DNA from: Planctomycetota bacterium
GTDB taxonomy: Bacteria; Planctomycetota; Planctomycetia; Gemmatales; Gemmataceae
Direction of reading: 5' to 3'
Assembly: GCA_016872605.1 (NCBI GenBank)
Contig: VGZI01000009.1
Span: 1-64,000, forward strand
DNA: 64,000 nt
The translations under genes and the position numbers were made by a program. Under the pieces are notes generated by a model. That model saw nothing but the letters and a program-made list of their open reading frames with translations, did no database searches and was not told the DNA's origin. Within the stretch, counting starts at the first letter, position 1. Each line of letters opens with the position of its first letter. This document shows positions 1 to 64,000 of this stretch, piece after piece.

Positions 1-1960
1 GTTTCTTTGATAGCGAGCCAGGAGGCCGACGCTCTCGTTCGCAGCGCCAGCGGCAATGGCGACCTGAACGGCGGAGTCGGCGATCGACACGCCATTGAGC
101 GTGGCCAGGTTCATGACCGCGTTGTTGCCGACCAGTTGCTGCGAGCCATTGATGCTGTAGTTCCCTTGGCGCTCGGTCCAGTTGCGCGACAACTGATTGC
201 CGTTGACCGGCGCGTCGAAGGGATCGACGAACGCAGGCGGAGGCGTGGCGGGCGATGTCAAGGTGATCGCGTCGGAGTTGAAATTGTCGATCGCCGTGGT
301 GGCGCCCTTAGTCGCACGGACACCGACCGCGCCCGTGGTAAATGTCGAATCGAAAGCGTACGTGACAAGCGCCAGGCTGCCTGCGTTGGGACCGTAAAAC
401 AGCTTGAGCGAAGACCCGGCCGCTTCGAGCCGAATCGTGCCCGTGCCGCTGCCCACGACAACCGCAGTTCCCACTTGAATCGGGGCGGCGCTGCCGGTGG
501 CCTTCATGATGGCGGCGACGTAACGCGGGCCGGTTCCCGGATTCTCTCGGCGAATCTGAGCGTAGTAGTATCCCGCCGTTGAGTAGCGCGCGATGACGCC
601 GGCGTCCTGCCCGACCGCCGGATCGACGACGACGTCGGCTTGCGCCAGGGAGTCGCCCATCGTTCCGGCGATAGTCGCCATGTTCTTGGAAGCGGAGGCG
701 TTTGAGCCCGTGATGATTCCGCCCGTGACGATGAGATTGCCGGCGCGATCCTGCCAGTTGCGTTCGTTCCCGCTGAGCTGGCTGGCGTTGCCGTACAACT
801 GATTGCCGTTGACCGGGGTGCTGAAATCGTCGGTGAAGGCGCCGACAGGCGTCTTGAGGGTAATGTTGTCGGTACTGAAGTCGTCGATGGTCATGCCGGC
901 GCTAGCGCGAATGCCAGGGGCGCCGCTAGCGAGCGTCGAATCATAGCCGTAAGCGATCAGCGAAAGGCTGCCCGGGTTCGTCCCGTAGAAGAGCTTGAGC
1001 GCCGTGCCGACGACCTCGAGGCGAACGGTGCCGTTGCCTCCGATGCCCGAGACGCTGACGGGTCCCACGACCGTCGTGAACGTGTTGGTGCTCTTGATGT
1101 ACTTTTGGATGGCAGCCGTGAAGCCCGATCCTGTGTTGACGATTCGGCCATAATAATAGCCCGGCGTCGGTCCGGTGGACGAAAAGCGGACGACCACGCC
1201 CGATTCGGTGTTGCTGCCGACGACATTGACATTGGCTTGCGCGAACCCATTCGTTTGATTCAAATTGGCGACGGTGGCGACACTCGAGGGGACCTTGTTG
1301 GTGGCGACGGCGACATTGCCGGCGACGGCGAAGTTGCCCTGGCGGTTGACCCAGTTGTTGGAAAGTTGCCCGTCGGCTTGCGTGAACGAATCGGCGTAGG
1401 GCGCGCCGGGATTGCCCAGATTGTTGGCAAAGGCGTTGAAATTGTCCAGCGTGACGATTCCCGTCAAGTTATTGGCGTAGAAGCCGGCGGTCCCCGGCGC
1501 CGTAATCGTCGTGTCATTGGCGAAGTTGATCAAGCTCATGGACCCGGCATTAGCACCGTAGAAGAGCTTGAGCGAATCAGATGCGATTTCGAAGCGGAGT
1601 CGGCCTGTGCCGAAGTTAACCGGGGTCGAGGCCAAGGTCGTTTCGATGCCGTTGACGTTCTTGATAATGACAGCGCTATAAATGCCGTTTTTGTGGAGGA
1701 TGGCGCCCCGGTAGAAGTTCTTGGTCCCACCGTTGTAGCGCGCGATCAGCCCGAGCGTTTGATTGGCGCCTACCGTCACGTCGGCTTCCAGTGCGATGTC
1801 GGCGGTGAGGGGCGTAAGCTGGTTCATGCTGGCGATGGCCAGGCCGGGCCCAATGCTGGCCGCGGAATTCTTGAGCGTGATGGATCCATTGTTCACGACC
1901 CATCCCGGGCCGAGGAAAATGGTGCTGTCGGCACGATTGAAGTCGTCGCCGAACGGAAGC
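1..1960 (-). repeat. Tandem ConA/LamG-like repeats (~190-200 aa each): FGDDFNRAD.., YADSFTQADG.., FTDDFSTPVNG.., FVDPFDAPVNG.. (the last runs off the window)
   Basis: Recurring blocks such as SLKLFYGxNAGSLxL, TIDxFxxxxITL and GLIARYS in translation. Confidence 0.8.
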
Positions 1961-4900
1961 ATAACCGGGCTAGTGACGAGCAGACTGAAGCTACGCGTGC
2001 CAATGCCGAAGTTAGCGTCAGTGACGGAGATGGTGATAGTGGCGCTGCCGACCTGATTGGCGGCGGGCCGGACTATGAGGGTGCGATTCGGTCCGCTGCC
2101 TCCCAACAAGAGGAATCCGGCTGCGGCGCCGCCGTTGCCGTTCGCCAATCCGCTACCAGTCGTGAATGTGAACGTCGTTGCCGTTGCCGGCGTCACATTG
2201 AACGTGCCATTGTAACCGCCGACCGAAACGCCGGAGATGGTGACTTGCTGTCCGGCAACAAATCCGTGAGGTGACGCGGTGGTGATGGTAGCTGTCGTGC
2301 CGACTGCAGTCGCGGTGGTGATGTTGACCGGGTTGGGAACCAAAGTCGGATTGTTCGATGTTGCGTCAACGATCAAAGCGCCTGCCGGCGTCTCGACATC
2401 ACGGATGATGAAGTTGATCGGGCCGACCGGTTGGTTGATGGTCGTGTTCTGCGTGTTGATCACGGAGATCGTCGGCGTCTGATTGACGAAGTTCACCGTG
2501 ACTTTGAACGATTGCGTGTAAGTGAATGTGCCGGCGGTAATCCTGATGGTAATGTTGGCCGTGCCGTCTTTTGCGGAGTAGGCGTTAAGCACCGGTGTAA
2601 ACTGGATGGAGCGATTGGTGGACGGCGACACGCCACCCAGGACGATGTCGGAATTGCGCACCAGGAACTGATTGTCGGAGGTGGCGGTCAGGGTGTAGGG
2701 TGTTCCATTGGGGTTATTGACCGTCATGGGAATCACGTTGGACGGCGTATTCTCGTCGACGATCTGATCGGCAATGAAGGAGAACGCGGAAGTATTGATG
2801 GTGTAAACACCGCGGCCCAAGCTGGCCGCAGCAAGGACATTCAGGCCGGCATCGAACTTGAGATCGACGACGGGAACGTTCGGCAGGCCCTGGCCGAGCC
2901 GGGACCAGGTGTTGCCGTCGTTTAGCGAGAAGAAAACGCCGACCTCCGTGGCCAAGTAGAGTTTGCCGCCCGATGAACCGAGGGCAGCGTTCCGATCGAT
3001 GACCATGGCGTAGGCAGGCACGGCCGGCAGACCGCTTGCCGCCGTGGAGATGTTCGTCCAGGTAACGCCGGCGTCAAGTGAGCGCCAGACATGATTGGCG
3101 GTGCCGGAGCTGCCGCCGTACATGACAAAGACTTGATTAGCATTGTTGGGATCGACCGCGATGCCGCGGATGTACGAGCCGACAACACCGGTCGGCAGGC
3201 CCGTAAAGCGTCCGGGCCAAAGATCGGCGCCTTTGTTCTTCGTGTAGAAAAGTTTGCCGTCCGTTGTTGCAGCGTAGAGCGTCTGAGCGTTGGGGACGGA
3301 AGGAGCGAACGCGATGGCCGAAATGTTGTTTCCCGCCGACAGCACGCCGGAAATCTGGTCCCAAACCGTGGCGCTGGTATTCGTCGCGTAGACGACGTTG
3401 GCGCCGAAGGCGAGCACGGTCTGATAGATCGTGTTGCCGTTTTGATCGACGGTCTGTATCGGATTCGGATTGACGGCAAAAGCAGGGAACATGCCCGCCG
3501 GCGTGTTGGAGCTGATGCCGGTGCTCTGGATGCCGGTCCAGGTGGCGCCGTTGTCGCTGGAGGTCTCGGGCTGCAGCGCAAGCGCGTTTGCATATTGCCA
3601 AACACGGAAAAGCGAGACAGGCGTGCCGGCCGGGGAGCCTGGAGGAGGGTTGGAGGTGAGCACGCTGCCGGCGTTCGGGATGCCGAGGTTGATGCCATTG
3701 ACAGTTGGACCGGTAAGACCTTGCGAGACCCAAACGAGCGGGGCGGTCGAGCCGGCGACGCCCGTGCCGTTCTGCGTGGTATAGAGCACGCCACGATTGA
3801 ATGGATCGACGGCAACACTGGTCATGTCGGCGATTTGCAGGTTGGCGTTGATGGACGTGAACGTCATGGCGGGGACGCTGAATCCACCGCCGCCACCGCC
3901 GCCACCGCCTCCACCACCGCCACCGCCGCCTTGGCGAAGAATACCGCTACCACCGGATTCAAAGTCATAGGAGAAGCCGTAGCCGATGCCGCGCCAGATT
4001 CCCCCCATAGTGCCGATCAGCAGCCGGCCTTGCGCGTCGAAAGTAAGAGAAGTGATGGCGGGGGGCAGGTAGTTGAAGTTGCCGGATTCGCCGCTGTCGC
4101 CCGTGGCGAGATCGTACCAATAGACGCCTTCGCCGCCATAGGCATCGCCGCCGTTGGCCGGATCGTACTGGCCGCCGTTTACAATGGCGCCCTTGTTGTA
4201 CTTGTCGATATCATCTCCGTTGTTTCGAATAGTGCCGCCGGCGTCGGTCGCTGTCGTGTCGAGCATGTTGCCGGTGTCGATGCGCAACAGCGAATGGCTG
4301 GGTGCATCGCCCGGGCGCCGCCAGCGGTTCGAGCCGCCGACATAAACAACGTTGGGATTGTTGGGGTCGACCACGAGGGCGCCGGCGTTGGCGGCGTCGC
4401 GGCCGAAGAGGTTGATGTCAACGAAATCGTGATTCTTCGCTCCGGTGGCGTACGGTCCTTGATGAACGTCTTGCTTCAACATCACCTTGGTGAAGTTGAG
4501 CATATTGTCCTTGGTTTTATAGAGTCCAACGTACGATCCCCAATCGACACTGGGCGGGGTGTTGTTTCCTGGGGGAGCCGTCATAAGGGCATAGACGAAG
4601 CCTTCGTTGCCCGTGCGGTTGTTGCCGATGCCGACGATGACGCGACCGAGTCGTGTGCCGCCCACGACCTCTTCCGGCAGGCCGTTATTGGGAATGGCGG
4701 CGCTATCGCCACCTTGGACGAGCCTCCAGCCGGCGCCGGAGCTTTGCGGACTGTACCAAACGCCCGTGGTTCCCGCGGAGGGGACAAGCCCGATGTTCCC
4801 GAGGCCAATCAGGAGACGCGTGCGGTCGGCCGGGTCGATGATGAGATCGGTGACGGAGTCGAGGGCGGCGCCTGCGCCGAGCGTAGTCAAGGTGGAAGGA

Positions 4901-7900
4901 TTTCCCGGCGTCGTGAGGTAGCTCATGAACTGCGGATTGAGTACGTTGCGCCAGTGGAGGCCACCGTTGGTGGTCTTATAGACTCCGGGGCCGGCGGGGC
5001 CGGTGACACCGTTTTCATCGACGCCTCCGGTGCCGCCCGAGGCGACCGCGACATAGGCGATGTTGGGGTCGACGGGGTCGACGACGACTTTGGTCGTGCG
5101 AGCGCCGGCTAACACGGCGCCGCTGTTGCCAATAAGGGTCCACGTCTTGCCGCCGTCTGTCGATTTCAGGATTCCGACGCCCGGTCGCGAATCGATTTCC
5201 CTATCGCCCACTCCAGTAGAGGCATACAAGATATTCGGATTAGAGATCGATTGCCCCAGCCCGCCGATCGGCGTGGGCAACGGGTTGCCGGCCGAGTCGG
5301 TAACGGAACTCGTCAAGGCGACCCAGTGACTGCCTCCGTCGGTGGTTTTCCAGATACCGCCGTTGGCGCTGCCGAGGAAATAGGTGTTGCCGAGCTTGTC
5401 GGCGAAGTCCGGGAGCGTGACGGTGATGCGGCCGGAGACGGAGGTGAAATCGACATTGAGGTTCGGATCGGTGGTGTCAATGCCTTGCGGTCCGACCGCT
5501 TCCCATTCGGTAACGCTGGCGGACTGCATGAAGAAGGTCAAGGTGTACATGCTGGCGTTGCCGGCCTTGTCAACTACTTGAACGCCGATGGTGTTCTGCC
5601 CGGCCGGCGGAGCCGGCAAGGAGAATCGGAAGTTGCCGGCAAAATCCCAGCTCGTGATCTTGAAGACGTTTCCATTGGCGACAGACCAGTTTCCGCCCGT
5701 GCCGCTGCCGACGCCGCTGGTTCCGTTGAGCGAGAAATGCGTCGAGTCGAGGACCGTGACGGTAAACGTGCCATTGGCGCCCGAGAAACCGCTGACGCCG
5801 TTGATGGTAACGATGCTCCCCGTGGTCAGGGCATTGGCGGCAACCGTGGTTACGACAATCGGGCTGCTGCCGCCGGCGCCCGAAACGCTGGCGATCGCGC
5901 CGAACGCATCGTTCTTCGGAGAAAAGGCGACGTAGGCGATGCTCGACAGCCCACTGTTGTCGCTGATCCTGCCTACGATTGTCGGGTCATTGGTGTGAGG
6001 AATTCCCCCGCTGACATAGGAGGGGTTGCTGACATTCAATCCCGTGATGGTAGGCAATATGTCGTCGGCAAATTGAGCTTCGAGCCGCACGTTATCGACG
6101 CCGACGAGGAGCAACCCCTGATTGTTCGCCGCGGCAATTCGCAGCCGAACGGTCTGTCCGGCAAACGCGGTCAGGTCCGCGTCGAGGATCGATTGGGTGG
6201 TCGTGAGGCCAGTCGTCGGGGACGTTACAAATTCATTGCGCAGCACGTCGCCAGGGACGGCCCAAGTTCCGCCCGAGCCGCTGCCGGTCGCATTGGTTCC
6301 ATTGAGCGAAAAATGAGTCGAGTCAACGACGGTAACCGTAAAGGTCCCGTTAGCGGCTGGGAATCCCGATACTCCGCTGACGGTGACAAGTTTGCCGCTA
6401 GTCAATCCGTGCGCCGCAGGGGTCGTGATCGTAATCGGATTGCTTCCGCCGGTCCCCGCCGCGGACGTGATGTTCCCCGATGACTGTGGCGTGGTGCTGA
6501 CGCTGAGCATACCCGCGGTCGTGCGCATGATGTCGACGCGCACCTGTTGGTTGGCGGCGGGGTTGCTGGTGCGGTAGTCGAGCGACGGCTGCACGGAGGT
6601 GTCGGTCCAGGCGCCGGCGTTGTTGTTGTCAAGGTACAGGTTGAGCGTCAGTTTCGCTTTGATGGTGTTGACGGGAATCGTCACATCCTGATAAATCGCG
6701 TGGGAACCGGCATAGGTGGGCGCATTGTTCGGATTGCTGTTTCCGCCAAAAGGCTGCTGATGCGACTGATCGAGCATTGCGCGATACTTGCCGTTCGGCG
6801 ACGCGACGCTGGTGCTGCTTAACGGGCTAGTCGATCCCGTCTGTGGTCCCCATGCGCCGTGGCTGCCGCCGGGGCTGGTGTTGAGGTCGAACGTCTGCCA
6901 GCCCAGAAGATTGCCTTGCTCGCCGTTGAGGTCGCGGGCTTCGAAATCGCCGTTCTTGATGAGGTTTGCGTTGACGACTGTGCCGCCGCTGGCAAACGTC
7001 GTGACGCGAACCAGGGGGCTTGGCGTGGCGGCCAGGTGACTCGGCGCCAAGAACGGGGCTCCTGGATTGCCGGCGAGATACGGCACAGGCGTCTGGAAGG
7101 TTCCGTTGCCCTGGCCGACGAGCACGTAGACATTGTCGGTCGTTGTTACCGTGGTGTCGACAAGCGTCATGGTGGCGCCGGACCCGGCGTACGTTCCCGA
7201 TGGGGCCGGGTTTCCCGTGAGGGTGATATCTCGGCCACCCCCGCTGCCACTCTTGGCGCTAATGGTCCAGACTCCATCGGCGCCCGTCATACCGGCCGCG
7301 TTCATGCCGGTAATCTGGACCACGTTGCCGACGCTGAATCCGTTGGGGTTGCTGACGCGAACCTGGAATGGCGAGGTGCTCCGCAAGCTCGTGATATTCG
7401 TGGAAACATTAACGAGCCGGGTGCCGACGATAACGTCGGCGAAACCGTCCTGATTGACATCATTGACCAAGACCGACTGCAAGCCCGTTTGCGGGATCAC
7501 GTCGGTTTGCAGCGCGGCGCCAAAGCCGGTGCCGAGCTGATTGAGCAGAACAGCCACGCCCGCGTTCGTCGCGTTTGTCGACTTGCTGGAGACGACAACG
7601 TCCAGGAATCCGTCGCCGTTGAAGTCAGCGACGGCGATGGCGCCCGGGTTGGGGACGCTGGTGCCGAACGTCCCGTTGTTCGCGAAACCGCCCTTCCCAT
7701 CGCCCAGGCCCAGGCGAATGGTGCCTGGAGCATTGTCTTCCAGGCCGATCACATCCATGTTGCCGTCTTTGTTGAAATCGCCGACGGCAACGCCCGACAT
7801 GCCGACGCCGCTGGCCAATTCGAAGCCGCTCTGGAAAGTGCCATCGCCGTTGCCCAGCCGAATGGTAACGCCGCGACGATTGCCGAAGGGAAAGCCACCG

Positions 7901-10900
7901 CTTCGATTGTGTGCCACGGCGATATCGAGTTTGCCGTCGTTGTTGAAGTCGGCGGTTACGACTTGCGTCGGGCGGTCGCCGGTGCCGGCGTTGGCGATCG
8001 CTGCGAACGAGCCGGCCGTCAGAGGACTGCCGGCCACGGCGATATTGTTCAGCATGATGCCGACCTGGTCATGCGGATTGTCGGCAACGATGATATCGAG
8101 CCGGCCGTCCCCATTCACGTCGCCCAGCGTGATGGACGAAACGCCGTTGATGGACGATCCGCCGATGTTGGGAAATTTGTAATCGACGGGACTGGAGTAG
8201 GTGCCCCCCACCTGTCCGAGCATCACCGAAATGCTGGCTTGCGTTGACGTAGTGTTGTTGACAACGGCCATATCCGAGAAGCCATCGCGATTCAGATCGC
8301 CGACGACGGCGCCGGTGACAAACGTCGGCGTGAGGTTGAGATTCGCGTGAAGGGCAAGCGCGCCTCCCGAGGTCCCCAAGAGCAACGAAGCGTCATTGCC
8401 CGTATTGTTGGCCGTTACGACGTCGGCAAAACCGTCTTGATTGGTATCGCCGATCGCAACGCCGATCGGAGTCGCGTCGACGTTGTAGGGGCTGCCCACC
8501 GGTCCGAGACTGCCGCCGCTGGTGATGTAATAGCCGCCATTCGCCGTGCCTGCCGTGGTCGCACCGTTCAGGGTGAAGTGGTTGCCGTCGACCACGGTGA
8601 TCGTGAAGGTGTTGCCATTGAGGACCGAGGCCAGGCTTCCGCTGACGCTGCCGAAGGTGACGGTGTTTCCTGTGGTAAGGCCATGCGGGATCGTGGTAGT
8701 AATCGCGATAGGCAGACCGGCCCCAGCGCCGAGTGCGGTCATGTTGCCGAGCGGTTGCGTGAATCCTGCCGCCGTCGTCCACGAGCCGCCTCCCGTGTAA
8801 TTGCCGTTGCCGGTCGTGTTGTTCAGCGCGAAGTGATCGCCGTCGAGTGCGGTAACAACGAAGGTGCCATTGGCCGCGGTGTTGCCGGTGACGCCCGTGA
8901 TGGTGACTGCCTGGCCCGTCTGCAGGCCGTGACTCGTACTGGTAACGACAATCGGCGTAGTATTGCTGACGCTGGTGGGCGTGTAGTTGACGGTCCAGGT
9001 GCCGCCCGCGCCTGCGGGATCCGCGCCCGTGGTGCCGTTGAGTGAGAAGGTATTGGCGGTCAGGACGGTGATGGTAAAAGTCCCGTTGGCGTTCGGGTCC
9101 GAAGCGCCGGCAATCGTGACGATTTCCCCGGAGATCAGTGCGTGGTTGTTGCTCGTGACGACGATCGGATTGGTGCCCGCGCCGGTGGTGTTTGAGATGT
9201 TCCCTGTCAGCGCCCAAAGGCCGCCGTTCGTATAAGCGCCGTTGCCGGTCGACGTATTCAGTGAAAACCGATCAGGATCGACAACCGTGATGACAAAGGT
9301 GTTGTTGGCGGCTGTGTTGCCGTTGACGCCCGAAATCACGACGCGTTGGCCCGTCGCGAGTCCATGTCCTTGACTGGCGATGACGATGGGACTGGCGTTG
9401 GTGGCGCCGGTGATATTGCCGGCGAGGGTCCACGTGCCGCCGCCGGTGTAGGCGCCGTTGCCCGTTGAGCCAACCAGCGAGAAGTGGCTGGCGTCCGTGA
9501 CGTTGACGACAAAGGTTCCGTTGGCGGCCGTATTGCCGCCCACGCCTGCGATGGTGACACTCGCACCGGTGAACAAGCCGTGATTCTGGCTGGTAATAAC
9601 AATCGGACCGGTGTTGGACGCGTCGGCGATATTGCTGGTGATGTTGCCGGAGAGGGCCCATGTCGCGCCACCGGTGTAGGCGCCGTTTCCATTGGACCCG
9701 TTCAGCGAGTAGCGGTCGTTGCTGACCCAGGTTCCCCCCGTGCCGCTGCCGGTGGCAGAAGTGCCGTTGAGCGTGAAGTTGTTGTTATTCACGACCGTAA
9801 CGGTAAACGTGCCGTTGGCGGCGGCCAGGCTGTTGCCTGTGATCGTAACGCTTTCGCCGGCGGCCAGGCCATGGTTGCTGCTGGTGATTTGTACCACGCC
9901 GCCGCCGGTCGAGGCATTGGTGATCGCCTTGCTGACGAGGGTGATGGGGAAGGTTCCGTTAGCCGCCGTGTTGCCCGTGGCGCCGGCAATCGTCACGTTC
10001 TGGCCGGCCCTGAGGCCGTGCTTGACGCTGGTGACGACGATCGGCGTAGCATTCGTCGCGGCACTAATGGAGCCGCCGACGGTCGCGTTCTTCAGCACGC
10101 TGACTTTGCCCGCCGCGGCGCCATTCGTAACGACAAGATCGTCCAGACTGTCGTTGTTGAGGTCCCTGATCGCAAGCCTGCCAAGAGTTCCAGCTGCAAC
10201 GGGAATGCTCGTCGTCGGCAGGAAGGTAACCGGCCCGCCGCTATCGGTGTTGCGAAAGATCTCAATGGTATTGACGGTTGTTGCTGCCGCAATGTCGACC
10301 GATTTGTCGCTGTCAAGTCTTCCGACGACAAGCGATACGATGTTCGAAGTGCTGACCGTGGTCCCCGGCGGATTGAACGCGATCGATCCGGCATTCGTGT
10401 TGTTGGTCAGAACGAGCAGCCCGTTGGCCCCGCCGATGGCGAGATCGGGCCTGTTGTCGCCATTGAAGAAGCCGACGCCAATGCTGCTCGGCGTCGTGAC
10501 ACCCGCGCCGGTCGAATCGCCGACACGGATGGGAACCATGGTCCCTAAGGCGCCGGCGCCGTCACCGGGGAAGATGTTGACCCGATAGTCGGCGTTGCCG
10601 TCGCCGTTGAGGTCAGTCGCATTCCCGCTGACGATGACCGCCACGTCGATGTTGGTGTCGAGGTTAAAGTCGCCCGTAACGACGCCGACAGGACTAGCAT
10701 CCGTCGTGAAATTGGTGCTTGCATTGAACGTAATCGTTCCCGACGTGGATGTGTTGAGGAAGACGGAGATGTTGTTCGCGTTAGCGTTGGCGACAACGAT
10801 ATCTGGCTTGCCGTCTTTATTCAGGTCGCTCAGCGCGAGCCCCTTGGCCGCGTTCGCCGCGCCTGCGGTTAAGTTCATCGTCAGAATGGGCGCCGTGCTG

Positions 10901-11595
10901 TAACCGCCTCCAACGGCAGGTGAGCGCCCTTGGTAGATGACAACTTGGTTTGTCCCGGCATTGACCACCACGAGATCATTGATCCCGTCAGAATCGATGT
11001 CGGACAGCTCCAGAACGCGCGGATTCGCGGCCTGAGCGCCGACGGGGGCGAAGTTGTAGTTCGAAAGTCCCTGAAGTGTTCCGTCGCCCGGCATGGCGAG
11101 CACGGCAACCTTGTTAGCGCCGGTATTGGCGACGATAAGCTGCCCCGGCTGGGACATCGCCAGTCCTTCGTCGGCGTCGATCATCTTGTCGCCGCGAACG
11201 AAGAGGGAGTAGTTATCGACAACGAGTTGGTTTCCGCCGTTATACGCAAGCTGCACGGCAGAGTTTACCGGGGCGCCGCCGATAGTGAAAAACGACACCG
11301 AGTCGATCGGCACGCTATTGCCGGTCGAGCCCAGCAATACATAGTTGCCCGGGTTCAGGACCGACGACGTCATCGTTTCCGTGAACTGAACTTGAATAAT
11401 CGGAGCGCCGGATGTTGTGCTGGTGCCGTCGAGGGGCAGCACCCCGGACGCCACGATGCCTGGCACAGTCAACAGATCGCGCCGTTCGAGCATCTCGACG
11501 ATCAGGCGCGTACTCTCGTTTTGGGAAGGTTTCTTGATGGTTCGATTCGGTCGCCAAATTCGGTCAAGGAATCTGAAGAAAGACCTGAAGGCCAT
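1..11595 (-). CDS. Giant multidomain secreted/surface protein, 3' end beyond window (>=3865 codons): LExRxLL-type N-terminal motif, FG-GAP/VCBS repeats, FCCH-like Ig repeats, NGDFE-type domain, BNR/sortilin-like repeats, poly-Gly linker, ConA/LamG-like tandem repeats
   Basis: ATG at 11595 (MAFRSFFRFLDRIWRPNRTIKKPSQNESTRLIVEMLERRDLLTVPG...). Every codon in this frame down to position 1 was read with no in-frame TAA/TAG/TGA. Clear FG-GAP motifs (DIDSDGINDLVVVN, DFNGDGFLDVVV, DVNGDGRLDIIV). Confidence 0.93.
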   Translation of the reverse strand, partial: MAFRSFFRFLDRIWRPNRTIKKPSQNESTRLIVEMLERRDLLTVPGIVASGVLPLDGTSTTSGAPIIQVQFTETMTSSVLNPGNYVLLGSTGNSVPIDSVSFFTIGGAPVNSAVQLAYNGGNQLVVDNYSLFVRGDKMIDADEGLAMSQPGQLIVANTGANKVAVLAMPGDGTLQGLSNYNFAPVGAQAANPRVLELSDIDSDGINDLVVVNAGTNQVVIYQGRSPAVGGGYSTAPILTMNLTAGAANAAKGLALSDLNKDGKPDIVVANANANNISVFLNTSTSGTITFNASTNFTTDASPVGVVTGDFNLDTNIDVAVIVSGNATDLNGDGNADYRVNIFPGDGAGALGTMVPIRVGDSTGAGVTTPSSIGVGFFNGDNRPDLAIGGANGLLVLTNNTNAGSIAFNPPGTTVSTSNIVSLVVGRLDSDKSVDIAAATTVNTIEIFRNTDSGGPVTFLPTTSIPVAAGTLGRLAIRDLNNDSLDDLVVTNGAAAGKVSVLKNATVGGSISAATNATPIVVTSVKHGLRAGQNVTIAGATGNTAANGTFPITLVSKAITNASTGGGVVQITSSNHGLAAGESVTITGNSLAAANGTFTVTVVNNNNFTLNGTSATGSGTGGTWVSNDRYSLNGSNGNGAYTGGATWALSGNITSNIADASNTGPIVITSQNHGLFTGASVTIAGVGGNTAANGTFVVNVTDASHFSLVGSTGNGAYTGGGTWTLAGNITGATNASPIVIASQGHGLATGQRVVISGVNGNTAANNTFVITVVDPDRFSLNTSTGNGAYTNGGLWALTGNISNTTGAGTNPIVVTSNNHALISGEIVTIAGASDPNANGTFTITVLTANTFSLNGTTGADPAGAGGTWTVNYTPTSVSNTTPIVVTSTSHGLQTGQAVTITGVTGNTAANGTFVVTALDGDHFALNNTTGNGNYTGGGSWTTAAGFTQPLGNMTALGAGAGLPIAITTTIPHGLTTGNTVTFGSVSGSLASVLNGNTFTITVVDGNHFTLNGATTAGTANGGYYITSGGSLGPVGSPYNVDATPIGVAIGDTNQDGFADVVTANNTGNDASLLLGTSGGALALHANLNLTPTFVTGAVVGDLNRDGFSDMAVVNNTTSTQASISVMLGQVGGTYSSPVDYKFPNIGGSSINGVSSITLGDVNGDGRLDIIVADNPHDQVGIMLNNIAVAGSPLTAGSFAAIANAGTGDRPTQVVTADFNNDGKLDIAVAHNRSGGFPFGNRRGVTIRLGNGDGTFQSGFELASGVGMSGVAVGDFNKDGNMDVIGLEDNAPGTIRLGLGDGKGGFANNGTFGTSVPNPGAIAVADFNGDGFLDVVVSSKSTNATNAGVAVLLNQLGTGFGAALQTDVIPQTGLQSVLVNDVNQDGFADVIVGTRLVNVSTNITSLRSTSPFQVRVSNPNGFSVGNVVQITGMNAAGMTGADGVWTISAKSGSGGGRDITLTGNPAPSGTYAGSGATMTLVDTTVTTTDNVYVLVGQGNGTFQTPVPYLAGNPGAPFLAPSHLAATPSPLVRVTTFASGGTVVNANLIKNGDFEARDLNGEQGNLLGWQTFDLNTSPGGSHGAWGPQTGSTSPLSSTSVASPNGKYRAMLDQSHQQPFGGNSNPNNAPTYAGSHAIYQDVTIPVNTIKAKLTLNLYLDNNNAGAWTDTSVQPSLDYRTSNPAANQQVRVDIMRTTAGMLSVSTTPQSSGNITSAAGTGGSNPITITTPAAHGLTSGKLVTVSGVSGFPAANGTFTVTVVDSTHFSLNGTNATGSGSGGTWAVPGDVLRNEFVTSPTTGLTTTQSILDADLTAFAGQTVRLRIAAANNQGLLLVGVDNVRLEAQFADDILPTITGLNVSNPSYVSGGIPHTNDPTIVGRISDNSGLSSIAYVAFSPKNDAFGAIASVSGAGGSSPIVVTTVAANALTTGSIVTINGVSGFSGANGTFTVTVLDSTHFSLNGTSGVGSGTGGNWSVANGNVFKITSWDFAGNFRFSLPAPPAGQNTIGVQVVDKAGNASMYTLTFFMQSASVTEWEAVGPQGIDTTDPNLNVDFTSVSGRITVTLPDFADKLGNTYFLGSANGGIWKTTDGGSHWVALTSSVTDSAGNPLPTPIGGLGQSISNPNILYASTGVGDREIDSRPGVGILKSTDGGKTWTLIGNSGAVLAGARTTKVVVDPVDPNIAYVAVASGGTGGVDENGVTGPAGPGVYKTTNGGLHWRNVLNPQFMSYLTTPGNPSTLTTLGAGAALDSVTDLIIDPADRTRLLIGLGNIGLVPSAGTTGVWYSPQSSGAGWRLVQGGDSAAIPNNGLPEEVVGGTRLGRVIVGIGNNRTGNEGFVYALMTAPPGNNTPPSVDWGSYVGLYKTKDNMLNFTKVMLKQDVHQGPYATGAKNHDFVDINLFGRDAANAGALVVDPNNPNVVYVGGSNRWRRPGDAPSHSLLRIDTGNMLDTTATDAGGTIRNNGDDIDKYNKGAIVNGGQYDPANGGDAYGGEGVYWYDLATGDSGESGNFNYLPPAITSLTFDAQGRLLIGTMGGIWRGIGYGFSYDFESGGSGILRQGGGGGGGGGGGGGGGGFSVPAMTFTSINANLQIADMTSVAVDPFNRGVLYTTQNGTGVAGSTAPLVWVSQGLTGPTVNGINLGIPNAGSVLTSNPPPGSPAGTPVSLFRVWQYANALALQPETSSDNGATWTGIQSTGISSNTPAGMFPAFAVNPNPIQTVDQNGNTIYQTVLAFGANVVYATNTSATVWDQISGVLSAGNNISAIAFAPSVPNAQTLYAATTDGKLFYTKNKGADLWPGRFTGLPTGVVGSYIRGIAVDPNNANQVFVMYGGSSGTANHVWRSLDAGVTWTNISTAASGLPAVPAYAMVIDRNAALGSSGGKLYLATEVGVFFSLNDGNTWSRLGQGLPNVPVVDLKFDAGLNVLAAASLGRGVYTINTSAFSFIADQIVDENTPSNVIPMTVNNPNGTPYTLTATSDNQFLVRNSDIVLGGVSPSTNRSIQFTPVLNAYSAKDGTANITIRITAGTFTYTQSFKVTVNFVNQTPTISVINTQNTTINQPVGPINFIIRDVETPAGALIVDATSNNPTLVPNPVNITTATAVGTTATITTASPHGFVAGQQVTISGVSVGGYNGTFNVTPATATTFTFTTGSGLANGNGGAAAGFLLLGGSGPNRTLIVRPAANQVGSATITISVTDANFGIGTRSFSLLVTSPVMLPFGDDFNRADSTIFLGPGWVVNNGSITLKNSAASIGPGLAIASMNQLTPLTADIALEADVTVGANQTLGLIARYNGGTKNFYRGAILHKNGIYSAVIIKNVNGIETTLASTPVNFGTGRLRFEIASDSLKLFYGANAGSMSLINFANDTTITAPGTAGFYANNLTGIVTLDNFNAFANNLGNPGAPYADSFTQADGQLSNNWVNRQGNFAVAGNVAVATNKVPSSVATVANLNQTNGFAQANVNVVGSNTESGVVVRFSSTGPTPGYYYGRIVNTGSGFTAAIQKYIKSTNTFTTVVGPVSVSGIGGNGTVRLEVVGTALKLFYGTNPGSLSLIAYGYDSTLASGAPGIRASAGMTIDDFSTDNITLKTPVGAFTDDFSTPVNGNQLYGNASQLSGNERNWQDRAGNLIVTGGIITGSNASASKNMATIAGTMGDSLAQADVVVDPAVGQDAGVIARYSTAGYYYAQIRRENPGTGPRYVAAIMKATGSAAPIQVGTAVVVGSGTGTIRLEAAGSSLKLFYGPNAGSLALVTYAFDSTFTTGAVGVRATKGATTAIDNFNSDAITLTSPATPPPAFVDPFDAPVNGNQLSRNWTERQGNYSINGSQQLVGNNAVMNLATLNGVSIADSAVQVAIAAGAANESVGLLARYQRN
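3883..3930 (-). repeat. Run of 16 consecutive Gly codons (GGN) inside the giant ORF
   Basis: Plus strand tccaccgccgccaccgccgccaccgcctccaccaccgccaccgccgcc, in frame with the giant ORF. Confidence 0.9.
8520..10075 (-). repeat. Intragenic array of FCCH-like repeats (HGLxxGxxVTIxGVxGNTAANGTFxVTVxxxxxFxLNGxTGxGxYTGGGxW), about 7 copies, with further dispersed copies near 2070-2290, 5680-5870, 6240-6440 and 7180-7350
   Basis: Read from the minus-strand translation. Confidence 0.8.
11470..11496 (-). other. LEPR-XLL-like N-terminal motif (EMLERRDLL) of the giant protein
   Basis: Residues 34-42 EMLERRDLL, a motif typical of large planctomycete extracellular proteins. Confidence 0.7.
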
Positions 11596-11937
11596 TTTGT
11601 GTTCTCCCCAGCACCGTAGCCGCTTCCAAGTCAGTGCGTCTGAACATGTTAACGAAAACGGAATGAAAAGGTCATTCTATTGGCGAAATCGACACGCTTG
11701 GAAGCCTATTCTTGTGTTTTCCGCGGGCAATTTGTGCTTCCTCGTAGCATTGCGCCGTTTGCGCTGTCTGCTCTCACCGAATCATGTTTGCCAGCGTTCA
11801 CCATCACGCGCCATGTGGGTTTCGTTGGAAAAACCGCCATTTTTGCAATTTTGAACGGCCCGGCAACGGCGAATTTCTGGTTCAATTTCCAACACCGCCT
11901 GTTTGCGGCGTTCCGTTTATTAAGTGGTTTTAATCAA

Positions 11938-12080
11938 TGCAGTTAGGTCGCCCGTCGCCTAACAACCTTAACGGCAAAACCGCTAGAGCGTTAGCACGGG
12001 TATTGCTGAGGTTTCAGACCTTCAGCCCACTTGATCAGGCCACCGCGTTTACTGCCTTGCCGGGCAAGCTCGACGTCTTA
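11938..12080. other. Unassigned intergenic region rich in short hairpins between divergent genes
   Basis: Inverted repeats gttagg..cctaac, gctgaggt-ttcag-acc-t-tcagc, cttgcc-g-ggcaag and cgct-ag-agcg within ~140 bp; no convincing ORF. Confidence 0.35.
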
Positions 12081-12214
12081 CCCCACACTCTCGCTGTGCC
12101 GGCTTTCGTAGCTTGCGGATAGGCCTCTCAGCTTACCGGCGCAGTCAAGTTCCATGTGCTGGGCTTTCGCGAGTTGCCACCCCATGATAAGATGAATCTT
12201 CACGGAACAACAAG

Positions 12215-13327
12215 ATGAGGATTTCCCGGATGATTTCAACGACCGTTACTCACACAGGCCCCTCCCAGGTCGCCGCAGGCAGTTTCGACATGGGGGGGGC
12301 GGCGCTTTTGACCGAATATGAAACATTGCTCAAGGAATCGGTCCGTTGGGCCGCCGAGTACAAGAAGATCCGCATTCTGGGCAAGGGAGGCCAGGGGGTC
12401 GTCTACTTGAGCGAACGGCAAGGGACCGACCTGTTTCGCCTGCCAGTCGCGCTCAAGATATTCTCCCCCGAAAGGTACCGTGACGTGCCCAGCTACGCCG
12501 CCGACATGGCCCGCATCGCCGACATCTCCTCGCGCGTCGCCCTGATCCAGCACGACAACCTGATCGACCTGCACAACTTCATTGAGCACGGCGGCATCCG
12601 GATCATGGTCATGGAATGGGTCGACGGCTACGACCTGCGCGACCTGCTCACCGCGGAGATCGTCAGCCAGTCGCGCGCACGCCTGAAGCCGGAACGCTGG
12701 AAATATGTCAACGAAGTGATCGTTTGCGATGGCCTGGTGCAGCCAAGACTCAAGCCGGGCGTCGCCATTCAGATCTTGCGCGAGTGCCTGGCGGGATTGG
12801 CGGCTCTGCACCGCGACGGCATCGTCCACGGCGATCTCAAGCCGTCCAACATCATGGTCAAACGCACCGGCAACGCCAAGATCATCGACATCGGCTCGGC
12901 CATGGACCTCGACCAGGCGTCGGCGCGGCGCATGTGGTCCCCCGCCTACGCCGCCCCCGAAGTCCTCGCGGGCGGCAAAAACACGCCCCAGTCCGACCTC
13001 GCCAGCCTCGGCTACGTCCTCATCGAAATGCTCGCAGGCCGCAATCCGTTCGAAGGCCTGAGCGACTACAAGTCACTCCTGGCCGCCAAGAAGGACCTCG
13101 ACAAACGCTTGAAGGAATTGCTGCCGACCGACGTGAGCTGCAACGAGATGTTGTTGCATCTCTGCCAAAAGTTGATCGCTCCCGATCCCGCCAAACGATT
13201 CCCCGACGCCCAGGCCGCCGACCTCGACCGCAAAGGCGCCGCCGACTTCCACCGCCAACTCGTCAAGGGCGACCTGGCCAGCGAATACGAGCACGACCTG
13301 CGGCTGTGGCTGGAAGAGTTGAACTGA
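12215..13327 (+). CDS. Serine/threonine protein kinase
   Basis: GKGGQGVVY, HGDLKPSNIMVK, DIGSAMD, SPAYAAPEVL kinase subdomains. Confidence 0.85.
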   Translation: MRISRMISTTVTHTGPSQVAAGSFDMGGAALLTEYETLLKESVRWAAEYKKIRILGKGGQGVVYLSERQGTDLFRLPVALKIFSPERYRDVPSYAADMARIADISSRVALIQHDNLIDLHNFIEHGGIRIMVMEWVDGYDLRDLLTAEIVSQSRARLKPERWKYVNEVIVCDGLVQPRLKPGVAIQILRECLAGLAALHRDGIVHGDLKPSNIMVKRTGNAKIIDIGSAMDLDQASARRMWSPAYAAPEVLAGGKNTPQSDLASLGYVLIEMLAGRNPFEGLSDYKSLLAAKKDLDKRLKELLPTDVSCNEMLLHLCQKLIAPDPAKRFPDAQAADLDRKGAADFHRQLVKGDLASEYEHDLRLWLEELN

Positions 13328-13532
13328 ACGTGAAGCCCGCAGGTGAGCGCGGCGAACGTGTGGGATCGGCGCCGCCAAAATAAACTTGATCGCGCACGTC
13401 GATGCGTGGCGGCCTTCCCCCACATTTTCCCTGCAAATCCACGCGACGCTTGTTAAGATGACTGTACCAGGCACTCACCCTACAAGGGAAAGGAACACGG
13501 CAACCGCGCACCTCGCAGATGAGTAAGAAAGC

Positions 13533-13946
13533 ATGGATAGAATCCTGAATGAGCTCGGCCTGGCCAATAACCGCGATGGGCAGCTGTGGAAGTCAGGCAT
13601 GATCCCAGCGGAGAAAGTGCGCCAAACGCGTTTGCAAGCAGTTATTGACACGGGCAACGCCCAGCTGGTGCTGCCGACGGCCGTCGCTCAAGCGCTTGGG
13701 CTGCCCAGTGTCGGTGAAGCCGATGTCCGTTACGCGGATGGACGCAAGGCAAAACGCGACTTCGTGGAACAAGTCGAGCTGGAACTGCTCGGCCGAACCA
13801 GCACCTTTCGCGCATCCCTTGAACCGGACCGCCAAAAGGCACTGGTCGGCGCCATCGTGATGGAGGATCTTGATTTGCTGATCGATTGCAAGAAGCAAAT
13901 CATCTTCCCGCGCGACCCGAATCACATCGTCACGGAGATTGAGTAG
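13533..13946 (+). CDS. Retropepsin-like (clan AA) aspartic protease family protein
   Basis: LQAVIDTGNAQLVLP with DTG; IVMEDLDLLID downstream. Confidence 0.7.
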   Translation: MDRILNELGLANNRDGQLWKSGMIPAEKVRQTRLQAVIDTGNAQLVLPTAVAQALGLPSVGEADVRYADGRKAKRDFVEQVELELLGRTSTFRASLEPDRQKALVGAIVMEDLDLLIDCKKQIIFPRDPNHIVTEIE

Positions 13947-14016
13947 GAGCGCCCGCTCGCGGGAACTCGTATCACCAAGCTCGCCACAGGCGAGCGGCTT
14001 AACGTAGGAGCCTTTC

Positions 14017-15288
14017 ATGGACCACTTCACCTACAAGAACCGCGTTCTGCATTGCGACGATGTCCCCGTGCCGGCGCTCGCCGAGAAGTACGGCACGCCG
14101 CTCTACGTCTACAGCAAGAAGACGCTTGAGCATCATCTCAAGCAGATTCAGGCCGCCTTCAAAGCCGTTGATCCGCTGGTCTGCTATTCGATCAAGACCA
14201 ACGGCAACTTGCACATCGCGCGGCTCATGGTCGAAGGCGGAGCGGGCTGCGACGTCACCAGCGGCGGCGAGCTTTATCGCGCCCTCAAGGCCGGCTGCTC
14301 GCCCAGCAAGATTGTCTTCGCCGGCGCCGGCAAGACCAATGCCGAGATTCGCGCCGCCCTCGAACAGGGCGTTTTTCTCTTCAACGTCGAGAGCGAAGGC
14401 GAGCTGTCCGCCATCGCAGAGATCGCCAAATCGATGGGCAAAGTCGCCAACGTCGCCCTGCGTGTGAACCCCGATCTGCCTCCCAAGACGCACGCCAAGA
14501 CCGATACCAGCGTCAAAGGCGTCAAGTTCGGCCTCGACATCGACACGGTCCTCGAATTCGCCGAAAAAGTGCTAAAGAATCCGCACGTCAAAGTGGTAGG
14601 ATTGCACATGCACTTGGGGTCGCCGATCCTGTCGGTGGAGCCGTACCGTCAGGGGATCGTCAAGGGGCAAGTGCTGATCGACAAGCTGCGGGCCCAAGGG
14701 CATCGGATCACGATCTGGAACATGGGGGGTGGATTCGGCATCCATTACAAGAAGAACGAAGCATTGCCCGCCAGCGCCTTTGCCGAAGTGATTGTGCCCG
14801 GGATTCAGGAGGCGAAATGCAAGCTGGTGCTGGAGCCCGGTCGCTTCATCGTGGGCAACGCCGGCCTGCTCGTGAGTCGGGTGATCTATACGAAAGATTC
14901 GGGCGGCAAGCATTTCGTGATCCAGGATGCGGCCATGAACGACCTGATCCGCCCGACGCTGTACGATTCGTTCCACCGCATTTGGCCGGTCGCGGGTTTC
15001 GACACGCCGGAGGATTATCAGGTCGAGAATCCAGGGACGGTGAAAAGTGATGTCGTTGGCCCGGTGTGCGAGTCGGGCGATTTTTTGGCGAAGGACCGCT
15101 ATCTGCCGGCAGTTGGCCGAGGCGACCTGTTGGCGACGTTCAGCGCCGGGGCCTATGGGATGGCGATGGCGTCGAACTACAATGGTCGGCCGCGCGCCGC
15201 CGAGGTGCTCGTCGACGGGGCGAATCACCATCTGATTCGCCGCCGCGAGACGTATGAGGATTTGATTCGCCCGGAAGTTGATTTCTAG
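14017..15288 (+). CDS. lysA: Diaminopimelate decarboxylase
   Basis: YSIKTNGNLHIARLMVEGGAGCDVTSGGEL, VGLHMHLGSP, MGGGFG, EPGRFIVGNAG, CESGD. Confidence 0.93.
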   Translation: MDHFTYKNRVLHCDDVPVPALAEKYGTPLYVYSKKTLEHHLKQIQAAFKAVDPLVCYSIKTNGNLHIARLMVEGGAGCDVTSGGELYRALKAGCSPSKIVFAGAGKTNAEIRAALEQGVFLFNVESEGELSAIAEIAKSMGKVANVALRVNPDLPPKTHAKTDTSVKGVKFGLDIDTVLEFAEKVLKNPHVKVVGLHMHLGSPILSVEPYRQGIVKGQVLIDKLRAQGHRITIWNMGGGFGIHYKKNEALPASAFAEVIVPGIQEAKCKLVLEPGRFIVGNAGLLVSRVIYTKDSGGKHFVIQDAAMNDLIRPTLYDSFHRIWPVAGFDTPEDYQVENPGTVKSDVVGPVCESGDFLAKDRYLPAVGRGDLLATFSAGAYGMAMASNYNGRPRAAEVLVDGANHHLIRRRETYEDLIRPEVDF

Positions 15289-15328
15289 CCGCTTGCGGCT
15301 TTGCGCTCGCACCACGCGAGGTTTTTTC

Positions 15329-17707
15329 ATGCGCGCCATGCTTCTCTTCCTTGTCATCGCTTTCCCATTCGCTTTGACTGCGCCGGCGCCGGCGCAGGAA
15401 AAGCTCGATCCCGCCGCGATCAACAAGCGCAAGACGCTCCAATTGCTGGAAGCGGCGGCCGAGCGCTACCGCACGTTCTACAAGCCGCCGGAAAAGACGT
15501 TCGAGTACTGGGTCGCCATCCAGTTCGAGATGGACCTGGGCAAGTTCGAACTCGCCGCACTCCACCTGAAGCGCATGCTGGGCAAAGACGAAACGCCCGG
15601 CGTCAAGTTCGATGCCCCTGCCGACCTCGACAAAGCCCTGGTCGCTCTCGAAGAAGCCGAGGGTATCTCCGCGTTTCTGCGGCTGCAGCGCGTCAAGCTG
15701 TGGTCGGACCATCCGCCGTTTCATCAGGAGGCGGTCAAAAACGCCGACGAGCTTGTCGAACGCGTCACCAAGGCGGTCAAAGGCTACCTGAGCGACAAGG
15801 CCCGCATCCAAAAATACATCAAGCAACTCGACGCGCGCACGCCCGAAGAGCGCGGCTACGCCCTCATCCAGGTGTTGCGCTCCGGCGACTATGCCGTGCC
15901 CGAGTTGATCGAAACGTTGCGGACGCAGTTTGGCAAGTCGATCTTTTCGCGCGCTCGGGAAGTGCTCTTGCGCATGGGCAGAGGGCCCGTGCCGATCTAC
16001 CTGGAAATTTTCAAGGACGCCGGCGATGCGAATGCCGAGGAATTCCGTTTGGCAATGCTCGATCTCATTCACGACATTCGCGATGATCGCGTCGTGCCGT
16101 ACCTTTGGCACATGTCGGCAGCGAAACGCTACCCCGAAAGCGTGCGCAAGAAGGCAACGCAAGTGCTTTCATCGCTGCTGCGCACGCCGCAACAAAACCT
16201 GCCCGATCCGAAGGTGAAGCTTACGTTGATGGCAGAGCAATATTATCAACACAAGTATCCGTTTTCCCAAGACGAGAAGGTGACCATTTGGGAATGGGAC
16301 GGGAATCGCATCCAGCCGCCGATCAAGTTGAACCCGTACCGCGCGGAGGAGTTTTTTGCTGAGCGCTATGCCCGCGAGGCGCTTGATCTTGATCCGAGCT
16401 ACAAGCCGGCCCAGGTGGTTTTCCTGAGCCTGATGCTGGACCGCACCTATCGGCCCAAGATTCAAACGATCGTCGGTGAGCCGTTGCCTCCGAACCTGCA
16501 GAAGCTGTTGACGTCGATCGACACCGACCTGATTCTGCGCGTGATGGAGCGGGCGATGGAAGAACGGCAGATTCCGATCGTGCTGCCGCTGATCAAAGCG
16601 CTCGGCGAGCGCGGCGACTCGCGGACGATCCAGGCCAACCCGGGCGATCAGCCGCGTGGCATCGCTCGGGCCCTGTACTACGCCGATCGCCGGGTGCAGT
16701 ACGCCGGCATGGAAGCAGCGCTGCGCATGCCGTCGTCGAGCGTGCCCCCCGTGACCGCCGACCGCATCGTCGAGTTGTCGCGAAGATTCCTGGCGAGTGA
16801 GCTAAAGCCCAAGGCCCTCGTCGCCTACGCTCCCGCCGGTCAAGAACAACCCTCACGGCAAACGCTCAAAGACCTTGGCTTCGAAGCGGAGTTGGCCGTC
16901 AGCGCGAAGGACCTGTTCGACACGCGCGGCCGGCTCAAGGCGCCGTTCAACGCCGCCGATTACGATTTCCTGGTCGTGCATAAGGGCTTGGCCGAGAACG
17001 ACTTTGCCTTCGCCTACGGCCAAATACGCCGCGACTACGACCTGGGCGGAATGCCGACGATTATCGTCGTCGATAAGGCGCGCGAGAAAGCCATCAAGAA
17101 GTTCGTCGCCCGCGATCTGGGCGTCATCGTTATCACCGACGACAAATTCACCGCCGACGGCGCGTTCAAGGATTTGTTGGACGATCACCTGCGAAAAATA
17201 TCGATCGCCAAGTTGACCGACGATGAACGCCGCCTGTTCGCCAAGACCGCGATGGATCGCATCTACAAAATGTCCCGGGGCGAGATCACCGGGTACGACA
17301 TCGCTCCGACGCTCGACGTGGTCAAGACCAAGGTCAAGACGCCCGAGTTTGGGCTTCAGGCGATGGAGATCGTCGGCCGGTTCCCGGGCCGAGCGATTCA
17401 GGCGTACCTGGCCGGCTTCGTCAGTGATCCAAACGAAGACATCAAGACGGTGCGCATGCCCGCGGTGTTGGAACTCAATCGCCACATGCAGCGCAACGGC
17501 GTCTTGGTCGACAAGAATCAACTCGCGGCATTGAAGGCAGCCCGCGATGCGATGAAGGGCACGCCGCTCGGCACGGAACTGAACGTCACCGTCAGCATGT
17601 TCTCCCGAACCGGAGCTCCGCTTACAGGCCGCGATCTGCTCAACTTTCAGCGCGACGCCGCCCCGGTGCCTCCGCCCATGCCGAAGGAAGAGAAGAAGGA
17701 CAACTGA
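15329..17707 (+). CDS. Secreted HEAT-repeat-like hypothetical protein
   Basis: Signal peptide MRAMLLFLVIAFPFALTAPAPAQ; helical repeats; start chosen at the signal peptide. Confidence 0.6.
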   Translation: MRAMLLFLVIAFPFALTAPAPAQEKLDPAAINKRKTLQLLEAAAERYRTFYKPPEKTFEYWVAIQFEMDLGKFELAALHLKRMLGKDETPGVKFDAPADLDKALVALEEAEGISAFLRLQRVKLWSDHPPFHQEAVKNADELVERVTKAVKGYLSDKARIQKYIKQLDARTPEERGYALIQVLRSGDYAVPELIETLRTQFGKSIFSRAREVLLRMGRGPVPIYLEIFKDAGDANAEEFRLAMLDLIHDIRDDRVVPYLWHMSAAKRYPESVRKKATQVLSSLLRTPQQNLPDPKVKLTLMAEQYYQHKYPFSQDEKVTIWEWDGNRIQPPIKLNPYRAEEFFAERYAREALDLDPSYKPAQVVFLSLMLDRTYRPKIQTIVGEPLPPNLQKLLTSIDTDLILRVMERAMEERQIPIVLPLIKALGERGDSRTIQANPGDQPRGIARALYYADRRVQYAGMEAALRMPSSSVPPVTADRIVELSRRFLASELKPKALVAYAPAGQEQPSRQTLKDLGFEAELAVSAKDLFDTRGRLKAPFNAADYDFLVVHKGLAENDFAFAYGQIRRDYDLGGMPTIIVVDKAREKAIKKFVARDLGVIVITDDKFTADGAFKDLLDDHLRKISIAKLTDDERRLFAKTAMDRIYKMSRGEITGYDIAPTLDVVKTKVKTPEFGLQAMEIVGRFPGRAIQAYLAGFVSDPNEDIKTVRMPAVLELNRHMQRNGVLVDKNQLAALKAARDAMKGTPLGTELNVTVSMFSRTGAPLTGRDLLNFQRDAAPVPPPMPKEEKKDN

Positions 17708-17710
17708 TTG

Positions 17711-17756
17711 TTTCCGTTTAGCGATCGCATGGCGCCATGCAAGCGATAAACGGAAA
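17711..17756. terminator. Hairpin between convergent genes (HEAT protein / mutS)
   Basis: tttccgtttagcgatcgcatgg-cg-ccatgcaagcgataaacggaaa inverted repeat with a few mismatches. Confidence 0.6.
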
Positions 17757-17761
17757 CGCGG

Positions 17762-20251
17762 TCAATCGTCCGTCTCAAACAACGTCGGCATCACTTCCCG
17801 AATTACTTTCTTCGTCTTGCGCAGCCGCGTCTTGGGCAACTCCTCGTCCAGATGATGCGACTCGAGTTGCCGTAGCACCTGCGCTGCCCGTTCGAGCACA
17901 TCGACGGGGATGCCAGCGAGGCGTGCGACGTGGATGCCGTAGCTTTTGTCCGCGCTGCCCGGGGCAATCTTGTGCAGGAAGACCACGTCGTCCTGCCATT
18001 CACGCACCAGCACATTGAGATTGCGCAAGCTCGGCAACGTCTCCGCAAGCTGCGCCAGCTCGTGATAGTGCGTCGCGAACAGCGATCGGCAACCGATGGT
18101 GTTGTGCAAATACTCGGTGATCGCCCAGGCCAGCGACACGCCGTCGTAGGTGGACGTGCCGCGGCCGATTTCGTCGAGGATGACCAAACTCTGCGGACTG
18201 GCATTGTTGAGAATGTTGGCCGCCTCAGTCATCTCGACCATGAACGTGCTTTGGCCGCGATTGAGTTCATCGGAAGCGCCGACGCGCGTGAAGATACGAT
18301 CCGCAATCCCAATGGCCGCGCTCTTGGCGGGTACATAACTGCCGATCTGTGCAAGCAATGTCAAGAGCGCGACTTGCCGGATATACGTCGATTTGCCCGA
18401 CATGTTCGGTCCGGTGATTAAAAGAAACATGCCGTCGCCGTTGCCCATGCGCACATCGTTGGGCACGAACGTCCCTGGCGGCAGTGTTTGATCGAGCACC
18501 GGATGCCGGCCGTCGACGATGTGCAAGATTGGCTCATCGCTTAGCTCCGGCCGAACGTACTGCCGCGACATCGCCAGTTCGGCCAGGGCAGCGAGCACGT
18601 CGAGCTGTGCCAGCACTTCACCGGTTTGTAAAAGCCGATGCGTTTCCTTGGCGACCCGATCGCGCAGATGCAGAAAAATCTCGTATTCGCGCGCCTGACT
18701 CTTCTCTTCGGCCGACAGGACTTTCTCTTCGTACTCTTTGAGCTCCGGTGTGATGTAGCGTTCGGCGTTCTTGAGCGTTTGCTTGCGTTGGTAACCGTCC
18801 GGGACCTTGGCGGTGTGTGTATGCGTGATCTCGATGTAGTAGCCGAAGACGGAGTTGAAGCCGACTTTGAGCGAATTGATGCCGGTGCGTGCGATCTCCG
18901 CGGCCTGAAAGCGAGCGATCCACTCTTTGCCCCCCTTGGCGATGTCGCGCAGCTCGTCGAGGTCCTTGGCATAGCCGGGCTTGATGAGGCCGCCCTCCTT
19001 GGCTGACAGCGGCGGTTCTTCGAGGAGGGCAGCGTCGAGTGTGGCCCGCAGATCGGGACACAACTCCAGCGCCGCTTCGAGGTCGCGCAGCAGCGGCGAC
19101 TTGCGAGCCGCGATCTTCGCCTTGACCGTCGGCAGAAATCGCAGCGTCCGCGCGATAGCCGCGAGGTCGCGCGGAGTTGCCCGGCCCGTCGAAGCCCGCG
19201 CCGTGAGCCGCTGCAAGTCCTGGATTTCGTTTAGCGTTTGCCGCAAATCGTCTCGTAAACTCGCGTTCTCCAGCAACTCTGTCACGCCGTCGAGCCTGGC
19301 TTCAATCGTCGAACGGTCGGCGAGCGGCGCCAACAGCCATTCTTGCAAGAGCCGAGCGCCCATCGTGGTCACGGTGCGATCGATGGCGGAGAGCACCGAC
19401 CCTTGGCGTTCGCCTTCGCGCAAAGTCCGGGTCAGTTCCAGGCTGCGCCGCGTCACGTCATCGAGTTGCAGCACCTTGTTGGCGAAGTACGGCTGCAAGC
19501 GACGAATGTGCCCAAGCCCGGTCTTGAGCATTTCTTGGACATAAAGCAACAGCGCCCCGGCCGCGGGCAAGCACGGCTGCGAGTCGTCGAACCCAAAGCC
19601 GGCGAACGTGGAGACGCCGAATTGCTTGCCGAGCGATTCGCGAGCGGTCTTCGGATCGAAGGTCCAATCGGGCCGTTGGGAAAACGACGGCGCTGGCGCC
19701 AATCGCTGCACGATCTCGGCAATGGTGTTCGCCTGACTCTCCGGGCCGATGCACTCGGTCGGCCCGAGCCGGGCAACCTCTTCGCGCAGACGGTCCGCGG
19801 CGACATCGGTCGCGAAGAACTGCCCGGTCGACACATCGAGCCAGGCCAGGCCGACCGGAGCTGCCGGCGAACCCGGCAGAATCGCGACAAGGTGATTGCT
19901 GGCTTTCGGATCGAGCAGGTCATCCTCGGTGACCGTCCCCGGCGTAACGACACGCGTGACTTCGCGCTTGACCAGACCCTTGGCTTGCGAACTGTCCTCG
20001 ACCTGGTCGCACACCGCGACGCGAAAACCCTGGTGCAGAAGCTTGTGCAGGTAGTTCTCGAGCTGATGATGCGGAAAGCCGGCCATCGGCATTTCCTTGT
20101 CCCGGCTTGTCAACGTCAGGCCAAGCACGCGATGGACCGTCTCGGCATCTTGCTCGAAGAGCTCATAGAAATCCCCCATGCGGAATAGTAGCAGCATGTC
20201 GGGATGCTTCGCCTTCGCATCCCGATACTGCTGCATCATGGGGGTGGTCAT
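17762..20251 (-). CDS. mutS: DNA mismatch repair protein MutS
   Basis: MMQQYRDAKAKHPDMLLLFRMGDFYELF, ITGPNMSGKSTYIRQ, LDEIGRGTSTYDG. Confidence 0.97.
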   Translation of the reverse strand: MTTPMMQQYRDAKAKHPDMLLLFRMGDFYELFEQDAETVHRVLGLTLTSRDKEMPMAGFPHHQLENYLHKLLHQGFRVAVCDQVEDSSQAKGLVKREVTRVVTPGTVTEDDLLDPKASNHLVAILPGSPAAPVGLAWLDVSTGQFFATDVAADRLREEVARLGPTECIGPESQANTIAEIVQRLAPAPSFSQRPDWTFDPKTARESLGKQFGVSTFAGFGFDDSQPCLPAAGALLLYVQEMLKTGLGHIRRLQPYFANKVLQLDDVTRRSLELTRTLREGERQGSVLSAIDRTVTTMGARLLQEWLLAPLADRSTIEARLDGVTELLENASLRDDLRQTLNEIQDLQRLTARASTGRATPRDLAAIARTLRFLPTVKAKIAARKSPLLRDLEAALELCPDLRATLDAALLEEPPLSAKEGGLIKPGYAKDLDELRDIAKGGKEWIARFQAAEIARTGINSLKVGFNSVFGYYIEITHTHTAKVPDGYQRKQTLKNAERYITPELKEYEEKVLSAEEKSQAREYEIFLHLRDRVAKETHRLLQTGEVLAQLDVLAALAELAMSRQYVRPELSDEPILHIVDGRHPVLDQTLPPGTFVPNDVRMGNGDGMFLLITGPNMSGKSTYIRQVALLTLLAQIGSYVPAKSAAIGIADRIFTRVGASDELNRGQSTFMVEMTEAANILNNASPQSLVILDEIGRGTSTYDGVSLAWAITEYLHNTIGCRSLFATHYHELAQLAETLPSLRNLNVLVREWQDDVVFLHKIAPGSADKSYGIHVARLAGIPVDVLERAAQVLRQLESHHLDEELPKTRLRKTKKVIREVMPTLFETDD

Positions 20252-20269
20252 GACGGCGCCTCGATGAGA

Positions 20270-20345
20270 TTAACCACAGAGGCACAGAGCACACAGAGAA
20301 GAACTCTGGTCGGTTTTCTCTGTGCTCTCTGTGCCCCTGTGGTTA
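20270..20345. repeat. MITE-like palindrome (TTAACCACAGAGGCACAGAG... CTCTGTGCCCCTGTGGTTA)
   Basis: ~30-bp near-perfect inverted arms around a short loop. Confidence 0.85.
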
Positions 20346-20482
20346 GGTCTTTATACGAAGAGGGCAATCATGTGGGCAATTTGCCGAACCTCTGCGCCGA
20401 ATCCTACTAAGCTGGATAATTCCATTGGACTCGATGGTGATTTTCTTGACATGCGTGCGACACACGCGGATAATCATTCCAA

Positions 20483-21343
20483 TTGATGAAACCCGCACCG
20501 AGCGAGGCTCCTGAACTTCGAGGGATGGCCATGCCGCTGATCGACGGTCTTGCTTGCCATCGGCAAATTTCCGAGCACGCCGCCGCGTGTCCGCACTGTG
20601 GCCATCCGAACGACCAGGCGGCGGCGACAGGACCGAAATGCTACCGCTGCTCAGCGGCGGCGACGACGCGCAGCCAAAGCTGCGGCGCCTTCAGCTGCGC
20701 CGTGCACCTGCAGAGCATCTACATCTACCACGGCAAAGGCGGGGCGTACGAGCTGCGCTGTGACAGCTGTTACGAATCCGCGCAGACCTGGCAAATGGTC
20801 GGCTGCATCATCTCCATCATTGGCCTCATCGCCTTCGCGATTTTCTTCTTCACATTTTTCTTGCCAGGATGGCAACGCGCCGGCGGCTTTCCGGCTGGCC
20901 AAGGCGCCGACTTCTCGGCCCCCAAGCAAGCTCGCCAGGCGCCATGGCAGACCACCGAAAACGGGCTCACCTTGTCCGTCGATCGCGTCGAGATTCAAGG
21001 GAATAACTTTCGCGTCTTCATGACCGCGACGAACCAAACCGGCGACAACTTGACGCTGCCATTGTTCGGCTATTTCGTGGTTGTGGACGATCGAGGCAAC
21101 CAGTACAAGGCCGACCCGTTTTCTTCGACGTTTCCTCGTGAGGTGCCGCGCGGAGCGACGGTGAAGGGGCATGCGAACATCGAGGCGCCGCTCAATGCAG
21201 ATGCGACCATCCTGAAAGCAGGATTCACGACGGTCTTTGGATCGTTCTCGGTCAACTCGATCGTGGTCGACGGGATTGCCATCGACAGAAACAAAGTCGC
21301 GCAACCCGCAGGCGATGGCGTCGAGCCTGATCCCAAGAAATGA
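20483..21343 (+). CDS. Zinc-ribbon / single-TM hypothetical protein (DUF4352-like C-terminal domain; start uncertain, maybe 20525)
   Basis: HAAACPHCGHPND and CYRC..C zinc-binding motifs; TM segment GCIISIIGLIAFAIFFFTFF. Confidence 0.5.
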   Translation: MMKPAPSEAPELRGMAMPLIDGLACHRQISEHAAACPHCGHPNDQAAATGPKCYRCSAAATTRSQSCGAFSCAVHLQSIYIYHGKGGAYELRCDSCYESAQTWQMVGCIISIIGLIAFAIFFFTFFLPGWQRAGGFPAGQGADFSAPKQARQAPWQTTENGLTLSVDRVEIQGNNFRVFMTATNQTGDNLTLPLFGYFVVVDDRGNQYKADPFSSTFPREVPRGATVKGHANIEAPLNADATILKAGFTTVFGSFSVNSIVVDGIAIDRNKVAQPAGDGVEPDPKK

Positions 21344-21390
21344 CGACTCGTGGTTTCGCCGATCCGTCACATGCGCCTGGGGCAATGTCG

Positions 21391-22869
21391 CTACGCCACC
21401 AGTTCCTGGATGACATGCGCCGGCTCGACGCCCGTCAGACGCTGATCCAATCCTTGATAGCGATAGCTGAATCGCGCGTGGTCGATGCCGAGCAGATGCA
21501 GCACCGTGGCATGGAAGTCGCGGATGTGGCAAGGGTTCTCGGCGATGTTGTACGAGAAGTCGTCGGTGGTGCCGTAGATTTGGCCGCCGCGCGAGCCGCC
21601 GCCGGCGATCCACATCGTGAAGCAGCGCGGGTGGTGATCTCGGCCATAGTTGAACGGCGTCAAACCGCCTTGCGAGTAGATCGTTCGGCCAAACTCTCCG
21701 CCCCAGATGATCAGCGTCGAATCGAAGAGGCCCTTCGCCTTCAAGTCTTGCACTAGGCCCCAGCAGGCTTGATCGACGTCGCGGCATTGATCGGGCAGTC
21801 GGCCCGCGACGTTGGCGTGGGTGTCCCAGTTGTTGTGGTAAATCTGAATGAAGCGGACGCCGCGCTCAACCATGCGCCGCGCTTGCAGGACGGTGTTGGC
21901 GAACGTGCCGGGGTTGCGGGCGGCTTCGCCATAGAGGCGGAACGTCGATTCGGGCTCGCTGGCGATATTCGTCAATTCCGGGACGCTTTGCTGCATGCGG
22001 TACGCCATCTCGTACTGCTGAATGCGCGTGTGCGTTTCCGGATCGCCCACGGTTTCGTGATTGATTTCGTTCAAGCGGCGCAGTCCATCGAGCGTGCGTC
22101 GGCGAACTTCCGGTGTCACTCCGGGCGGGTTATTGATGTAGAGGATCGGATCGCCCGATGACCGGAACGAACAGCCCGCGTGCTCGCCGGGAAGATAGCC
22201 CGACTGCCAAAGCCGGGCGGAGATCGCCTGCACCTGTTCCTGATTGGACGGGCGAGCAACGAGGACGACGAAAGTCGGCAAATTCTGATTGAGCGAACCG
22301 AGGCCATAGGAAGCCCATGCGCCGAGGCACGGCCGGCCCGTGACCTGGTTGCCGGTTTGCATGTACGTGATGGCGGGCTCGTGGTTGATCGCCTCGGTGT
22401 GCATCGTCCGGATGAAGCACATGTCATCGACCATCCGCGACGTGTAGGGAAGCAGTTCGCTATTGACCCACATGCCGCACTGGCCGTTTTGTGTGAAGCG
22501 GAACTTCGACGGCGCGATCGGGAAGCGAGGCTGGCCGGAGGTCATCGTAGTCAGGCGCTGCCCCATGCGCACCGAGTCGGGCAGGTCGACATCGTAGTAC
22601 CGGCGCATGAGCGGCTTATAATCATAGAGGTCCATCTGCGGCGGCCCGCCGACCATGTGCAGATAAATGACGTTGCGCGCCTTCGGAGTGTGGTGCGTGC
22701 GCGGCAAGGCGGCATTGGCGCCCGTCGAATCATCGGCGACAGCGCGGTCGCCCAGGAGGGACGCCAGTGCCGCGAAGCCGACGGCGTTGACGCCGCGGCC
22801 CAAGAACTGGCGACGCGATTCGGAATGGAACCAGGATTGAAACGGGGTCATAAGCAACTCCTCGGCCAA
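21391..22869 (-). CDS. DUF1501 domain-containing protein
   Basis: SRRQFLGRGVNAVGFAALASLL twin-arginine-like N-terminus, NVIYLHMVGGPPQMDLYDYKP, WGGEFGRT, GRDHHPRCFTMWIAGGG. Confidence 0.9.
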   Translation of the reverse strand: MAEELLMTPFQSWFHSESRRQFLGRGVNAVGFAALASLLGDRAVADDSTGANAALPRTHHTPKARNVIYLHMVGGPPQMDLYDYKPLMRRYYDVDLPDSVRMGQRLTTMTSGQPRFPIAPSKFRFTQNGQCGMWVNSELLPYTSRMVDDMCFIRTMHTEAINHEPAITYMQTGNQVTGRPCLGAWASYGLGSLNQNLPTFVVLVARPSNQEQVQAISARLWQSGYLPGEHAGCSFRSSGDPILYINNPPGVTPEVRRRTLDGLRRLNEINHETVGDPETHTRIQQYEMAYRMQQSVPELTNIASEPESTFRLYGEAARNPGTFANTVLQARRMVERGVRFIQIYHNNWDTHANVAGRLPDQCRDVDQACWGLVQDLKAKGLFDSTLIIWGGEFGRTIYSQGGLTPFNYGRDHHPRCFTMWIAGGGSRGGQIYGTTDDFSYNIAENPCHIRDFHATVLHLLGIDHARFSYRYQGLDQRLTGVEPAHVIQELVA

Positions 22870-22907
22870 CGGCCACGGTGTAAACGCGGTTAACCCACAC
22901 CAGCCAG

Positions 22908-23543
22908 CTAACGCCGCCCGGTCGCGGTCAATTTCTCGAGCACGCCGAACGAGGCTTGCACGGCGGGGGTGAAGCCGCGCGGGCCCATCTCACCCTTGAG
23001 CGCAATCTTGCCGGCGGCGTCGATCACATAGACGCGGTCCGGCCAGCCGCCGTATAGGGTGTTCACCCGATCATCCATGCTGTCGATCAGGACCGGCAGG
23101 GTCAGCTTCAGATCCTTCGCAAAGTCCTTGGCCGCCTTCTGGCGTTCTTCAAGCGTCTTGGGATCCTCAATCTTGAATTTGTTGTTCTTCACGACCCAGC
23201 CGTCCGTTGGGTGTGCTTCGCGGATATAGACGACATAGATATGGGCCTTGTCTTTGTACGCCGCGTTCAGCTTTTCGATCTGACCGACCGATTGCACGAA
23301 CGGGGGTCAGGTGCAACTACCGAAAATCAGGACCACCGGCTTGCTCTTGAGGTCGGACAGTTTGACCGACTTCTTGCCGTCGATGTCCTTGATCATGAAA
23401 TCGGGGGCGACGTCGCCAACCTTGATGGACACCTCGCGACGGAGGTCGCCTTTCTTTTTCTTGTCCTGGCCTTCCGCGGCCAGAGTCGCCGAAAGCATGA
23501 GCACCATTCCCAACAGAATTCGCATGGGGAATACCTCCATCAT
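22908..23543 (-). CDS. Deiodinase-like (T4_deiodinase/redoxin) candidate selenoprotein; in-frame TGA (23307-23309) read as Sec, ~211 aa
   Basis: Single frame: ...SDLKSKPVVLIFGSCT-TGA-PPFVQSVGQIEKLNAAYKDKAHIYVVYIREAHPTDGWVVKNN...VLIDSMDDRVNTLYGGWPDRVYVIDAAGKIALKGEMGPRGF...VLEKL. The same FGSCTUPPF and EAHxxDGW signature occurs in iodothyronine deiodinases. The track splits it at the TGA and restarts at GTG 23297. Confidence 0.88.
23274..23300 (-). promoter_or_regulatory. Candidate bacterial SECIS hairpin just 3' of the UGA
   Basis: TTCG-tgca-ATC-[GGTCGGTCA]-GAT-CGAA: stem broken by a bulge, loop begins with GG ~17 nt after the TGA; weak by eye. Confidence 0.4.
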
Positions 23544-23614
23544 GGCTCGTTTGCCGTTCGCGGCAAATCTCCGGCGACTGCATTGTCGACGGTGCGACGC
23601 GAACGCAAACCGAG

Positions 23615-26600
23615 TTATTTGTTCAACACCTCATCCAGATTCATCAACTCGTTCACCAGCATCGTCCATGCGGCCAGTGTGCGCGCATCCAGCCTCACGT
23701 CCGGCATCGATTCGCCGACGGCGATCAACTTGCGGGCGTCGGCTTCGCGCGTCTGGTAATGCTCGCGCAGATCGTTCAACGATTCCTGTACGATCTTTTT
23801 CTCCGCGGGGCGGAACGGGCGAGCGATCAGCCGCCGGGCGATGAGGTCGATGGCAATGCTGTCGAACTCCGCGCTGTCCACTTTGCTCTGGCCGGCCACC
23901 TTGAGCGCATGCGTCGCCAGGTGCCGGGCGGCTTCGATGAACTGGACATCATTGAGCGTCACCAGCGCTTGCAACGGCGTGTTGGTCCGCTCGCGGCGGA
24001 CCGTGCACGTCTCGCGGTTTGGCGCGTTGAGGATGTCCATCGATGCCGGCGGGGCGGCCCGCTTCCAGAACGTGTACATGCTGCGGCGATAGAGCTTCTC
24101 GCCGGTGTCACGCTTGTAGTCGCGCGTGTTGGAGCCGATCATCGCGACCGCTTCCCAAACGCCGTCGGGCATGTACGGCTTCACGCTGGGGCCGCCGATC
24201 TTGCGAACCAAGAGGCCGCTCGATGCCAATGCGTAATCGCGGATCATCTCGGCGTCCATGCGATAGCGCGGCGCTCGGCCGAGATAGCGGTTGTCGCGAT
24301 CCTTTTCGAGGGCGTCCTTCGTGACCGTCGCGGTTTGGCGATAGGTCGCGGAGCTGACGATGAGTTTGATGAGACGTTGAACGTCCCACCCCCTCACCCC
24401 TCGCCCCTCTCCCACGGAAAGGAGAGGGGAGGAAAACTCAAGCGCCAGCCAATCGAGCAATTCGGGATGCGACGGCAGTTCGCCGGAGACGCCGAAGTCA
24501 CCCGTGGAGCGGACGATGCCCGTGCCGAAGATTTCTTGCCAGAAGCGATTGACGGTTACGCGAGCGGTAAGCGGATGGTCTGGCTGCAACAGCCATTTTG
24601 CGAACCCGAGGCGGTTCTTGGGCAGATCGGCGGGCATCGCAGGCAACACGCTCGGCGTTGCGGCGCCCACCTTATCGCGTCGCTTGTCGTATTCACCGCG
24701 AAAGAGGATGAAAGCACTGGGCTCGTCCTTCCTCTCGCTCATTACATGGGCGATGGTGCCGCGCGATTTCATGACGACTTCTTCTTGCTGGACTGCCGCG
24801 ATCAGCGAGTTAACCGTGCGGTAGGCATCGTCCAGAGAAACTAGCCACCAATCGAAGAGGTCATTGCGATCGGCGGCCGTGCGCTTCGCGGCCGGTTTCG
24901 TCAGAAAGTCAACGGCCTTCGATGACTTCGCCAGCTGGTCGACCTGGGGACCAGTAAGAGGTTTTACGTATACGCGAAGATCTTGCAGCGAAACGTCCTT
25001 GACACGCTCGCTCTGATGACGCTGACCGATCTTGAAAGGAACCTTGGTCTTGATCGTGCCCTTGAGCTTGTCGGTGAAAACATCGGTCGGCTGCAAGGCG
25101 CCGTTCACGAATAGTTTGACGCCGGCTGCTTTGGAGGAACCGTCATAGGTGAGCGCGACGTGATACCATTGTCCCGGCTGCAACGGCGTTTTCGCAGTGA
25201 CTTTGAGGGCGTTCGTGTCCCACTTGTTGACGATGTGCATGCCGAGCTTGTCCTGTTCGATCCAGAAATCCCAGCCGCGGTAGAAATTCGTGTTGTCCAT
25301 GCGAGCGGCGATAGCGCCGGTAGTGCCGCGACGCGGTATCTTGACCCAGGCGCCGATCGAGAACCCCTCGTTTGTTTCGAAGTCGCCGACGTCGGCGAAC
25401 TGAAGCGAGGATCCTGTGGGCTTGATGGTAAAGGTCTTCGGAGCGCCCTTGCCGGCGACCCAATCATACCCGTCGCCGAGGTCGGCGGTTCGTTCCGCGC
25501 CATGAACGCTGTATCGCACCGATTTGCCCTCGGCCTCGTTCAGCTTGGCGTGCAACCCCAGGCCATCCGTCGGAATGGACGCCAGGATCTGGTCGGCCCG
25601 CGCTTGCGAAAGCCAGGCGGCAAACTCTTTCTCAGCCGATTTCTTTCGCGCGTCAAGCTGAAGCCGAAGCCCTGCGATCTCCTTGGACAGTGAATCCCAG
25701 CGCGGACGGTCCTCGGTGCGCGGCACAAAGATGACAGGCGGCGTGTTCGGGATGTTGCCGTCCATCGCTCCAACCGTCGTGTTGTTGAAAAACGCCGACA
25801 TCGAGTAAAAGTCTTTCATCGAGAACGGATCGAACTTGTGGTTGTGGCACGTGCAACAGTTCATGGTCGAGCCGAGCCAAACTGCCGCAACCGTCTCGGT
25901 GCGGTCGCGCGTGTAGAGCACGAGGTACTCCTCCGGAATCAGACCGCCTTCGTTCGAGCTGATGTTGCAGCGATTGAATCCCGTCGCCACCAACTGATCG
26001 AGCGTCGGGTTCGGCAACAGATCACCCGCCAGCTGGTCGATGGTGAACTGGTCGAACGGCTGGTTCTTGTTGAAGGCGTTGATCACCCAGTCTCGATAAG
26101 CGTGGATCTCGCGGAAGTTGTCGAAGTGGATGCCATGCGTGTCGGCATACCGGGCGGCGTCGAGCCAATAGCGGCCCCGATGCTCTCCCCAGTGCGGCGA
26201 CTTCATGAGTTGATCGACGTACTTCTCGTAGTAATCGGGCGCCTTGTCGACAACGAACGCCTCGACCTCGACGGGACTCGGCGGCAGACCGATAAGATCG
26301 AGACTCAACCGACGAGCCAGCGTGCGGCGATCGGCTTCGGGATTCGGCTTCATGCCGCGCTTTTCCAACTCGGCGAGGATGAACCGGTCGATCGGATTTC
26401 GCACCCATGCTTCATTCGTTACCTTGGGCAATGCGGGCCGTTTTGCAGCGAGGAGCGACCAGTGGAGTTGATATTCGGCTCCTTGTTCGATCCAGCGCTT
26501 GAGAATCTCCTTCTGAGTCGCGGTCAGCTTCTTGCGCGTCTTGGGCGGCGGCATGATCTCGTTGGCGTCGGTGGAATGGATGCGCTCGAACAGCGAGCTG

Positions 26601-26821
26601 TCCTTGACACTCCCCGGCTTGACGGCGCCTGCTTTAATGGCAGCGTCGCGCTCGTCGAGCCGGAGCCCGGCCTTGCGCGACGCCGAGTCGGGGCCATGGC
26701 ATGCGAAGCAATTCTCCGCGAGAATCGGCCGCACGTCGCGGTTGTATTCGATCTTGGTCTGGGCACCCAGCGGCGACGCCAGAACGGCCGTCAACGTGAT
26801 CGCGAGCAAATTCGTACGCAT
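23615..26821 (-). CDS. PSCyt1 / DUF1549 / LamG / DUF1553 planctomycete protein
   Basis: IEYNRDVRPILAENCFACHGPDSASRKAGLRLDERDAA, NPIDRFILAELEKRGMKPNPEADRRTLARRLSLDLIGLPP, GGPSVKPYMPDGVWE, NTPLQALVTLNDVQFIEAAR; start placed at MRTNLLAITLTAVLA (26821). Confidence 0.92.
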   Translation of the reverse strand: MRTNLLAITLTAVLASPLGAQTKIEYNRDVRPILAENCFACHGPDSASRKAGLRLDERDAAIKAGAVKPGSVKDSSLFERIHSTDANEIMPPPKTRKKLTATQKEILKRWIEQGAEYQLHWSLLAAKRPALPKVTNEAWVRNPIDRFILAELEKRGMKPNPEADRRTLARRLSLDLIGLPPSPVEVEAFVVDKAPDYYEKYVDQLMKSPHWGEHRGRYWLDAARYADTHGIHFDNFREIHAYRDWVINAFNKNQPFDQFTIDQLAGDLLPNPTLDQLVATGFNRCNISSNEGGLIPEEYLVLYTRDRTETVAAVWLGSTMNCCTCHNHKFDPFSMKDFYSMSAFFNNTTVGAMDGNIPNTPPVIFVPRTEDRPRWDSLSKEIAGLRLQLDARKKSAEKEFAAWLSQARADQILASIPTDGLGLHAKLNEAEGKSVRYSVHGAERTADLGDGYDWVAGKGAPKTFTIKPTGSSLQFADVGDFETNEGFSIGAWVKIPRRGTTGAIAARMDNTNFYRGWDFWIEQDKLGMHIVNKWDTNALKVTAKTPLQPGQWYHVALTYDGSSKAAGVKLFVNGALQPTDVFTDKLKGTIKTKVPFKIGQRHQSERVKDVSLQDLRVYVKPLTGPQVDQLAKSSKAVDFLTKPAAKRTAADRNDLFDWWLVSLDDAYRTVNSLIAAVQQEEVVMKSRGTIAHVMSERKDEPSAFILFRGEYDKRRDKVGAATPSVLPAMPADLPKNRLGFAKWLLQPDHPLTARVTVNRFWQEIFGTGIVRSTGDFGVSGELPSHPELLDWLALEFSSPLLSVGEGRGVRGWDVQRLIKLIVSSATYRQTATVTKDALEKDRDNRYLGRAPRYRMDAEMIRDYALASSGLLVRKIGGPSVKPYMPDGVWEAVAMIGSNTRDYKRDTGEKLYRRSMYTFWKRAAPPASMDILNAPNRETCTVRRERTNTPLQALVTLNDVQFIEAARHLATHALKVAGQSKVDSAEFDSIAIDLIARRLIARPFRPAEKKIVQESLNDLREHYQTREADARKLIAVGESMPDVRLDARTLAAWTMLVNELMNLDEVLNK
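24387..24436. repeat. Palindromic repeat unit inside the DUF1553 coding sequence
   Basis: ccccctcacccctcgcccctctcc-cacggaaa-ggagaggggag, translated as SSPLLSVGEGRGVRG. Confidence 0.75.
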
Positions 26822-26840
26822 TGGGTCATCTCCTAATTTC

Positions 26841-26897
26841 CTCTGCGTTCTCCGCGCTCTCCAAATTTGAAACGCGGAGAGCGCGGAGAACGCAGAG
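26841..26897. repeat. Perfect 22-bp inverted repeat (CTCTGCGTTCTCCGCGCTCTCC / GGAGAGCGCGGAGAACGCAGAG)
   Basis: Arms 26841-26862 and 26876-26897, loop 13 nt; flanked by a CACGCAAAGGCGCAAGGGCGCAAAA-type unit. Confidence 0.9.
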
Positions 26898-26900
26898 AAG

Positions 26901-27641
26901 TCACGTTTTGCGCCCTTGCGCCTTTGCGTGAGCTTTTCCATTCACCGGCATGCCACGGGTCCAGTAGCGGATTCCGGAGCGAATATGGGCGGCCATCGCC
27001 TTGGCCGCTCCCCTGGCGTCGCCGTTGAGCAACGCCTCGACGATCGCCATGTGCTCGTGTCCTTCCTCGGCGATGCGATGATAATCGTTGCGTGCCTGAT
27101 CGTGCTGCCAAGCGACATCGCGAAAGGCGCGAAACAGCGTCTTGAGCCGACTTAGTTCATTGGCAAGATATGCGTTGCCGCACGATTCGGCGATGAGATC
27201 ATGCAGTCGGCTATCGAGGGCGCGAGCCTTCTCGATAAACGCGGCTTGCGACGGCGAGCGCACCGACATGAGCGTGCGAATCGCCCCTGCAAGATCGCGC
27301 AACTCTGCGTCGTCGATTCGGCCACAAGCGTTCTTGGTGGCGGCGCATTCGAGGATGCGGCGCACCTGGCAGATTTCGCGGACATCGCGCGCAGTCACTC
27401 GACGGACGACGGCGCCCTTGTTGGGAACCAAATCGACGATGCCGATCCCCGCGAGTTCGATCAGCGCTTCACGAATCGGGGTATGACTGACGCCGAAACG
27501 TTGTGCTAATCTCTCGGTGACAAGCCGCTGCCCCGCCAGGAGTCGGCCTTGAAAGATATCGGTCAGCAGCGATTCGACAATCGCCGGCCGGCGTTTGCCA
27601 TGATCGCAGACGAGCGTCGGTTTGATGACCACGGGACGCAT
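26901..27641 (-). CDS. GntR-family transcriptional regulator (FCD/FadR-type)
   Basis: ESLLTDIFQGRLLAGQRLVTERLAQRFGVSHTPIREALIEL wHTH; C-terminal helical FCD-like domain. Confidence 0.88.
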   Translation of the reverse strand: MRPVVIKPTLVCDHGKRRPAIVESLLTDIFQGRLLAGQRLVTERLAQRFGVSHTPIREALIELAGIGIVDLVPNKGAVVRRVTARDVREICQVRRILECAATKNACGRIDDAELRDLAGAIRTLMSVRSPSQAAFIEKARALDSRLHDLIAESCGNAYLANELSRLKTLFRAFRDVAWQHDQARNDYHRIAEEGHEHMAIVEALLNGDARGAAKAMAAHIRSGIRYWTRGMPVNGKAHAKAQGRKT

Positions 27642-27667
27642 GAAGAGAGAGAACCGGGTAGGATACT

Positions 27668-27700
27668 ATTCTACAGAATAACATCTAGATTCTACAGAAT
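27668..27700. promoter_or_regulatory. Twin palindromic ATTCTACAGAAT sites (27668-27679, 27689-27700), probable GntR operator
   Basis: Two identical 12-mers (ATTCT-ac-AGAAT) exactly 21 bp apart, just upstream of the gntR start. Confidence 0.6.
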
Positions 27701-27797
27701 CTGACGTGGCTGTCAAGGGCAAGAAAGGCTGTTCCGATACCGCGTGCAAGGCGAAGGGCCCGCTCAAGCGGAGCGAGAACGAGCCCGACGTTCGGTG

Positions 27798-28373
27798 CTA
27801 TCCCTTGAAGAACAGGTAGATCAGCACGCCGTGCAGGACCATGGCGATCAGGCCGAGCAGGATGCCGATGATGGCACGCATATTTCCAGCGATGGAGCCG
27901 TAGGACGCCTTCGCCTTCGTCGTGAAGAACGACAAACCGCCGGTGAGCACAGCAACCGGCCAAAGGATCGGCAGGATGCAGCCCAGGATCGGCGGGAACT
28001 TTTCGACACCGATCATGTCCACATATTTCAGCATCAACAACAGCGCTACCAAGGCCGGCAGGAACGAAAAGATGGCGGTCCAGAGCGAAATGAGTGCAAA
28101 GACGCTGCCGCCCACAGGAATGAACGCGGCGAGCGGCGATTCGCCCATGTCCGATTCCTCTTCCGGCTCCTCGGCGGCCGGCTTCTTCTTTTTCTTCGGA
28201 GGCGTTTCCTCTTCGTCCTCGTCGTCGGCCGTGCGCTTCTTGCGCGGACGATCCTCGGGCTCGTCGTCCTCATCCACGGGGAGCTTCTTCTTCGGGCGTT
28301 CGTCGTCGTCCTTCGGCGGGAGGATCTTTTTCTTCTTCTTGGGAACGCCTTCGCGAATGTCGTCGTCAGCCAT
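27798..28373 (-). CDS. Membrane protein with a highly charged Lys/Asp/Glu-rich N-terminal tail
   Basis: MADDDIREGVPKKKKKILPPKDDDERPKKKL... followed by several hydrophobic segments. Confidence 0.65.
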   Translation of the reverse strand: MADDDIREGVPKKKKKILPPKDDDERPKKKLPVDEDDEPEDRPRKKRTADDEDEEETPPKKKKKPAAEEPEEESDMGESPLAAFIPVGGSVFALISLWTAIFSFLPALVALLLMLKYVDMIGVEKFPPILGCILPILWPVAVLTGGLSFFTTKAKASYGSIAGNMRAIIGILLGLIAMVLHGVLIYLFFKG

Positions 28374-28576
28374 GGAACGGCGCCTTTGCTGAGGGGGAAA
28401 TGATGGTCGCGCTTATCAGCGCTAATATAGCAACCGCTGGGCGGACTACAAGAAAAAAGTCAGCTCGGCGAATCAGAATCGCGATCTTGAGAAAGCCTGC
28501 CGGGTCCGCTAAAGTATTGCTATCGAGTAACTCCTGCCTGCCCATGATTCACGTTCTCCTCAAGGAGCCGATTGCC

Positions 28577-30931
28577 ATGCGTTTCGCTGCCGTGCAATGG
28601 TCGAGCTTCGCGTGCCTGCTCATGGTCGCGCCGGTGCTCGTCGCTCAGGCCCCGCGCAAGATTGAGTTCAACCGCGACATCCGGCCAATTCTCTCGAACA
28701 ACTGCTTTGTGTGCCATGGACCGGATAACAATCTGCGCAAGGCCAAACTTCGGCTCGACGACGAGAAGGACGCTCATGCCAAGGTTATCACGAAAGGAGA
28801 GCCGCTCGTAAGTGAACTCTTCACCCGGCTGGTAACCGATGATCCGCAGATGATCATGCCGCCGCCCAGGACGAAGAAGAAGCTGACCAAGGAGGAAATC
28901 CAGCTTGTTCACGATTGGATCGCTCAAGGAGCGAAATACGAGGCTCATTGGTCGCTCATCCCGCCGAAGAAGCATGACTCGCCCAAGGTCAAGAACGCCG
29001 GTTGGGTGAGGAACGACATCGATCGCTTCATTCTGGCAGGTTTGGACAAGGAAGGGCTGGCGCCGTCGCCCGAAGCCGATGCCCGGACGCTGATCCGTCG
29101 GATTTCGTTCGACCTAACCGGCCTGCCGCCGACGCCGGACGAAGTCGACGCGTTTGTGAAGGATTACTCTGGCTCCGCAAAAGAAACGGCGTACGAGAAA
29201 GCCGTCGATCGCCTGCTCGCGTCGAAGCACTTCGGTGAGCGGATGGCGGTGCAATGGCTCGACATCGTGCGCTACGCCGATACGGCCGGATATCACAGCG
29301 ACAACAATCGCGACGTGTGGATGTACCGAGATTGGGTGATCAACGCGTTCAACACGAACAAGCCGTTTGCCGAGTTTGCTCGTGAACAGATCGCGGGAGA
29401 TTTGCTGCCCAACGCGACGAACGATCAGAAAATCGCGTCGGGCCATAATCGCTTGCTGCAAACCACCGAGGAAGGCGGCTCGCAGGCCAAGGAATATACC
29501 GCCAAGTATGCTTCCGACCGTGTGCGCAACTTTTCGTCCGGCTGGCTCGGCATGACGCTCGGCTGCACGGAGTGTCACGATCACAAATACGACCCCTTCA
29601 CGACCAAGGAGTTCTACAAACTCGCCGCATTCTTCGCTGACATCCAGGAAACGCCGGTGGGTCGGCAAAAGCAGACGCAGATCATGTCGACCGAACACCA
29701 GACGAAAATCAAGTCACTTGATGAGCAAATTGCCGCGATGCAGAAGGAGATCGCGACGTTGCCGAAAGAGCAGGTGAAAGACGCACAGCAGAAGCTGACG
29801 AACGTTCAGAAGCAGAAAGCGGATCTGCTCAAGGCAGTGCCGCAGACGTTGATCACGACGTCCACGCCGCCGCGCATGGTGCGCGTCTTGAAGCGAGGCA
29901 GCTGGCTCGACGAATCAGGCGAGGTCGTTCAGCCCGATGTGCCTGCCGCGCTGCCGCCGCTCACTCGTGGGAAAGACGACAAGAAGCGGCCGACGCGGCT
30001 TGATCTCGCGAATTGGCTGGTCGCCCCCGAGAATCCGCTCACCGACCGCATCTTCGTCAATCGCCTCTGGATGCTCTACTTCGGCCAAGGGATCGTCAAA
30101 ACCGCCGACGACTTCGGCGCCCTGGGCGCCTGGCCGACGCATCCGGAGTTGCTCGACTGGCTGGCCATTGACTTTCAGAAGAGCGGCGGAAACATCAAGC
30201 GCGCGATCAAGCAGATCGTCATGTCGGCGAGCTATCGCCAGTCATCGAAAGGAACGCCCGCGTTACGGCAACGCGATCCGTACAACCAGCTCCTTGCGCG
30301 CCAGGGGCGTTATCGCCTCGACGCCGAGTTCGTCCGCGACAACGCCATGGCGATCAGCGGCCTATTGGTCCCGAAGATTGGCGGCCCAAGCGTCAAGCCC
30401 TATCAACCGGGCGGGTATTGGCGTTACCTCAATTTCCCGACGCGCGAATGGATGAGCGACAAAGGGGAAAGTCAGTACCGTCGCGGCGTGTACACCTGGT
30501 GGCAGCGCACTTTCTTGCAGCCGAGTTTGCTCGCATTCGACGCCTCGACGCGCGAAGAATGTACCGTGGAACGCCCGCGCTCCAACACGCCGCAGCAAGC
30601 GCTGGTGCTCCTCAACGATCCGACCTATGTGGAAGCGTCGCGAGTCTTTGCCGAGAAGATCATTCGCTCCAGCGGCAAGACACCCGACCGCTTCCAGACC
30701 GCGTACCGTTTAGCCCTTCAGCGGCAAGCCAGCGCCGAGGAGATCGCGATTCTCACGAACCTACTTGAAAAGCACCGCGCCCACTATGAAGCCAATCCCA
30801 AGAACGCTCAGGCCATCGTCAGCGTCGGCTACGCCGCGGCGCCGAAGGACATTCGCCCCGAAGAACTCGCCGCCTGGACGTCGGTGGCCCGGACGATTCT
30901 GAACCTGCACGAGACGATCACGCGGAATTGA
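28577..30931 (+). CDS. PSCyt1 / DUF1549 / DUF1553 planctomycete protein
   Basis: IEFNRDIRPILSNNCFVCHGPDNNLRKAKLRLDDEKDA; DUF1553 GGPSVKPYQPGGYWRY; start at MRFAAVQWSSFACLLM. Confidence 0.9.
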   Translation: MRFAAVQWSSFACLLMVAPVLVAQAPRKIEFNRDIRPILSNNCFVCHGPDNNLRKAKLRLDDEKDAHAKVITKGEPLVSELFTRLVTDDPQMIMPPPRTKKKLTKEEIQLVHDWIAQGAKYEAHWSLIPPKKHDSPKVKNAGWVRNDIDRFILAGLDKEGLAPSPEADARTLIRRISFDLTGLPPTPDEVDAFVKDYSGSAKETAYEKAVDRLLASKHFGERMAVQWLDIVRYADTAGYHSDNNRDVWMYRDWVINAFNTNKPFAEFAREQIAGDLLPNATNDQKIASGHNRLLQTTEEGGSQAKEYTAKYASDRVRNFSSGWLGMTLGCTECHDHKYDPFTTKEFYKLAAFFADIQETPVGRQKQTQIMSTEHQTKIKSLDEQIAAMQKEIATLPKEQVKDAQQKLTNVQKQKADLLKAVPQTLITTSTPPRMVRVLKRGSWLDESGEVVQPDVPAALPPLTRGKDDKKRPTRLDLANWLVAPENPLTDRIFVNRLWMLYFGQGIVKTADDFGALGAWPTHPELLDWLAIDFQKSGGNIKRAIKQIVMSASYRQSSKGTPALRQRDPYNQLLARQGRYRLDAEFVRDNAMAISGLLVPKIGGPSVKPYQPGGYWRYLNFPTREWMSDKGESQYRRGVYTWWQRTFLQPSLLAFDASTREECTVERPRSNTPQQALVLLNDPTYVEASRVFAEKIIRSSGKTPDRFQTAYRLALQRQASAEEIAILTNLLEKHRAHYEANPKNAQAIVSVGYAAAPKDIRPEELAAWTSVARTILNLHETITRN

Positions 30932-30942
30932 CGGGGCCGCGC

Positions 30943-31941
30943 ATGAGTGACGCTATTTCCGGCGACCTCGGCCCCGTATTGGTGTCGGGCCAGCGATTAG
31001 ATCGTGTGGCCGTCGCTTTTGCTCTCGGAGGCGCCAGTTTCTTGTTCTTGGGTTCTGCAGGGCTAATCACGACGATATTCACTCCAGGCCACACGTGGCT
31101 CTTCAGTGGTGTGCTTGCAGCGATAGGCATTTTCGTCTTGATCTATTCGTGGTTTGCTTTTACGCACTGGTTTTTGGTGTGGCACTTGCACCAACATGGC
31201 GTACGAACGCTTCGGAGCGGCAAGGAACATACGCTTCGGTACGATCAAGTTCACGCATTGACCATTGACTGCCCACAACATGGCAGCCAGGACATCTACT
31301 TCGAACTCAAATCCGAAAACGCCCACGACGAAGCACTCGTTTTCTCGTGTCGATCCAGAGCGACTGGCATGTCGCCAACGGAGATGCTCGACCGCGACCA
31401 GACATTGCGCATCGTCGAGCGAATCACCGTTGCGATCGTGAAGCGGCTCTGCGACGCGCTGACTCGTGGTGAGACCGTCCGCTGGACGGACAGGCTAGCA
31501 ATTCGCACCGACGGCGTCGAAATCAGGAAAAGTGACGGGCACGCATTCCTTGTTGAATGGCAACGAATCGTTCGGCTCGTTTTGCACAAAGGAGAATTTC
31601 ACCTCTGGACCGAAGCAAGTCGCGAACCGGTAATGAAAGAGCCATTGAATACTCCGAACTGTATGGCGTGTGTCAGAATCGTCACGATGCGAATTGCCTG
31701 CCAAGGCGACGCCAGCGCCGCGGAAAACGAAGGCTTTGCGGTGCGAGGGACCGTGGTCAGCGCAGCTCGAAACGCGGAAGGCTCGCTGACCTTGACCATC
31801 GAACAAACCCATGGGCACACGCTGGAGATCGCGTTGGATCCTTCGTGTGCATTTGATGGGACTATGGTTGGAGAGGTTGTAGAGGGAACTGTCTTGTTGG
31901 ATGGCGCCGATCTCAAACTCTTTGGGTTGAAAAAAAGTTGA
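30943..31941 (+). CDS. Hypothetical membrane protein
   Basis: Two N-terminal hydrophobic segments; overlaps or abuts the upstream gene. Confidence 0.5.
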   Translation: MSDAISGDLGPVLVSGQRLDRVAVAFALGGASFLFLGSAGLITTIFTPGHTWLFSGVLAAIGIFVLIYSWFAFTHWFLVWHLHQHGVRTLRSGKEHTLRYDQVHALTIDCPQHGSQDIYFELKSENAHDEALVFSCRSRATGMSPTEMLDRDQTLRIVERITVAIVKRLCDALTRGETVRWTDRLAIRTDGVEIRKSDGHAFLVEWQRIVRLVLHKGEFHLWTEASREPVMKEPLNTPNCMACVRIVTMRIACQGDASAAENEGFAVRGTVVSAARNAEGSLTLTIEQTHGHTLEIALDPSCAFDGTMVGEVVEGTVLLDGADLKLFGLKKS

Positions 31942-31953
31942 GCTAGGCAACGT

Positions 31954-33270
31954 TCACTTTGCAACTTTCTGTAGCTTGTAAAAAAAAGTGCTCGGCCGAA
32001 ACAGCACGCCAGGCCCCATGAAACCCGGCGCGAACGCGCGATGCTCCGCGAGCGCACGATGGGCCGGCCCGGGACTGGACGCGGCGAGGGCGAGGTACAT
32101 CTGCTCGGCGCTGTCCCAGCACGGGTCGAGCTTCAGCGTGCCGGTTTTGAAGCGATCGACAACGTGCGCCCGAACCAGGCTCTCCGCTTTGGCCGCGTCT
32201 TTGAATGGGCCGACATTGAATCCCTTTCGAGCGGCTTTGACCAACTCCACGACTTTGCCACGTTCGGGATACGGCAGGTGCATCTGCCCTTCGAGGGCGT
32301 CGAGCGCCTGTGGGTCGCCACCGAGTTCACGCGCCAGCGCGAAGTACCATGTCCCCCACGGGAGCGTTCCGGGCTTGCCTCTTCGGCGATCGCGGTCTTG
32401 GCTTGCCAGGGAATGATGGCAGGCGAAGCAGTCGTATTCAGCGAGCTCCGGCCACGGCCCGGTTCTGGCGCGATGGGCCAGAACATCCAGCGCCGACTGT
32501 GCCGACACGAGCTGCCCGACGGCCCAGAGCTGCACGTCGGAATGTTTGCGTGGTCGCCAGTGCGGCGGCATGTTGGCGAAGTAGGCGCCGAACTCGAAGG
32601 CTAAACGCGGGTGGCCGGCGGCGATCAGATCGTGATTGACATCGCGCGGGATGGTCGATTCGCTATTCGCCGGCGAACCGACATGGCAGCCGGCGCACGT
32701 CTTGGCGGCGACGACCGGATCGGTCAGATCGGGCATCGCGAAGGCGTGCTTCTTTTGACGCCAGTCCGGCGCGGTGTGCGGAACGAGCCAGGAATTGGCG
32801 CTGCCATGGCACGACTCGCAGCCGACGCCGAAGAGTTTTTCACGCTGCACGAAACTGCTCTCAGCCGGCATCGCGTTGAGCCGAGGATTCGAATGACAGG
32901 CCAGACAGCGCGGATCGTCGTGCGGCAACATGTCGCTGCCCAGGAGCCGATTCATTTGCCGCGATCGTTCGCTGAACAGCGTGCGATAGGCGTCGGCGTG
33001 CGGATCGCGGCTCCACGTTGCATACTCATTCTGCTGGCAGCGCTCGGGAGCCGGCGCCGGATCGATGCTGCCATGACAGCCGCGAGCTGAACACGACGCC
33101 GTGCCGACGAGGGGAGTTGCATTGTCACCTGTCAGCAGACCCGTGGTTGGGTGTGACTTGGTGACCGAAATTGGTGTTGGGCGCAGCAAAGGAACGATCG
33201 ACGGCGTTGCCGCCAGTGCCGCTGCCAATACGGTCAAGCCAATCCAGTGCCAGCGGTAGGTCTCGGTCAT
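31954..33270 (-). CDS. Multiheme cytochrome c (c554-like)
   Basis: Four CXXCH (CLACH, CESCH, CAGCH, CFACH) plus one CX4CH (CSARGCH); N-terminal TM/signal. Confidence 0.8.
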   Translation of the reverse strand: MTETYRWHWIGLTVLAAALAATPSIVPLLRPTPISVTKSHPTTGLLTGDNATPLVGTASCSARGCHGSIDPAPAPERCQQNEYATWSRDPHADAYRTLFSERSRQMNRLLGSDMLPHDDPRCLACHSNPRLNAMPAESSFVQREKLFGVGCESCHGSANSWLVPHTAPDWRQKKHAFAMPDLTDPVVAAKTCAGCHVGSPANSESTIPRDVNHDLIAAGHPRLAFEFGAYFANMPPHWRPRKHSDVQLWAVGQLVSAQSALDVLAHRARTGPWPELAEYDCFACHHSLASQDRDRRRGKPGTLPWGTWYFALARELGGDPQALDALEGQMHLPYPERGKVVELVKAARKGFNVGPFKDAAKAESLVRAHVVDRFKTGTLKLDPCWDSAEQMYLALAASSPGPAHRALAEHRAFAPGFMGPGVLFRPSTFFYKLQKVAK

Positions 33271-33622
33271 GTGAAATGAACCGTCGTCGAGTGCGTCCGG
33301 GCGCCGAGCAAAGCCCTTTGCTCGTTAGCAGGAGTTCTCGAAAAACCTTAAGTCCTGTGTGTTGCTGCTGCGGCGCTCGGGCGACCAAGCGCCGTCAACG
33401 TCAACAAAAAAGAACTTCGAGTGAACACCATCCTACGAAATCGGCTCAGTCGAAACCAGCGACGCGATACTCCAATGAGCAGCGCTCCACGAACGACACG
33501 AAAAAACACGAAGTATCGCACGGTAGGTATCATACTGGGGAGCGCATCACGAGTGCTCCTGAGGGTTCTCTTCTAGTAACCGTACCATCTTCGGGGTGCA
33601 CGCCATGGTTTGCAAACGGCAC

Positions 33623-33719
33623 GGGAGGGCGAGGCTCCTGCCGAGCCGCGAGCCCGCAAATAATCTGAGTTGACATTACGATGCTGACGCTTCCGGCTCG
33701 GCAGGAGCCTCGCCCTCCC
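33623..33719. repeat. MITE-like element with perfect 25-bp inverted repeats (GGGAGGGCGAGGCTCCTGCCGAGCC)
   Basis: Arms 33623-33647 and 33695-33719 are exact reverse complements. Confidence 0.92.
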
Positions 33720-33862
33720 AAAAGGGGCCGCGCAGACCGTGTCGTGCACCCCCATCTTCGTGATTCTTCGTGCCTTTCATGGATGTTTCCCGCGTACCAG
33801 CATCACTGGCCTTCGCCCGTATAATGAATCCGTGGCAAAATGCCTTGCAAGGTTCATGCGGC

Positions 33863-35884
33863 ATGCTGGTTCATTTTGATCTCGTCAGCCCGTTTCAACC
33901 CGCCGGCGATCAGCCGCAGGCCATCGACAAGCTCGTCGGCGGCTTCAACGCCGGGCAGACGCGGCATACGCTCCTAGGCGTCACCGGGTCGGGCAAGACG
34001 TTCACCGCCGCCCACGTCATCGCCAAGCTGGGCAAACCGACGCTCATTCTCTCGCACAACAAGACGCTGGCCGCTCAGCTCTACAAGGAGTTCAAGAGCT
34101 TCTTCCCGCACAATGCCGTTCATTATTTCATCAGCTATTACGACTACTATCAGCCCGAGGCGTACATTCCGCAGCGCGACATCTACATCGAAAAAGATTC
34201 GAGCATCAACGAGAACATCGATCGCCTCCGACTTGCCGCCACCAGCGCTCTAGTGAGCCGGGAGGACGTGATCGTCGTCGCCAGCGTGTCGTGCATCTAT
34301 GGCCTGGGCGCGCCGGCCGACTACAAGCGGATGATGATCTACCTCAAAAAGGGGGACACGATTGAGCGTGATCATCTTCTCTATCGGCTCGTCGATATCC
34401 AGTATCAGCGCAACGACACGGCGTTCGAGCGAGGCCGATTCCGCGTGCGCGGCGATGTGATCGAGCTTTGGCCGGCGTATGAGGAGTTCGCTCTGCGCAT
34501 CGAGTTGTTCGGCGACGAAATCGACGCGCTGGCGATCATCAACCCCACCACCGGCGAGACGGCCAAGGTTTGCGACGATCTGTACATCTTCCCGGCCAAG
34601 CATTTCGTCACGCCGGAGGAACGCATCAAGACGGCGGTGCAGGGGATCGAGGAGGAGTTGAATCAACGCCTGGCGGTTTTTCGCGAACAGGGCAAGCTGC
34701 TCGAAGCCCAGCGCTTGCAGGCCCGCACCCGCTTCGACATGGAGATGCTCCTGGAGGTCGGCCACTGCCCGGGCATTGAGAACTATTCACGCTGGTTCAC
34801 CGGCAAGGCGGCAGGCGAACCGCCCTATACACTGATGGATTATTTCCCAAAGGACTTCCTGCTTGTCGTCGACGAATCGCACGCCACGGTGCCGCAGGTC
34901 CGCGCCATGTTCGCCGGCGACTGGAGCCGCAAGTCGACGCTCGTCGAGCATGGGTTCCGTCTGCCGAGCGCTCTCGACAATCGGCCGTTGCGTTTCGACG
35001 AATGGGAGAAGCGGCTAAGTCAAGTGCTCTTCATGTCCGCGACGCCGGCCGATTACGAATTGGAAGTCTCCGGCGGCGAGTACATCGAGCAGGTGATTCG
35101 GCCAACGGGGCTGGTCGATCCGGTGCTGCACGTCAAGCCGGCGCGCGGGCAGGTTCCCGATCTGCTGCAAGAGATCAAAAAACGCGTCGACAAGAAGGAA
35201 CGCACGCTCGTCACGGTGCTGACCAAGCGATTGGCGGAGGACTTGACCGGCTACTTTCGCGATACGGGCCTGCGTTGCAAATGGCTGCACTCCGAACTCG
35301 ACGCCATCGAGCGGGTGCAGATCTTGCGCGAGTTGCGCGAAGGCGCCTTCGATGTGCTGGTCGGCGTCAACCTCCTGCGCGAAGGCCTCGATTTGCCGGA
35401 GGTGTCGCTGGTCGCCATTCTCGACGCGGACAAGGAAGGGTTCCTGCGTAGCGAACGGTCGTTGATCCAAACGATTGGCCGAGCTGCGCGCAACGTCAAC
35501 GCCGAGGTGATTCTTTACGCCGACAAGATGACCGACTCGATGCAGAAAGCGATCGGGGAAACGAATCGTCGGCGCGAGTTGCAGTTGGCATACAACAAGG
35601 AGCATGGCATCACGCCGCAGACCGTGCGCTCGGCGATCGACCGAGGCATTGAGGGAGAGATCGAGGCGCACAAGCTGACGCTCGAAGTCGCCGGGAAGGC
35701 CGGGGACGATTACGTCACCGAGGAGTTTTTGCAAGAACTGCACGCCGAGATGATGGCCGCCGCGCAAAACTTGGACTTCGAACGCGCCGCCGAGCTGCGC
35801 GACCGCATTGCTCAACTCAAAGGGCAACCGACGATGGCGCCGCAAAAGAAGCCAACCCGGCGACGCAAGAAGACGCAGCGATAA
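33863..35884 (+). CDS. uvrB: Excinuclease ABC subunit B
   Basis: [70 protein letters not shown] motif at the C-terminus; start at MLVHFDL. Confidence 0.97.
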
Positions 35885-35983
35885 CGACGTTCACGTTACA
35901 GCACACCAGCGCAGAATTGCTCCCTTGACAGGCTCGACACGTCTGCCTATAGGTGCGACCAAAAGGCTGGACTAAATCGAACT

Positions 35984-37072
35984 TTGCACGGAGTCCGTAG
36001 CTTGGACATTCTGCGGAGACTCTCTGCCCTGATTCTTTGGTCGCTGGTGCCCTGTGCGCTCTCGGCCCAGAGCGATTCGGCAAGGTCGGCAGTCGGCTTG
36101 CAGGCGTCAATCAGCAGTCCCACGTGGTCCGTGGAGTCGGTCGGCGCGAACGCCGGCGGCCTCACGCGCGAGCAGGTCGAGAAGATCGTCGAGGAGCGCC
36201 TTCGCGCCATTCGAGCTGAGAGTACAAGTCAGGGTCCCGGGCTCAGAACGTATTGGCGCAACGGTTTCATCGCCGAGTCCGAGGACAAGGCGTTTCGCTT
36301 GCACCTCGGCGGCTTGATGCACATGGAGGGCGGGTGGTGGCGTGCCAGCGACGGACTCATGAACGGTCCCGATGGCGTCGGTCCGCTGAACGATGGCGCC
36401 GCATTTCGCCGGGCTCGCCTGCATATTCTGGGTGAAATGTACGATACTGTGACGTGGACGCTTGAAGTGGGCTTCGAGAATCGGCTTCCGCAGTTCTTCA
36501 ATGTCTTCGCCGAGATTCCGCACCTACCGTACGTCGGTACGCTTCGCGTTGGCCATTTCCGCGAGCCGTTCGGCATGGATTCCTTGACGAGTTACAACAA
36601 CTACACTTTCCTAGAGCGTGGGCTGGTTCAGGACCCGTTTGTGCCGTTTTTCAACATGGGGGCGATGATCTACGGCAACCTGCTTGAGCAGCGCATGACG
36701 TACGCCGGCGGCGTTTTCCGGAGCAATTCAGATAGCTTCAACGCGGCTGACTTCGGCGACGGCAACTACGCGTACACGGGCCGGCTCACCGTCAATCCGT
36801 TTTTTGAAGAGGGCGAGCACGCTCTGCACCTCGGCGCCGCGTACAGCTATCGCGTGCTTCCACAACTCAACGCGCAGGGGCAACCGGCGACAGCCGGCGG
36901 CGAGCGGCGCGCGCAGCTTTCCTCTCGGCCCGAGTTTCGTCTTAACGCACCGACCTTGGCTCCTTTCACAGGGATTGACGGCATCGGTGGACCGACATCG
37001 TATCTTCAGGTGTACAAGAGCAAACGCAATGCCGCGCGATTTGCATGGGCTTTCAGCGTGGGTCATCCCTGA
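35984..37072 (+). CDS. OprO/OprP-like porin, apparently 3'-truncated
   Basis: FRLHLGGLMHMEGGWW, FRRARLHILGEMYDTVTWTLEVGF, LRVGHFREPFGMDSLTSYNNYTFLERG; no C-terminal strands. Confidence 0.6.
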   Translation: MHGVRSLDILRRLSALILWSLVPCALSAQSDSARSAVGLQASISSPTWSVESVGANAGGLTREQVEKIVEERLRAIRAESTSQGPGLRTYWRNGFIAESEDKAFRLHLGGLMHMEGGWWRASDGLMNGPDGVGPLNDGAAFRRARLHILGEMYDTVTWTLEVGFENRLPQFFNVFAEIPHLPYVGTLRVGHFREPFGMDSLTSYNNYTFLERGLVQDPFVPFFNMGAMIYGNLLEQRMTYAGGVFRSNSDSFNAADFGDGNYAYTGRLTVNPFFEEGEHALHLGAAYSYRVLPQLNAQGQPATAGGERRAQLSSRPEFRLNAPTLAPFTGIDGIGGPTSYLQVYKSKRNAARFAWAFSVGHP

Positions 37073-37191
37073 CCTGGCGTGCGACAAAGCACAGATTGTG
37101 CGAAATCGTCGCAATGCTGGACAGCATGCCTAGCGTGAGCCGATCTTTCGCAACCGATACTGGAATGAGGTGTAAGCTTAGTTCTCGCCGA

Positions 37192-38892
37192 TCACGGCAT
37201 CGGCGGCGGGCCCTTGATGGTGGGACGTGGCGGCGTGCGATAGGCGTTCAGTTTCTCGGCGGGCTGCTTTTCCGCGAATGCGGACGGATTGTTGATGAAG
37301 TTGTGATCGAGCGCTCGGGCGACCATTTCACGGATCGGCGCATTGAGCTTCCACACGCGTTTGTAAGCTTCGCGTTCGTCTTCCAGAGCCGGTGGATCTT
37401 TTTTGGAAGGCTTGAACGCGAACCCTGGTCCGACTTTGGCCTCGATCTTCTCGATCTGTTCGATGAGCGGCAAGAACTCTTTGATCGACGCCGCCGGTTG
37501 GTCCTTGAATGCCAGCGTCATGGCTTGACCGATTCGGCCCAGCATACGATAGGCAGCGACTTTGCGTCCCGGGTCGCGCAACTCAGCGAACAGCTTTTCC
37601 GCTTCGTCGAGGCGCTTTGCCTTGAGATAATACAACCCCAGTTCAACGGAGTGTTGGAGGCCCGTGATCATCTCGCTTTCGTTGGTCGGATCGAGATACT
37701 TCTGCACCAGGCGTTGCATTTCCTTTTCGTCCTCCTTGGAGACGATTGGCTTTTTGTTAACCGGCGGTTCAATTGGAGGTGGATTCGGATTCGGCGGCGT
37801 CACTTCCTTGATCGGCGGGTTGTCGGGGCGATTCATGATCCAGCCGAACGCAACGCCGCCGGTCAAGGCGATGAGCACGCTAAGTCCGGCGAGAGTGGGA
37901 ACGATCCATGAAGGCTGAGCCGACCTGTCGACGATCGGCGTCGAGCGCGATTGCGCCGGCGCGGGGCCGACGAAAGAAGATGAGATTGAGATCGACGCGA
38001 TGGTGCCGAGGTTGAGTGCTTCGCGAATCTGCGTGATGTCGCGCAGGATTTCGCGTGCCGACTGGTAGCGCTCATCGGGTTTCTTGGCCATCATCTTCTG
38101 GATGATCGCGCACAAGGCGGGCGGAAGATCAGGGCGAATCGCACGCAACGGCTCAGGCTCTTTGTGCACGTGCTGATAAGCGACCTCGATCGGCGAGTTG
38201 CCCTTGAATGGCGGGGTTCCGGCGAACATGTGGTAACAGGTGACGCCGAATGAGTAGATGTCGGTGCGTGTGTCGACGGCCTTGCGCTCGACCTGCTCGG
38301 GGCTCATGTAGAGCGGCGTCCCCATTGTCACCTGGCTCTGTGTAATCGATTGCTGTTGATCGTCGGTTTCGAAGCAGCGCGACAGCCCGAAGTCGGCGAC
38401 CTTCACCTCGCCCTTCTTGTTAAGCAGAATGTTCTCGGGCTTGATGTCGCGATGGATGATGCCCAGTTCGCCGGCGCGCTGCAGGGCGGATGCGACCTGG
38501 GCCATGATGTGCAGGCCGAGGGCGATGTCGGGCGTGCCTTTTTTCTCGATGAACTCGCGCAAGTTTTTGCCTTCGACGTATTCGAGGGCCAGCCAGTTGA
38601 CGCCGTTGTCCTTGCCGATGTCGTAGACTTGCACGATGTTGGCGTGGGTGGCGCGAGCGACGTTCTCGGCCTCGGCCTTGAAGCGAGCCAAGGCGCGTTC
38701 GTTGCCGGCGAGCTCCGGATTGAGCAGCTTCAGGGCGACTTTGCGTTTGAGGTTCGTTTGCTCGGCAAGATAGACCTGTCCCATGCCGCCGCGGCCCAGG
38801 CGATGCAGAATGCGAAACTGCCCGAGCACCTGGCCGGTCCAGTCGATCTCGTCTGCAGCAAGCCGATCAACGGCAGGAGTAGGGTTTTCCAT
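37192..38892 (-). CDS. Serine/threonine protein kinase with TM and C-terminal extracytoplasmic region
   Basis: LGRGGMGQVYLAEQ, IIHRDIKPENILLNKKGEVKVADFGLSR, GTPLYMSPEQ. Confidence 0.95.
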   Translation of the reverse strand: MENPTPAVDRLAADEIDWTGQVLGQFRILHRLGRGGMGQVYLAEQTNLKRKVALKLLNPELAGNERALARFKAEAENVARATHANIVQVYDIGKDNGVNWLALEYVEGKNLREFIEKKGTPDIALGLHIMAQVASALQRAGELGIIHRDIKPENILLNKKGEVKVADFGLSRCFETDDQQQSITQSQVTMGTPLYMSPEQVERKAVDTRTDIYSFGVTCYHMFAGTPPFKGNSPIEVAYQHVHKEPEPLRAIRPDLPPALCAIIQKMMAKKPDERYQSAREILRDITQIREALNLGTIASISISSSFVGPAPAQSRSTPIVDRSAQPSWIVPTLAGLSVLIALTGGVAFGWIMNRPDNPPIKEVTPPNPNPPPIEPPVNKKPIVSKEDEKEMQRLVQKYLDPTNESEMITGLQHSVELGLYYLKAKRLDEAEKLFAELRDPGRKVAAYRMLGRIGQAMTLAFKDQPAASIKEFLPLIEQIEKIEAKVGPGFAFKPSKKDPPALEDEREAYKRVWKLNAPIREMVARALDHNFINNPSAFAEKQPAEKLNAYRTPPRPTIKGPPPMP

Positions 38893-38977
38893 CGCCCGTC
38901 ATTCTATCGCGAAGCCTCGCGTTTGTTTACAGCGGATTGCTGAAATGGGAACAACCATGCGTAGACGCATTCGCTTC

Positions 38978-39019
38978 GCGGTTTCGCGCGGGATGATCGG
39001 GCGATAAACGCGAAACCGC
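38978..39019. terminator. Hairpin gcggtttcgcg...cgcgaaaccgc between the kinase and WD40 genes
   Basis: 11-bp perfect inverted repeat. Confidence 0.5.
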
Positions 39020-39052
39020 CGCGCGAGGCAACGCGTGGCGGTTGGATGCAGG

Positions 39053-40873
39053 TTATTTCCGGCGAAACGCATCGGCGAGTTGGAGTTGGCTGCACGTAGT
39101 GTTGGCGTGGCCGAGGTACAGATACGTGCCGTCAGCTGAAAAAGCGATCGACGTCACCTGGCTATCGAGTTCAGTGCAGGAAAGCTCGTGGCCCTTGGCG
39201 TCCCACAAGCGTAGCGTGTGATCTTCACTCCCCGAGGCGAGAAGGTGGCCCGCTGGACTGAACGCCAGGCAGGTGACCGGACCGTCGTGGCCGAGCAGTT
39301 CTTGCAGCAGTTGCTTGAGCTGCAAGTCCCACAGGCAGATCGATTGGTCGAGCGTTGTACTGGCGAGAATGTCGCCGCCGGGATGAAGGGCGATGGCGGT
39401 GGCGCCGTCGAGGAAGGTCGTGACCTCGGCCCGTTCGGCAAGATTCCAGACGCTGATGGCGCCATTGCTGCCGCCGGTCGCCATCCGGTCGATGCCTCCG
39501 ACCGCGAGTTGATTATTGTCGGGATGAAACGCCAGCGACTCGATCGAACAGCCGTCAAGGGCGTCGGGGATGAGGAGTACCGGCTCGCCGTCGGCGACGC
39601 CCCAAATCCAGACGGAGATGCCATGCTTGCTTCCGGTTGCGAGCAGCTTGGAATCGGGGCTGAAGGCGAGGGTGGTGATCGGCTCTTCCGGGCCATCCCA
39701 GTCGGCGACGTGCTTGCCCGTCGAGTCCCACAGGCGAATCTGTTTGCTCACTGCGCCGGCGATCCAATTGCCATCGGGACTGAACGCGAGGGCGTGAATC
39801 GGCTCGTCGGTCTGCAGAGTGGTGACGGTTTGGCGCGTCTTGGAGTTCCAGACGCGGACGTTCGTGCCGCCGCCGTTGCTGATGAACTTGCTGCCATCGC
39901 GATGGATCGACACGGTCGTCTTGGCCCGCGGGCGTGGTCCGATGTCGGCGTGGGGCTTGCCGGTTTCCGGATTCCACAAGTGCAGCACGCGATCACCATT
40001 GCACGCCAGGTGCCGGCCATCCGGGCTGAAGGCGATGAAACGCACTTCGGCCGGCGGCACCTTTAGTTTGTGCATTGTTTTCTTCGTCGCGAAATCCCAG
40101 ACGTGGATCGTTTGCGACGAATCGCCGCAGGCCAGCCAACGGCCGTCCTTGCTGAAGGCGAGCGCATCGACCTGAGCGGCATGGCTGTTCAGGATTATCA
40201 CCGGCTGCAGCGTGTTGGCGTCCCAGACGCGAGCGGTGGAGTCCCACCCGGCGGAAACGAGGAAGTTGCCGCTTGGATGCCAGGCGAGAGCCGGGATGCG
40301 ATCGTTGTGCCCGGTCAAGCAGCCGTGATATCCGCCGGTCGACAGGTTCCAGAGTGTGATCGTCTTGTCTTCGCTGGCGGCCGCGAGGAATTTTCCGTTG
40401 GGGCTGACGGCGACGGCGCTAATCGGTTTCTTGTGATACGCGAGTCCGCGTGGAAAAACGGAATGGTGGCCGGGGGCGTCCCAGTAGTTGATCAGGCCGT
40501 CGTCATGCCCCGTTGCCACAAAGCTTGCGTCCGGCGCAAACGCCAGAGCGCTGACCCACATCGCCTGCGGGATCGCCGTCAGCAGTCGGCCCGAGGTTGC
40601 ATCCCAGATGGTGAGGTCGTCGCTGGCCGAGGCAAGAACGCGCGCGTCGGCGCTGAAGGCCCACAGGGTTTCAAGATCGCTGACCGAGTGCCAGGCAAGT
40701 TGCTGACCCGACTCCGGATTCCATCGCCGCAAGATGCCGTGCTCTTCGACCGAATGCAGCAATGCGTCCTTGCTGAAAGCGATGGCGAGGACATCACCGT
40801 CGGTCTGGAGCTTCGGCTCACCGAAGGTCAGTCGCTGCGTGAACGCGTTTGGTGCGAGTAAGGCGGCGGTCAT
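39053..40873 (-). CDS. WD40-repeat protein
   Basis: Many repeats of the form HxxxVxxLAFSPDGxxLASGSxDxTxRLWD. Confidence 0.93.
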   Translation of the reverse strand: MTAALLAPNAFTQRLTFGEPKLQTDGDVLAIAFSKDALLHSVEEHGILRRWNPESGQQLAWHSVSDLETLWAFSADARVLASASDDLTIWDATSGRLLTAIPQAMWVSALAFAPDASFVATGHDDGLINYWDAPGHHSVFPRGLAYHKKPISAVAVSPNGKFLAAASEDKTITLWNLSTGGYHGCLTGHNDRIPALAWHPSGNFLVSAGWDSTARVWDANTLQPVIILNSHAAQVDALAFSKDGRWLACGDSSQTIHVWDFATKKTMHKLKVPPAEVRFIAFSPDGRHLACNGDRVLHLWNPETGKPHADIGPRPRAKTTVSIHRDGSKFISNGGGTNVRVWNSKTRQTVTTLQTDEPIHALAFSPDGNWIAGAVSKQIRLWDSTGKHVADWDGPEEPITTLAFSPDSKLLATGSKHGISVWIWGVADGEPVLLIPDALDGCSIESLAFHPDNNQLAVGGIDRMATGGSNGAISVWNLAERAEVTTFLDGATAIALHPGGDILASTTLDQSICLWDLQLKQLLQELLGHDGPVTCLAFSPAGHLLASGSEDHTLRLWDAKGHELSCTELDSQVTSIAFSADGTYLYLGHANTTCSQLQLADAFRRK

Positions 40874-41104
40874 ACGAACGTCACCCTGGCGTAGAATAAT
40901 CTGGTCTGCTGCTCCCGGTCCCAGGCGGAGTCTGGGACGCCGGACTACAGGTAAATCTTACAACACTTTCGCTGAGCCGCGTGCAGAAACGGCATCGGCT
41001 TGAGCCAAAGTTGCCGGATTATCGGTTTCCATCCGGTATTGTAACGCAAACTCGGAACAAACGCCACAAGTTGCACGCCCTGCGCAATAGAAAGATCCTG
41101 CCTC

Positions 41105-42025
41105 ATGGGAGAATTCGACTATATCGCCTGGTTGCGCCGAAATACCGCCGATTCGCGAAGCGTGATCGTCGGACCCGGCGACGACTGCGCCGTGTTGGCG
41201 GCATCCGGACCTGAGCCGTGGCTCGTGACAACCGACATGCTGCTAGAGGGAAGCCACTTCGTGCTGGCGGAGGCCGGCGCTCGCAGGGTGGGCCACAAGG
41301 CGATGGCAGTGAATCTGAGCGACGTCGCAGCGATGGGCGGGACGCCGGTGGCGGCGTTCGTCAGCCTGGGGCTGCCGCGTCGCCCCGATGCCGAGATCCT
41401 GGCGGAGGAACTGTACCGCGGAATGCGCGACATCGCGGATCGCTTCGGCACGGCCATCGCGGGCGGCGACACCAACTCCTGGCCCGGCAGCCTGGTTATC
41501 AATGTCACCCTCTTGGGCCGAGCGGGGCCACAAGGTCCGGTCCTGCGTCGCGGCGCGAAACCGGGCGATTGGCTCATGGTAACGGGCGACCTCGGCGGCA
41601 GCATCCAGGGCAAACACCTCGACTTCACACCGCGCATTGCCGAGGCGCTCGAGCTGCAACGGCATGCGAACATCCACGCCATGATCGACATTAGCGACGG
41701 GCTGTCAGCGGACGCGTTTCACATTTGCGAGGAAAGCCGATGCGGTCTGGTGCTGTTTGCCGAGGGCGTCCCGATCAGTGCGGCGGCGTTGAACATGGCG
41801 GATGGGCGATCGCCGCTGGAACATGCGCTGAGCGACGGCGAAGACTTCGAACTGGCGTTTGCGGTCGGCCCGGAAGAGGGCGAACAGTTGCTGAAATCGC
41901 AACCGATCAAACCGACGCCGTTGTCGCACGTCGGCGTGTTCGTTGAGGAGTCATCGCTTTTTCTTGAGGAAGCCGGAATGCGCAGACCCATCGAGCCACG
42001 CGGGTATGTGCATCGACTGCGTTAG
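41105..42025 (+). CDS. thiL: Thiamine-monophosphate kinase
   Basis: GPGDDCAVL, TTDMLLEGSHF, NLSDVAAMGGTPVAAFVSLGLP, GGDTNSWPG, DISDGLSAD, SDGEDFEL. Confidence 0.94.
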   Translation: MGEFDYIAWLRRNTADSRSVIVGPGDDCAVLAASGPEPWLVTTDMLLEGSHFVLAEAGARRVGHKAMAVNLSDVAAMGGTPVAAFVSLGLPRRPDAEILAEELYRGMRDIADRFGTAIAGGDTNSWPGSLVINVTLLGRAGPQGPVLRRGAKPGDWLMVTGDLGGSIQGKHLDFTPRIAEALELQRHANIHAMIDISDGLSADAFHICEESRCGLVLFAEGVPISAAALNMADGRSPLEHALSDGEDFELAFAVGPEEGEQLLKSQPIKPTPLSHVGVFVEESSLFLEEAGMRRPIEPRGYVHRLR

Positions 42026-42057
42026 TTTAGCCGCTCGCCTTTGGCGTGAGGCTAAAC
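42025..42057. terminator. Hairpin between convergent thiL and the M20 peptidase gene
   Basis: gtttagccgctcgcc-ttt-ggcgtgaggctaaac. Confidence 0.5.
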
Positions 42058-42061
42058 GAAG

Positions 42062-43411
42062 TTACTTCGCTTCTTTCAGCAGGTGCAGCGTCGCCATGCT
42101 CATCGTGAGGATGCCGGTGCGCATGGACGGCTCGGGGATCGGCGCGAACAGGTCTGAATGCAGCGAGATCGGCGGCGCCTTGCCCTTGAGCATCGCATCG
42201 ACGCGCTCGGGCGGCAGTGTGCCGAGGAAGTAGAAGAAGATCGGCACGCCCTCCAGCCCGAAGCGTGAAAAATCTTCGCCGCCCATCATCGGGCGTTGTT
42301 CGATCACGTTGTCGGCGCCGAGCGTGGCGCGGAAGACGTTGCTCGTTTTCTTGGCGAGTGCCGCATTGTTGTAAAGCGCCGGCGTAAAGTTATCGTTCAG
42401 CACGGTGATGACCGGCTCCGGCGCTCTGGCGCCGAGCGCCGCCGCCTTGGTGATGCGCGGAATGGCCTCCAGGACCCGAGCTCGCACCGCATCCTTCGTC
42501 GTTCGAATGGTCAGCTGCATCTTCACTTCCGACGGAATGATGTTGTGCTTGGTTCCGCCGTGGATCGAGCCGACCGTAACCACGACCGGGTCGAGCGGGT
42601 TGTTCTCTCGGCTCACGATAGTCTGCAGGTCGAGGATGATACGTGCGGAGAGAACGACGGGGTCGATCGTCGTGTGCGGGGCCGAGCCATGACCGCCTTT
42701 GCCCTTGACGAGAATGTCGACGCTATCGACGTTGACGAGCGAAAGGCCTTCGGTGTAGCCAACTGTTCCGTGCGGGATGCGCGAGTCGCAGTGCAGCCCG
42801 AGGCAGAAGTCGGGGCGCGGGAAGCGTTTGAACAGGCCGTCCTCGAGCATCTTGCGAGCGCCGGCGCCGACCTCCTCGGCCGGCTGCCCGATGAAGACGA
42901 GCGTGCCACGCCAGTTTTTCTTGAGCGCGACCAGGACGCGAGCCGTGCCGACCCAGCAGGTCATGTGCACGTCGTGGCCGCAAGCGTGCATGATGCCGAC
43001 GTCGTTGCCATCCCTGTCGCGCGTGCGGACCTTGGAGGCATAAGCAACGCCGGTTTTCTCGACGATGGGCAGCGCGTCCATGTCGGTGCGGACGAGGACA
43101 GTCGGGCCCTCACCATTCTTCAGAACGCCGACGATGCCGTGGCCGCCGACCTTCTCGGTGACGACGAAGCCGAGGAATCGCAGTTCCTTGGCCATGCGGG
43201 CGGCGGTTTTTTCTTCCTCGTAGGAAAGCTCGGGATGCGCGTGGAGATGCTTGTAGAGAGCATCGAGCGATCCGAGTTCCTTGGCGATGACGTCGTTGAC
43301 CTGGGCCTTGCGAGCAGGCAGGTCGTAGGAGATGTCGGTATTGCCCTGCGCCAGGCTGGTGGCCGGAATTGCCAAGGCGATGGCTAGACAAAGGGACAGT
43401 TGTTTACGCAT
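42062..43411 (-). CDS. M20-family amidohydrolase/carboxypeptidase, secreted
   Basis: HAHPELSYEEEKTAARM, RTDMDALPI, MHACGHDVHMT, GQPAEEVGAGARKML. Confidence 0.92.
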   Translation of the reverse strand: MRKQLSLCLAIALAIPATSLAQGNTDISYDLPARKAQVNDVIAKELGSLDALYKHLHAHPELSYEEEKTAARMAKELRFLGFVVTEKVGGHGIVGVLKNGEGPTVLVRTDMDALPIVEKTGVAYASKVRTRDRDGNDVGIMHACGHDVHMTCWVGTARVLVALKKNWRGTLVFIGQPAEEVGAGARKMLEDGLFKRFPRPDFCLGLHCDSRIPHGTVGYTEGLSLVNVDSVDILVKGKGGHGSAPHTTIDPVVLSARIILDLQTIVSRENNPLDPVVVTVGSIHGGTKHNIIPSEVKMQLTIRTTKDAVRARVLEAIPRITKAAALGARAPEPVITVLNDNFTPALYNNAALAKKTSNVFRATLGADNVIEQRPMMGGEDFSRFGLEGVPIFFYFLGTLPPERVDAMLKGKAPPISLHSDLFAPIPEPSMRTGILTMSMATLHLLKEAK

Positions 43412-43470
43412 GTGATGTAGTCCGTAGTCCAGGCCGCCTGGCCTGGACAGCCCATGGTTTGCAGAAGGCC

Positions 43471-43491
43471 GTGCAGGCGAGCCGCCTGCAC
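43471..43491. repeat. Short palindrome gtgcaggcg-agc-cgcctgcac (paired with gtccaggc-cgcct-gcctggac at 43428-43448)
   Basis: Perfect inverted repeats. Confidence 0.7.
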
Positions 43492-43798
43492 GACGAGGCT
43501 TTCAGCACGCAACCGTCGGTTCTTCGATCGATTGCGGCGTGTTTTCCGCGCAGGCGTCGGCGAAAACACCGTACGCGAAACGAAAAATCCCGGATTTTTC
43601 GCGAAGCGCCGCGTCATGTCCTGTATAATTAAAAGCGTAGTGAAAAGCCACGGAATCCTCGGCGAAGATGTGAGGAAAGAGGCCGATTGGCCGTTGGCCC
43701 CCGTTTGGGCGAGATTCGACTCGCTTTCCGTCGGGCCGATGGTGGCGAGCAGGGAAAAAAACGGAACGCTCGCCCAGTTTTTTGAGAAAGGTGCAGCA

Positions 43799-44011
43799 AT
43801 GACGAATGGAAAGCGGTTATCCACGGAGGAGAAGATGGAGATTTTCTCGCAGCTGGTGGCCACCCAAGACGCGGTGGCCAATGTGCGCAAATCGTACGAA
43901 ATGGTCACCGAACAGTACGAGATCAGCGAAGCGCAACTGAAAGCGATCGAGGACGAAGGGCTCGACAATCAATGGCCCCCATTGAGTGAGCCGGTTTCGT
44001 CCGCTCACTAG
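43799..44011 (+). CDS. Small conserved-looking hypothetical protein (~70 aa)
   Basis: MTNGKRLSTEEKMEIFSQLVATQDAVANVRKSYEMVTEQYEISEAQLKAIEDEG. Confidence 0.45.
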   Translation: MTNGKRLSTEEKMEIFSQLVATQDAVANVRKSYEMVTEQYEISEAQLKAIEDEGLDNQWPPLSEPVSSAH

Positions 44012-44110
44012 GTTGCGACGAGAGCCGAGGGGCGAGGGGTGAGGGGCGACACCCATCGCCCCTCCTTTTTTTCCTGCTCGTCCCCCACCCATCACCCCCG
44101 CACCTCTGCC

Positions 44111-45586
44111 ATGTTCTGTGTCTCCATCATCCAAGACTCCCGCCGACTGGCGCTGGCCGACATGGTCAACGCCAAGCAATTCGGCGCCGATGTGCTCGAA
44201 GTGCGCCTCGACCGCTTTGGAAAGTCCCCGGAAATCGGCGAGATGGTCGCCGCCCGTCCCAAGCCGGTAATCATGACCTGCCGGCGCCCCGCCGACGGCG
44301 GATTCTTTGAAGACAGCGAGGAAGAACGCCTCGCCATCCTTCGGCAATGCATCATCAGTAAGGCCGACTATGTTGAAATCGAGCTCGATGTTGCCGATGA
44401 CATCCGCCCCTTTCCACCAAGCAAGCGCGTCATCGCTTACACCAATCTGAGCGAAACGCCGATCGAAATTCAAGAAATTTACGAGGAGATGAAAACAAAA
44501 CGCGCCGACGTGATCAAGCTCGTCACGCTGGCGCGCACGCCGGAGGAAGCCTGGCCGCTCGTGCAAATCTTGGCCAAGTCGGTCGTGCCGACGGTAGTAG
44601 TCGGCCTGGGCAAGCCGGGCATCATGCTGTCGGTCCTGAGCCGTAAGCTCGGCGCCCCGTGGATTTACGCGGCCCTTGAACGCGGCCTCGAGGCGTATCC
44701 GGGACAACCGACCGTCGAGGATTTTCGCGACATCTATCGTCTTCAGGACATTCAGAAAACGACGCGATTGATCGGCGTCACGGGTTTCGGCGAGCGCGAT
44801 CAGATCACCGTCGCCGCGCTCAACGCCGCCTTCGCTCATCACAATCTCGCATTCCGCTGTCTGCCGATGGCGATCGGCAACATGAAGATCTTCAAGAAAG
44901 TGATGGAAGCGGTCAAGCTGGCCGGCGCCGTCATCGATCCGGAGGATCAGGCCAACATCGTCGAGATTCAACCGGAATTGCACGGCCTGGCCAAGGAAAC
45001 CCAGGCCGTCGATGTGCTGATCCACAAGAACGAGGCCTGGCACGGAATGCATACGTCGGGCCAAGCGTGGGTCAACGCGCTAAAGAATGCGCTCAAGAAA
45101 CGCAATCCCGGCGACAACCCGCTTAAGGACCGCTTCGTCCTCTTGGCCGGTCTGACCGGGGCGTCGCGCATCATCGCGGCCGAGGTGCAACGTCTCGGAG
45201 GCAATGCGATCATAGCGACCAACGACAAGAAGCGTGGTCCCGCCGTCGCCGCCGCCGTCGGATGTCGATATATCGCGTTCGAGGCGTTGTACGTCACCCT
45301 GCACGACGTCCTCGTGGTTTGCGACGAGGAGATCGACGAGAAGCTGGGCCGGGCCGGCATCCGCCCTGCCTATCTCAAGCCGGGCATGACCGTGATCGAC
45401 TTGAGCGCCGGCGCCAAGCGAACCCAGCTCTTGCGGGAAGCCCAAAGCCGTGAATGCGAGATCGTCATGCCGATCGATCTCATCCTGGATATCGTTGAAG
45501 GGCAAGCCAAGACGCTGACCGGCAAGTCGACGCCGCGCGAGGTGCTGAAGGCTGCGATCCCCGCACGGTTTCTGGAAGAAGAATAG
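44111..45586 (+). CDS. aroDE: Bifunctional type I 3-dehydroquinate dehydratase / shikimate dehydrogenase
   Basis: VLEVRLDRF, IMTCRRPADGG, DVIKLVTLARTPEEA; shikimate dehydrogenase part GVTGFGERDQ..., QAVDVLIHKNEAWHGMHTS. Confidence 0.85.
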   Translation: MFCVSIIQDSRRLALADMVNAKQFGADVLEVRLDRFGKSPEIGEMVAARPKPVIMTCRRPADGGFFEDSEEERLAILRQCIISKADYVEIELDVADDIRPFPPSKRVIAYTNLSETPIEIQEIYEEMKTKRADVIKLVTLARTPEEAWPLVQILAKSVVPTVVVGLGKPGIMLSVLSRKLGAPWIYAALERGLEAYPGQPTVEDFRDIYRLQDIQKTTRLIGVTGFGERDQITVAALNAAFAHHNLAFRCLPMAIGNMKIFKKVMEAVKLAGAVIDPEDQANIVEIQPELHGLAKETQAVDVLIHKNEAWHGMHTSGQAWVNALKNALKKRNPGDNPLKDRFVLLAGLTGASRIIAAEVQRLGGNAIIATNDKKRGPAVAAAVGCRYIAFEALYVTLHDVLVVCDEEIDEKLGRAGIRPAYLKPGMTVIDLSAGAKRTQLLREAQSRECEIVMPIDLILDIVEGQAKTLTGKSTPREVLKAAIPARFLEEE

Positions 45587-45635
45587 TGCTTAGCCTCGCC
45601 TCGTAGAGGCAGGATTGCGTGACGCTCGCCCGCGC

Positions 45636-46358
45636 TTACGACGCGTGGCTAAACGAGAATACCATTTCTCCCGTGCGGTCGCCGAACCAGCTCGTGTAAT
45701 GCCCTTGGTACGCAAAACCCGCGTCGGCCATGATGCGCAGCAGGTCGCTTCCGGGCATCGTTGGGCCAACGTCCAGCATCGCAACGCCGCTCGGCGTCAA
45801 CACCCTTCGCATCTCCGCTACCAGCGGTGGAATTGTGGCGGGCGTCAGATGATGCCCGACGACGCCGCTGGCGTTGATCAGATCGATGCTGGCATCCGGT
45901 TCACGCAAGGGCTCCGTTACTCCTTGGCAAATGAAATCGACCTTCGCCGGTTCGCCGTTCCGCTGCCGATATTCCCGTCGACGGGCAAACTGGAGCATCG
46001 GTTCGGCGATTTCATAGCCGGTGATGTGCGAGCCTTGTGGACAGTAAAACGCCAGGACGCGCGTCGACGCTCCGGTGCCGCACCCCAGGTCGAGCACGCG
46101 CAAGGGCCGATCAGGGACGTGGCCGGTCATCGCCCGCGGGATGGTGCGCCAGTTGGCCCATTCCTGCGGGCCGTTGATGGCGTCAAATTCCTCCTGCGTC
46201 ATGGCGGCGTAGGCGGCGAGCACCTCATCGAACGAGGTGGCGCGGAAGTGAATGCCGCGGTGACCCAGGGCGCGTTCGGTGCGCCATTGGCGCCACCAGA
46301 CGCACAGGATGCCCCCGGGGCCGTTGCTGGTGATGTCGTATTCGCTGATCGATAGCAT
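45636..46358 (-). CDS. Class I SAM-dependent methyltransferase
   Basis: LRVLDLGCGTGASTRVLA, GYEIAEPMLQFAR. Confidence 0.85.
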   Translation of the reverse strand: MLSISEYDITSNGPGGILCVWWRQWRTERALGHRGIHFRATSFDEVLAAYAAMTQEEFDAINGPQEWANWRTIPRAMTGHVPDRPLRVLDLGCGTGASTRVLAFYCPQGSHITGYEIAEPMLQFARRREYRQRNGEPAKVDFICQGVTEPLREPDASIDLINASGVVGHHLTPATIPPLVAEMRRVLTPSGVAMLDVGPTMPGSDLLRIMADAGFAYQGHYTSWFGDRTGEMVFSFSHAS

Positions 46359-46490
46359 GCAGGAATTAGGGGTCAGTAGACAGAAATCTGGAGTCAGGAA
46401 TCAGGCGGCCTGGCCCGATCTGTGACAAATGACTCAGAGAAAAGTGTACTCAAAATCCTGCGCGCCGCCTCACGCACTTGACTCTGACCT

Positions 46491-46521
<31 letters not shown>

Positions 46522-46531
46522 TCATTACCGC

Positions 46532-47884
46532 ATGGAACCCTACGGCATCGCCTTGGTCGGCTGCGGCACGGTCGGCAGCGGCGTGGCCAAGTTGCTTCTG
46601 GAACATCCCGATCGACTGGCGGCGCGTGCAGGCCGGCCGCTGGAATTGCGACACATCGTCGTTCATGACCCTGCCAAGCCGCGAGATTCGTGCATTCCCC
46701 GTAATCTGTTGACGACCGACCTCCGCTCCGCCATCAACGATCCTGCCGTACAAACAGTCGTCGAAGTAATGGGCGGAATCGAGCAAGCCAAACGCGTTGT
46801 GCTGGACACCCTTGCCGCCGGTAAACATGTCGTCACCGCCAACAAGGCGCTGCTGGCGACGCACGGAGCGGAGTTGTTCGACGCCGGCCGACGCCATGAT
46901 CGGGCCATCGCCTTCGAAGGCGCAGTCGCCGGCGGCATTCCGATCATCGGCGCCCTCTGCCAAGGGCTCGCCGCCAACCAAATCCTCTCGTTGCAGGGTA
47001 TCCTCAACGGCACCTGCAACTACATCCTCACCGGGATGACTGAGAACGGTCAGCGGTATGCCGACGTTCTGCGCGAAGCTCAACAAAAGGGTTACGCCGA
47101 GTCCGATCCGACGCTTGATGTGGACGGGACCGATGCGGCCCACAAGCTTGCGATCCTCGTCCAGATCGCGTTCGGCGTCGCCGTCCCGTTCGACGCCATC
47201 CGCCGCCGGGGAATTGCCGAGCTTGACTTACTCGATGTCCGATTCGCCAAGGAGCTCGGCTACACCATCAAACTGCTCGCCGAAGCCTGGTTCGAGCCAA
47301 GTACCAGGAGTCAGGAGTCAGGAGTCAGAGCTGAAGAGTCGGGGGGAAAGTTGGCGTTGCATGTCTCGCCGGTGATGTTGCGGCAAAACAGTCCGCTGGC
47401 GCTGGTGCGTGATGCGTACAATGCGCTGTTCGTGCTAGGCGATGCGGTCGGCAGCACGCTGTACTATGGCAGAGGCGCAGGGCAGATGCCGACAGCCAGC
47501 GCCGTCGTTGCCGACCTGATCGACATGGCCGTGGGGCGAGCGCAGCAGACGTTCCGCAGCCTGAAGCTCTGGTCGGGAAACCATCGCAGCATCGTCGTGC
47601 GCGATCCCAACACGATGCGAACGCGCTTTTACTTGCGCATGATGGTCGAAGATCGCCCCGGCGCCATGGCCGACATCACGCGCGTGCTGGCGGAACATCA
47701 CATTAGCATCTCGAGCGTGATTCAGCACGAAGCGATCGAGCATGCCGACGAAGACACCGAGATTGTGCCGCTGATCATCATGACGCATACCGCCGCGACC
47801 GGGAGCTTCCTTGCGGCCTGCGCCGGCATCGATCGCCTCGCCTGTGTGCGTCCGCCAAGTGTATACTTCCCGGTCGGCGACTAG
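46532..47884 (+). CDS. hom: Homoserine dehydrogenase (with ACT domain)
   Basis: IALVGCGTVGSGVAKLL, VTANKALLATHG, ILNGTCNYILTGM, GRGAGQMPTASAVVADL, ACT domain RPGAMADITRVLAEHHISISSVIQHE. Confidence 0.95.
   Translation: MEPYGIALVGCGTVGSGVAKLLLEHPDRLAARAGRPLELRHIVVHDPAKPRDSCIPRNLLTTDLRSAINDPAVQTVVEVMGGIEQAKRVVLDTLAAGKHVVTANKALLATHGAELFDAGRRHDRAIAFEGAVAGGIPIIGALCQGLAANQILSLQGILNGTCNYILTGMTENGQRYADVLREAQQKGYAESDPTLDVDGTDAAHKLAILVQIAFGVAVPFDAIRRRGIAELDLLDVRFAKELGYTIKLLAEAWFEPSTRSQESGVRAEESGGKLALHVSPVMLRQNSPLALVRDAYNALFVLGDAVGSTLYYGRGAGQMPTASAVVADLIDMAVGRAQQTFRSLKLWSGNHRSIVVRDPNTMRTRFYLRMMVEDRPGAMADITRVLAEHHISISSVIQHEAIEHADEDTEIVPLIIMTHTAATGSFLAACAGIDRLACVRPPSVYFPVGD
47305..47330. repeat. (GGAGTCA)n repeat unit inside the hom coding sequence
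   Basis: caggagtcaggagtcaggagtcagag, translated TRSQESGVRAEESGG. Confidence 0.8.
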
Positions 47885-47886
47885 AA

Positions 47887-48008
47887 CCAGAGGTCAGAGG
47901 TCAGAAGTCAGAGGTCGGAACTCAGAGAACAGAAAGAATCCCCTCAGTGACACGGTTCTTGTGCGGTTCGACCCTGACCTCCGACCTCTGACTTCTGACC
48001 TCTGGTAC
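47887..48008. repeat. Palindromic (AGGTCAG/AAGTCAG) repeat between hom and moaC
   Basis: accagaggtcagaggtcagaagtcagaggtcgga ... tccgacctctgacttctgacctctggt. Confidence 0.85.
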
Positions 48009-48052
48009 TAGAGCCCGATCCTGTGGTGTGTAACGAATCGAGGAGCCCGTAG

Positions 48053-48529
48053 ATGTCCGACCTCACGCATTTCGATGAGACCGGCGCCAGCCGCATGGTC
48101 GATACCAGCGGTAAATCGGAGACGCTGCGCATGGCTCGCGCGAGTTGCCGGGTGCGAATGCAAGCGACGACGCTCACCCTCATCCGCGACCGGGGTTTCG
48201 CCAAGGGAGATGTGCTGGAAGTCGCGCGATTGGCCGGCATCATGGCCGCCAAACGCACGGGCGAACTCATTCCCCTTTGCCATCCGCTGCCGATTACGTC
48301 GGCAAAGATCGATTTCTACTTCGAAGGTGATGAGCTCTTGTGCATTGATGCGTGCATCCAAGTTGTTGGCCGCACCGGCGTCGAGATGGAAGCGCTCACG
48401 GCGGTGAGCGTCGCTGCCCTTACGATCTACGACATGTGCAAATCGGTCGACCGCGCGATGACGATCGAACGCATCCGCCTGGAAGAAAAATCGGGCGGGA
48501 AGTCGGGGCACTTCACGCGCACCGATTGA
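48053..48529 (+). CDS. moaC: Cyclic pyranopterin monophosphate synthase MoaC
   Basis: [61 protein letters not shown]. Confidence 0.95.
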
Positions 48530-48665
48530 CGGGTTGTGCGTGTCTCCTAAAATTCAGAATTCCGCGGGCCGACCGTTAATTCGCCGCAAGGGATGCGGTT
48601 GTCACGGGGAAAGGCTGCCGACCGCGACAGAACTGTTGTCGCGTTTCGCAGACATCGGAGCACTC

Positions 48666-49664
48666 ATGAAATCCACCCCGGCCCCTGCGACTCCTCGTTC
48701 GTCCGCGAGCTTGTTCGCACCTATCGCGCGCGACCTCGAAGAAGTCGAGAAGATTCTCCGCCGCACGTTCGACGACTCCCGCCCCGGCATGGATCGCCTG
48801 TTGGCGCACGTCGCGCAGTACAAGGGCAAACGCTTGCGCCCGGCTCTCCTACTCCTGACCGCGCATGCCTGTCGTCAGGTCACGCCCACGCACCATCATC
48901 TGGCCGCTATCGTCGAGATGATTCACACGGCCACTTTGGTCCACGACGATGTGCTCGACGGCGCTGCGGTTCGCCGCCATGTCCCAACCGTCAATGCACT
49001 CTGGGGCAACCAGGCGAGCATCCTCTTGGGCGATTATCTTTTCACGCATGCCTTTCACCTGGCCAGCATGGTGGATGACGGTCAGGCCTGCCGCATCATC
49101 GGCGAATCGACCAATCGCCTGTGCGCCGGCGAACTGCACCAGATCAGCCGGCGCGGCGACTTGACCTTGAGCGAAGACGAATACCTGGACATCATCGATG
49201 GAAAGACTGCGGAGCTCACCGCATGCTGTGGCCGGCTCGGCGCGACCTACGCGGGCATGACCGACGAAGTCATCGCCAGCCTGACTCGCTTTGGCCGAGC
49301 GCTCGGCATCGCCTTTCAGATCGCGGATGATCTGCTCGATTTGATGGGCGAGGAAACGCTGGCGGGCAAGTCGCTCGGCAGCGATATCGAGCAGCAAAAG
49401 CTGACGTTGCCGGTCATTCACATTTTGAACGACGCCAGCCCATCGGCTGCCGACGCCGCACGAAGCATCTTGACGGCATCGGGCAACCACAAGCGCGAGG
49501 CGCTCGTGCCCTTGCTCATCGCTTCGGGCTCCCTGGAGTACGCCCGTCAACGCGCGGTCGGATTCGCATCGGCAGCACTGGCGGAACTGCAGTGTCTGCC
49601 GCCGTCACCGGGTCGAACGATACTCGAAGCCTTGGCGGACCGTGTCGTGCATCGCGATCATTAG
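48666..49664 (+). CDS. Polyprenyl diphosphate synthase
   Basis: GKRLRPALLLL, LVHDDVLDGA, GDYLFTHAF, FQIADDLLDL. Confidence 0.93.
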   Translation: MKSTPAPATPRSSASLFAPIARDLEEVEKILRRTFDDSRPGMDRLLAHVAQYKGKRLRPALLLLTAHACRQVTPTHHHLAAIVEMIHTATLVHDDVLDGAAVRRHVPTVNALWGNQASILLGDYLFTHAFHLASMVDDGQACRIIGESTNRLCAGELHQISRRGDLTLSEDEYLDIIDGKTAELTACCGRLGATYAGMTDEVIASLTRFGRALGIAFQIADDLLDLMGEETLAGKSLGSDIEQQKLTLPVIHILNDASPSAADAARSILTASGNHKREALVPLLIASGSLEYARQRAVGFASAALAELQCLPPSPGRTILEALADRVVHRDH

Positions 49665-49897
49665 CGTTCTGTCCCTCCGCGTTTGACGGCTGCAAGGGGC
49701 GCTGCCAAATTGCCCGGCGCAAGCATTCGTTCACAAGCTCGTTCAACGAAATGTCGGAACATAACTTGTTGATATGAAATGACTTCTGTCGATTCGTTGC
49801 ACACGCACACACAGACACCCCCTTCCCGCAACGATGTCCAAAAACGTCATTCTCGTGCAAAGCCCCGCAAGGCCACGCCAGCGCAAAACGAAGATGG

Positions 49898-52156
49898 CTA
49901 CGCGCGCAACCGCAGCGAGTTGACGATCACGGAGATCGAACTGAGGCTCATGGCGGCGCTGGCGAGGATGGGATCGAGGAATCCGAATGCCGCCAGCGGG
50001 ATCGCCAACACGTTGTAGGCGAACGCCAACACCAGGTTCTGTTGAATGACCGCAAGCGTGTCGGCGCTTAAAGCGCGCGCGTCGGCAATGGCGCGAAGGT
50101 CGCCGCGAACGAGCGTCAGGGGCGCGCTGGCCATGGCGATATCGGTCCCGGTGCCGAGCGCGATGCCGACGTCGGCCTGGGCCAGGGCCGGTGCGTCGTT
50201 GATGCCGTCCCCCGCCATCGCCACGATCTTTCCCTGTGCCTGCAAGCCCTGCACGATCGCGCGTTTGTCCTGCGGCAAAACGTCGGCATGAACGGTCGCG
50301 ATGCCAAGTTGCCGCGCGACGGTCTCTGCAGACATAGCGTTGTCCCCCGTCGCCATGATTACTTCGACGCCGTCGTTTCTTAGCCGATCCACTGCCTCGA
50401 TGCTGCTGGTCTTGAGCGCGTCGGCCAGACCGAACAGCGCGGCCGGGCGACCATCGATCGCCAGAACCAGAACGGTCTGTCCGCCGAATCGCATGGCCTG
50501 GATGCGATCGAACAGCGTATCACTCGCGACGGCCGCGGCTTTCAGATGAGCGGGATTGCCGAGCATCAATCGCTTTCCAGCCACGATGCCGCTGACGCCG
50601 TGTCCCGGCTCGGCGCGAAACTCGTGCACCGGATCAAGCAAGAGGTTTTTCTCCTTGGCAGCTCGAACGACGGCGCGCGCGAGCGGGTGCTCGCTGGCGT
50701 GCTCAAGGCTGGCCGCCAGGCGCAGGCACTCGTCGGCGTCGAATTCGCCGATCGCCTCGATGGCTACCACGCGTGGTTTGCCCTCGGTTAGCGTCCCGGT
50801 CTTGTCGACGACGAGCACGTCGGCCTGATGAAGCCGTTCGAGCGCTTCGGCACTCTTGACCAGAATGCCCGCCTGTGCGCCGCGGCCGACGCCGACCGTG
50901 ATCGCCATCGGCGTCGCCAAGCCCAGGGCGCACGGACAGGCGATCATGAGCACCGCGACGGCGTTGAGCATGCCGGTCGCAAATCCGCTCTCGCCGCCCA
51001 GGCGAAACCACAGGACGAACGTGGCGATGCTCACCACGAGGACGATCGGCACGAACACGCTCGACACGCGATCGACGAGCGCCTGGATTGGCGCCCGGCT
51101 CCGTTGCGCGTCGGCGACATGGCGGATGATCTGCGCCAGCAGCGATTCGGCGGCGAGCTTCTCCGTTTCTACCACAAGCGTACCCGTCGTATTCAGCGTC
51201 GCCGCGAATACGCTCGCCCCGGCGCTTTTGTCGATCGGCATCGGCTCGCCGGTCAGCATCGATTCATCGACGGCGCTATACCCCTCGCGCACCGTGCCAT
51301 CGACGGGGATTTTCTCACCGGGCCGAATGCGAACGCGATCGCCCAGGCGCAGGGATTCGAGCGCAACCTCGTGCTCCGTGCCGTCGCTCCAGATGAGCCG
51401 CGCCGTCTTCGGCGCCAGCCCGGCAAGCCGTCGCACGGCTTCGGTGGTGGCGCGGCGAGCGCGGCCTTCGATGACTTGGCCTAGCAGCACGAGCGTTATG
51501 ATTGTCGCCGCCGATTCGAAATAATATTTGGCATTTCCTTCCGTCCCGCCAGTCCAAATTAGCGTTGCCAGACTGTAGAAATGGGCCGTGGTCACGCCGA
51601 GGACGATCAGCGTGAACATGTTGAGCGAGCCGCGGCGCAGCGCGTCCCCGGCACGTCGGAAGAAAGGGTCGCCACACCAGACAACTACAAGTGTCGTCAG
51701 CCCGGCTTGCATCCGCGGGTTCCACGCCGGTAGATGCATCTGGCCGACCAGCATCGGGCCCATCGCTAATGCCAGGACCGGCACGGTAAGAGCCGCGGAA
51801 ATCCAAAACAGCATCACCATCCGCTCCTGCTCCGGATCGGCTTCATCGCCGGCGACGACATCGCGGGGTTCCAAGGCCATGCCGCACTTCGGACACGTGC
51901 CGGGCTGATCGCTGACGATCTCCGGATCCATCGGGCAGATGTACTGGCGTTTCGTTCCGCTCGGAGGAGGCGGCGCCACGGGCATAGGCTCGGGTGGTCC
52001 ACCCAAAAATTTGTGCGGATCCGCCTCGAACTTCTTCAGGCAGTGAGGGCAGCAGAAGTAGTACGTTGTCCCTTGGTAGGTGGTCTGCGCCTTCGCCGTC
52101 GCCGGCTCAACCGTCATGCCGCACACGGGATCGACGAAGTGAATTTCAGGCAGCAT
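49898..52156 (-). CDS. copA: Copper-type P1B ATPase with N-terminal YHS and heavy-metal-binding modules
   Basis: [96 protein letters not shown]. Confidence 0.94.
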
Positions 52157-52230
52157 GGGTATGCCTCGTACGTGACCGCGTGCGATTCGTATACAACAAA
52201 TTTATGGCGCGACGGGGCCATCGCGATACC

Positions 52231-52291
52231 AAAGAGCCGCGCACGAAGTAAGCGGCCTCCGAGGCGCCGCTTACTTCGTGCGTGGCTCTTT
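52231..52291. repeat. Hairpin, ~25-bp arms (AAAGAGCCGCGCACGAAGTAAGCGG), one mismatch, immediately upstream of queA
   Basis: aaagagccgcgcacgaagtaagcgg-cctccgaggcg-ccgcttacttcgtgcgtggctcttt. Confidence 0.85.
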
Positions 52292-52312
52292 GAGAACCAA
52301 TCCGAAACCACG

Positions 52313-53395
52313 ATGCCGGTATTCCCTCTCGAATACGAGCTACCGACCGAGCTGATCGCGCAGGAGCCGTGCGACCCGCGCGATCATGCTCGGCTGCTAG
52401 TGGCGCGGCGTAGCGACCGGTCGCTGGAGCATCGGCGATTTTTCGACCTACCGGCGCTGCTCGGGCCGGGCGATCTCCTGGTGCTGAATGACACGCGCGT
52501 TGTACCGGCCCGGCTGCTCGGAAAGCGAGCGCGAACCGGTGGGAAGTGGGAAGGACTTTTCTTGCGCGAGACAGGTGATAGCGCATGGGAACTTCTTTGC
52601 CAGACGCGCGGGCGCGTGCATGCCGGCGAGATGATCGACATCGAACCGGGGCCGTTGCGGCTGAAACTCATTGAGCGATTGCCTGATGGCCGATGGCTTG
52701 CGAAACCGCTGATGCCCGACGGTAGGCCTCACGCTCCGCGTGAGGACCCCAACACGGCCAGCGTGATGACTACGGTGGAGTTGCTGCAGCGATTTGGACA
52801 TGTGCCGTTGCCGCCGTACATTCGCAAGGGGATCGAGCGACCGGAGGACCGCGAGCGTTATCAAACGATCTACGCGAAATCGGCCGGCGCCGTCGCGGCG
52901 CCGACGGCGGGTCTGCATTTCACGGAGCGTGTCTTCGCCGGCCTGGCGGAGCGCGGCATCGGGTGGACCACGGTGACGCTGCACGTCGGTCTGGCGACGT
53001 TTCAACCGATTCAGGTCGACGACTACGCACAGCATCGTATGCACTCGGAGTGGGGGCAGATCACGCACGCCGCCGTTGATGCCATCGCCGATTGTAAAGC
53101 GCGCGGCGGCCGGGTGGTCGCCGTCGGCACTACCGCGGTGCGCGTGCTTGAAACGGCAGCGCGCGACGTGTCGCTGCAAGCGTGGGCCGGCGAGACGGAC
53201 TTGTTCATTCATCCGCCCTATGATTTCAAGGTCGTCGACGCGTTGCTGACGAATTTTCATCTGCCGCGCACGACATTGCTCTTGCTTGTGTCGGCATTCG
53301 CCGAGGTCGATCTCCTGCAACGCGCCTACGCATCGGCGATTGCCGATCGCTATCGATTCTACAGCTATGGCGACACGATGCTCGTGTTGCCGTGA
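52313..53395 (+). CDS. queA: tRNA preQ1(34) S-adenosylmethionine ribosyltransferase-isomerase
   Basis: YELPTELIAQEP, LLVLNDTRVVPARL, VAAPTAGLHFT, VTLHVGLATFQPI. Confidence 0.95.
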   Translation: MPVFPLEYELPTELIAQEPCDPRDHARLLVARRSDRSLEHRRFFDLPALLGPGDLLVLNDTRVVPARLLGKRARTGGKWEGLFLRETGDSAWELLCQTRGRVHAGEMIDIEPGPLRLKLIERLPDGRWLAKPLMPDGRPHAPREDPNTASVMTTVELLQRFGHVPLPPYIRKGIERPEDRERYQTIYAKSAGAVAAPTAGLHFTERVFAGLAERGIGWTTVTLHVGLATFQPIQVDDYAQHRMHSEWGQITHAAVDAIADCKARGGRVVAVGTTAVRVLETAARDVSLQAWAGETDLFIHPPYDFKVVDALLTNFHLPRTTLLLLVSAFAEVDLLQRAYASAIADRYRFYSYGDTMLVLP

Positions 53396-53406
53396 GGGCG
53401 CCTGAG

Positions 53407-53745
53407 ATGACACTCGATCCCTTGCCGACTTATTCCGTGCATGTAAATCGCCTCGATCCGACGTTGGCGGAAGTGCATATCGAGTTTGCGAACCTGCCTA
53501 CCGACGTCGAGGTCCGTGGCAGAGTCATGGGCCCGCGTTGTCCCGGCGTGACCACGATCGAGGTGGCGTATCCGCTGCAAATGTTGGCACACCCAGTGTA
53601 TCGCGTGCTGATCCCGGAGCCCGCGCTCTGGAGCGCGGACCGGCCGCTCGTTTACGATGGGCCGGTTGAGTTTCTCTACGATGGGAAACCGGTCGGCAAA
53701 GTTCGAGTGGCGTTCGGCATTAAACAGCCCGATACTCTGGCCTGA
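53407..53745 (+). CDS. Hypothetical protein
   Basis: Short ORF downstream of queA with coding-like composition. Confidence 0.4.
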   Translation: MTLDPLPTYSVHVNRLDPTLAEVHIEFANLPTDVEVRGRVMGPRCPGVTTIEVAYPLQMLAHPVYRVLIPEPALWSADRPLVYDGPVEFLYDGKPVGKVRVAFGIKQPDTLA

Positions 53746-53874
53746 CCTCCGTTGTTCAATCGCCGATTCAAGGTAATGATTCTCGCATAACCAATCAGCT
53801 TCTCAAATCGAGAAAAAATCGCGTCGCGCAAGGCCTCGAATGGTCGGGGGACTCGATGTCCCGTTGCCGATCTT

Positions 53875-54516
53875 GTGATCAACGGCGGCGTGCACATTCC
53901 CGCCACCGTCAATGATCACGATTCGTTCCGCCTATGGGCACATTCCGACCGGTTCCCAGAGCGAGGTCAGTTCTTCTTCCTCAACGGGAAATTCTGGGTG
54001 GACTTGAGCATGGAGACGTTGATTCACAATCAAATCAAAAGCGTCATCTCCATCGTCGTTGGGTCAATCGTTTTGAACGAAGGCCTCGGAACCTACCTGG
54101 CTGATCGCATGATGTTGACTCACGTGGCGGCACGCCTCTCGTGCGAACCCGGCGCCATGTTCGTCTCGAACGCTTCGCTCGCAGACGGGTTAGTCACGCT
54201 GGCGAAAGGCGATTAATCGCTCGAAGTGATTGGCACGCCGGACATGACGCTTGAAGTTGTCAGCAAGTCTTCCGTGCTGAAGGACACTGTTAATTTGTAG
54301 GACCTCTACGCTAAAGCAGGCATTTCCGAATACTGGCTGGCCGATTCCACGATCGAAACGCCCGAACTTGTCATCATGCGTCTGGTAAACGGCAAATACG
54401 TCGCCGCGCGTCGGGACGACGGGTGGGTCAAGTCCCACGTGTTTGGCCGATCGTTCCGCCTGACGTGCCGCAAGGACGTGAAGGACGTTTCGCAGTTCAA
54501 TCTGGAAACGAAGTAG
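53875..54516 (+). pseudogene. Uma2-family (DUF820) endonuclease-like pseudogene with in-frame TAA (54214-54216) and TAG (54298-54300)
   Basis: One frame: ...LADGLVTLAKGD*SLEVIGTPDMTLEVVSKSSVLKDTVNL*DLYAKAGISEYWLADSTIETPELVIMRLVNGKYVAAR... Confidence 0.75.
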
Positions 54517-54571
54517 TCGCTTTTTTCGTATTGCGTTTGCGCAGCGTCATGCGAGCGCGGAACAAGGACGG

Positions 54572-55711
54572 CTACAACTTGATCTCTGCCAGGGCATTCG
54601 CCAACGTGTCGATATCGTCCGTCGTGCTGAACGGTCCCGGGCTGACGCGGACGGCGCCGTCGGGGAAGGTGCCGAGGGCCCGATGGATGTAGGGAGCGCA
54701 ATGCAGGCCGGGGCGAATAGCGATGTCGAACGCCTGATCGAGGATGCCGCCGATCTCCGCGGCGGGCAAGGCTTCACTGCGAAAACTCAGCGTTCCGACG
54801 CGCCGGCTCATATCGCGATGGCCGAACACCTCGTAGCCGCCGATCTCGTCGAGTCGTTTCCAGAGGCGTTCGAGTAACTCGACTTCGTGGCGATGAATCG
54901 TCGCCAATCCCTGCTCCTGCACATATTTGATGCCGGCCGACAGGCCGGCCACGCCGAGCACATTGGGCGTGCCGCCTTCGAGGAAGTAGGGGTAGTCGCG
55001 CGGTTGCGTTTCGCTGGAGGAATCGCCGCCCGTGCCGCCTTCGCGCCAGGCGCCGACGATGGCGCCGGGACCGACATACAGGGCGCCTGTGCCGGTCGGG
55101 CCGAAGAGCGACTTGTGCCCTGGTAACGCGAGCAGGTCGATGCACATCGCTTGAATGTCGATCGGCATGACGCCGGCGGTCTGGGCGGCATCGACCAAGA
55201 AAAGAACCTCGGCTGCGCGCGCGATCTTGCCGATAGAATCGATCGGCTGCACCGTGCCCAGCACGTTGGACCCGTGTGTCATGGCGATGAGCCGGGTCTT
55301 CGGCGTGATCGCCTTCTTGATCGCAATGGGATCGACCGTTCCACCTTGGTCAGCGGCAATGCGCGTTAGCGTGATTTTGCCGGCCAGTTCCATCGCCCGC
55401 AGCGGCCGGCTGACGCTGTTGTGCTCCAGGTCGGTGGTGATGACGTGGTCGCCTTCCTTCAAGACTCCCTTGAAGGCCATGTTGAGTGCGTCGGTGCAGT
55501 TGAGCGTGAAGATGAACCGCTCCGGCCCCTCGCCGTGCAGGAACTGGTTGAGCAGATGCCGGCAGTCATCGAGCGCCCGCTCGGCGGCGAGCGCCATCTT
55601 GTGCCCGGCCCGGCCCGGATTGGCCAGGTCGTGGCGAGCGAAGTAGTCCAATGCTCGATAAACCGCCTCCGGCTTCGGAAAGCTCGTGGCGGCGTTGTCT
55701 AGGTAGATCAT
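54572..55711 (-). CDS. Cysteine desulfurase / selenocysteine-lyase-like class V aminotransferase (EF2568-type)
   Basis: MIYLDNAATSFPKPEAVYRA, DLEHNSVSRPL, VDAAQTAGVMPID, PGHKSLFGPTGTGALYV, RPGLHCAPYIHRALGT. Confidence 0.85.
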   Translation of the reverse strand: MIYLDNAATSFPKPEAVYRALDYFARHDLANPGRAGHKMALAAERALDDCRHLLNQFLHGEGPERFIFTLNCTDALNMAFKGVLKEGDHVITTDLEHNSVSRPLRAMELAGKITLTRIAADQGGTVDPIAIKKAITPKTRLIAMTHGSNVLGTVQPIDSIGKIARAAEVLFLVDAAQTAGVMPIDIQAMCIDLLALPGHKSLFGPTGTGALYVGPGAIVGAWREGGTGGDSSSETQPRDYPYFLEGGTPNVLGVAGLSAGIKYVQEQGLATIHRHEVELLERLWKRLDEIGGYEVFGHRDMSRRVGTLSFRSEALPAAEIGGILDQAFDIAIRPGLHCAPYIHRALGTFPDGAVRVSPGPFSTTDDIDTLANALAEIKL

Positions 55712-55751
55712 GGATTGGCAAGGAGTTCGTCGGCTGGGATTTCGGCGATCA

Positions 55752-56100
55752 TTACGCGATCCGCTCCTTCGCGAGCAGCGCCGCCACATGCGGCACCAAC
55801 TCGGTCGGCACGGCCAGCATTGTGATGTTCTCTGCTCTCAGCGCAGCTTCGATTTCAGCGTATTGGTCCTCTTCGGTTTGATTCTCATAGTGGTCGATGA
55901 CGTCGCGGATACGTTTTTCAGTCCAACCTGAGAGGAAGCGACTCGCCGCAGTTTGGCCGAGCCACGAACGCCAGGCAAGTCATCCCCAGGGTGTCGCAGT
56001 ACCTCCTCGACCTCGTGTTCGGTACCGCCATGATCGTAAATGGCGGCAACCCGGTCTCAGGATCGCGATGGTACCGAATCTCCATTCAAGGCCACACTCA
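55752..56100 (-). pseudogene. Decayed toxin-antitoxin-like remnant
   Basis: Minus frames contain AIYDHGGTEHEVEEVLRHPGDDLPG and, in another frame, TEKRIRDVIDHYENQTEEDQYAEIEAALRAENITMLAVPTELVPHVAALLAKERIA*. Confidence 0.5.
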
Positions 56101-56168
56101 TTGTACGCCATCAGTAACCCAGCTTGGGAGCGCTGGTCGCGGCGTAGGCGAGGAATCACTCCGTGCTT

Positions 56169-56795
56169 TCATTTTTCCGCTTCGGCGGGAAACAGCTTGC
56201 TCACCTCGATGTGCCCCAGCGTTTTGCCAGTGAGAATGACGGGGACCTTCGTATCCAGTCCGTAGTCGAGCCGTTTGCGATATTCGGGCGCTGCGCCGCC
56301 TTTTGGATCGGTGTAGACTTCGACGATCTTCTCCGCGACGTTCACAATCCAGTACCACGGAATGCGGCCGCCGGCGTAGATCGGCGCCCTGTCCCGGCGA
56401 TCGTCGAGCAGCGTGCTGTCGGCGACTTCGACGAGCATGTCGACGTCTTTTGCTCCTGGGTGCTGCTTCGCATATCGGCTCGCCGGCGCAAAAACTACGG
56501 CGATGTCCGGCTCGGGCTGACTGTGGGCCCCTGCGACGATTGCCATCTGTATCCGAAGGTACCACTCCGGCATGACGAGTGGGCTGAGCTCGTGCTGAGC
56601 CAAGGTCAATGATGTGTCATGCGCCGGGTTGCGAGCCATCTTGTTGACCACCTTTCCGTCGAGCAACTCAATCCGGGCGCCGGGCGCGATGATTCCCTGG
56701 GCGATCATCTTCTGGTACTGGACGACCGTGAAGCGAAAGTCCGGATCAAAGCCCTTCTTCGGCTTTCGCGGCGGCTTCTGGAGGAGGGTGGTCAT
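56169..56795 (-). CDS. Uma2-family endonuclease-like protein
   Basis: IELLDGKVVNKMARNPAHD, QPEPDIAVVFAP, DMLVEVADSTLLDDRRDRAPIYAGGRIPWYWIVN. Confidence 0.85.
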   Translation of the reverse strand: MTTLLQKPPRKPKKGFDPDFRFTVVQYQKMIAQGIIAPGARIELLDGKVVNKMARNPAHDTSLTLAQHELSPLVMPEWYLRIQMAIVAGAHSQPEPDIAVVFAPASRYAKQHPGAKDVDMLVEVADSTLLDDRRDRAPIYAGGRIPWYWIVNVAEKIVEVYTDPKGGAAPEYRKRLDYGLDTKVPVILTGKTLGHIEVSKLFPAEAEK

Positions 56796-56845
56796 GGGTA
56801 ATACTCACTAATCTAGAGGCGCCGCGCGGGCGCTAAACGAAGACA

Positions 56846-57889
56846 TCAATGCCCAATGTACTTAGCATACAGCACGCGGGCTTTGTCGATGTCGTTGGTC
56901 CCCTTGATGATCGCTCGGCCATCGGGGAACACGGTGAACTCGTGGCCCTCGGCGGTGAACTTGAGCATGAAGCGGTTGAAGCTGACCTCGCCGCCCATTT
57001 GCTTCAGATGGCTGGCCATTTCCTCGAAGTTGAGCTTGGCGGCACAGCGATGGGATATCTGCACGGCGTTGCGGCCACAAAGGCTAGTGGTTTGCGAGCC
57101 CATTTCGCCTTCAAGCCATTCGAACTTCTTGCGCTGGCAGCAGGGACAATCGACCTTGCCCAGGAGCGGCGCGATCTTGATGCGGCGGGTGATGTTCTCC
57201 CACACGTCGATGTAGACTAACTCGCGGTTGATCGTCTCGGGCTGGCCGGTCAAGAGCTTCAAGCACTCGGCGACTTGAAAGCTGGCGATGATGCTGACGA
57301 TCGGCGCTAGCACGCCGGCGGTTTCGCAGGTGCCTGCCTCGCCCGGGGCCGGCGCCGCCTCGAAGACGCAGCGCAGGCACGGAGTTTGGCCGGGGATGAT
57401 CGTCATCGTCTGCCCGTGTCCGCCGATCGAGCCCCCGTAAACCCACGGCTTGCCGAGCTTGACCGAGACATCGTTGATGAGATAGCGAATCTCGAAGTTG
57501 TCGGTCCCGTCAAGAATGACGTCAGCGTCTTTCGAGAGTTCCAGGATGTTTGTGCGATCGATGTCGGTGACGACCGGCTCGACGGTGACGCTCGAATTGA
57601 CGACGCGGAGCTTGCGTGCCGCCGCCTCGGCCTTGGGGAGGTTTGCAGCGATGTCGGCTTCATCGAACAGGACCTGGCGCTGCAGATTGTGCGATTCGAT
57701 GAAATCGCGATCGACAATGCGCACGAAGCCGATGCCGGCGCGGACCAGGGCGTTGGCCATCACCGTGCCAAGGGCGCCGCATCCGCACAGGGTCACGCGG
57801 CTGGCGAGCAGCTTGCGCTGGCCTTTTTCCATAATGCCGCCGAATCGCATTTGACGGCTATAACGTTCGAGAGTGGGATCTTGGCTCAT
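56846..57889 (-). CDS. MoeB/ThiF-family adenylyltransferase
   Basis: RYSRQMRFGGIMEKGQRKLLASRVTLCGCGALGTVMANALVRAGIGFVRIVDRD, DVILDGTDNFEIRYLINDVS, PCLRCVFEAAP, CPCCQRKK. Confidence 0.92.
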   Translation of the reverse strand: MSQDPTLERYSRQMRFGGIMEKGQRKLLASRVTLCGCGALGTVMANALVRAGIGFVRIVDRDFIESHNLQRQVLFDEADIAANLPKAEAAARKLRVVNSSVTVEPVVTDIDRTNILELSKDADVILDGTDNFEIRYLINDVSVKLGKPWVYGGSIGGHGQTMTIIPGQTPCLRCVFEAAPAPGEAGTCETAGVLAPIVSIIASFQVAECLKLLTGQPETINRELVYIDVWENITRRIKIAPLLGKVDCPCCQRKKFEWLEGEMGSQTTSLCGRNAVQISHRCAAKLNFEEMASHLKQMGGEVSFNRFMLKFTAEGHEFTVFPDGRAIIKGTNDIDKARVLYAKYIGH

Positions 57890-57925
57890 TGCTCACGACC
57901 TTGGGATGATCTTGGCGTTCATGGA

Positions 57926-58708
57926 TCAAACGGTGTCCGCGGGCACCAGCCGGCGCGGAATATGGGCGGTAAACGTCCGTGTGTTGCCTGGCCAGCGAAA
58001 TGGCGCCAGCAGTTTTCGCGGATTGGCGAGTTCCCAGTGCCAGGCATATTCTCTTAGCGTGTACTTGTGCCTTTGCAGGTGTGGCGGCAGATCTCTCCAC
58101 CGGCAGATCCGGACCACGTCAGCGATCCCAATCACGGCGCCTCCGCCACGATTGGCTTCTTCGTTCCATCCTTGGGCGTAATATCGGCGCTGCTCGTCGT
58201 TCAGGCCTAACCAAATGCTCATGCTGGAACTGACGTGGATTCCAAGGGGTACTTTTTTCCCGGCGTTGAGAAGGTCCTGTGCGCGAGTCCAGGCCCAGTT
58301 ACGATTCTCAATTTGCTTCTTGCCATCGAGTATGAAGTCGGCCCAGGGTTGTTGGATCGACAGACACGTCAGTTCCAATGGTTCCGCGGAAAGCCGATAC
58401 GCATAGGGATCAAGTCGCTCCAGCACAACGCAATCACCTGGCGCCAGATGGTTGTCGGCGAAGAATCGGCGGACCCAGCCGCGTTTCCTGAATATCTTCT
58501 TGTTGCCCACAACATCAGTGTTCACTTGTCCGATGCCGAAATCAATTTGCACGGTCTTGGGCGCCGCTGCGGCCTTGTTCCGGCCACCCACCACATCGGA
58601 CGGAAAAAAATCCATGCACTCAGCAAGGTAAATGTGGCCGTGGTCAAGGTTCGCCTGCTTGATCGTTATGAAACGACGGAGTGCAGCCATGGTTGCGCCT
58701 TTGGCCAT
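57926..58708 (-). CDS. ASCH (PUA-like) domain protein with an N-terminal EcoRII-N/B3-like DNA-binding-type domain
   Basis: ASCH: LELTCLSIQQPWADFILDGKKQIENRNW; N-terminal RFITIKQANLDHGHIYLAECMDFFPSDVVGG...RKRGWVRRFFADNHLAPGDCVVLERLDPYAYRL. ATG overlaps the upstream TAA (TAATG). Confidence 0.7.
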   Translation of the reverse strand: MAKGATMAALRRFITIKQANLDHGHIYLAECMDFFPSDVVGGRNKAAAAPKTVQIDFGIGQVNTDVVGNKKIFRKRGWVRRFFADNHLAPGDCVVLERLDPYAYRLSAEPLELTCLSIQQPWADFILDGKKQIENRNWAWTRAQDLLNAGKKVPLGIHVSSSMSIWLGLNDEQRRYYAQGWNEEANRGGGAVIGIADVVRICRWRDLPPHLQRHKYTLREYAWHWELANPRKLLAPFRWPGNTRTFTAHIPRRLVPADTV

Positions 58709-59094
58709 TAGGCCCCCGTGCTCACGCCGAATTCCTTGAGAAAGTCCTGCAGGAACTGCATTTCTTCCTTCGGCCAGCCTTCTTGCTTGGCGAATGCCAA
58801 GAGAGCATCCATGTCTTCACGAATGCGCTTGAGGTCGGAGCCATGCAGACGCTGCAAGTACGTGGCCATGTAATTGAGCGCTTCGCTGGCGGCAGGATCG
58901 TTGACCACTTCGGCGTCGGAGCCGTCGAAGAACACGACCGCATGCAGTGTCGCAAGCAGAAGCGGATGGATACCGAGTTCTTCCGGGATGAGCGGAAAGA
59001 CGGCGGCGCCATCGGGGACATCGCCGCATGATCCCGCAGGTTCGCTGCGCTCACCTGCGGGATTCGGGGTGAGAGGGTTGCGCTGATCCGCCAT
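58708..59094 (-). CDS. Hypothetical 128-aa protein in the ThiS/MoeB gene run
   Basis: Tightly packed between the ThiS-like and ASCH genes; DPAASEALNYMATYLQRLHGSDLKRIREDMDALLAFAKQEGWPKEEMQFLQDFLKEFGV. Confidence 0.6.
   Translation of the reverse strand: MADQRNPLTPNPAGERSEPAGSCGDVPDGAAVFPLIPEELGIHPLLLATLHAVVFFDGSDAEVVNDPAASEALNYMATYLQRLHGSDLKRIREDMDALLAFAKQEGWPKEEMQFLQDFLKEFGVSTGA
59032..59062. repeat. Palindrome tcccgcaggt-tcgctgcgctc-acctgcggga inside a coding sequence (encodes NPAGERSEPAGS)
   Basis: 10-bp perfect arms. Confidence 0.75.
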
Positions 59095-59095
59095 G

Positions 59096-59368
59096 TCAGC
59101 CTCCAGCCACGGCGGGAATGATGCTCAACACATCGCCGTCCTTGGTCGCGCTCTCGAGGTGGTTGAGATAGCGGATGTCTTCGTCGTTGAGATAAATGTT
59201 GACGAACCGGCGCACCTGGCCGTTGTCGAAGATGCGGCCGACGATGTTTGGGAATTTTTGCCCCAGTGCATCGAGCACTTCTTTCACGTTCGCGCCGGCG
59301 AGGTCGACGGATGCTTGCCCGTCGGCGTGTTGCCGCATCGCTTGGGGTATGTGGACTTTGATTGGCAT
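59096..59368 (-). CDS. ThiS/MoaD-family sulfur carrier protein
   Basis: MPIKVHIPQAMRQHADGQASVDLAGANVKEVLDALGQKFPNI... ending DGDVLSIIPAVAGG with a C-terminal diglycine. Confidence 0.9.
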   Translation of the reverse strand: MPIKVHIPQAMRQHADGQASVDLAGANVKEVLDALGQKFPNIVGRIFDNGQVRRFVNIYLNDEDIRYLNHLESATKDGDVLSIIPAVAGG

Positions 59369-59383
59369 GATAATCCTTCAAGA

Positions 59384-59463
59384 AGCCCAGGGGTGAGGTA
59401 CTCCGAACCCCTGGGTTCGCGCGGAGGTAAGTCCAGGGGTTCGGAGTACCTCATCCCTGGGCT
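59384..59463. repeat. Palindromic element, 31-bp arms with one mismatch, between thrC and the ThiS-like gene
   Basis: agcccaggggtgaggtactccgaacccctgg ... ccaggggttcggagtacctcatccctgggct. Confidence 0.9.
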
Positions 59464-59473
59464 TCACCAAAAA

Positions 59474-60730
59474 TTACACCAGCACCGGCTCGGGCTGGCC
59501 TTCCAACACCGCCGCGAAATCGTCGATGTTGGGACGAATGATGATCGGCTTCTCGACCGCGTTGGCGACGGCGTCCTGCGTCTTCAGGCCGTTGCCCGTG
59601 ATGCAGATGACGATTTCTTCGTCGCGTGGGATGCGGCCCTGGTCGATGAGCTTCTTCGTGACAGCCAGCGTGACGCCGCCGGCGGTCTCGGCGAAAATGC
59701 CTTCGGTCTGGGCCAACAGCAGCATGGCGTCGGTGATCTCCGGATCGCTGACGTCCTCGCCGAAGCCGCCCGTTTCGCGCATGACCTTGATCGCGAAGTA
59801 GCCGTCGGCCGGGTCGCCGATGGCCAGCGATTTCGCAATCGTGTTCGGCTTACGGACGGGGCGATGCGAATCCTGTCCCGCCTTGAGTCCGCTGGTGATC
59901 GGATTACAGCCCGTGGCCTGAGCGCCGTAGATCTTGGTCCTGGGCTCGCGATCGAGCAGGCCGACCTTGTACATCTCGTGGAACGCCTTGTGAATCTTGC
60001 CGATCAAGCTACCGCCCGCCATTGGGCTGACAACATGTTGCGGCGTGCGCCAGCCGAGCTGTTCGGCGATCTCGTAGCCGAACGTCTTCGAGCCTTCTGC
60101 GTAGAACGGACGAAGGTTGACATTGACGAGACCCCAATTGTAGCGGTCGGCAACCTGGCTGCACAGGCGATTGACGTCGTCGTACGTGCCTTTGATACCG
60201 ATCAGCTTGGCGCCGTAGACCGTGGTGCCGATGATCTTGGCGGTTTCCAAGTCTTGCGGCACGAAGACGTAGGTGTTCAGCCCGGCCTGGGCGGCGTTGG
60301 CGGCGACGCTGTTGGCGAGGTTGCCCGTCGACGCACAGCCGACGGTAGTAAAACCGAATTCGCGGGCCTTGGATAACGCAACCGAGACAACGCGATCCTT
60401 GAACGACAGCGTCGGAAAATTGACTGCGTCGTTCTTGATCCACAACGTCTCGACGCCGAGTGCCTCGGCCAACCGGTGAGCGCGAACAAGGGGCGTGCCG
60501 CCAACGAGCGGACCGACGGTCGGTTCGCCGTCGATGGGCAAGAGTTCGCGATAGCGCCACATGTTGAAGGGGCGCATCTCGATCTTGCCGCGATTGATCA
60601 CTTCGCGGATGGCGTCGTAATCGTAGTCGACTTCGAGCGGGCCGAAATCGTCTTCGCAGTAATTGAGAGGTTGTTTGGGATAGGCCTTGCCACACATGCG
60701 ACACTTGAGGCCACGGACGAAATCGCTCAT
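59474..60730 (-). CDS. thrC: Threonine synthase (PLP fold; N-terminal CXXC)
   Basis: MSDFVRGLKCRMCGKAYP, VGGTPLVRAHRL, FPTLSFKDRVVSVALSKAREFG, ASTGNLANSVAA, VSPMAGGSL, AETAGGVTLAV. Confidence 0.9.
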   Translation of the reverse strand: MSDFVRGLKCRMCGKAYPKQPLNYCEDDFGPLEVDYDYDAIREVINRGKIEMRPFNMWRYRELLPIDGEPTVGPLVGGTPLVRAHRLAEALGVETLWIKNDAVNFPTLSFKDRVVSVALSKAREFGFTTVGCASTGNLANSVAANAAQAGLNTYVFVPQDLETAKIIGTTVYGAKLIGIKGTYDDVNRLCSQVADRYNWGLVNVNLRPFYAEGSKTFGYEIAEQLGWRTPQHVVSPMAGGSLIGKIHKAFHEMYKVGLLDREPRTKIYGAQATGCNPITSGLKAGQDSHRPVRKPNTIAKSLAIGDPADGYFAIKVMRETGGFGEDVSDPEITDAMLLLAQTEGIFAETAGGVTLAVTKKLIDQGRIPRDEEIVICITGNGLKTQDAVANAVEKPIIIRPNIDDFAAVLEGQPEPVLV

Positions 60731-60746
60731 AATCTCTCCGCCTACG

Positions 60747-60799
60747 TAGGGTGCGCGAAACGCACCGCTCCGGAGAAGGTGCGTTTCACGCACCCTACG
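60747..60799. repeat. Palindrome GTAGGGTGCGCGAAACGCACC / GGTGCGTTTCACGCACCCTAC in the thrC leader
   Basis: 21-bp arms, one mismatch, 11-nt loop. Confidence 0.88.
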
Positions 60800-60871
60800 C
60801 CAAAGCGGCGACACATATTGCAACCGGCGGGTATCTTTAGGGTTGGTAGAGAAAAATGCGTGCGGGGCACC

Positions 60872-60979
60872 ATCTTATCTCTCCCGGACAAACCGGGGGG
60901 AGTTAGCACCAGCATCGCAGGGGTGCGACCGGTTGCTGTGGCTTCAAAGGGCCCTTCCCTCAGCCACTCTCGATAAGAT
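60872..60979 (-). promoter_or_regulatory. SAM-I (S-box) riboswitch
   Basis: Minus strand: ATCTTATCGAGAGTGGCTGAGGGAAGGGCCCTTTGAAGCCACAGCAACCGGTCGCACCCCTGCGATGCTGGTGCTAACTCCCCCCGGTTTGTCCGGGAGAGATAAGAT. Has S-box conserved blocks CTTATCxAGAGxGG..GAGGGAxxGGCCC..TGAAxCC..CAGCAACC and a perfect 8-bp P1. Confidence 0.93.
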
Positions 60980-61092
60980 ACCGAAAACCAAGTTGTCACA
61001 ACGATTCTAGGGTCGGCCTGCCAAAAGAGCAACGCCATTTCGAGATTTTCGCGAAAAATCTGAACCCCGTCTGGCGCAAACGATGGAATTTC

Positions 61093-62316
61093 TCACACAG
61101 AACCGCCGGCCAGCCAGCCGGTGCTCCAGGCGGCTTGGAAGTTATAGCCGCCGATCGGCCCATCCAAGTCGAGTACCTCGCCGGCTAAGTAGAGGCTCGG
61201 AACCAGTTTGCTCTGCATGGTTCGCGAATCGACCTCATCGAGCGCGACGCCTCCGGCGGTCACTTCCGCCTTCTTGAATCCGAGCGTGCCAGTGATCGGG
61301 ATGGTGAGATGCTTGATCGTGAGACCTAAGCGCGACCGCTCGTCCTTGCTTAGCGCCGCGGCCTTGCGATCGATCGCTAGACCGGCGTTTGTCAACACGA
61401 CATCACACAGGCGTCGCGGAAGCTCCGCCGACAGCACGACCGCGAGTTGCTTCTTGCCGGACGCCAGCGATTCGTCGCGCAACCAATCGGAGAGTTGATT
61501 CTCAGTCATCATTGGCAGCAGATCGATCGCTAGCACGAGCGTTTGCGGTCTGTCATGGCCGCTCACTACGCGGCTGACGTCGAGAATGACAGGCCCCGAC
61601 AGGCCGAAATGGGCGAACAAGAGGGAACCCCGTCTCTGCGCCAAGACTGTGCTGTCTTCGAGAACACGGACAGTGACGTCCGGCAGCGTGATGCCGCGCA
61701 GACCAGCGACCCACGCGACAGTCGTGGTCAGCGGGACCAGCGCTGGCCGAGGCGGCATGATGCGATGCCCCATTGCCGCGGCGAAGCGATAGCCATCGCC
61801 GGTCGTCCCGGAGCCCGGGTACGATTGCCCTCCCGTTGTGAGAATTACTGTGTTTGTGTTTAGCGCTCGCTGCGCAGTTTCAATCGTCCATCGCCCCTCC
61901 AGGAAGCGCATCCCCGTCACCGCTTCCCCCAACGCCAACGTCGCCCCGCTCCGTTCCAGTCGCCTCAACAGCGCGGCAAGGACGTCAACGGCCCGGTTAC
62001 TGACCGGAAAAACCTTGCCGGTGTCCTCGACTTTCGTGGCGACGCCTTCGTTCTCGAAGAATTCGATCGTGTCCTGCACGCTGAACGCGGCAAGGGCAGA
62101 GTGGAGGAACTTGCCGGGCGGACCATATGCTGCGACGATGCCGCGATTGTCAGTGGCCTGGGTGATGTTGCAGCGCGTGCCGCCGGACATGAGGATTTTG
62201 ACGCCGGCCTTGCGGTTTTTTTCCAGAACAAGCGTGCGTCGCCCGCGCTCGGCGGCGTGGATGCCGGCCATCAGCCCCGCCGCGCCGGCGCCGATAACGA
62301 TCACGTCCCAGGTCAT
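61093..62316 (-). CDS. NAD(P)/FAD-dependent oxidoreductase, HI0933/BaiN family
   Basis: VIVIGAGAAGLMAGIHAAERGRRTLVLEKNRKAGVKILMSGGTRCNIT, GGQSYPGSGTTGDGY, LYLAGEVLDLDGPIGGYNFQAAWSTGWLAG. Confidence 0.93.
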   Translation of the reverse strand: MTWDVIVIGAGAAGLMAGIHAAERGRRTLVLEKNRKAGVKILMSGGTRCNITQATDNRGIVAAYGPPGKFLHSALAAFSVQDTIEFFENEGVATKVEDTGKVFPVSNRAVDVLAALLRRLERSGATLALGEAVTGMRFLEGRWTIETAQRALNTNTVILTTGGQSYPGSGTTGDGYRFAAAMGHRIMPPRPALVPLTTTVAWVAGLRGITLPDVTVRVLEDSTVLAQRRGSLLFAHFGLSGPVILDVSRVVSGHDRPQTLVLAIDLLPMMTENQLSDWLRDESLASGKKQLAVVLSAELPRRLCDVVLTNAGLAIDRKAAALSKDERSRLGLTIKHLTIPITGTLGFKKAEVTAGGVALDEVDSRTMQSKLVPSLYLAGEVLDLDGPIGGYNFQAAWSTGWLAGGSV

Positions 62317-62330
62317 GAATAATCCACGCC

Positions 62331-62398
62331 GAGCCGAGCCGCCGAAGCGGCCGGTTGTCTATGTTTGTTTCAACCGGCCGCCTACGCGGCTCGGCTCG
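62331..62398. repeat. Palindrome, ~27-bp arms (GAGCCGAGCCGCCGAAGCGGCCGGTTG), between divergent genes
   Basis: gagccgagccgccgaagcggccggttg ... caaccggccgcctacgcggctcggctc, three internal mismatches. Confidence 0.85.
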
Positions 62399-62408
62399 CC
62401 ATTATAAT

Positions 62409-62855
62409 ATGGTCATGAACGACAATCCGCCGATCCAAACGATCCCGCGCATCGTATTTGTTTGTGTCGAGAATTCGTGCCGCAGCCAGATCGCCGAGGC
62501 ATACGCCCGCATCCTGGGGGGCGGCAACGTCGATGTCTACAGCGCCGGCTCCAAGCCGTCGGGGCAGGTCAATCCCAAGGCAATCCTGGCCATGAAAGAA
62601 CTCGGCTATGACCTCGCGACCCACGCGTCCAAAGGGCTCGACGAGTTGCCCAACGTCGAGTTCGACGCGGTCATCCTCATGGGCTGCGGCGACATGTGCC
62701 CGTTCGTTCGCGGAAAATACCATGCCGACTGGGGCATTCCCGACCCGAAGCACATGCCGCCCGAGGAGTTTCGCCAGGTGCGCGATCGGATCGGCGAGAA
62801 GGTGCGTGACTTGTTGAGCCGTCAGCTAGCCGCGATCAGCTTTCAGCCAGAATGA
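62409..62855 (+). CDS. Low-molecular-weight phosphatase / arsenate reductase ArsC-like
   Basis: IVFVCVENSCRSQIAEAYARILGGGNVDVYSAGSKPSGQVNPKAI (CX5R), VILMGCGDMCP. Confidence 0.85.
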   Translation: MVMNDNPPIQTIPRIVFVCVENSCRSQIAEAYARILGGGNVDVYSAGSKPSGQVNPKAILAMKELGYDLATHASKGLDELPNVEFDAVILMGCGDMCPFVRGKYHADWGIPDPKHMPPEEFRQVRDRIGEKVRDLLSRQLAAISFQPE

Positions 62856-62969
62856 AACCGCCGTCGCTGGCTGATAGCTGATCGCTGACAGCTTGCTGAG
62901 GTTGACTTTTTTCTGCAAAACCGCGATCTTAGGGGTCCGGATTTCGCCCTCGCACAAGGAAGATGCATC

Positions 62970-64000
62970 ATGCCATCGCAAACTCCCGCCCCCGTTCCGC
63001 CCGCGTCGAATCCAATGGCGGCTTTCTTCGGCGTCACCCTCGCCGCGGTCGTGCTTACCGCTGTCACCTCGTACTACTACCGCACCGAGCCAATCGAACG
63101 GCGCGGCAGCGACTGTTACGAACAGGAAGACCCGCCCGGCGATCAACTTCCAAAGCAATGGGCCAAGTGGGACAAACCCGCCGTCGCAATAGTCCTGAGC
63201 GGCCAAATGCATGGCTACTACGACCCGTGCGGCTGCACGTCGCCCCAGCATGGCGGTCTGACGCGACGGTACAATTTCATCAAGTCCCTCAAGGACAAGG
63301 GTTGGAATGCGGTCGGCGTCGATCTCGGCGAACTTGCCAGTTCCAAGGGCATCTGCGAACAGAACCTGCTCAAGTACGATCTCAGCGTCAAATCACTGGC
63401 GACCATGAACTATCGCGCCATCGGCCTTGGCCTGGACGAGATGCTGTTGCCGCTGGGCAACGGCCTGGCGCAGATCTGGGACAAGAACAAGCCGCATCCT
63501 CGGCCGATTAGCCTGTCGCTCGACCAAACCGGTCCGGGCCAACTATATCACGGACTCAACGTTCGCGGCTACGAAATCATTGACACGACAATGCCCAAGA
63601 TCGGCGTCATCAGCATGCTGGGCCCCGACCTGCGCGACGAGTTTAAGGCTCAAGAAAAGTTCCGCAACAACGTGGAAGCGCTCCCCGAGGCGCTCAAGGA
63701 ATTCGCCAAAGCCGGCGTCGAGGTCGGCATCATCCTCCACCATGAGTATCCGAAGATCGACAAAGACAAGTTTCCGCCCGGCATCGCGTTCAACCGGAAG
63801 CAAGAGGAGGATCGCCGGGCCCAGGCGCTGGAGTGCGTAAAGTTCTGCGAGGCGGAGCGCAAGAAGAACCCGAAGATTCCGCCGATCCATGTCATGATGG
63901 TGCTGACTCATGAGCCCGAGCCGCCCAGCTTCATGGCTGCGCTGGCGCCCAACGTTCCAACCCAAGTCGTCGAGATCGGACACAAGGGCAAGTATGTCGG
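62970..64000 (+). CDS. Membrane-anchored metallophosphatase/UshA-like protein (PCGC motif), truncated by the window end
   Basis: Open from ATG 62970 to 64000 (343 codons, not in the track): ..MHGYYDPCGCTSPQHGGLTRRYNFIKSLKDKGWNAVGVDLGEL... Confidence 0.75.
   Translation, partial: MPSQTPAPVPPASNPMAAFFGVTLAAVVLTAVTSYYYRTEPIERRGSDCYEQEDPPGDQLPKQWAKWDKPAVAIVLSGQMHGYYDPCGCTSPQHGGLTRRYNFIKSLKDKGWNAVGVDLGELASSKGICEQNLLKYDLSVKSLATMNYRAIGLGLDEMLLPLGNGLAQIWDKNKPHPRPISLSLDQTGPGQLYHGLNVRGYEIIDTTMPKIGVISMLGPDLRDEFKAQEKFRNNVEALPEALKEFAKAGVEVGIILHHEYPKIDKDKFPPGIAFNRKQEEDRRAQALECVKFCEAERKKNPKIPPIHVMMVLTHEPEPPSFMAALAPNVPTQVVEIGHKGKYV

Follow-up and report, generated by a model that had tools for sequence, protein, structure and literature searches.

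Introduction

Among the described systems that come closest to the locus considered here, CysM takes sulfur from the carrier protein CysO. For Wolinella succinogenes, a protein thiocarboxylate-dependent methionine biosynthesis was reported (Krishnamoorthy and Begley 2011, as cited in PMC5764234), and operons with ThiS/MoaD, E1, JAB and cysteine synthase genes were described by Iyer et al. 2006 (PMC1779556). Price et al. 2018 pointed out that at least one homocysteine pathway is still missing where the traditional, DUF39 and thiocarboxylate routes are absent (PMC5764234). With respect to regulation, a 2025 survey restricted to tandem riboswitches listed thrC with T-boxes and hom1 with SAM riboswitches (PMC12452182).

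The locus described here lies in the window, which is the whole stretch of DNA that was analysed (64,000 nucleotides of the Planctomycetota assembly GCA_016872605.1). Its minus strand carries a SAM-I (S-box) aptamer, followed by a gene of a threonine-synthase-like family that we call ThrCx and by genes for a sulfur carrier, an E1-like enzyme and a cysteine desulfurase. In the Wolinella route, a carrier and an E1-like enzyme likewise stand next to a PLP enzyme of homocysteine synthesis (predicted in our case). There, however, the PLP enzyme is reportedly the fold-type-I protein MetY, which uses O-acetylhomoserine and is accompanied by a JAB hydrolase, and ThrCx belongs to the ThrC family (fold type II). 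Also unlike that route, the ThrCx operon has a desulfurase and no JAB gene, and the window's family is without MetX and MetA. With the operons of Iyer et al. it shares the link between a sulfur carrier and sulfur amino acid genes, but the passages on these operons name cysteine synthase and O-acetylhomoserine sulfhydrylase and no ThrC homologue (PMC1779556). The M. tuberculosis CysM/CysO pair (3dwg) also combines a fold-type-II PLP enzyme with a CysO-like Gly-Gly carrier, and its substrate is a phosphorylated amino acid, as predicted for ThrCx; the differences are the ThrC family, the absence of Mec+ (JAB) or ClpS genes, the SAM-I control and homocysteine as the predicted product. The ThrCx system would work like the CysO/CysM and HcyS/MetY systems (the Wolinella genes are reportedly named HcyS, HcyD, HcyF and MetY) and is a member of neither. 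Compared with SAM-I riboswitches elsewhere, the controlled genes here are a ThrC-like gene and a sulfur carrier operon. In the open-access literature we found no description of a ThrC homologue with a sulfur carrier, which may have been reported in a subscription journal, and none of a SAM-I riboswitch upstream of thrC.

A SAM-I aptamer and the operon behind it

When the whole window was scanned with cmscan, a single Rfam 15 match was obtained. It was RF00162, on the minus strand from 60979 to 60872, which scored 80.6 bits (gathering threshold 44.4; E 2.2e-17) over its full length (1-108 of 108). An earlier note, made from the letters of this DNA alone, had placed an S-box aptamer at the same coordinates, with a perfect 8-bp P1, and had named Infernal with RF00162 as the check; the significant match bears it out, and all 8 of 8 P1 pairs are present, between ATCTTATC (60979-60972) and GATAAGAT (60879-60872). 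The rest of the 6.7-Mb assembly contains no RF00162 match, and the copy in the window is the only one. Judged by its sequence, the aptamer is a regular member of the known SAM-I family, for which SAM binding and repression are predicted. The aptamer and the genes that follow on the same strand are listed below.

60872..60979, minus strand: SAM-I (S-box) aptamer, RF00162, found with cmscan; P1 5' strand 60979-60972, 3' strand 60879-60872
59474..60730, minus strand: ThrCx, threonine-synthase-like PLP enzyme, 418 aa (TIGR00260 284 bits, PF00291; PLP lysine K111)
59096..59368, minus strand: ThiS/MoaD-type sulfur carrier, 90 aa, C-terminus IPAVAGG (PF02597 57 bits)
58708..59094, minus strand: ORF128, helical protein, 128 aa; related proteins occur in roughly half of the operons inspected
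57926..58708, minus strand: weakly ASCH-like protein, 260 aa (PF04266 18.9 bits, below cut-off)
56846..57889, minus strand: ThiF/MoeB-type (E1-like) adenylyltransferase with a C-terminal extension (PF00899 244 bits, NF009123 371 bits)
56169..56795, minus strand: Uma2-family protein (PF05685), also present in several relatives' operons
54572..55711, minus strand: cysteine desulfurase family protein (TIGR01977 410 bits, cut-off 377)

ThrCx is predicted to be an O-phosphohomoserine-dependent homocysteine synthase, with a sulfur carrier that would be activated by the E1-like enzyme and supplied by the desulfurase as the putative sulfur donor. The best solved relatives of the carrier are 4n6e_B (a ThiS/MoaD family protein) and 3dwg_C (M. 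tuberculosis CysO). Since the Gly-Gly end of the carrier is free, a JAB-type hydrolase (Mec+/HcyD) would be needless, and none was found among the operon genes of the window; moa and thi genes were likewise absent from the operon genes scanned. ORF128, which lies between the carrier and E1 genes in most operons of the window's family, has no Pfam or NCBIfam match (its alignment, A3, holds 16 sequences), and its confident, helical model (pLDDT 84) has no fold match among the solved PDB structures. The ASCH-like gene, without a tblastn match in relatives' operons, is probably a local insertion, and the Uma2 gene is probably a mobile passenger. Uma2 genes occur at varying operon positions in L052, L065, L068, L077, L082, L084, L161 and L166, as though they had landed in this operon repeatedly.

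The leader between aptamer and start codon

The ATG of ThrCx at 60730 lies 141 nt past the aptamer, and the leader in between contains three features.

60848..60870, minus strand: candidate expression platform, putatively a short hairpin (60870-60860, GUGC-CCC-GCAC) and, after it, a U-rich tract (60856-60848)
60746..60798, no strand assigned: palindromic repeat with 21-nt arms and one mismatch, between the aptamer with its downstream hairpin and the start codon
60734..60739, minus strand: Shine-Dalgarno-like GGAGAG, 3 nt before the ATG at 60730, read from the sequence

The U-rich tract, 14-24 nt downstream of the 3' side of P1, can alternatively pair with that side in an antiterminator-like manner, and this pairing breaks P1. 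The two structures are mutually exclusive, and when P1 is formed the short hairpin before the U-tract is free. In the predicted minimum-energy fold of the ligand-free leader the alternative pairing was present and P1 was absent. The hairpin alone is weak (4 bp, -3.9 kcal/mol) and was below the criteria of the terminator scan. An antiterminator test on 27 related leaders, in some of which the aptamer 3' ends were imprecise (L073, L074 and L075), gave a mixed result, with z < -1.645 in 9 and a mean z of -0.79. The predicted folding of the leader suggests attenuation, which the short hairpin and the mixed result make less certain. A promoter scan upstream of the aptamer on the minus strand yielded no sigma-70-like site.

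The palindromic repeat has a second copy in the same genome (L119 677-744), whose 21-nt arms are nearly identical but whose loop differs. The two congeneric loci L052 and L053 lack the repeat at the corresponding position. It is a dispersed element that landed between the riboswitch and the start codon, outside the conserved switch.

Riboswitch and ThrCx co-occur across the class

We determined how often the riboswitch and ThrCx occur together in a sample of 149 genomes of the class, with orthologues of ThrCx defined by an E below 1e-80. ThrCx was present in 74 of these, and RF00162 was found in all 74 as compared to 2 of the 75 others (Fisher p 6e-41, for genomes that are related and not independent). 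Both were universal among the 33 genomes sampled from the window's family. Out of 78 riboswitches, 72 lie on the same strand and 98-940 nt (median 200) upstream of ThrCx; this recurrence of the switch directly before the orthologous gene in relatives, together with the score, rules out a chance RNA match. ThrCx is contained in 36 of the 40 riboswitch regions that were opened, and in these 36 it is always followed by the carrier and E1 genes and in 30 by a desulfurase gene, the exceptions including three loci of family f2 (L046, L048 and L051). The conserved order is riboswitch, ThrCx, carrier, in part of the operons ORF128, then E1 and mostly desulfurase, while ORF128, Uma2 and ASCH-like genes vary between operons. 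A Gly-Gly C-terminus was observed for 35 of the 36 carriers encoded in these operons; the carrier of L047 has GGSR instead.

SAM-I aptamers without ThrCx behind them were observed at L071 and L072 (both in genome G049), L076 (G105) and L049 (G146), and riboswitches not paired with ThrCx also in G142 and G132. No recognisable sulfur gene stands behind either aptamer of G049, and the riboswitch locus of G142 is split over contig ends.

ThrCx compared with threonine synthase

The earlier note had called the next gene thrC. This held in so far as ThrCx passes the thrC cut-off of TIGR00260 (284 against 167 bits), but the gene is not an ordinary thrC and belongs to a look-alike family, with a score below the cut-off of PRK08197 (293 against 303). 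The genome encodes two further ThrC homologues, C119 (TIGR00260 228 bits) and C129 (PRK08197 561 bits), and one of them is of the kind that is found across the class, also in genomes without ThrCx. At least one TIGR00260 match was obtained in 148 of the 149 class genomes, and at least two in each of the 74 ThrCx genomes except G120, G128 and G132; the two matches counted for G118 may be pieces of a broken ThrCx. In that genome (L054 10194-11258) the ThrCx frame is split into two overlapping pieces, by an assembly error or by decay.

We then compared residues between 116 ThrCx sequences from many phyla and eight other ThrC proteins, using Thermus numbering. The PLP lysine is kept (K111, Thermus K61). 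In 116 of 116 ThrCx sequences T88 is replaced by leucine (L138), N157 by arginine (R207), R160 by tyrosine (Y210), G64-M65 by V114-V115 and A194 by lysine (K245). Thermus N188 is a glycine or serine in ThrCx, the E-P-A-S-A of ThrC has become E-T-A-G-G, and there are two one-residue insertions relative to other ThrC. T88, R160 and N188, conserved in ThrC and lost here, are the residues that we take to contact the substrate phosphate in ThrC, from work on 1v7c, and their alteration makes O-phosphohomoserine less certain as the substrate of ThrCx. In a tree of 41 sequences all 33 ThrCx form one clade (support 100/99), whose placement among ThrC is blurred by long branches. The AlphaFold model of ThrCx (pLDDT 84) is nearest to threonine synthases, and ThrCx shares the fold and the PLP lysine with the canonical enzymes 2zsj, 1v7c, 2d1f, 6cgq and 1e5x, at roughly 25-37% identity in structural alignment. 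ThrCx has a remodelled pocket in a fold that is kept.

Methionine and cysteine genes

MetX matches of over 300 bits were regarded as convincing. The window's family, sampled with 33 genomes, gave no such match and reached at most 25 bits, and MetA was absent from all 149 class genomes. Strong MetX was present in 11 of the 74 ThrCx genomes as compared to 39 of the 75 others (Fisher p 2e-6, again for related genomes). The absence of MetX alone is not diagnostic, because 36 of the 75 genomes without ThrCx also lack a strong MetX, which implies that other homocysteine routes exist; from these 36 of the 149 genomes (families f5, f6, f11 and others), ThrCx, strong MetX and MetA are all missing.

The window's genome does encode MetH, and a CBS gene that adjoins a CGL/CGS-like gene (cystathionine gamma-synthase/lyase family), so that homocysteine could be methylated and probably also converted to cysteine. 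The CGL/CGS-like gene is one of two Cys/Met-metabolism PLP genes (Cys_Met_Meta_PP) in this genome, the second being C69, and a clear homologue of the TIGR00191 type of homoserine kinase was not found in the genome (best match 27.5 bits). As far as the gene content tells, this genome is without a standard way of making homocysteine.

ThrCx in other lineages

A scan of a genome collection returned at least 550 relatives of ThrCx, the best 80 of which were examined. These 80 include loci from Planctomycetota, Zetaproteobacteria (Mariprofundus), Nitrospinota, Nitrospirota, Dadabacteria, Desulfobacterota, Myxococcota, Omnitrophota, Verrucomicrobiota, Armatimonadota, KSB1, Methylomirabilota, Margulisbacteria and one Actinomycetota. 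In most of the best 80 the carrier gene stands directly behind ThrCx, and the two stay adjacent while E1 and desulfurase vary between lineages; the ThrCx-carrier pair recurs in about a dozen other lineages, often together with SAM-I and genes of sulfur assimilation. A SAM-I riboswitch was found upstream of ThrCx in 13 of the 26 loci scanned with Rfam. Among the neighbours at six loci are cysK, cysM and genes for a MoeB-like E1, an IscR-like regulator and a DASS anion transporter; in Omnitrophota and Mariprofundus, sulfite-reductase-like genes adjoin ThrCx. Such neighbours place ThrCx in sulfur assimilation independently of the window. In Verrucomicrobia, two tandem carrier genes were observed behind ThrCx (L210 5605-6217 and L232 8030-8596).

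The proposed pathway

To explain the thrC-like gene behind the aptamer, the earlier note had offered SAM control of the threonine branch point or, as its second alternative, a ThrC-fold enzyme that works in sulfur amino acid synthesis. The second was favoured by our analysis: it is well supported by the carrier, E1 and desulfurase genes behind ThrCx, by the exact co-occurrence of ThrCx and the riboswitch, by a family without MetX and MetA, and by the sulfur-assimilation neighbours in other phyla. The earlier note makes no mention of the sulfur carrier operon downstream. We consider it likely, with a probability of about 0.72, that the S-box controls a homocysteine-synthesis operon in which O-phosphohomoserine and the carrier thiocarboxylate give homocysteine, and which is switched off with SAM.

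The pathway that we infer, with regard to substrate, product, use of a thiocarboxylate and direction and mechanism of the switch, would run as follows. The cysteine desulfurase would provide sulfane sulfur, the ThiF/MoeB-like enzyme would adenylate the C-terminal Gly-Gly of the carrier, and a thiocarboxylate would form. On its PLP, ThrCx would eliminate the phosphate from O-phosphohomoserine and add the carrier sulfur at C-gamma to give homocysteine, which MetH would turn into methionine, while CBS/CGL could pass the homocysteine sulfur on to cysteine. With SAM plentiful, P1 would form, the downstream hairpin and U-rich tract would be freed and expression would be lowered; with SAM scarce, the 3' side of P1 would pair with the U-rich tract and the operon would be read.

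ThrC eliminates the phosphate from O-phosphohomoserine to a vinylglycine-type intermediate, to which water adds at C-beta, and in gamma-synthases the addition is at C-gamma. The chemistry proposed for ThrCx is plausible because the elimination is already that of ThrC, with sulfur at C-gamma instead of water at C-beta. Precedents are CysM with its sulfur from CysO, and cysteate synthase, a ThrC-like enzyme that uses a sulfur nucleophile. To our knowledge, no fold-type-II PLP enzyme has been shown to carry out a gamma-replacement, which counts against this reading. Since the desulfurase draws on cysteine, net sulfur entry would need a further step.

Alternative explanations

It is unlikely that ThrCx and the carrier make cysteine from O-phosphoserine, like CysM and CysO, with homocysteine then formed from cysteine and O-phosphohomoserine by a plant-like cystathionine gamma-synthase and a beta-lyase. 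Such a scheme would suit the closest PDB relatives of the carrier (4n6e and M. tuberculosis CysO) and the two Cys_Met_Meta_PP genes, which would allow a plant-like cystathionine route from O-phosphohomoserine, and it has a parallel in cysteate synthase, a relative of ThrC that has taken up phosphoserine chemistry. As a source of cysteine, however, ThrCx would be redundant beside cysK and cysM in other phyla, which disfavours this product; moreover, the CBS gene adjoining the CGL/CGS-like gene in this genome speaks for the opposite conversion, of homocysteine to cysteine, and SAM control suits methionine better. Improbable as well is a close variant of the favoured pathway, in which free sulfide reacts with O-phosphohomoserine on ThrCx to give homocysteine and the carrier only stores or delivers sulfur when sulfide is low. 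The sulfite-reductase-like genes in Omnitrophota and Mariprofundus and the f2 loci without an operon desulfurase are consistent with it, but the carrier gene is the most constant partner of ThrCx.

That ThrCx is a true threonine synthase, with SAM regulating the Thr/Met branch point, we regard as very unlikely, even though it exceeds the TIGR00260 equivalog cut-off, keeps the PLP lysine and has threonine synthases as its nearest solved structures, and even though plant threonine synthase responds to SAM. Two further ThrC homologues are encoded here, nearly every ThrCx genome has at least one besides ThrCx, the conserved ThrC residues are replaced in 116 of 116 sequences, and the pairing with sulfur carrier genes is fixed in many phyla. 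The paralogues and lost residues disfavour the first explanation of the earlier note, and an orphan thrC under SAM control was rejected as the main reading through paralogues and neighbours. Least credible of all is a functionally unlinked ThrCx beside genes for a different sulfur transfer, with carrier, E1 and desulfurase acting in tRNA thiolation or in molybdopterin or thiamine synthesis. The carrier and E1 families are common to those pathways, which speaks for this reading. Against it, ThrCx and carrier are adjacent in most loci examined over many phyla while E1 and desulfurase vary, no moa or thi gene is among the operon genes scanned, and the control is by SAM-I.

Implications of the proposed ThrC-derived homocysteine route

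Returning to homocysteine synthesis by ThrCx, we lean towards the broader view that a ThrC-derived, fold-type-II gamma-replacement route, which the literature searched does not describe, is spread over at least a dozen bacterial lineages. In several phyla it would be controlled by SAM-I, and its enzyme is annotated as threonine synthase. The ThrCx family is a concrete candidate for the missing homocysteine pathway of Price et al. 2018 (PMC5764234), and the riboswitch is the physiological clue to its function. If this is true, genes that NCBI's thrC model names threonine synthase would make homocysteine in many phyla (Planctomycetota, Zetaproteobacteria, Nitrospinota, Nitrospirota, Desulfobacterota, Verrucomicrobiota, Omnitrophota and others), what is predicted for these genomes on threonine synthesis and on gaps in methionine synthesis would be systematically wrong, and a ThrC scaffold would carry out a reaction otherwise known from fold-type-I enzymes. 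The route may also lie behind part of the methionine steps reported as missing by annotation tools.

Two literature reports touch on this subject. Oleidesulfovibrio alaskensis G20 has a single SAM riboswitch, which precedes a hypothetical protein (PMC11124144), and Akkermansia muciniphila requires threonine and can be grown in a medium whose named amino acid supplement is threonine (PMC5902328). This need for threonine would fit if ThrCx were the only ThrC-like gene of Akkermansia.
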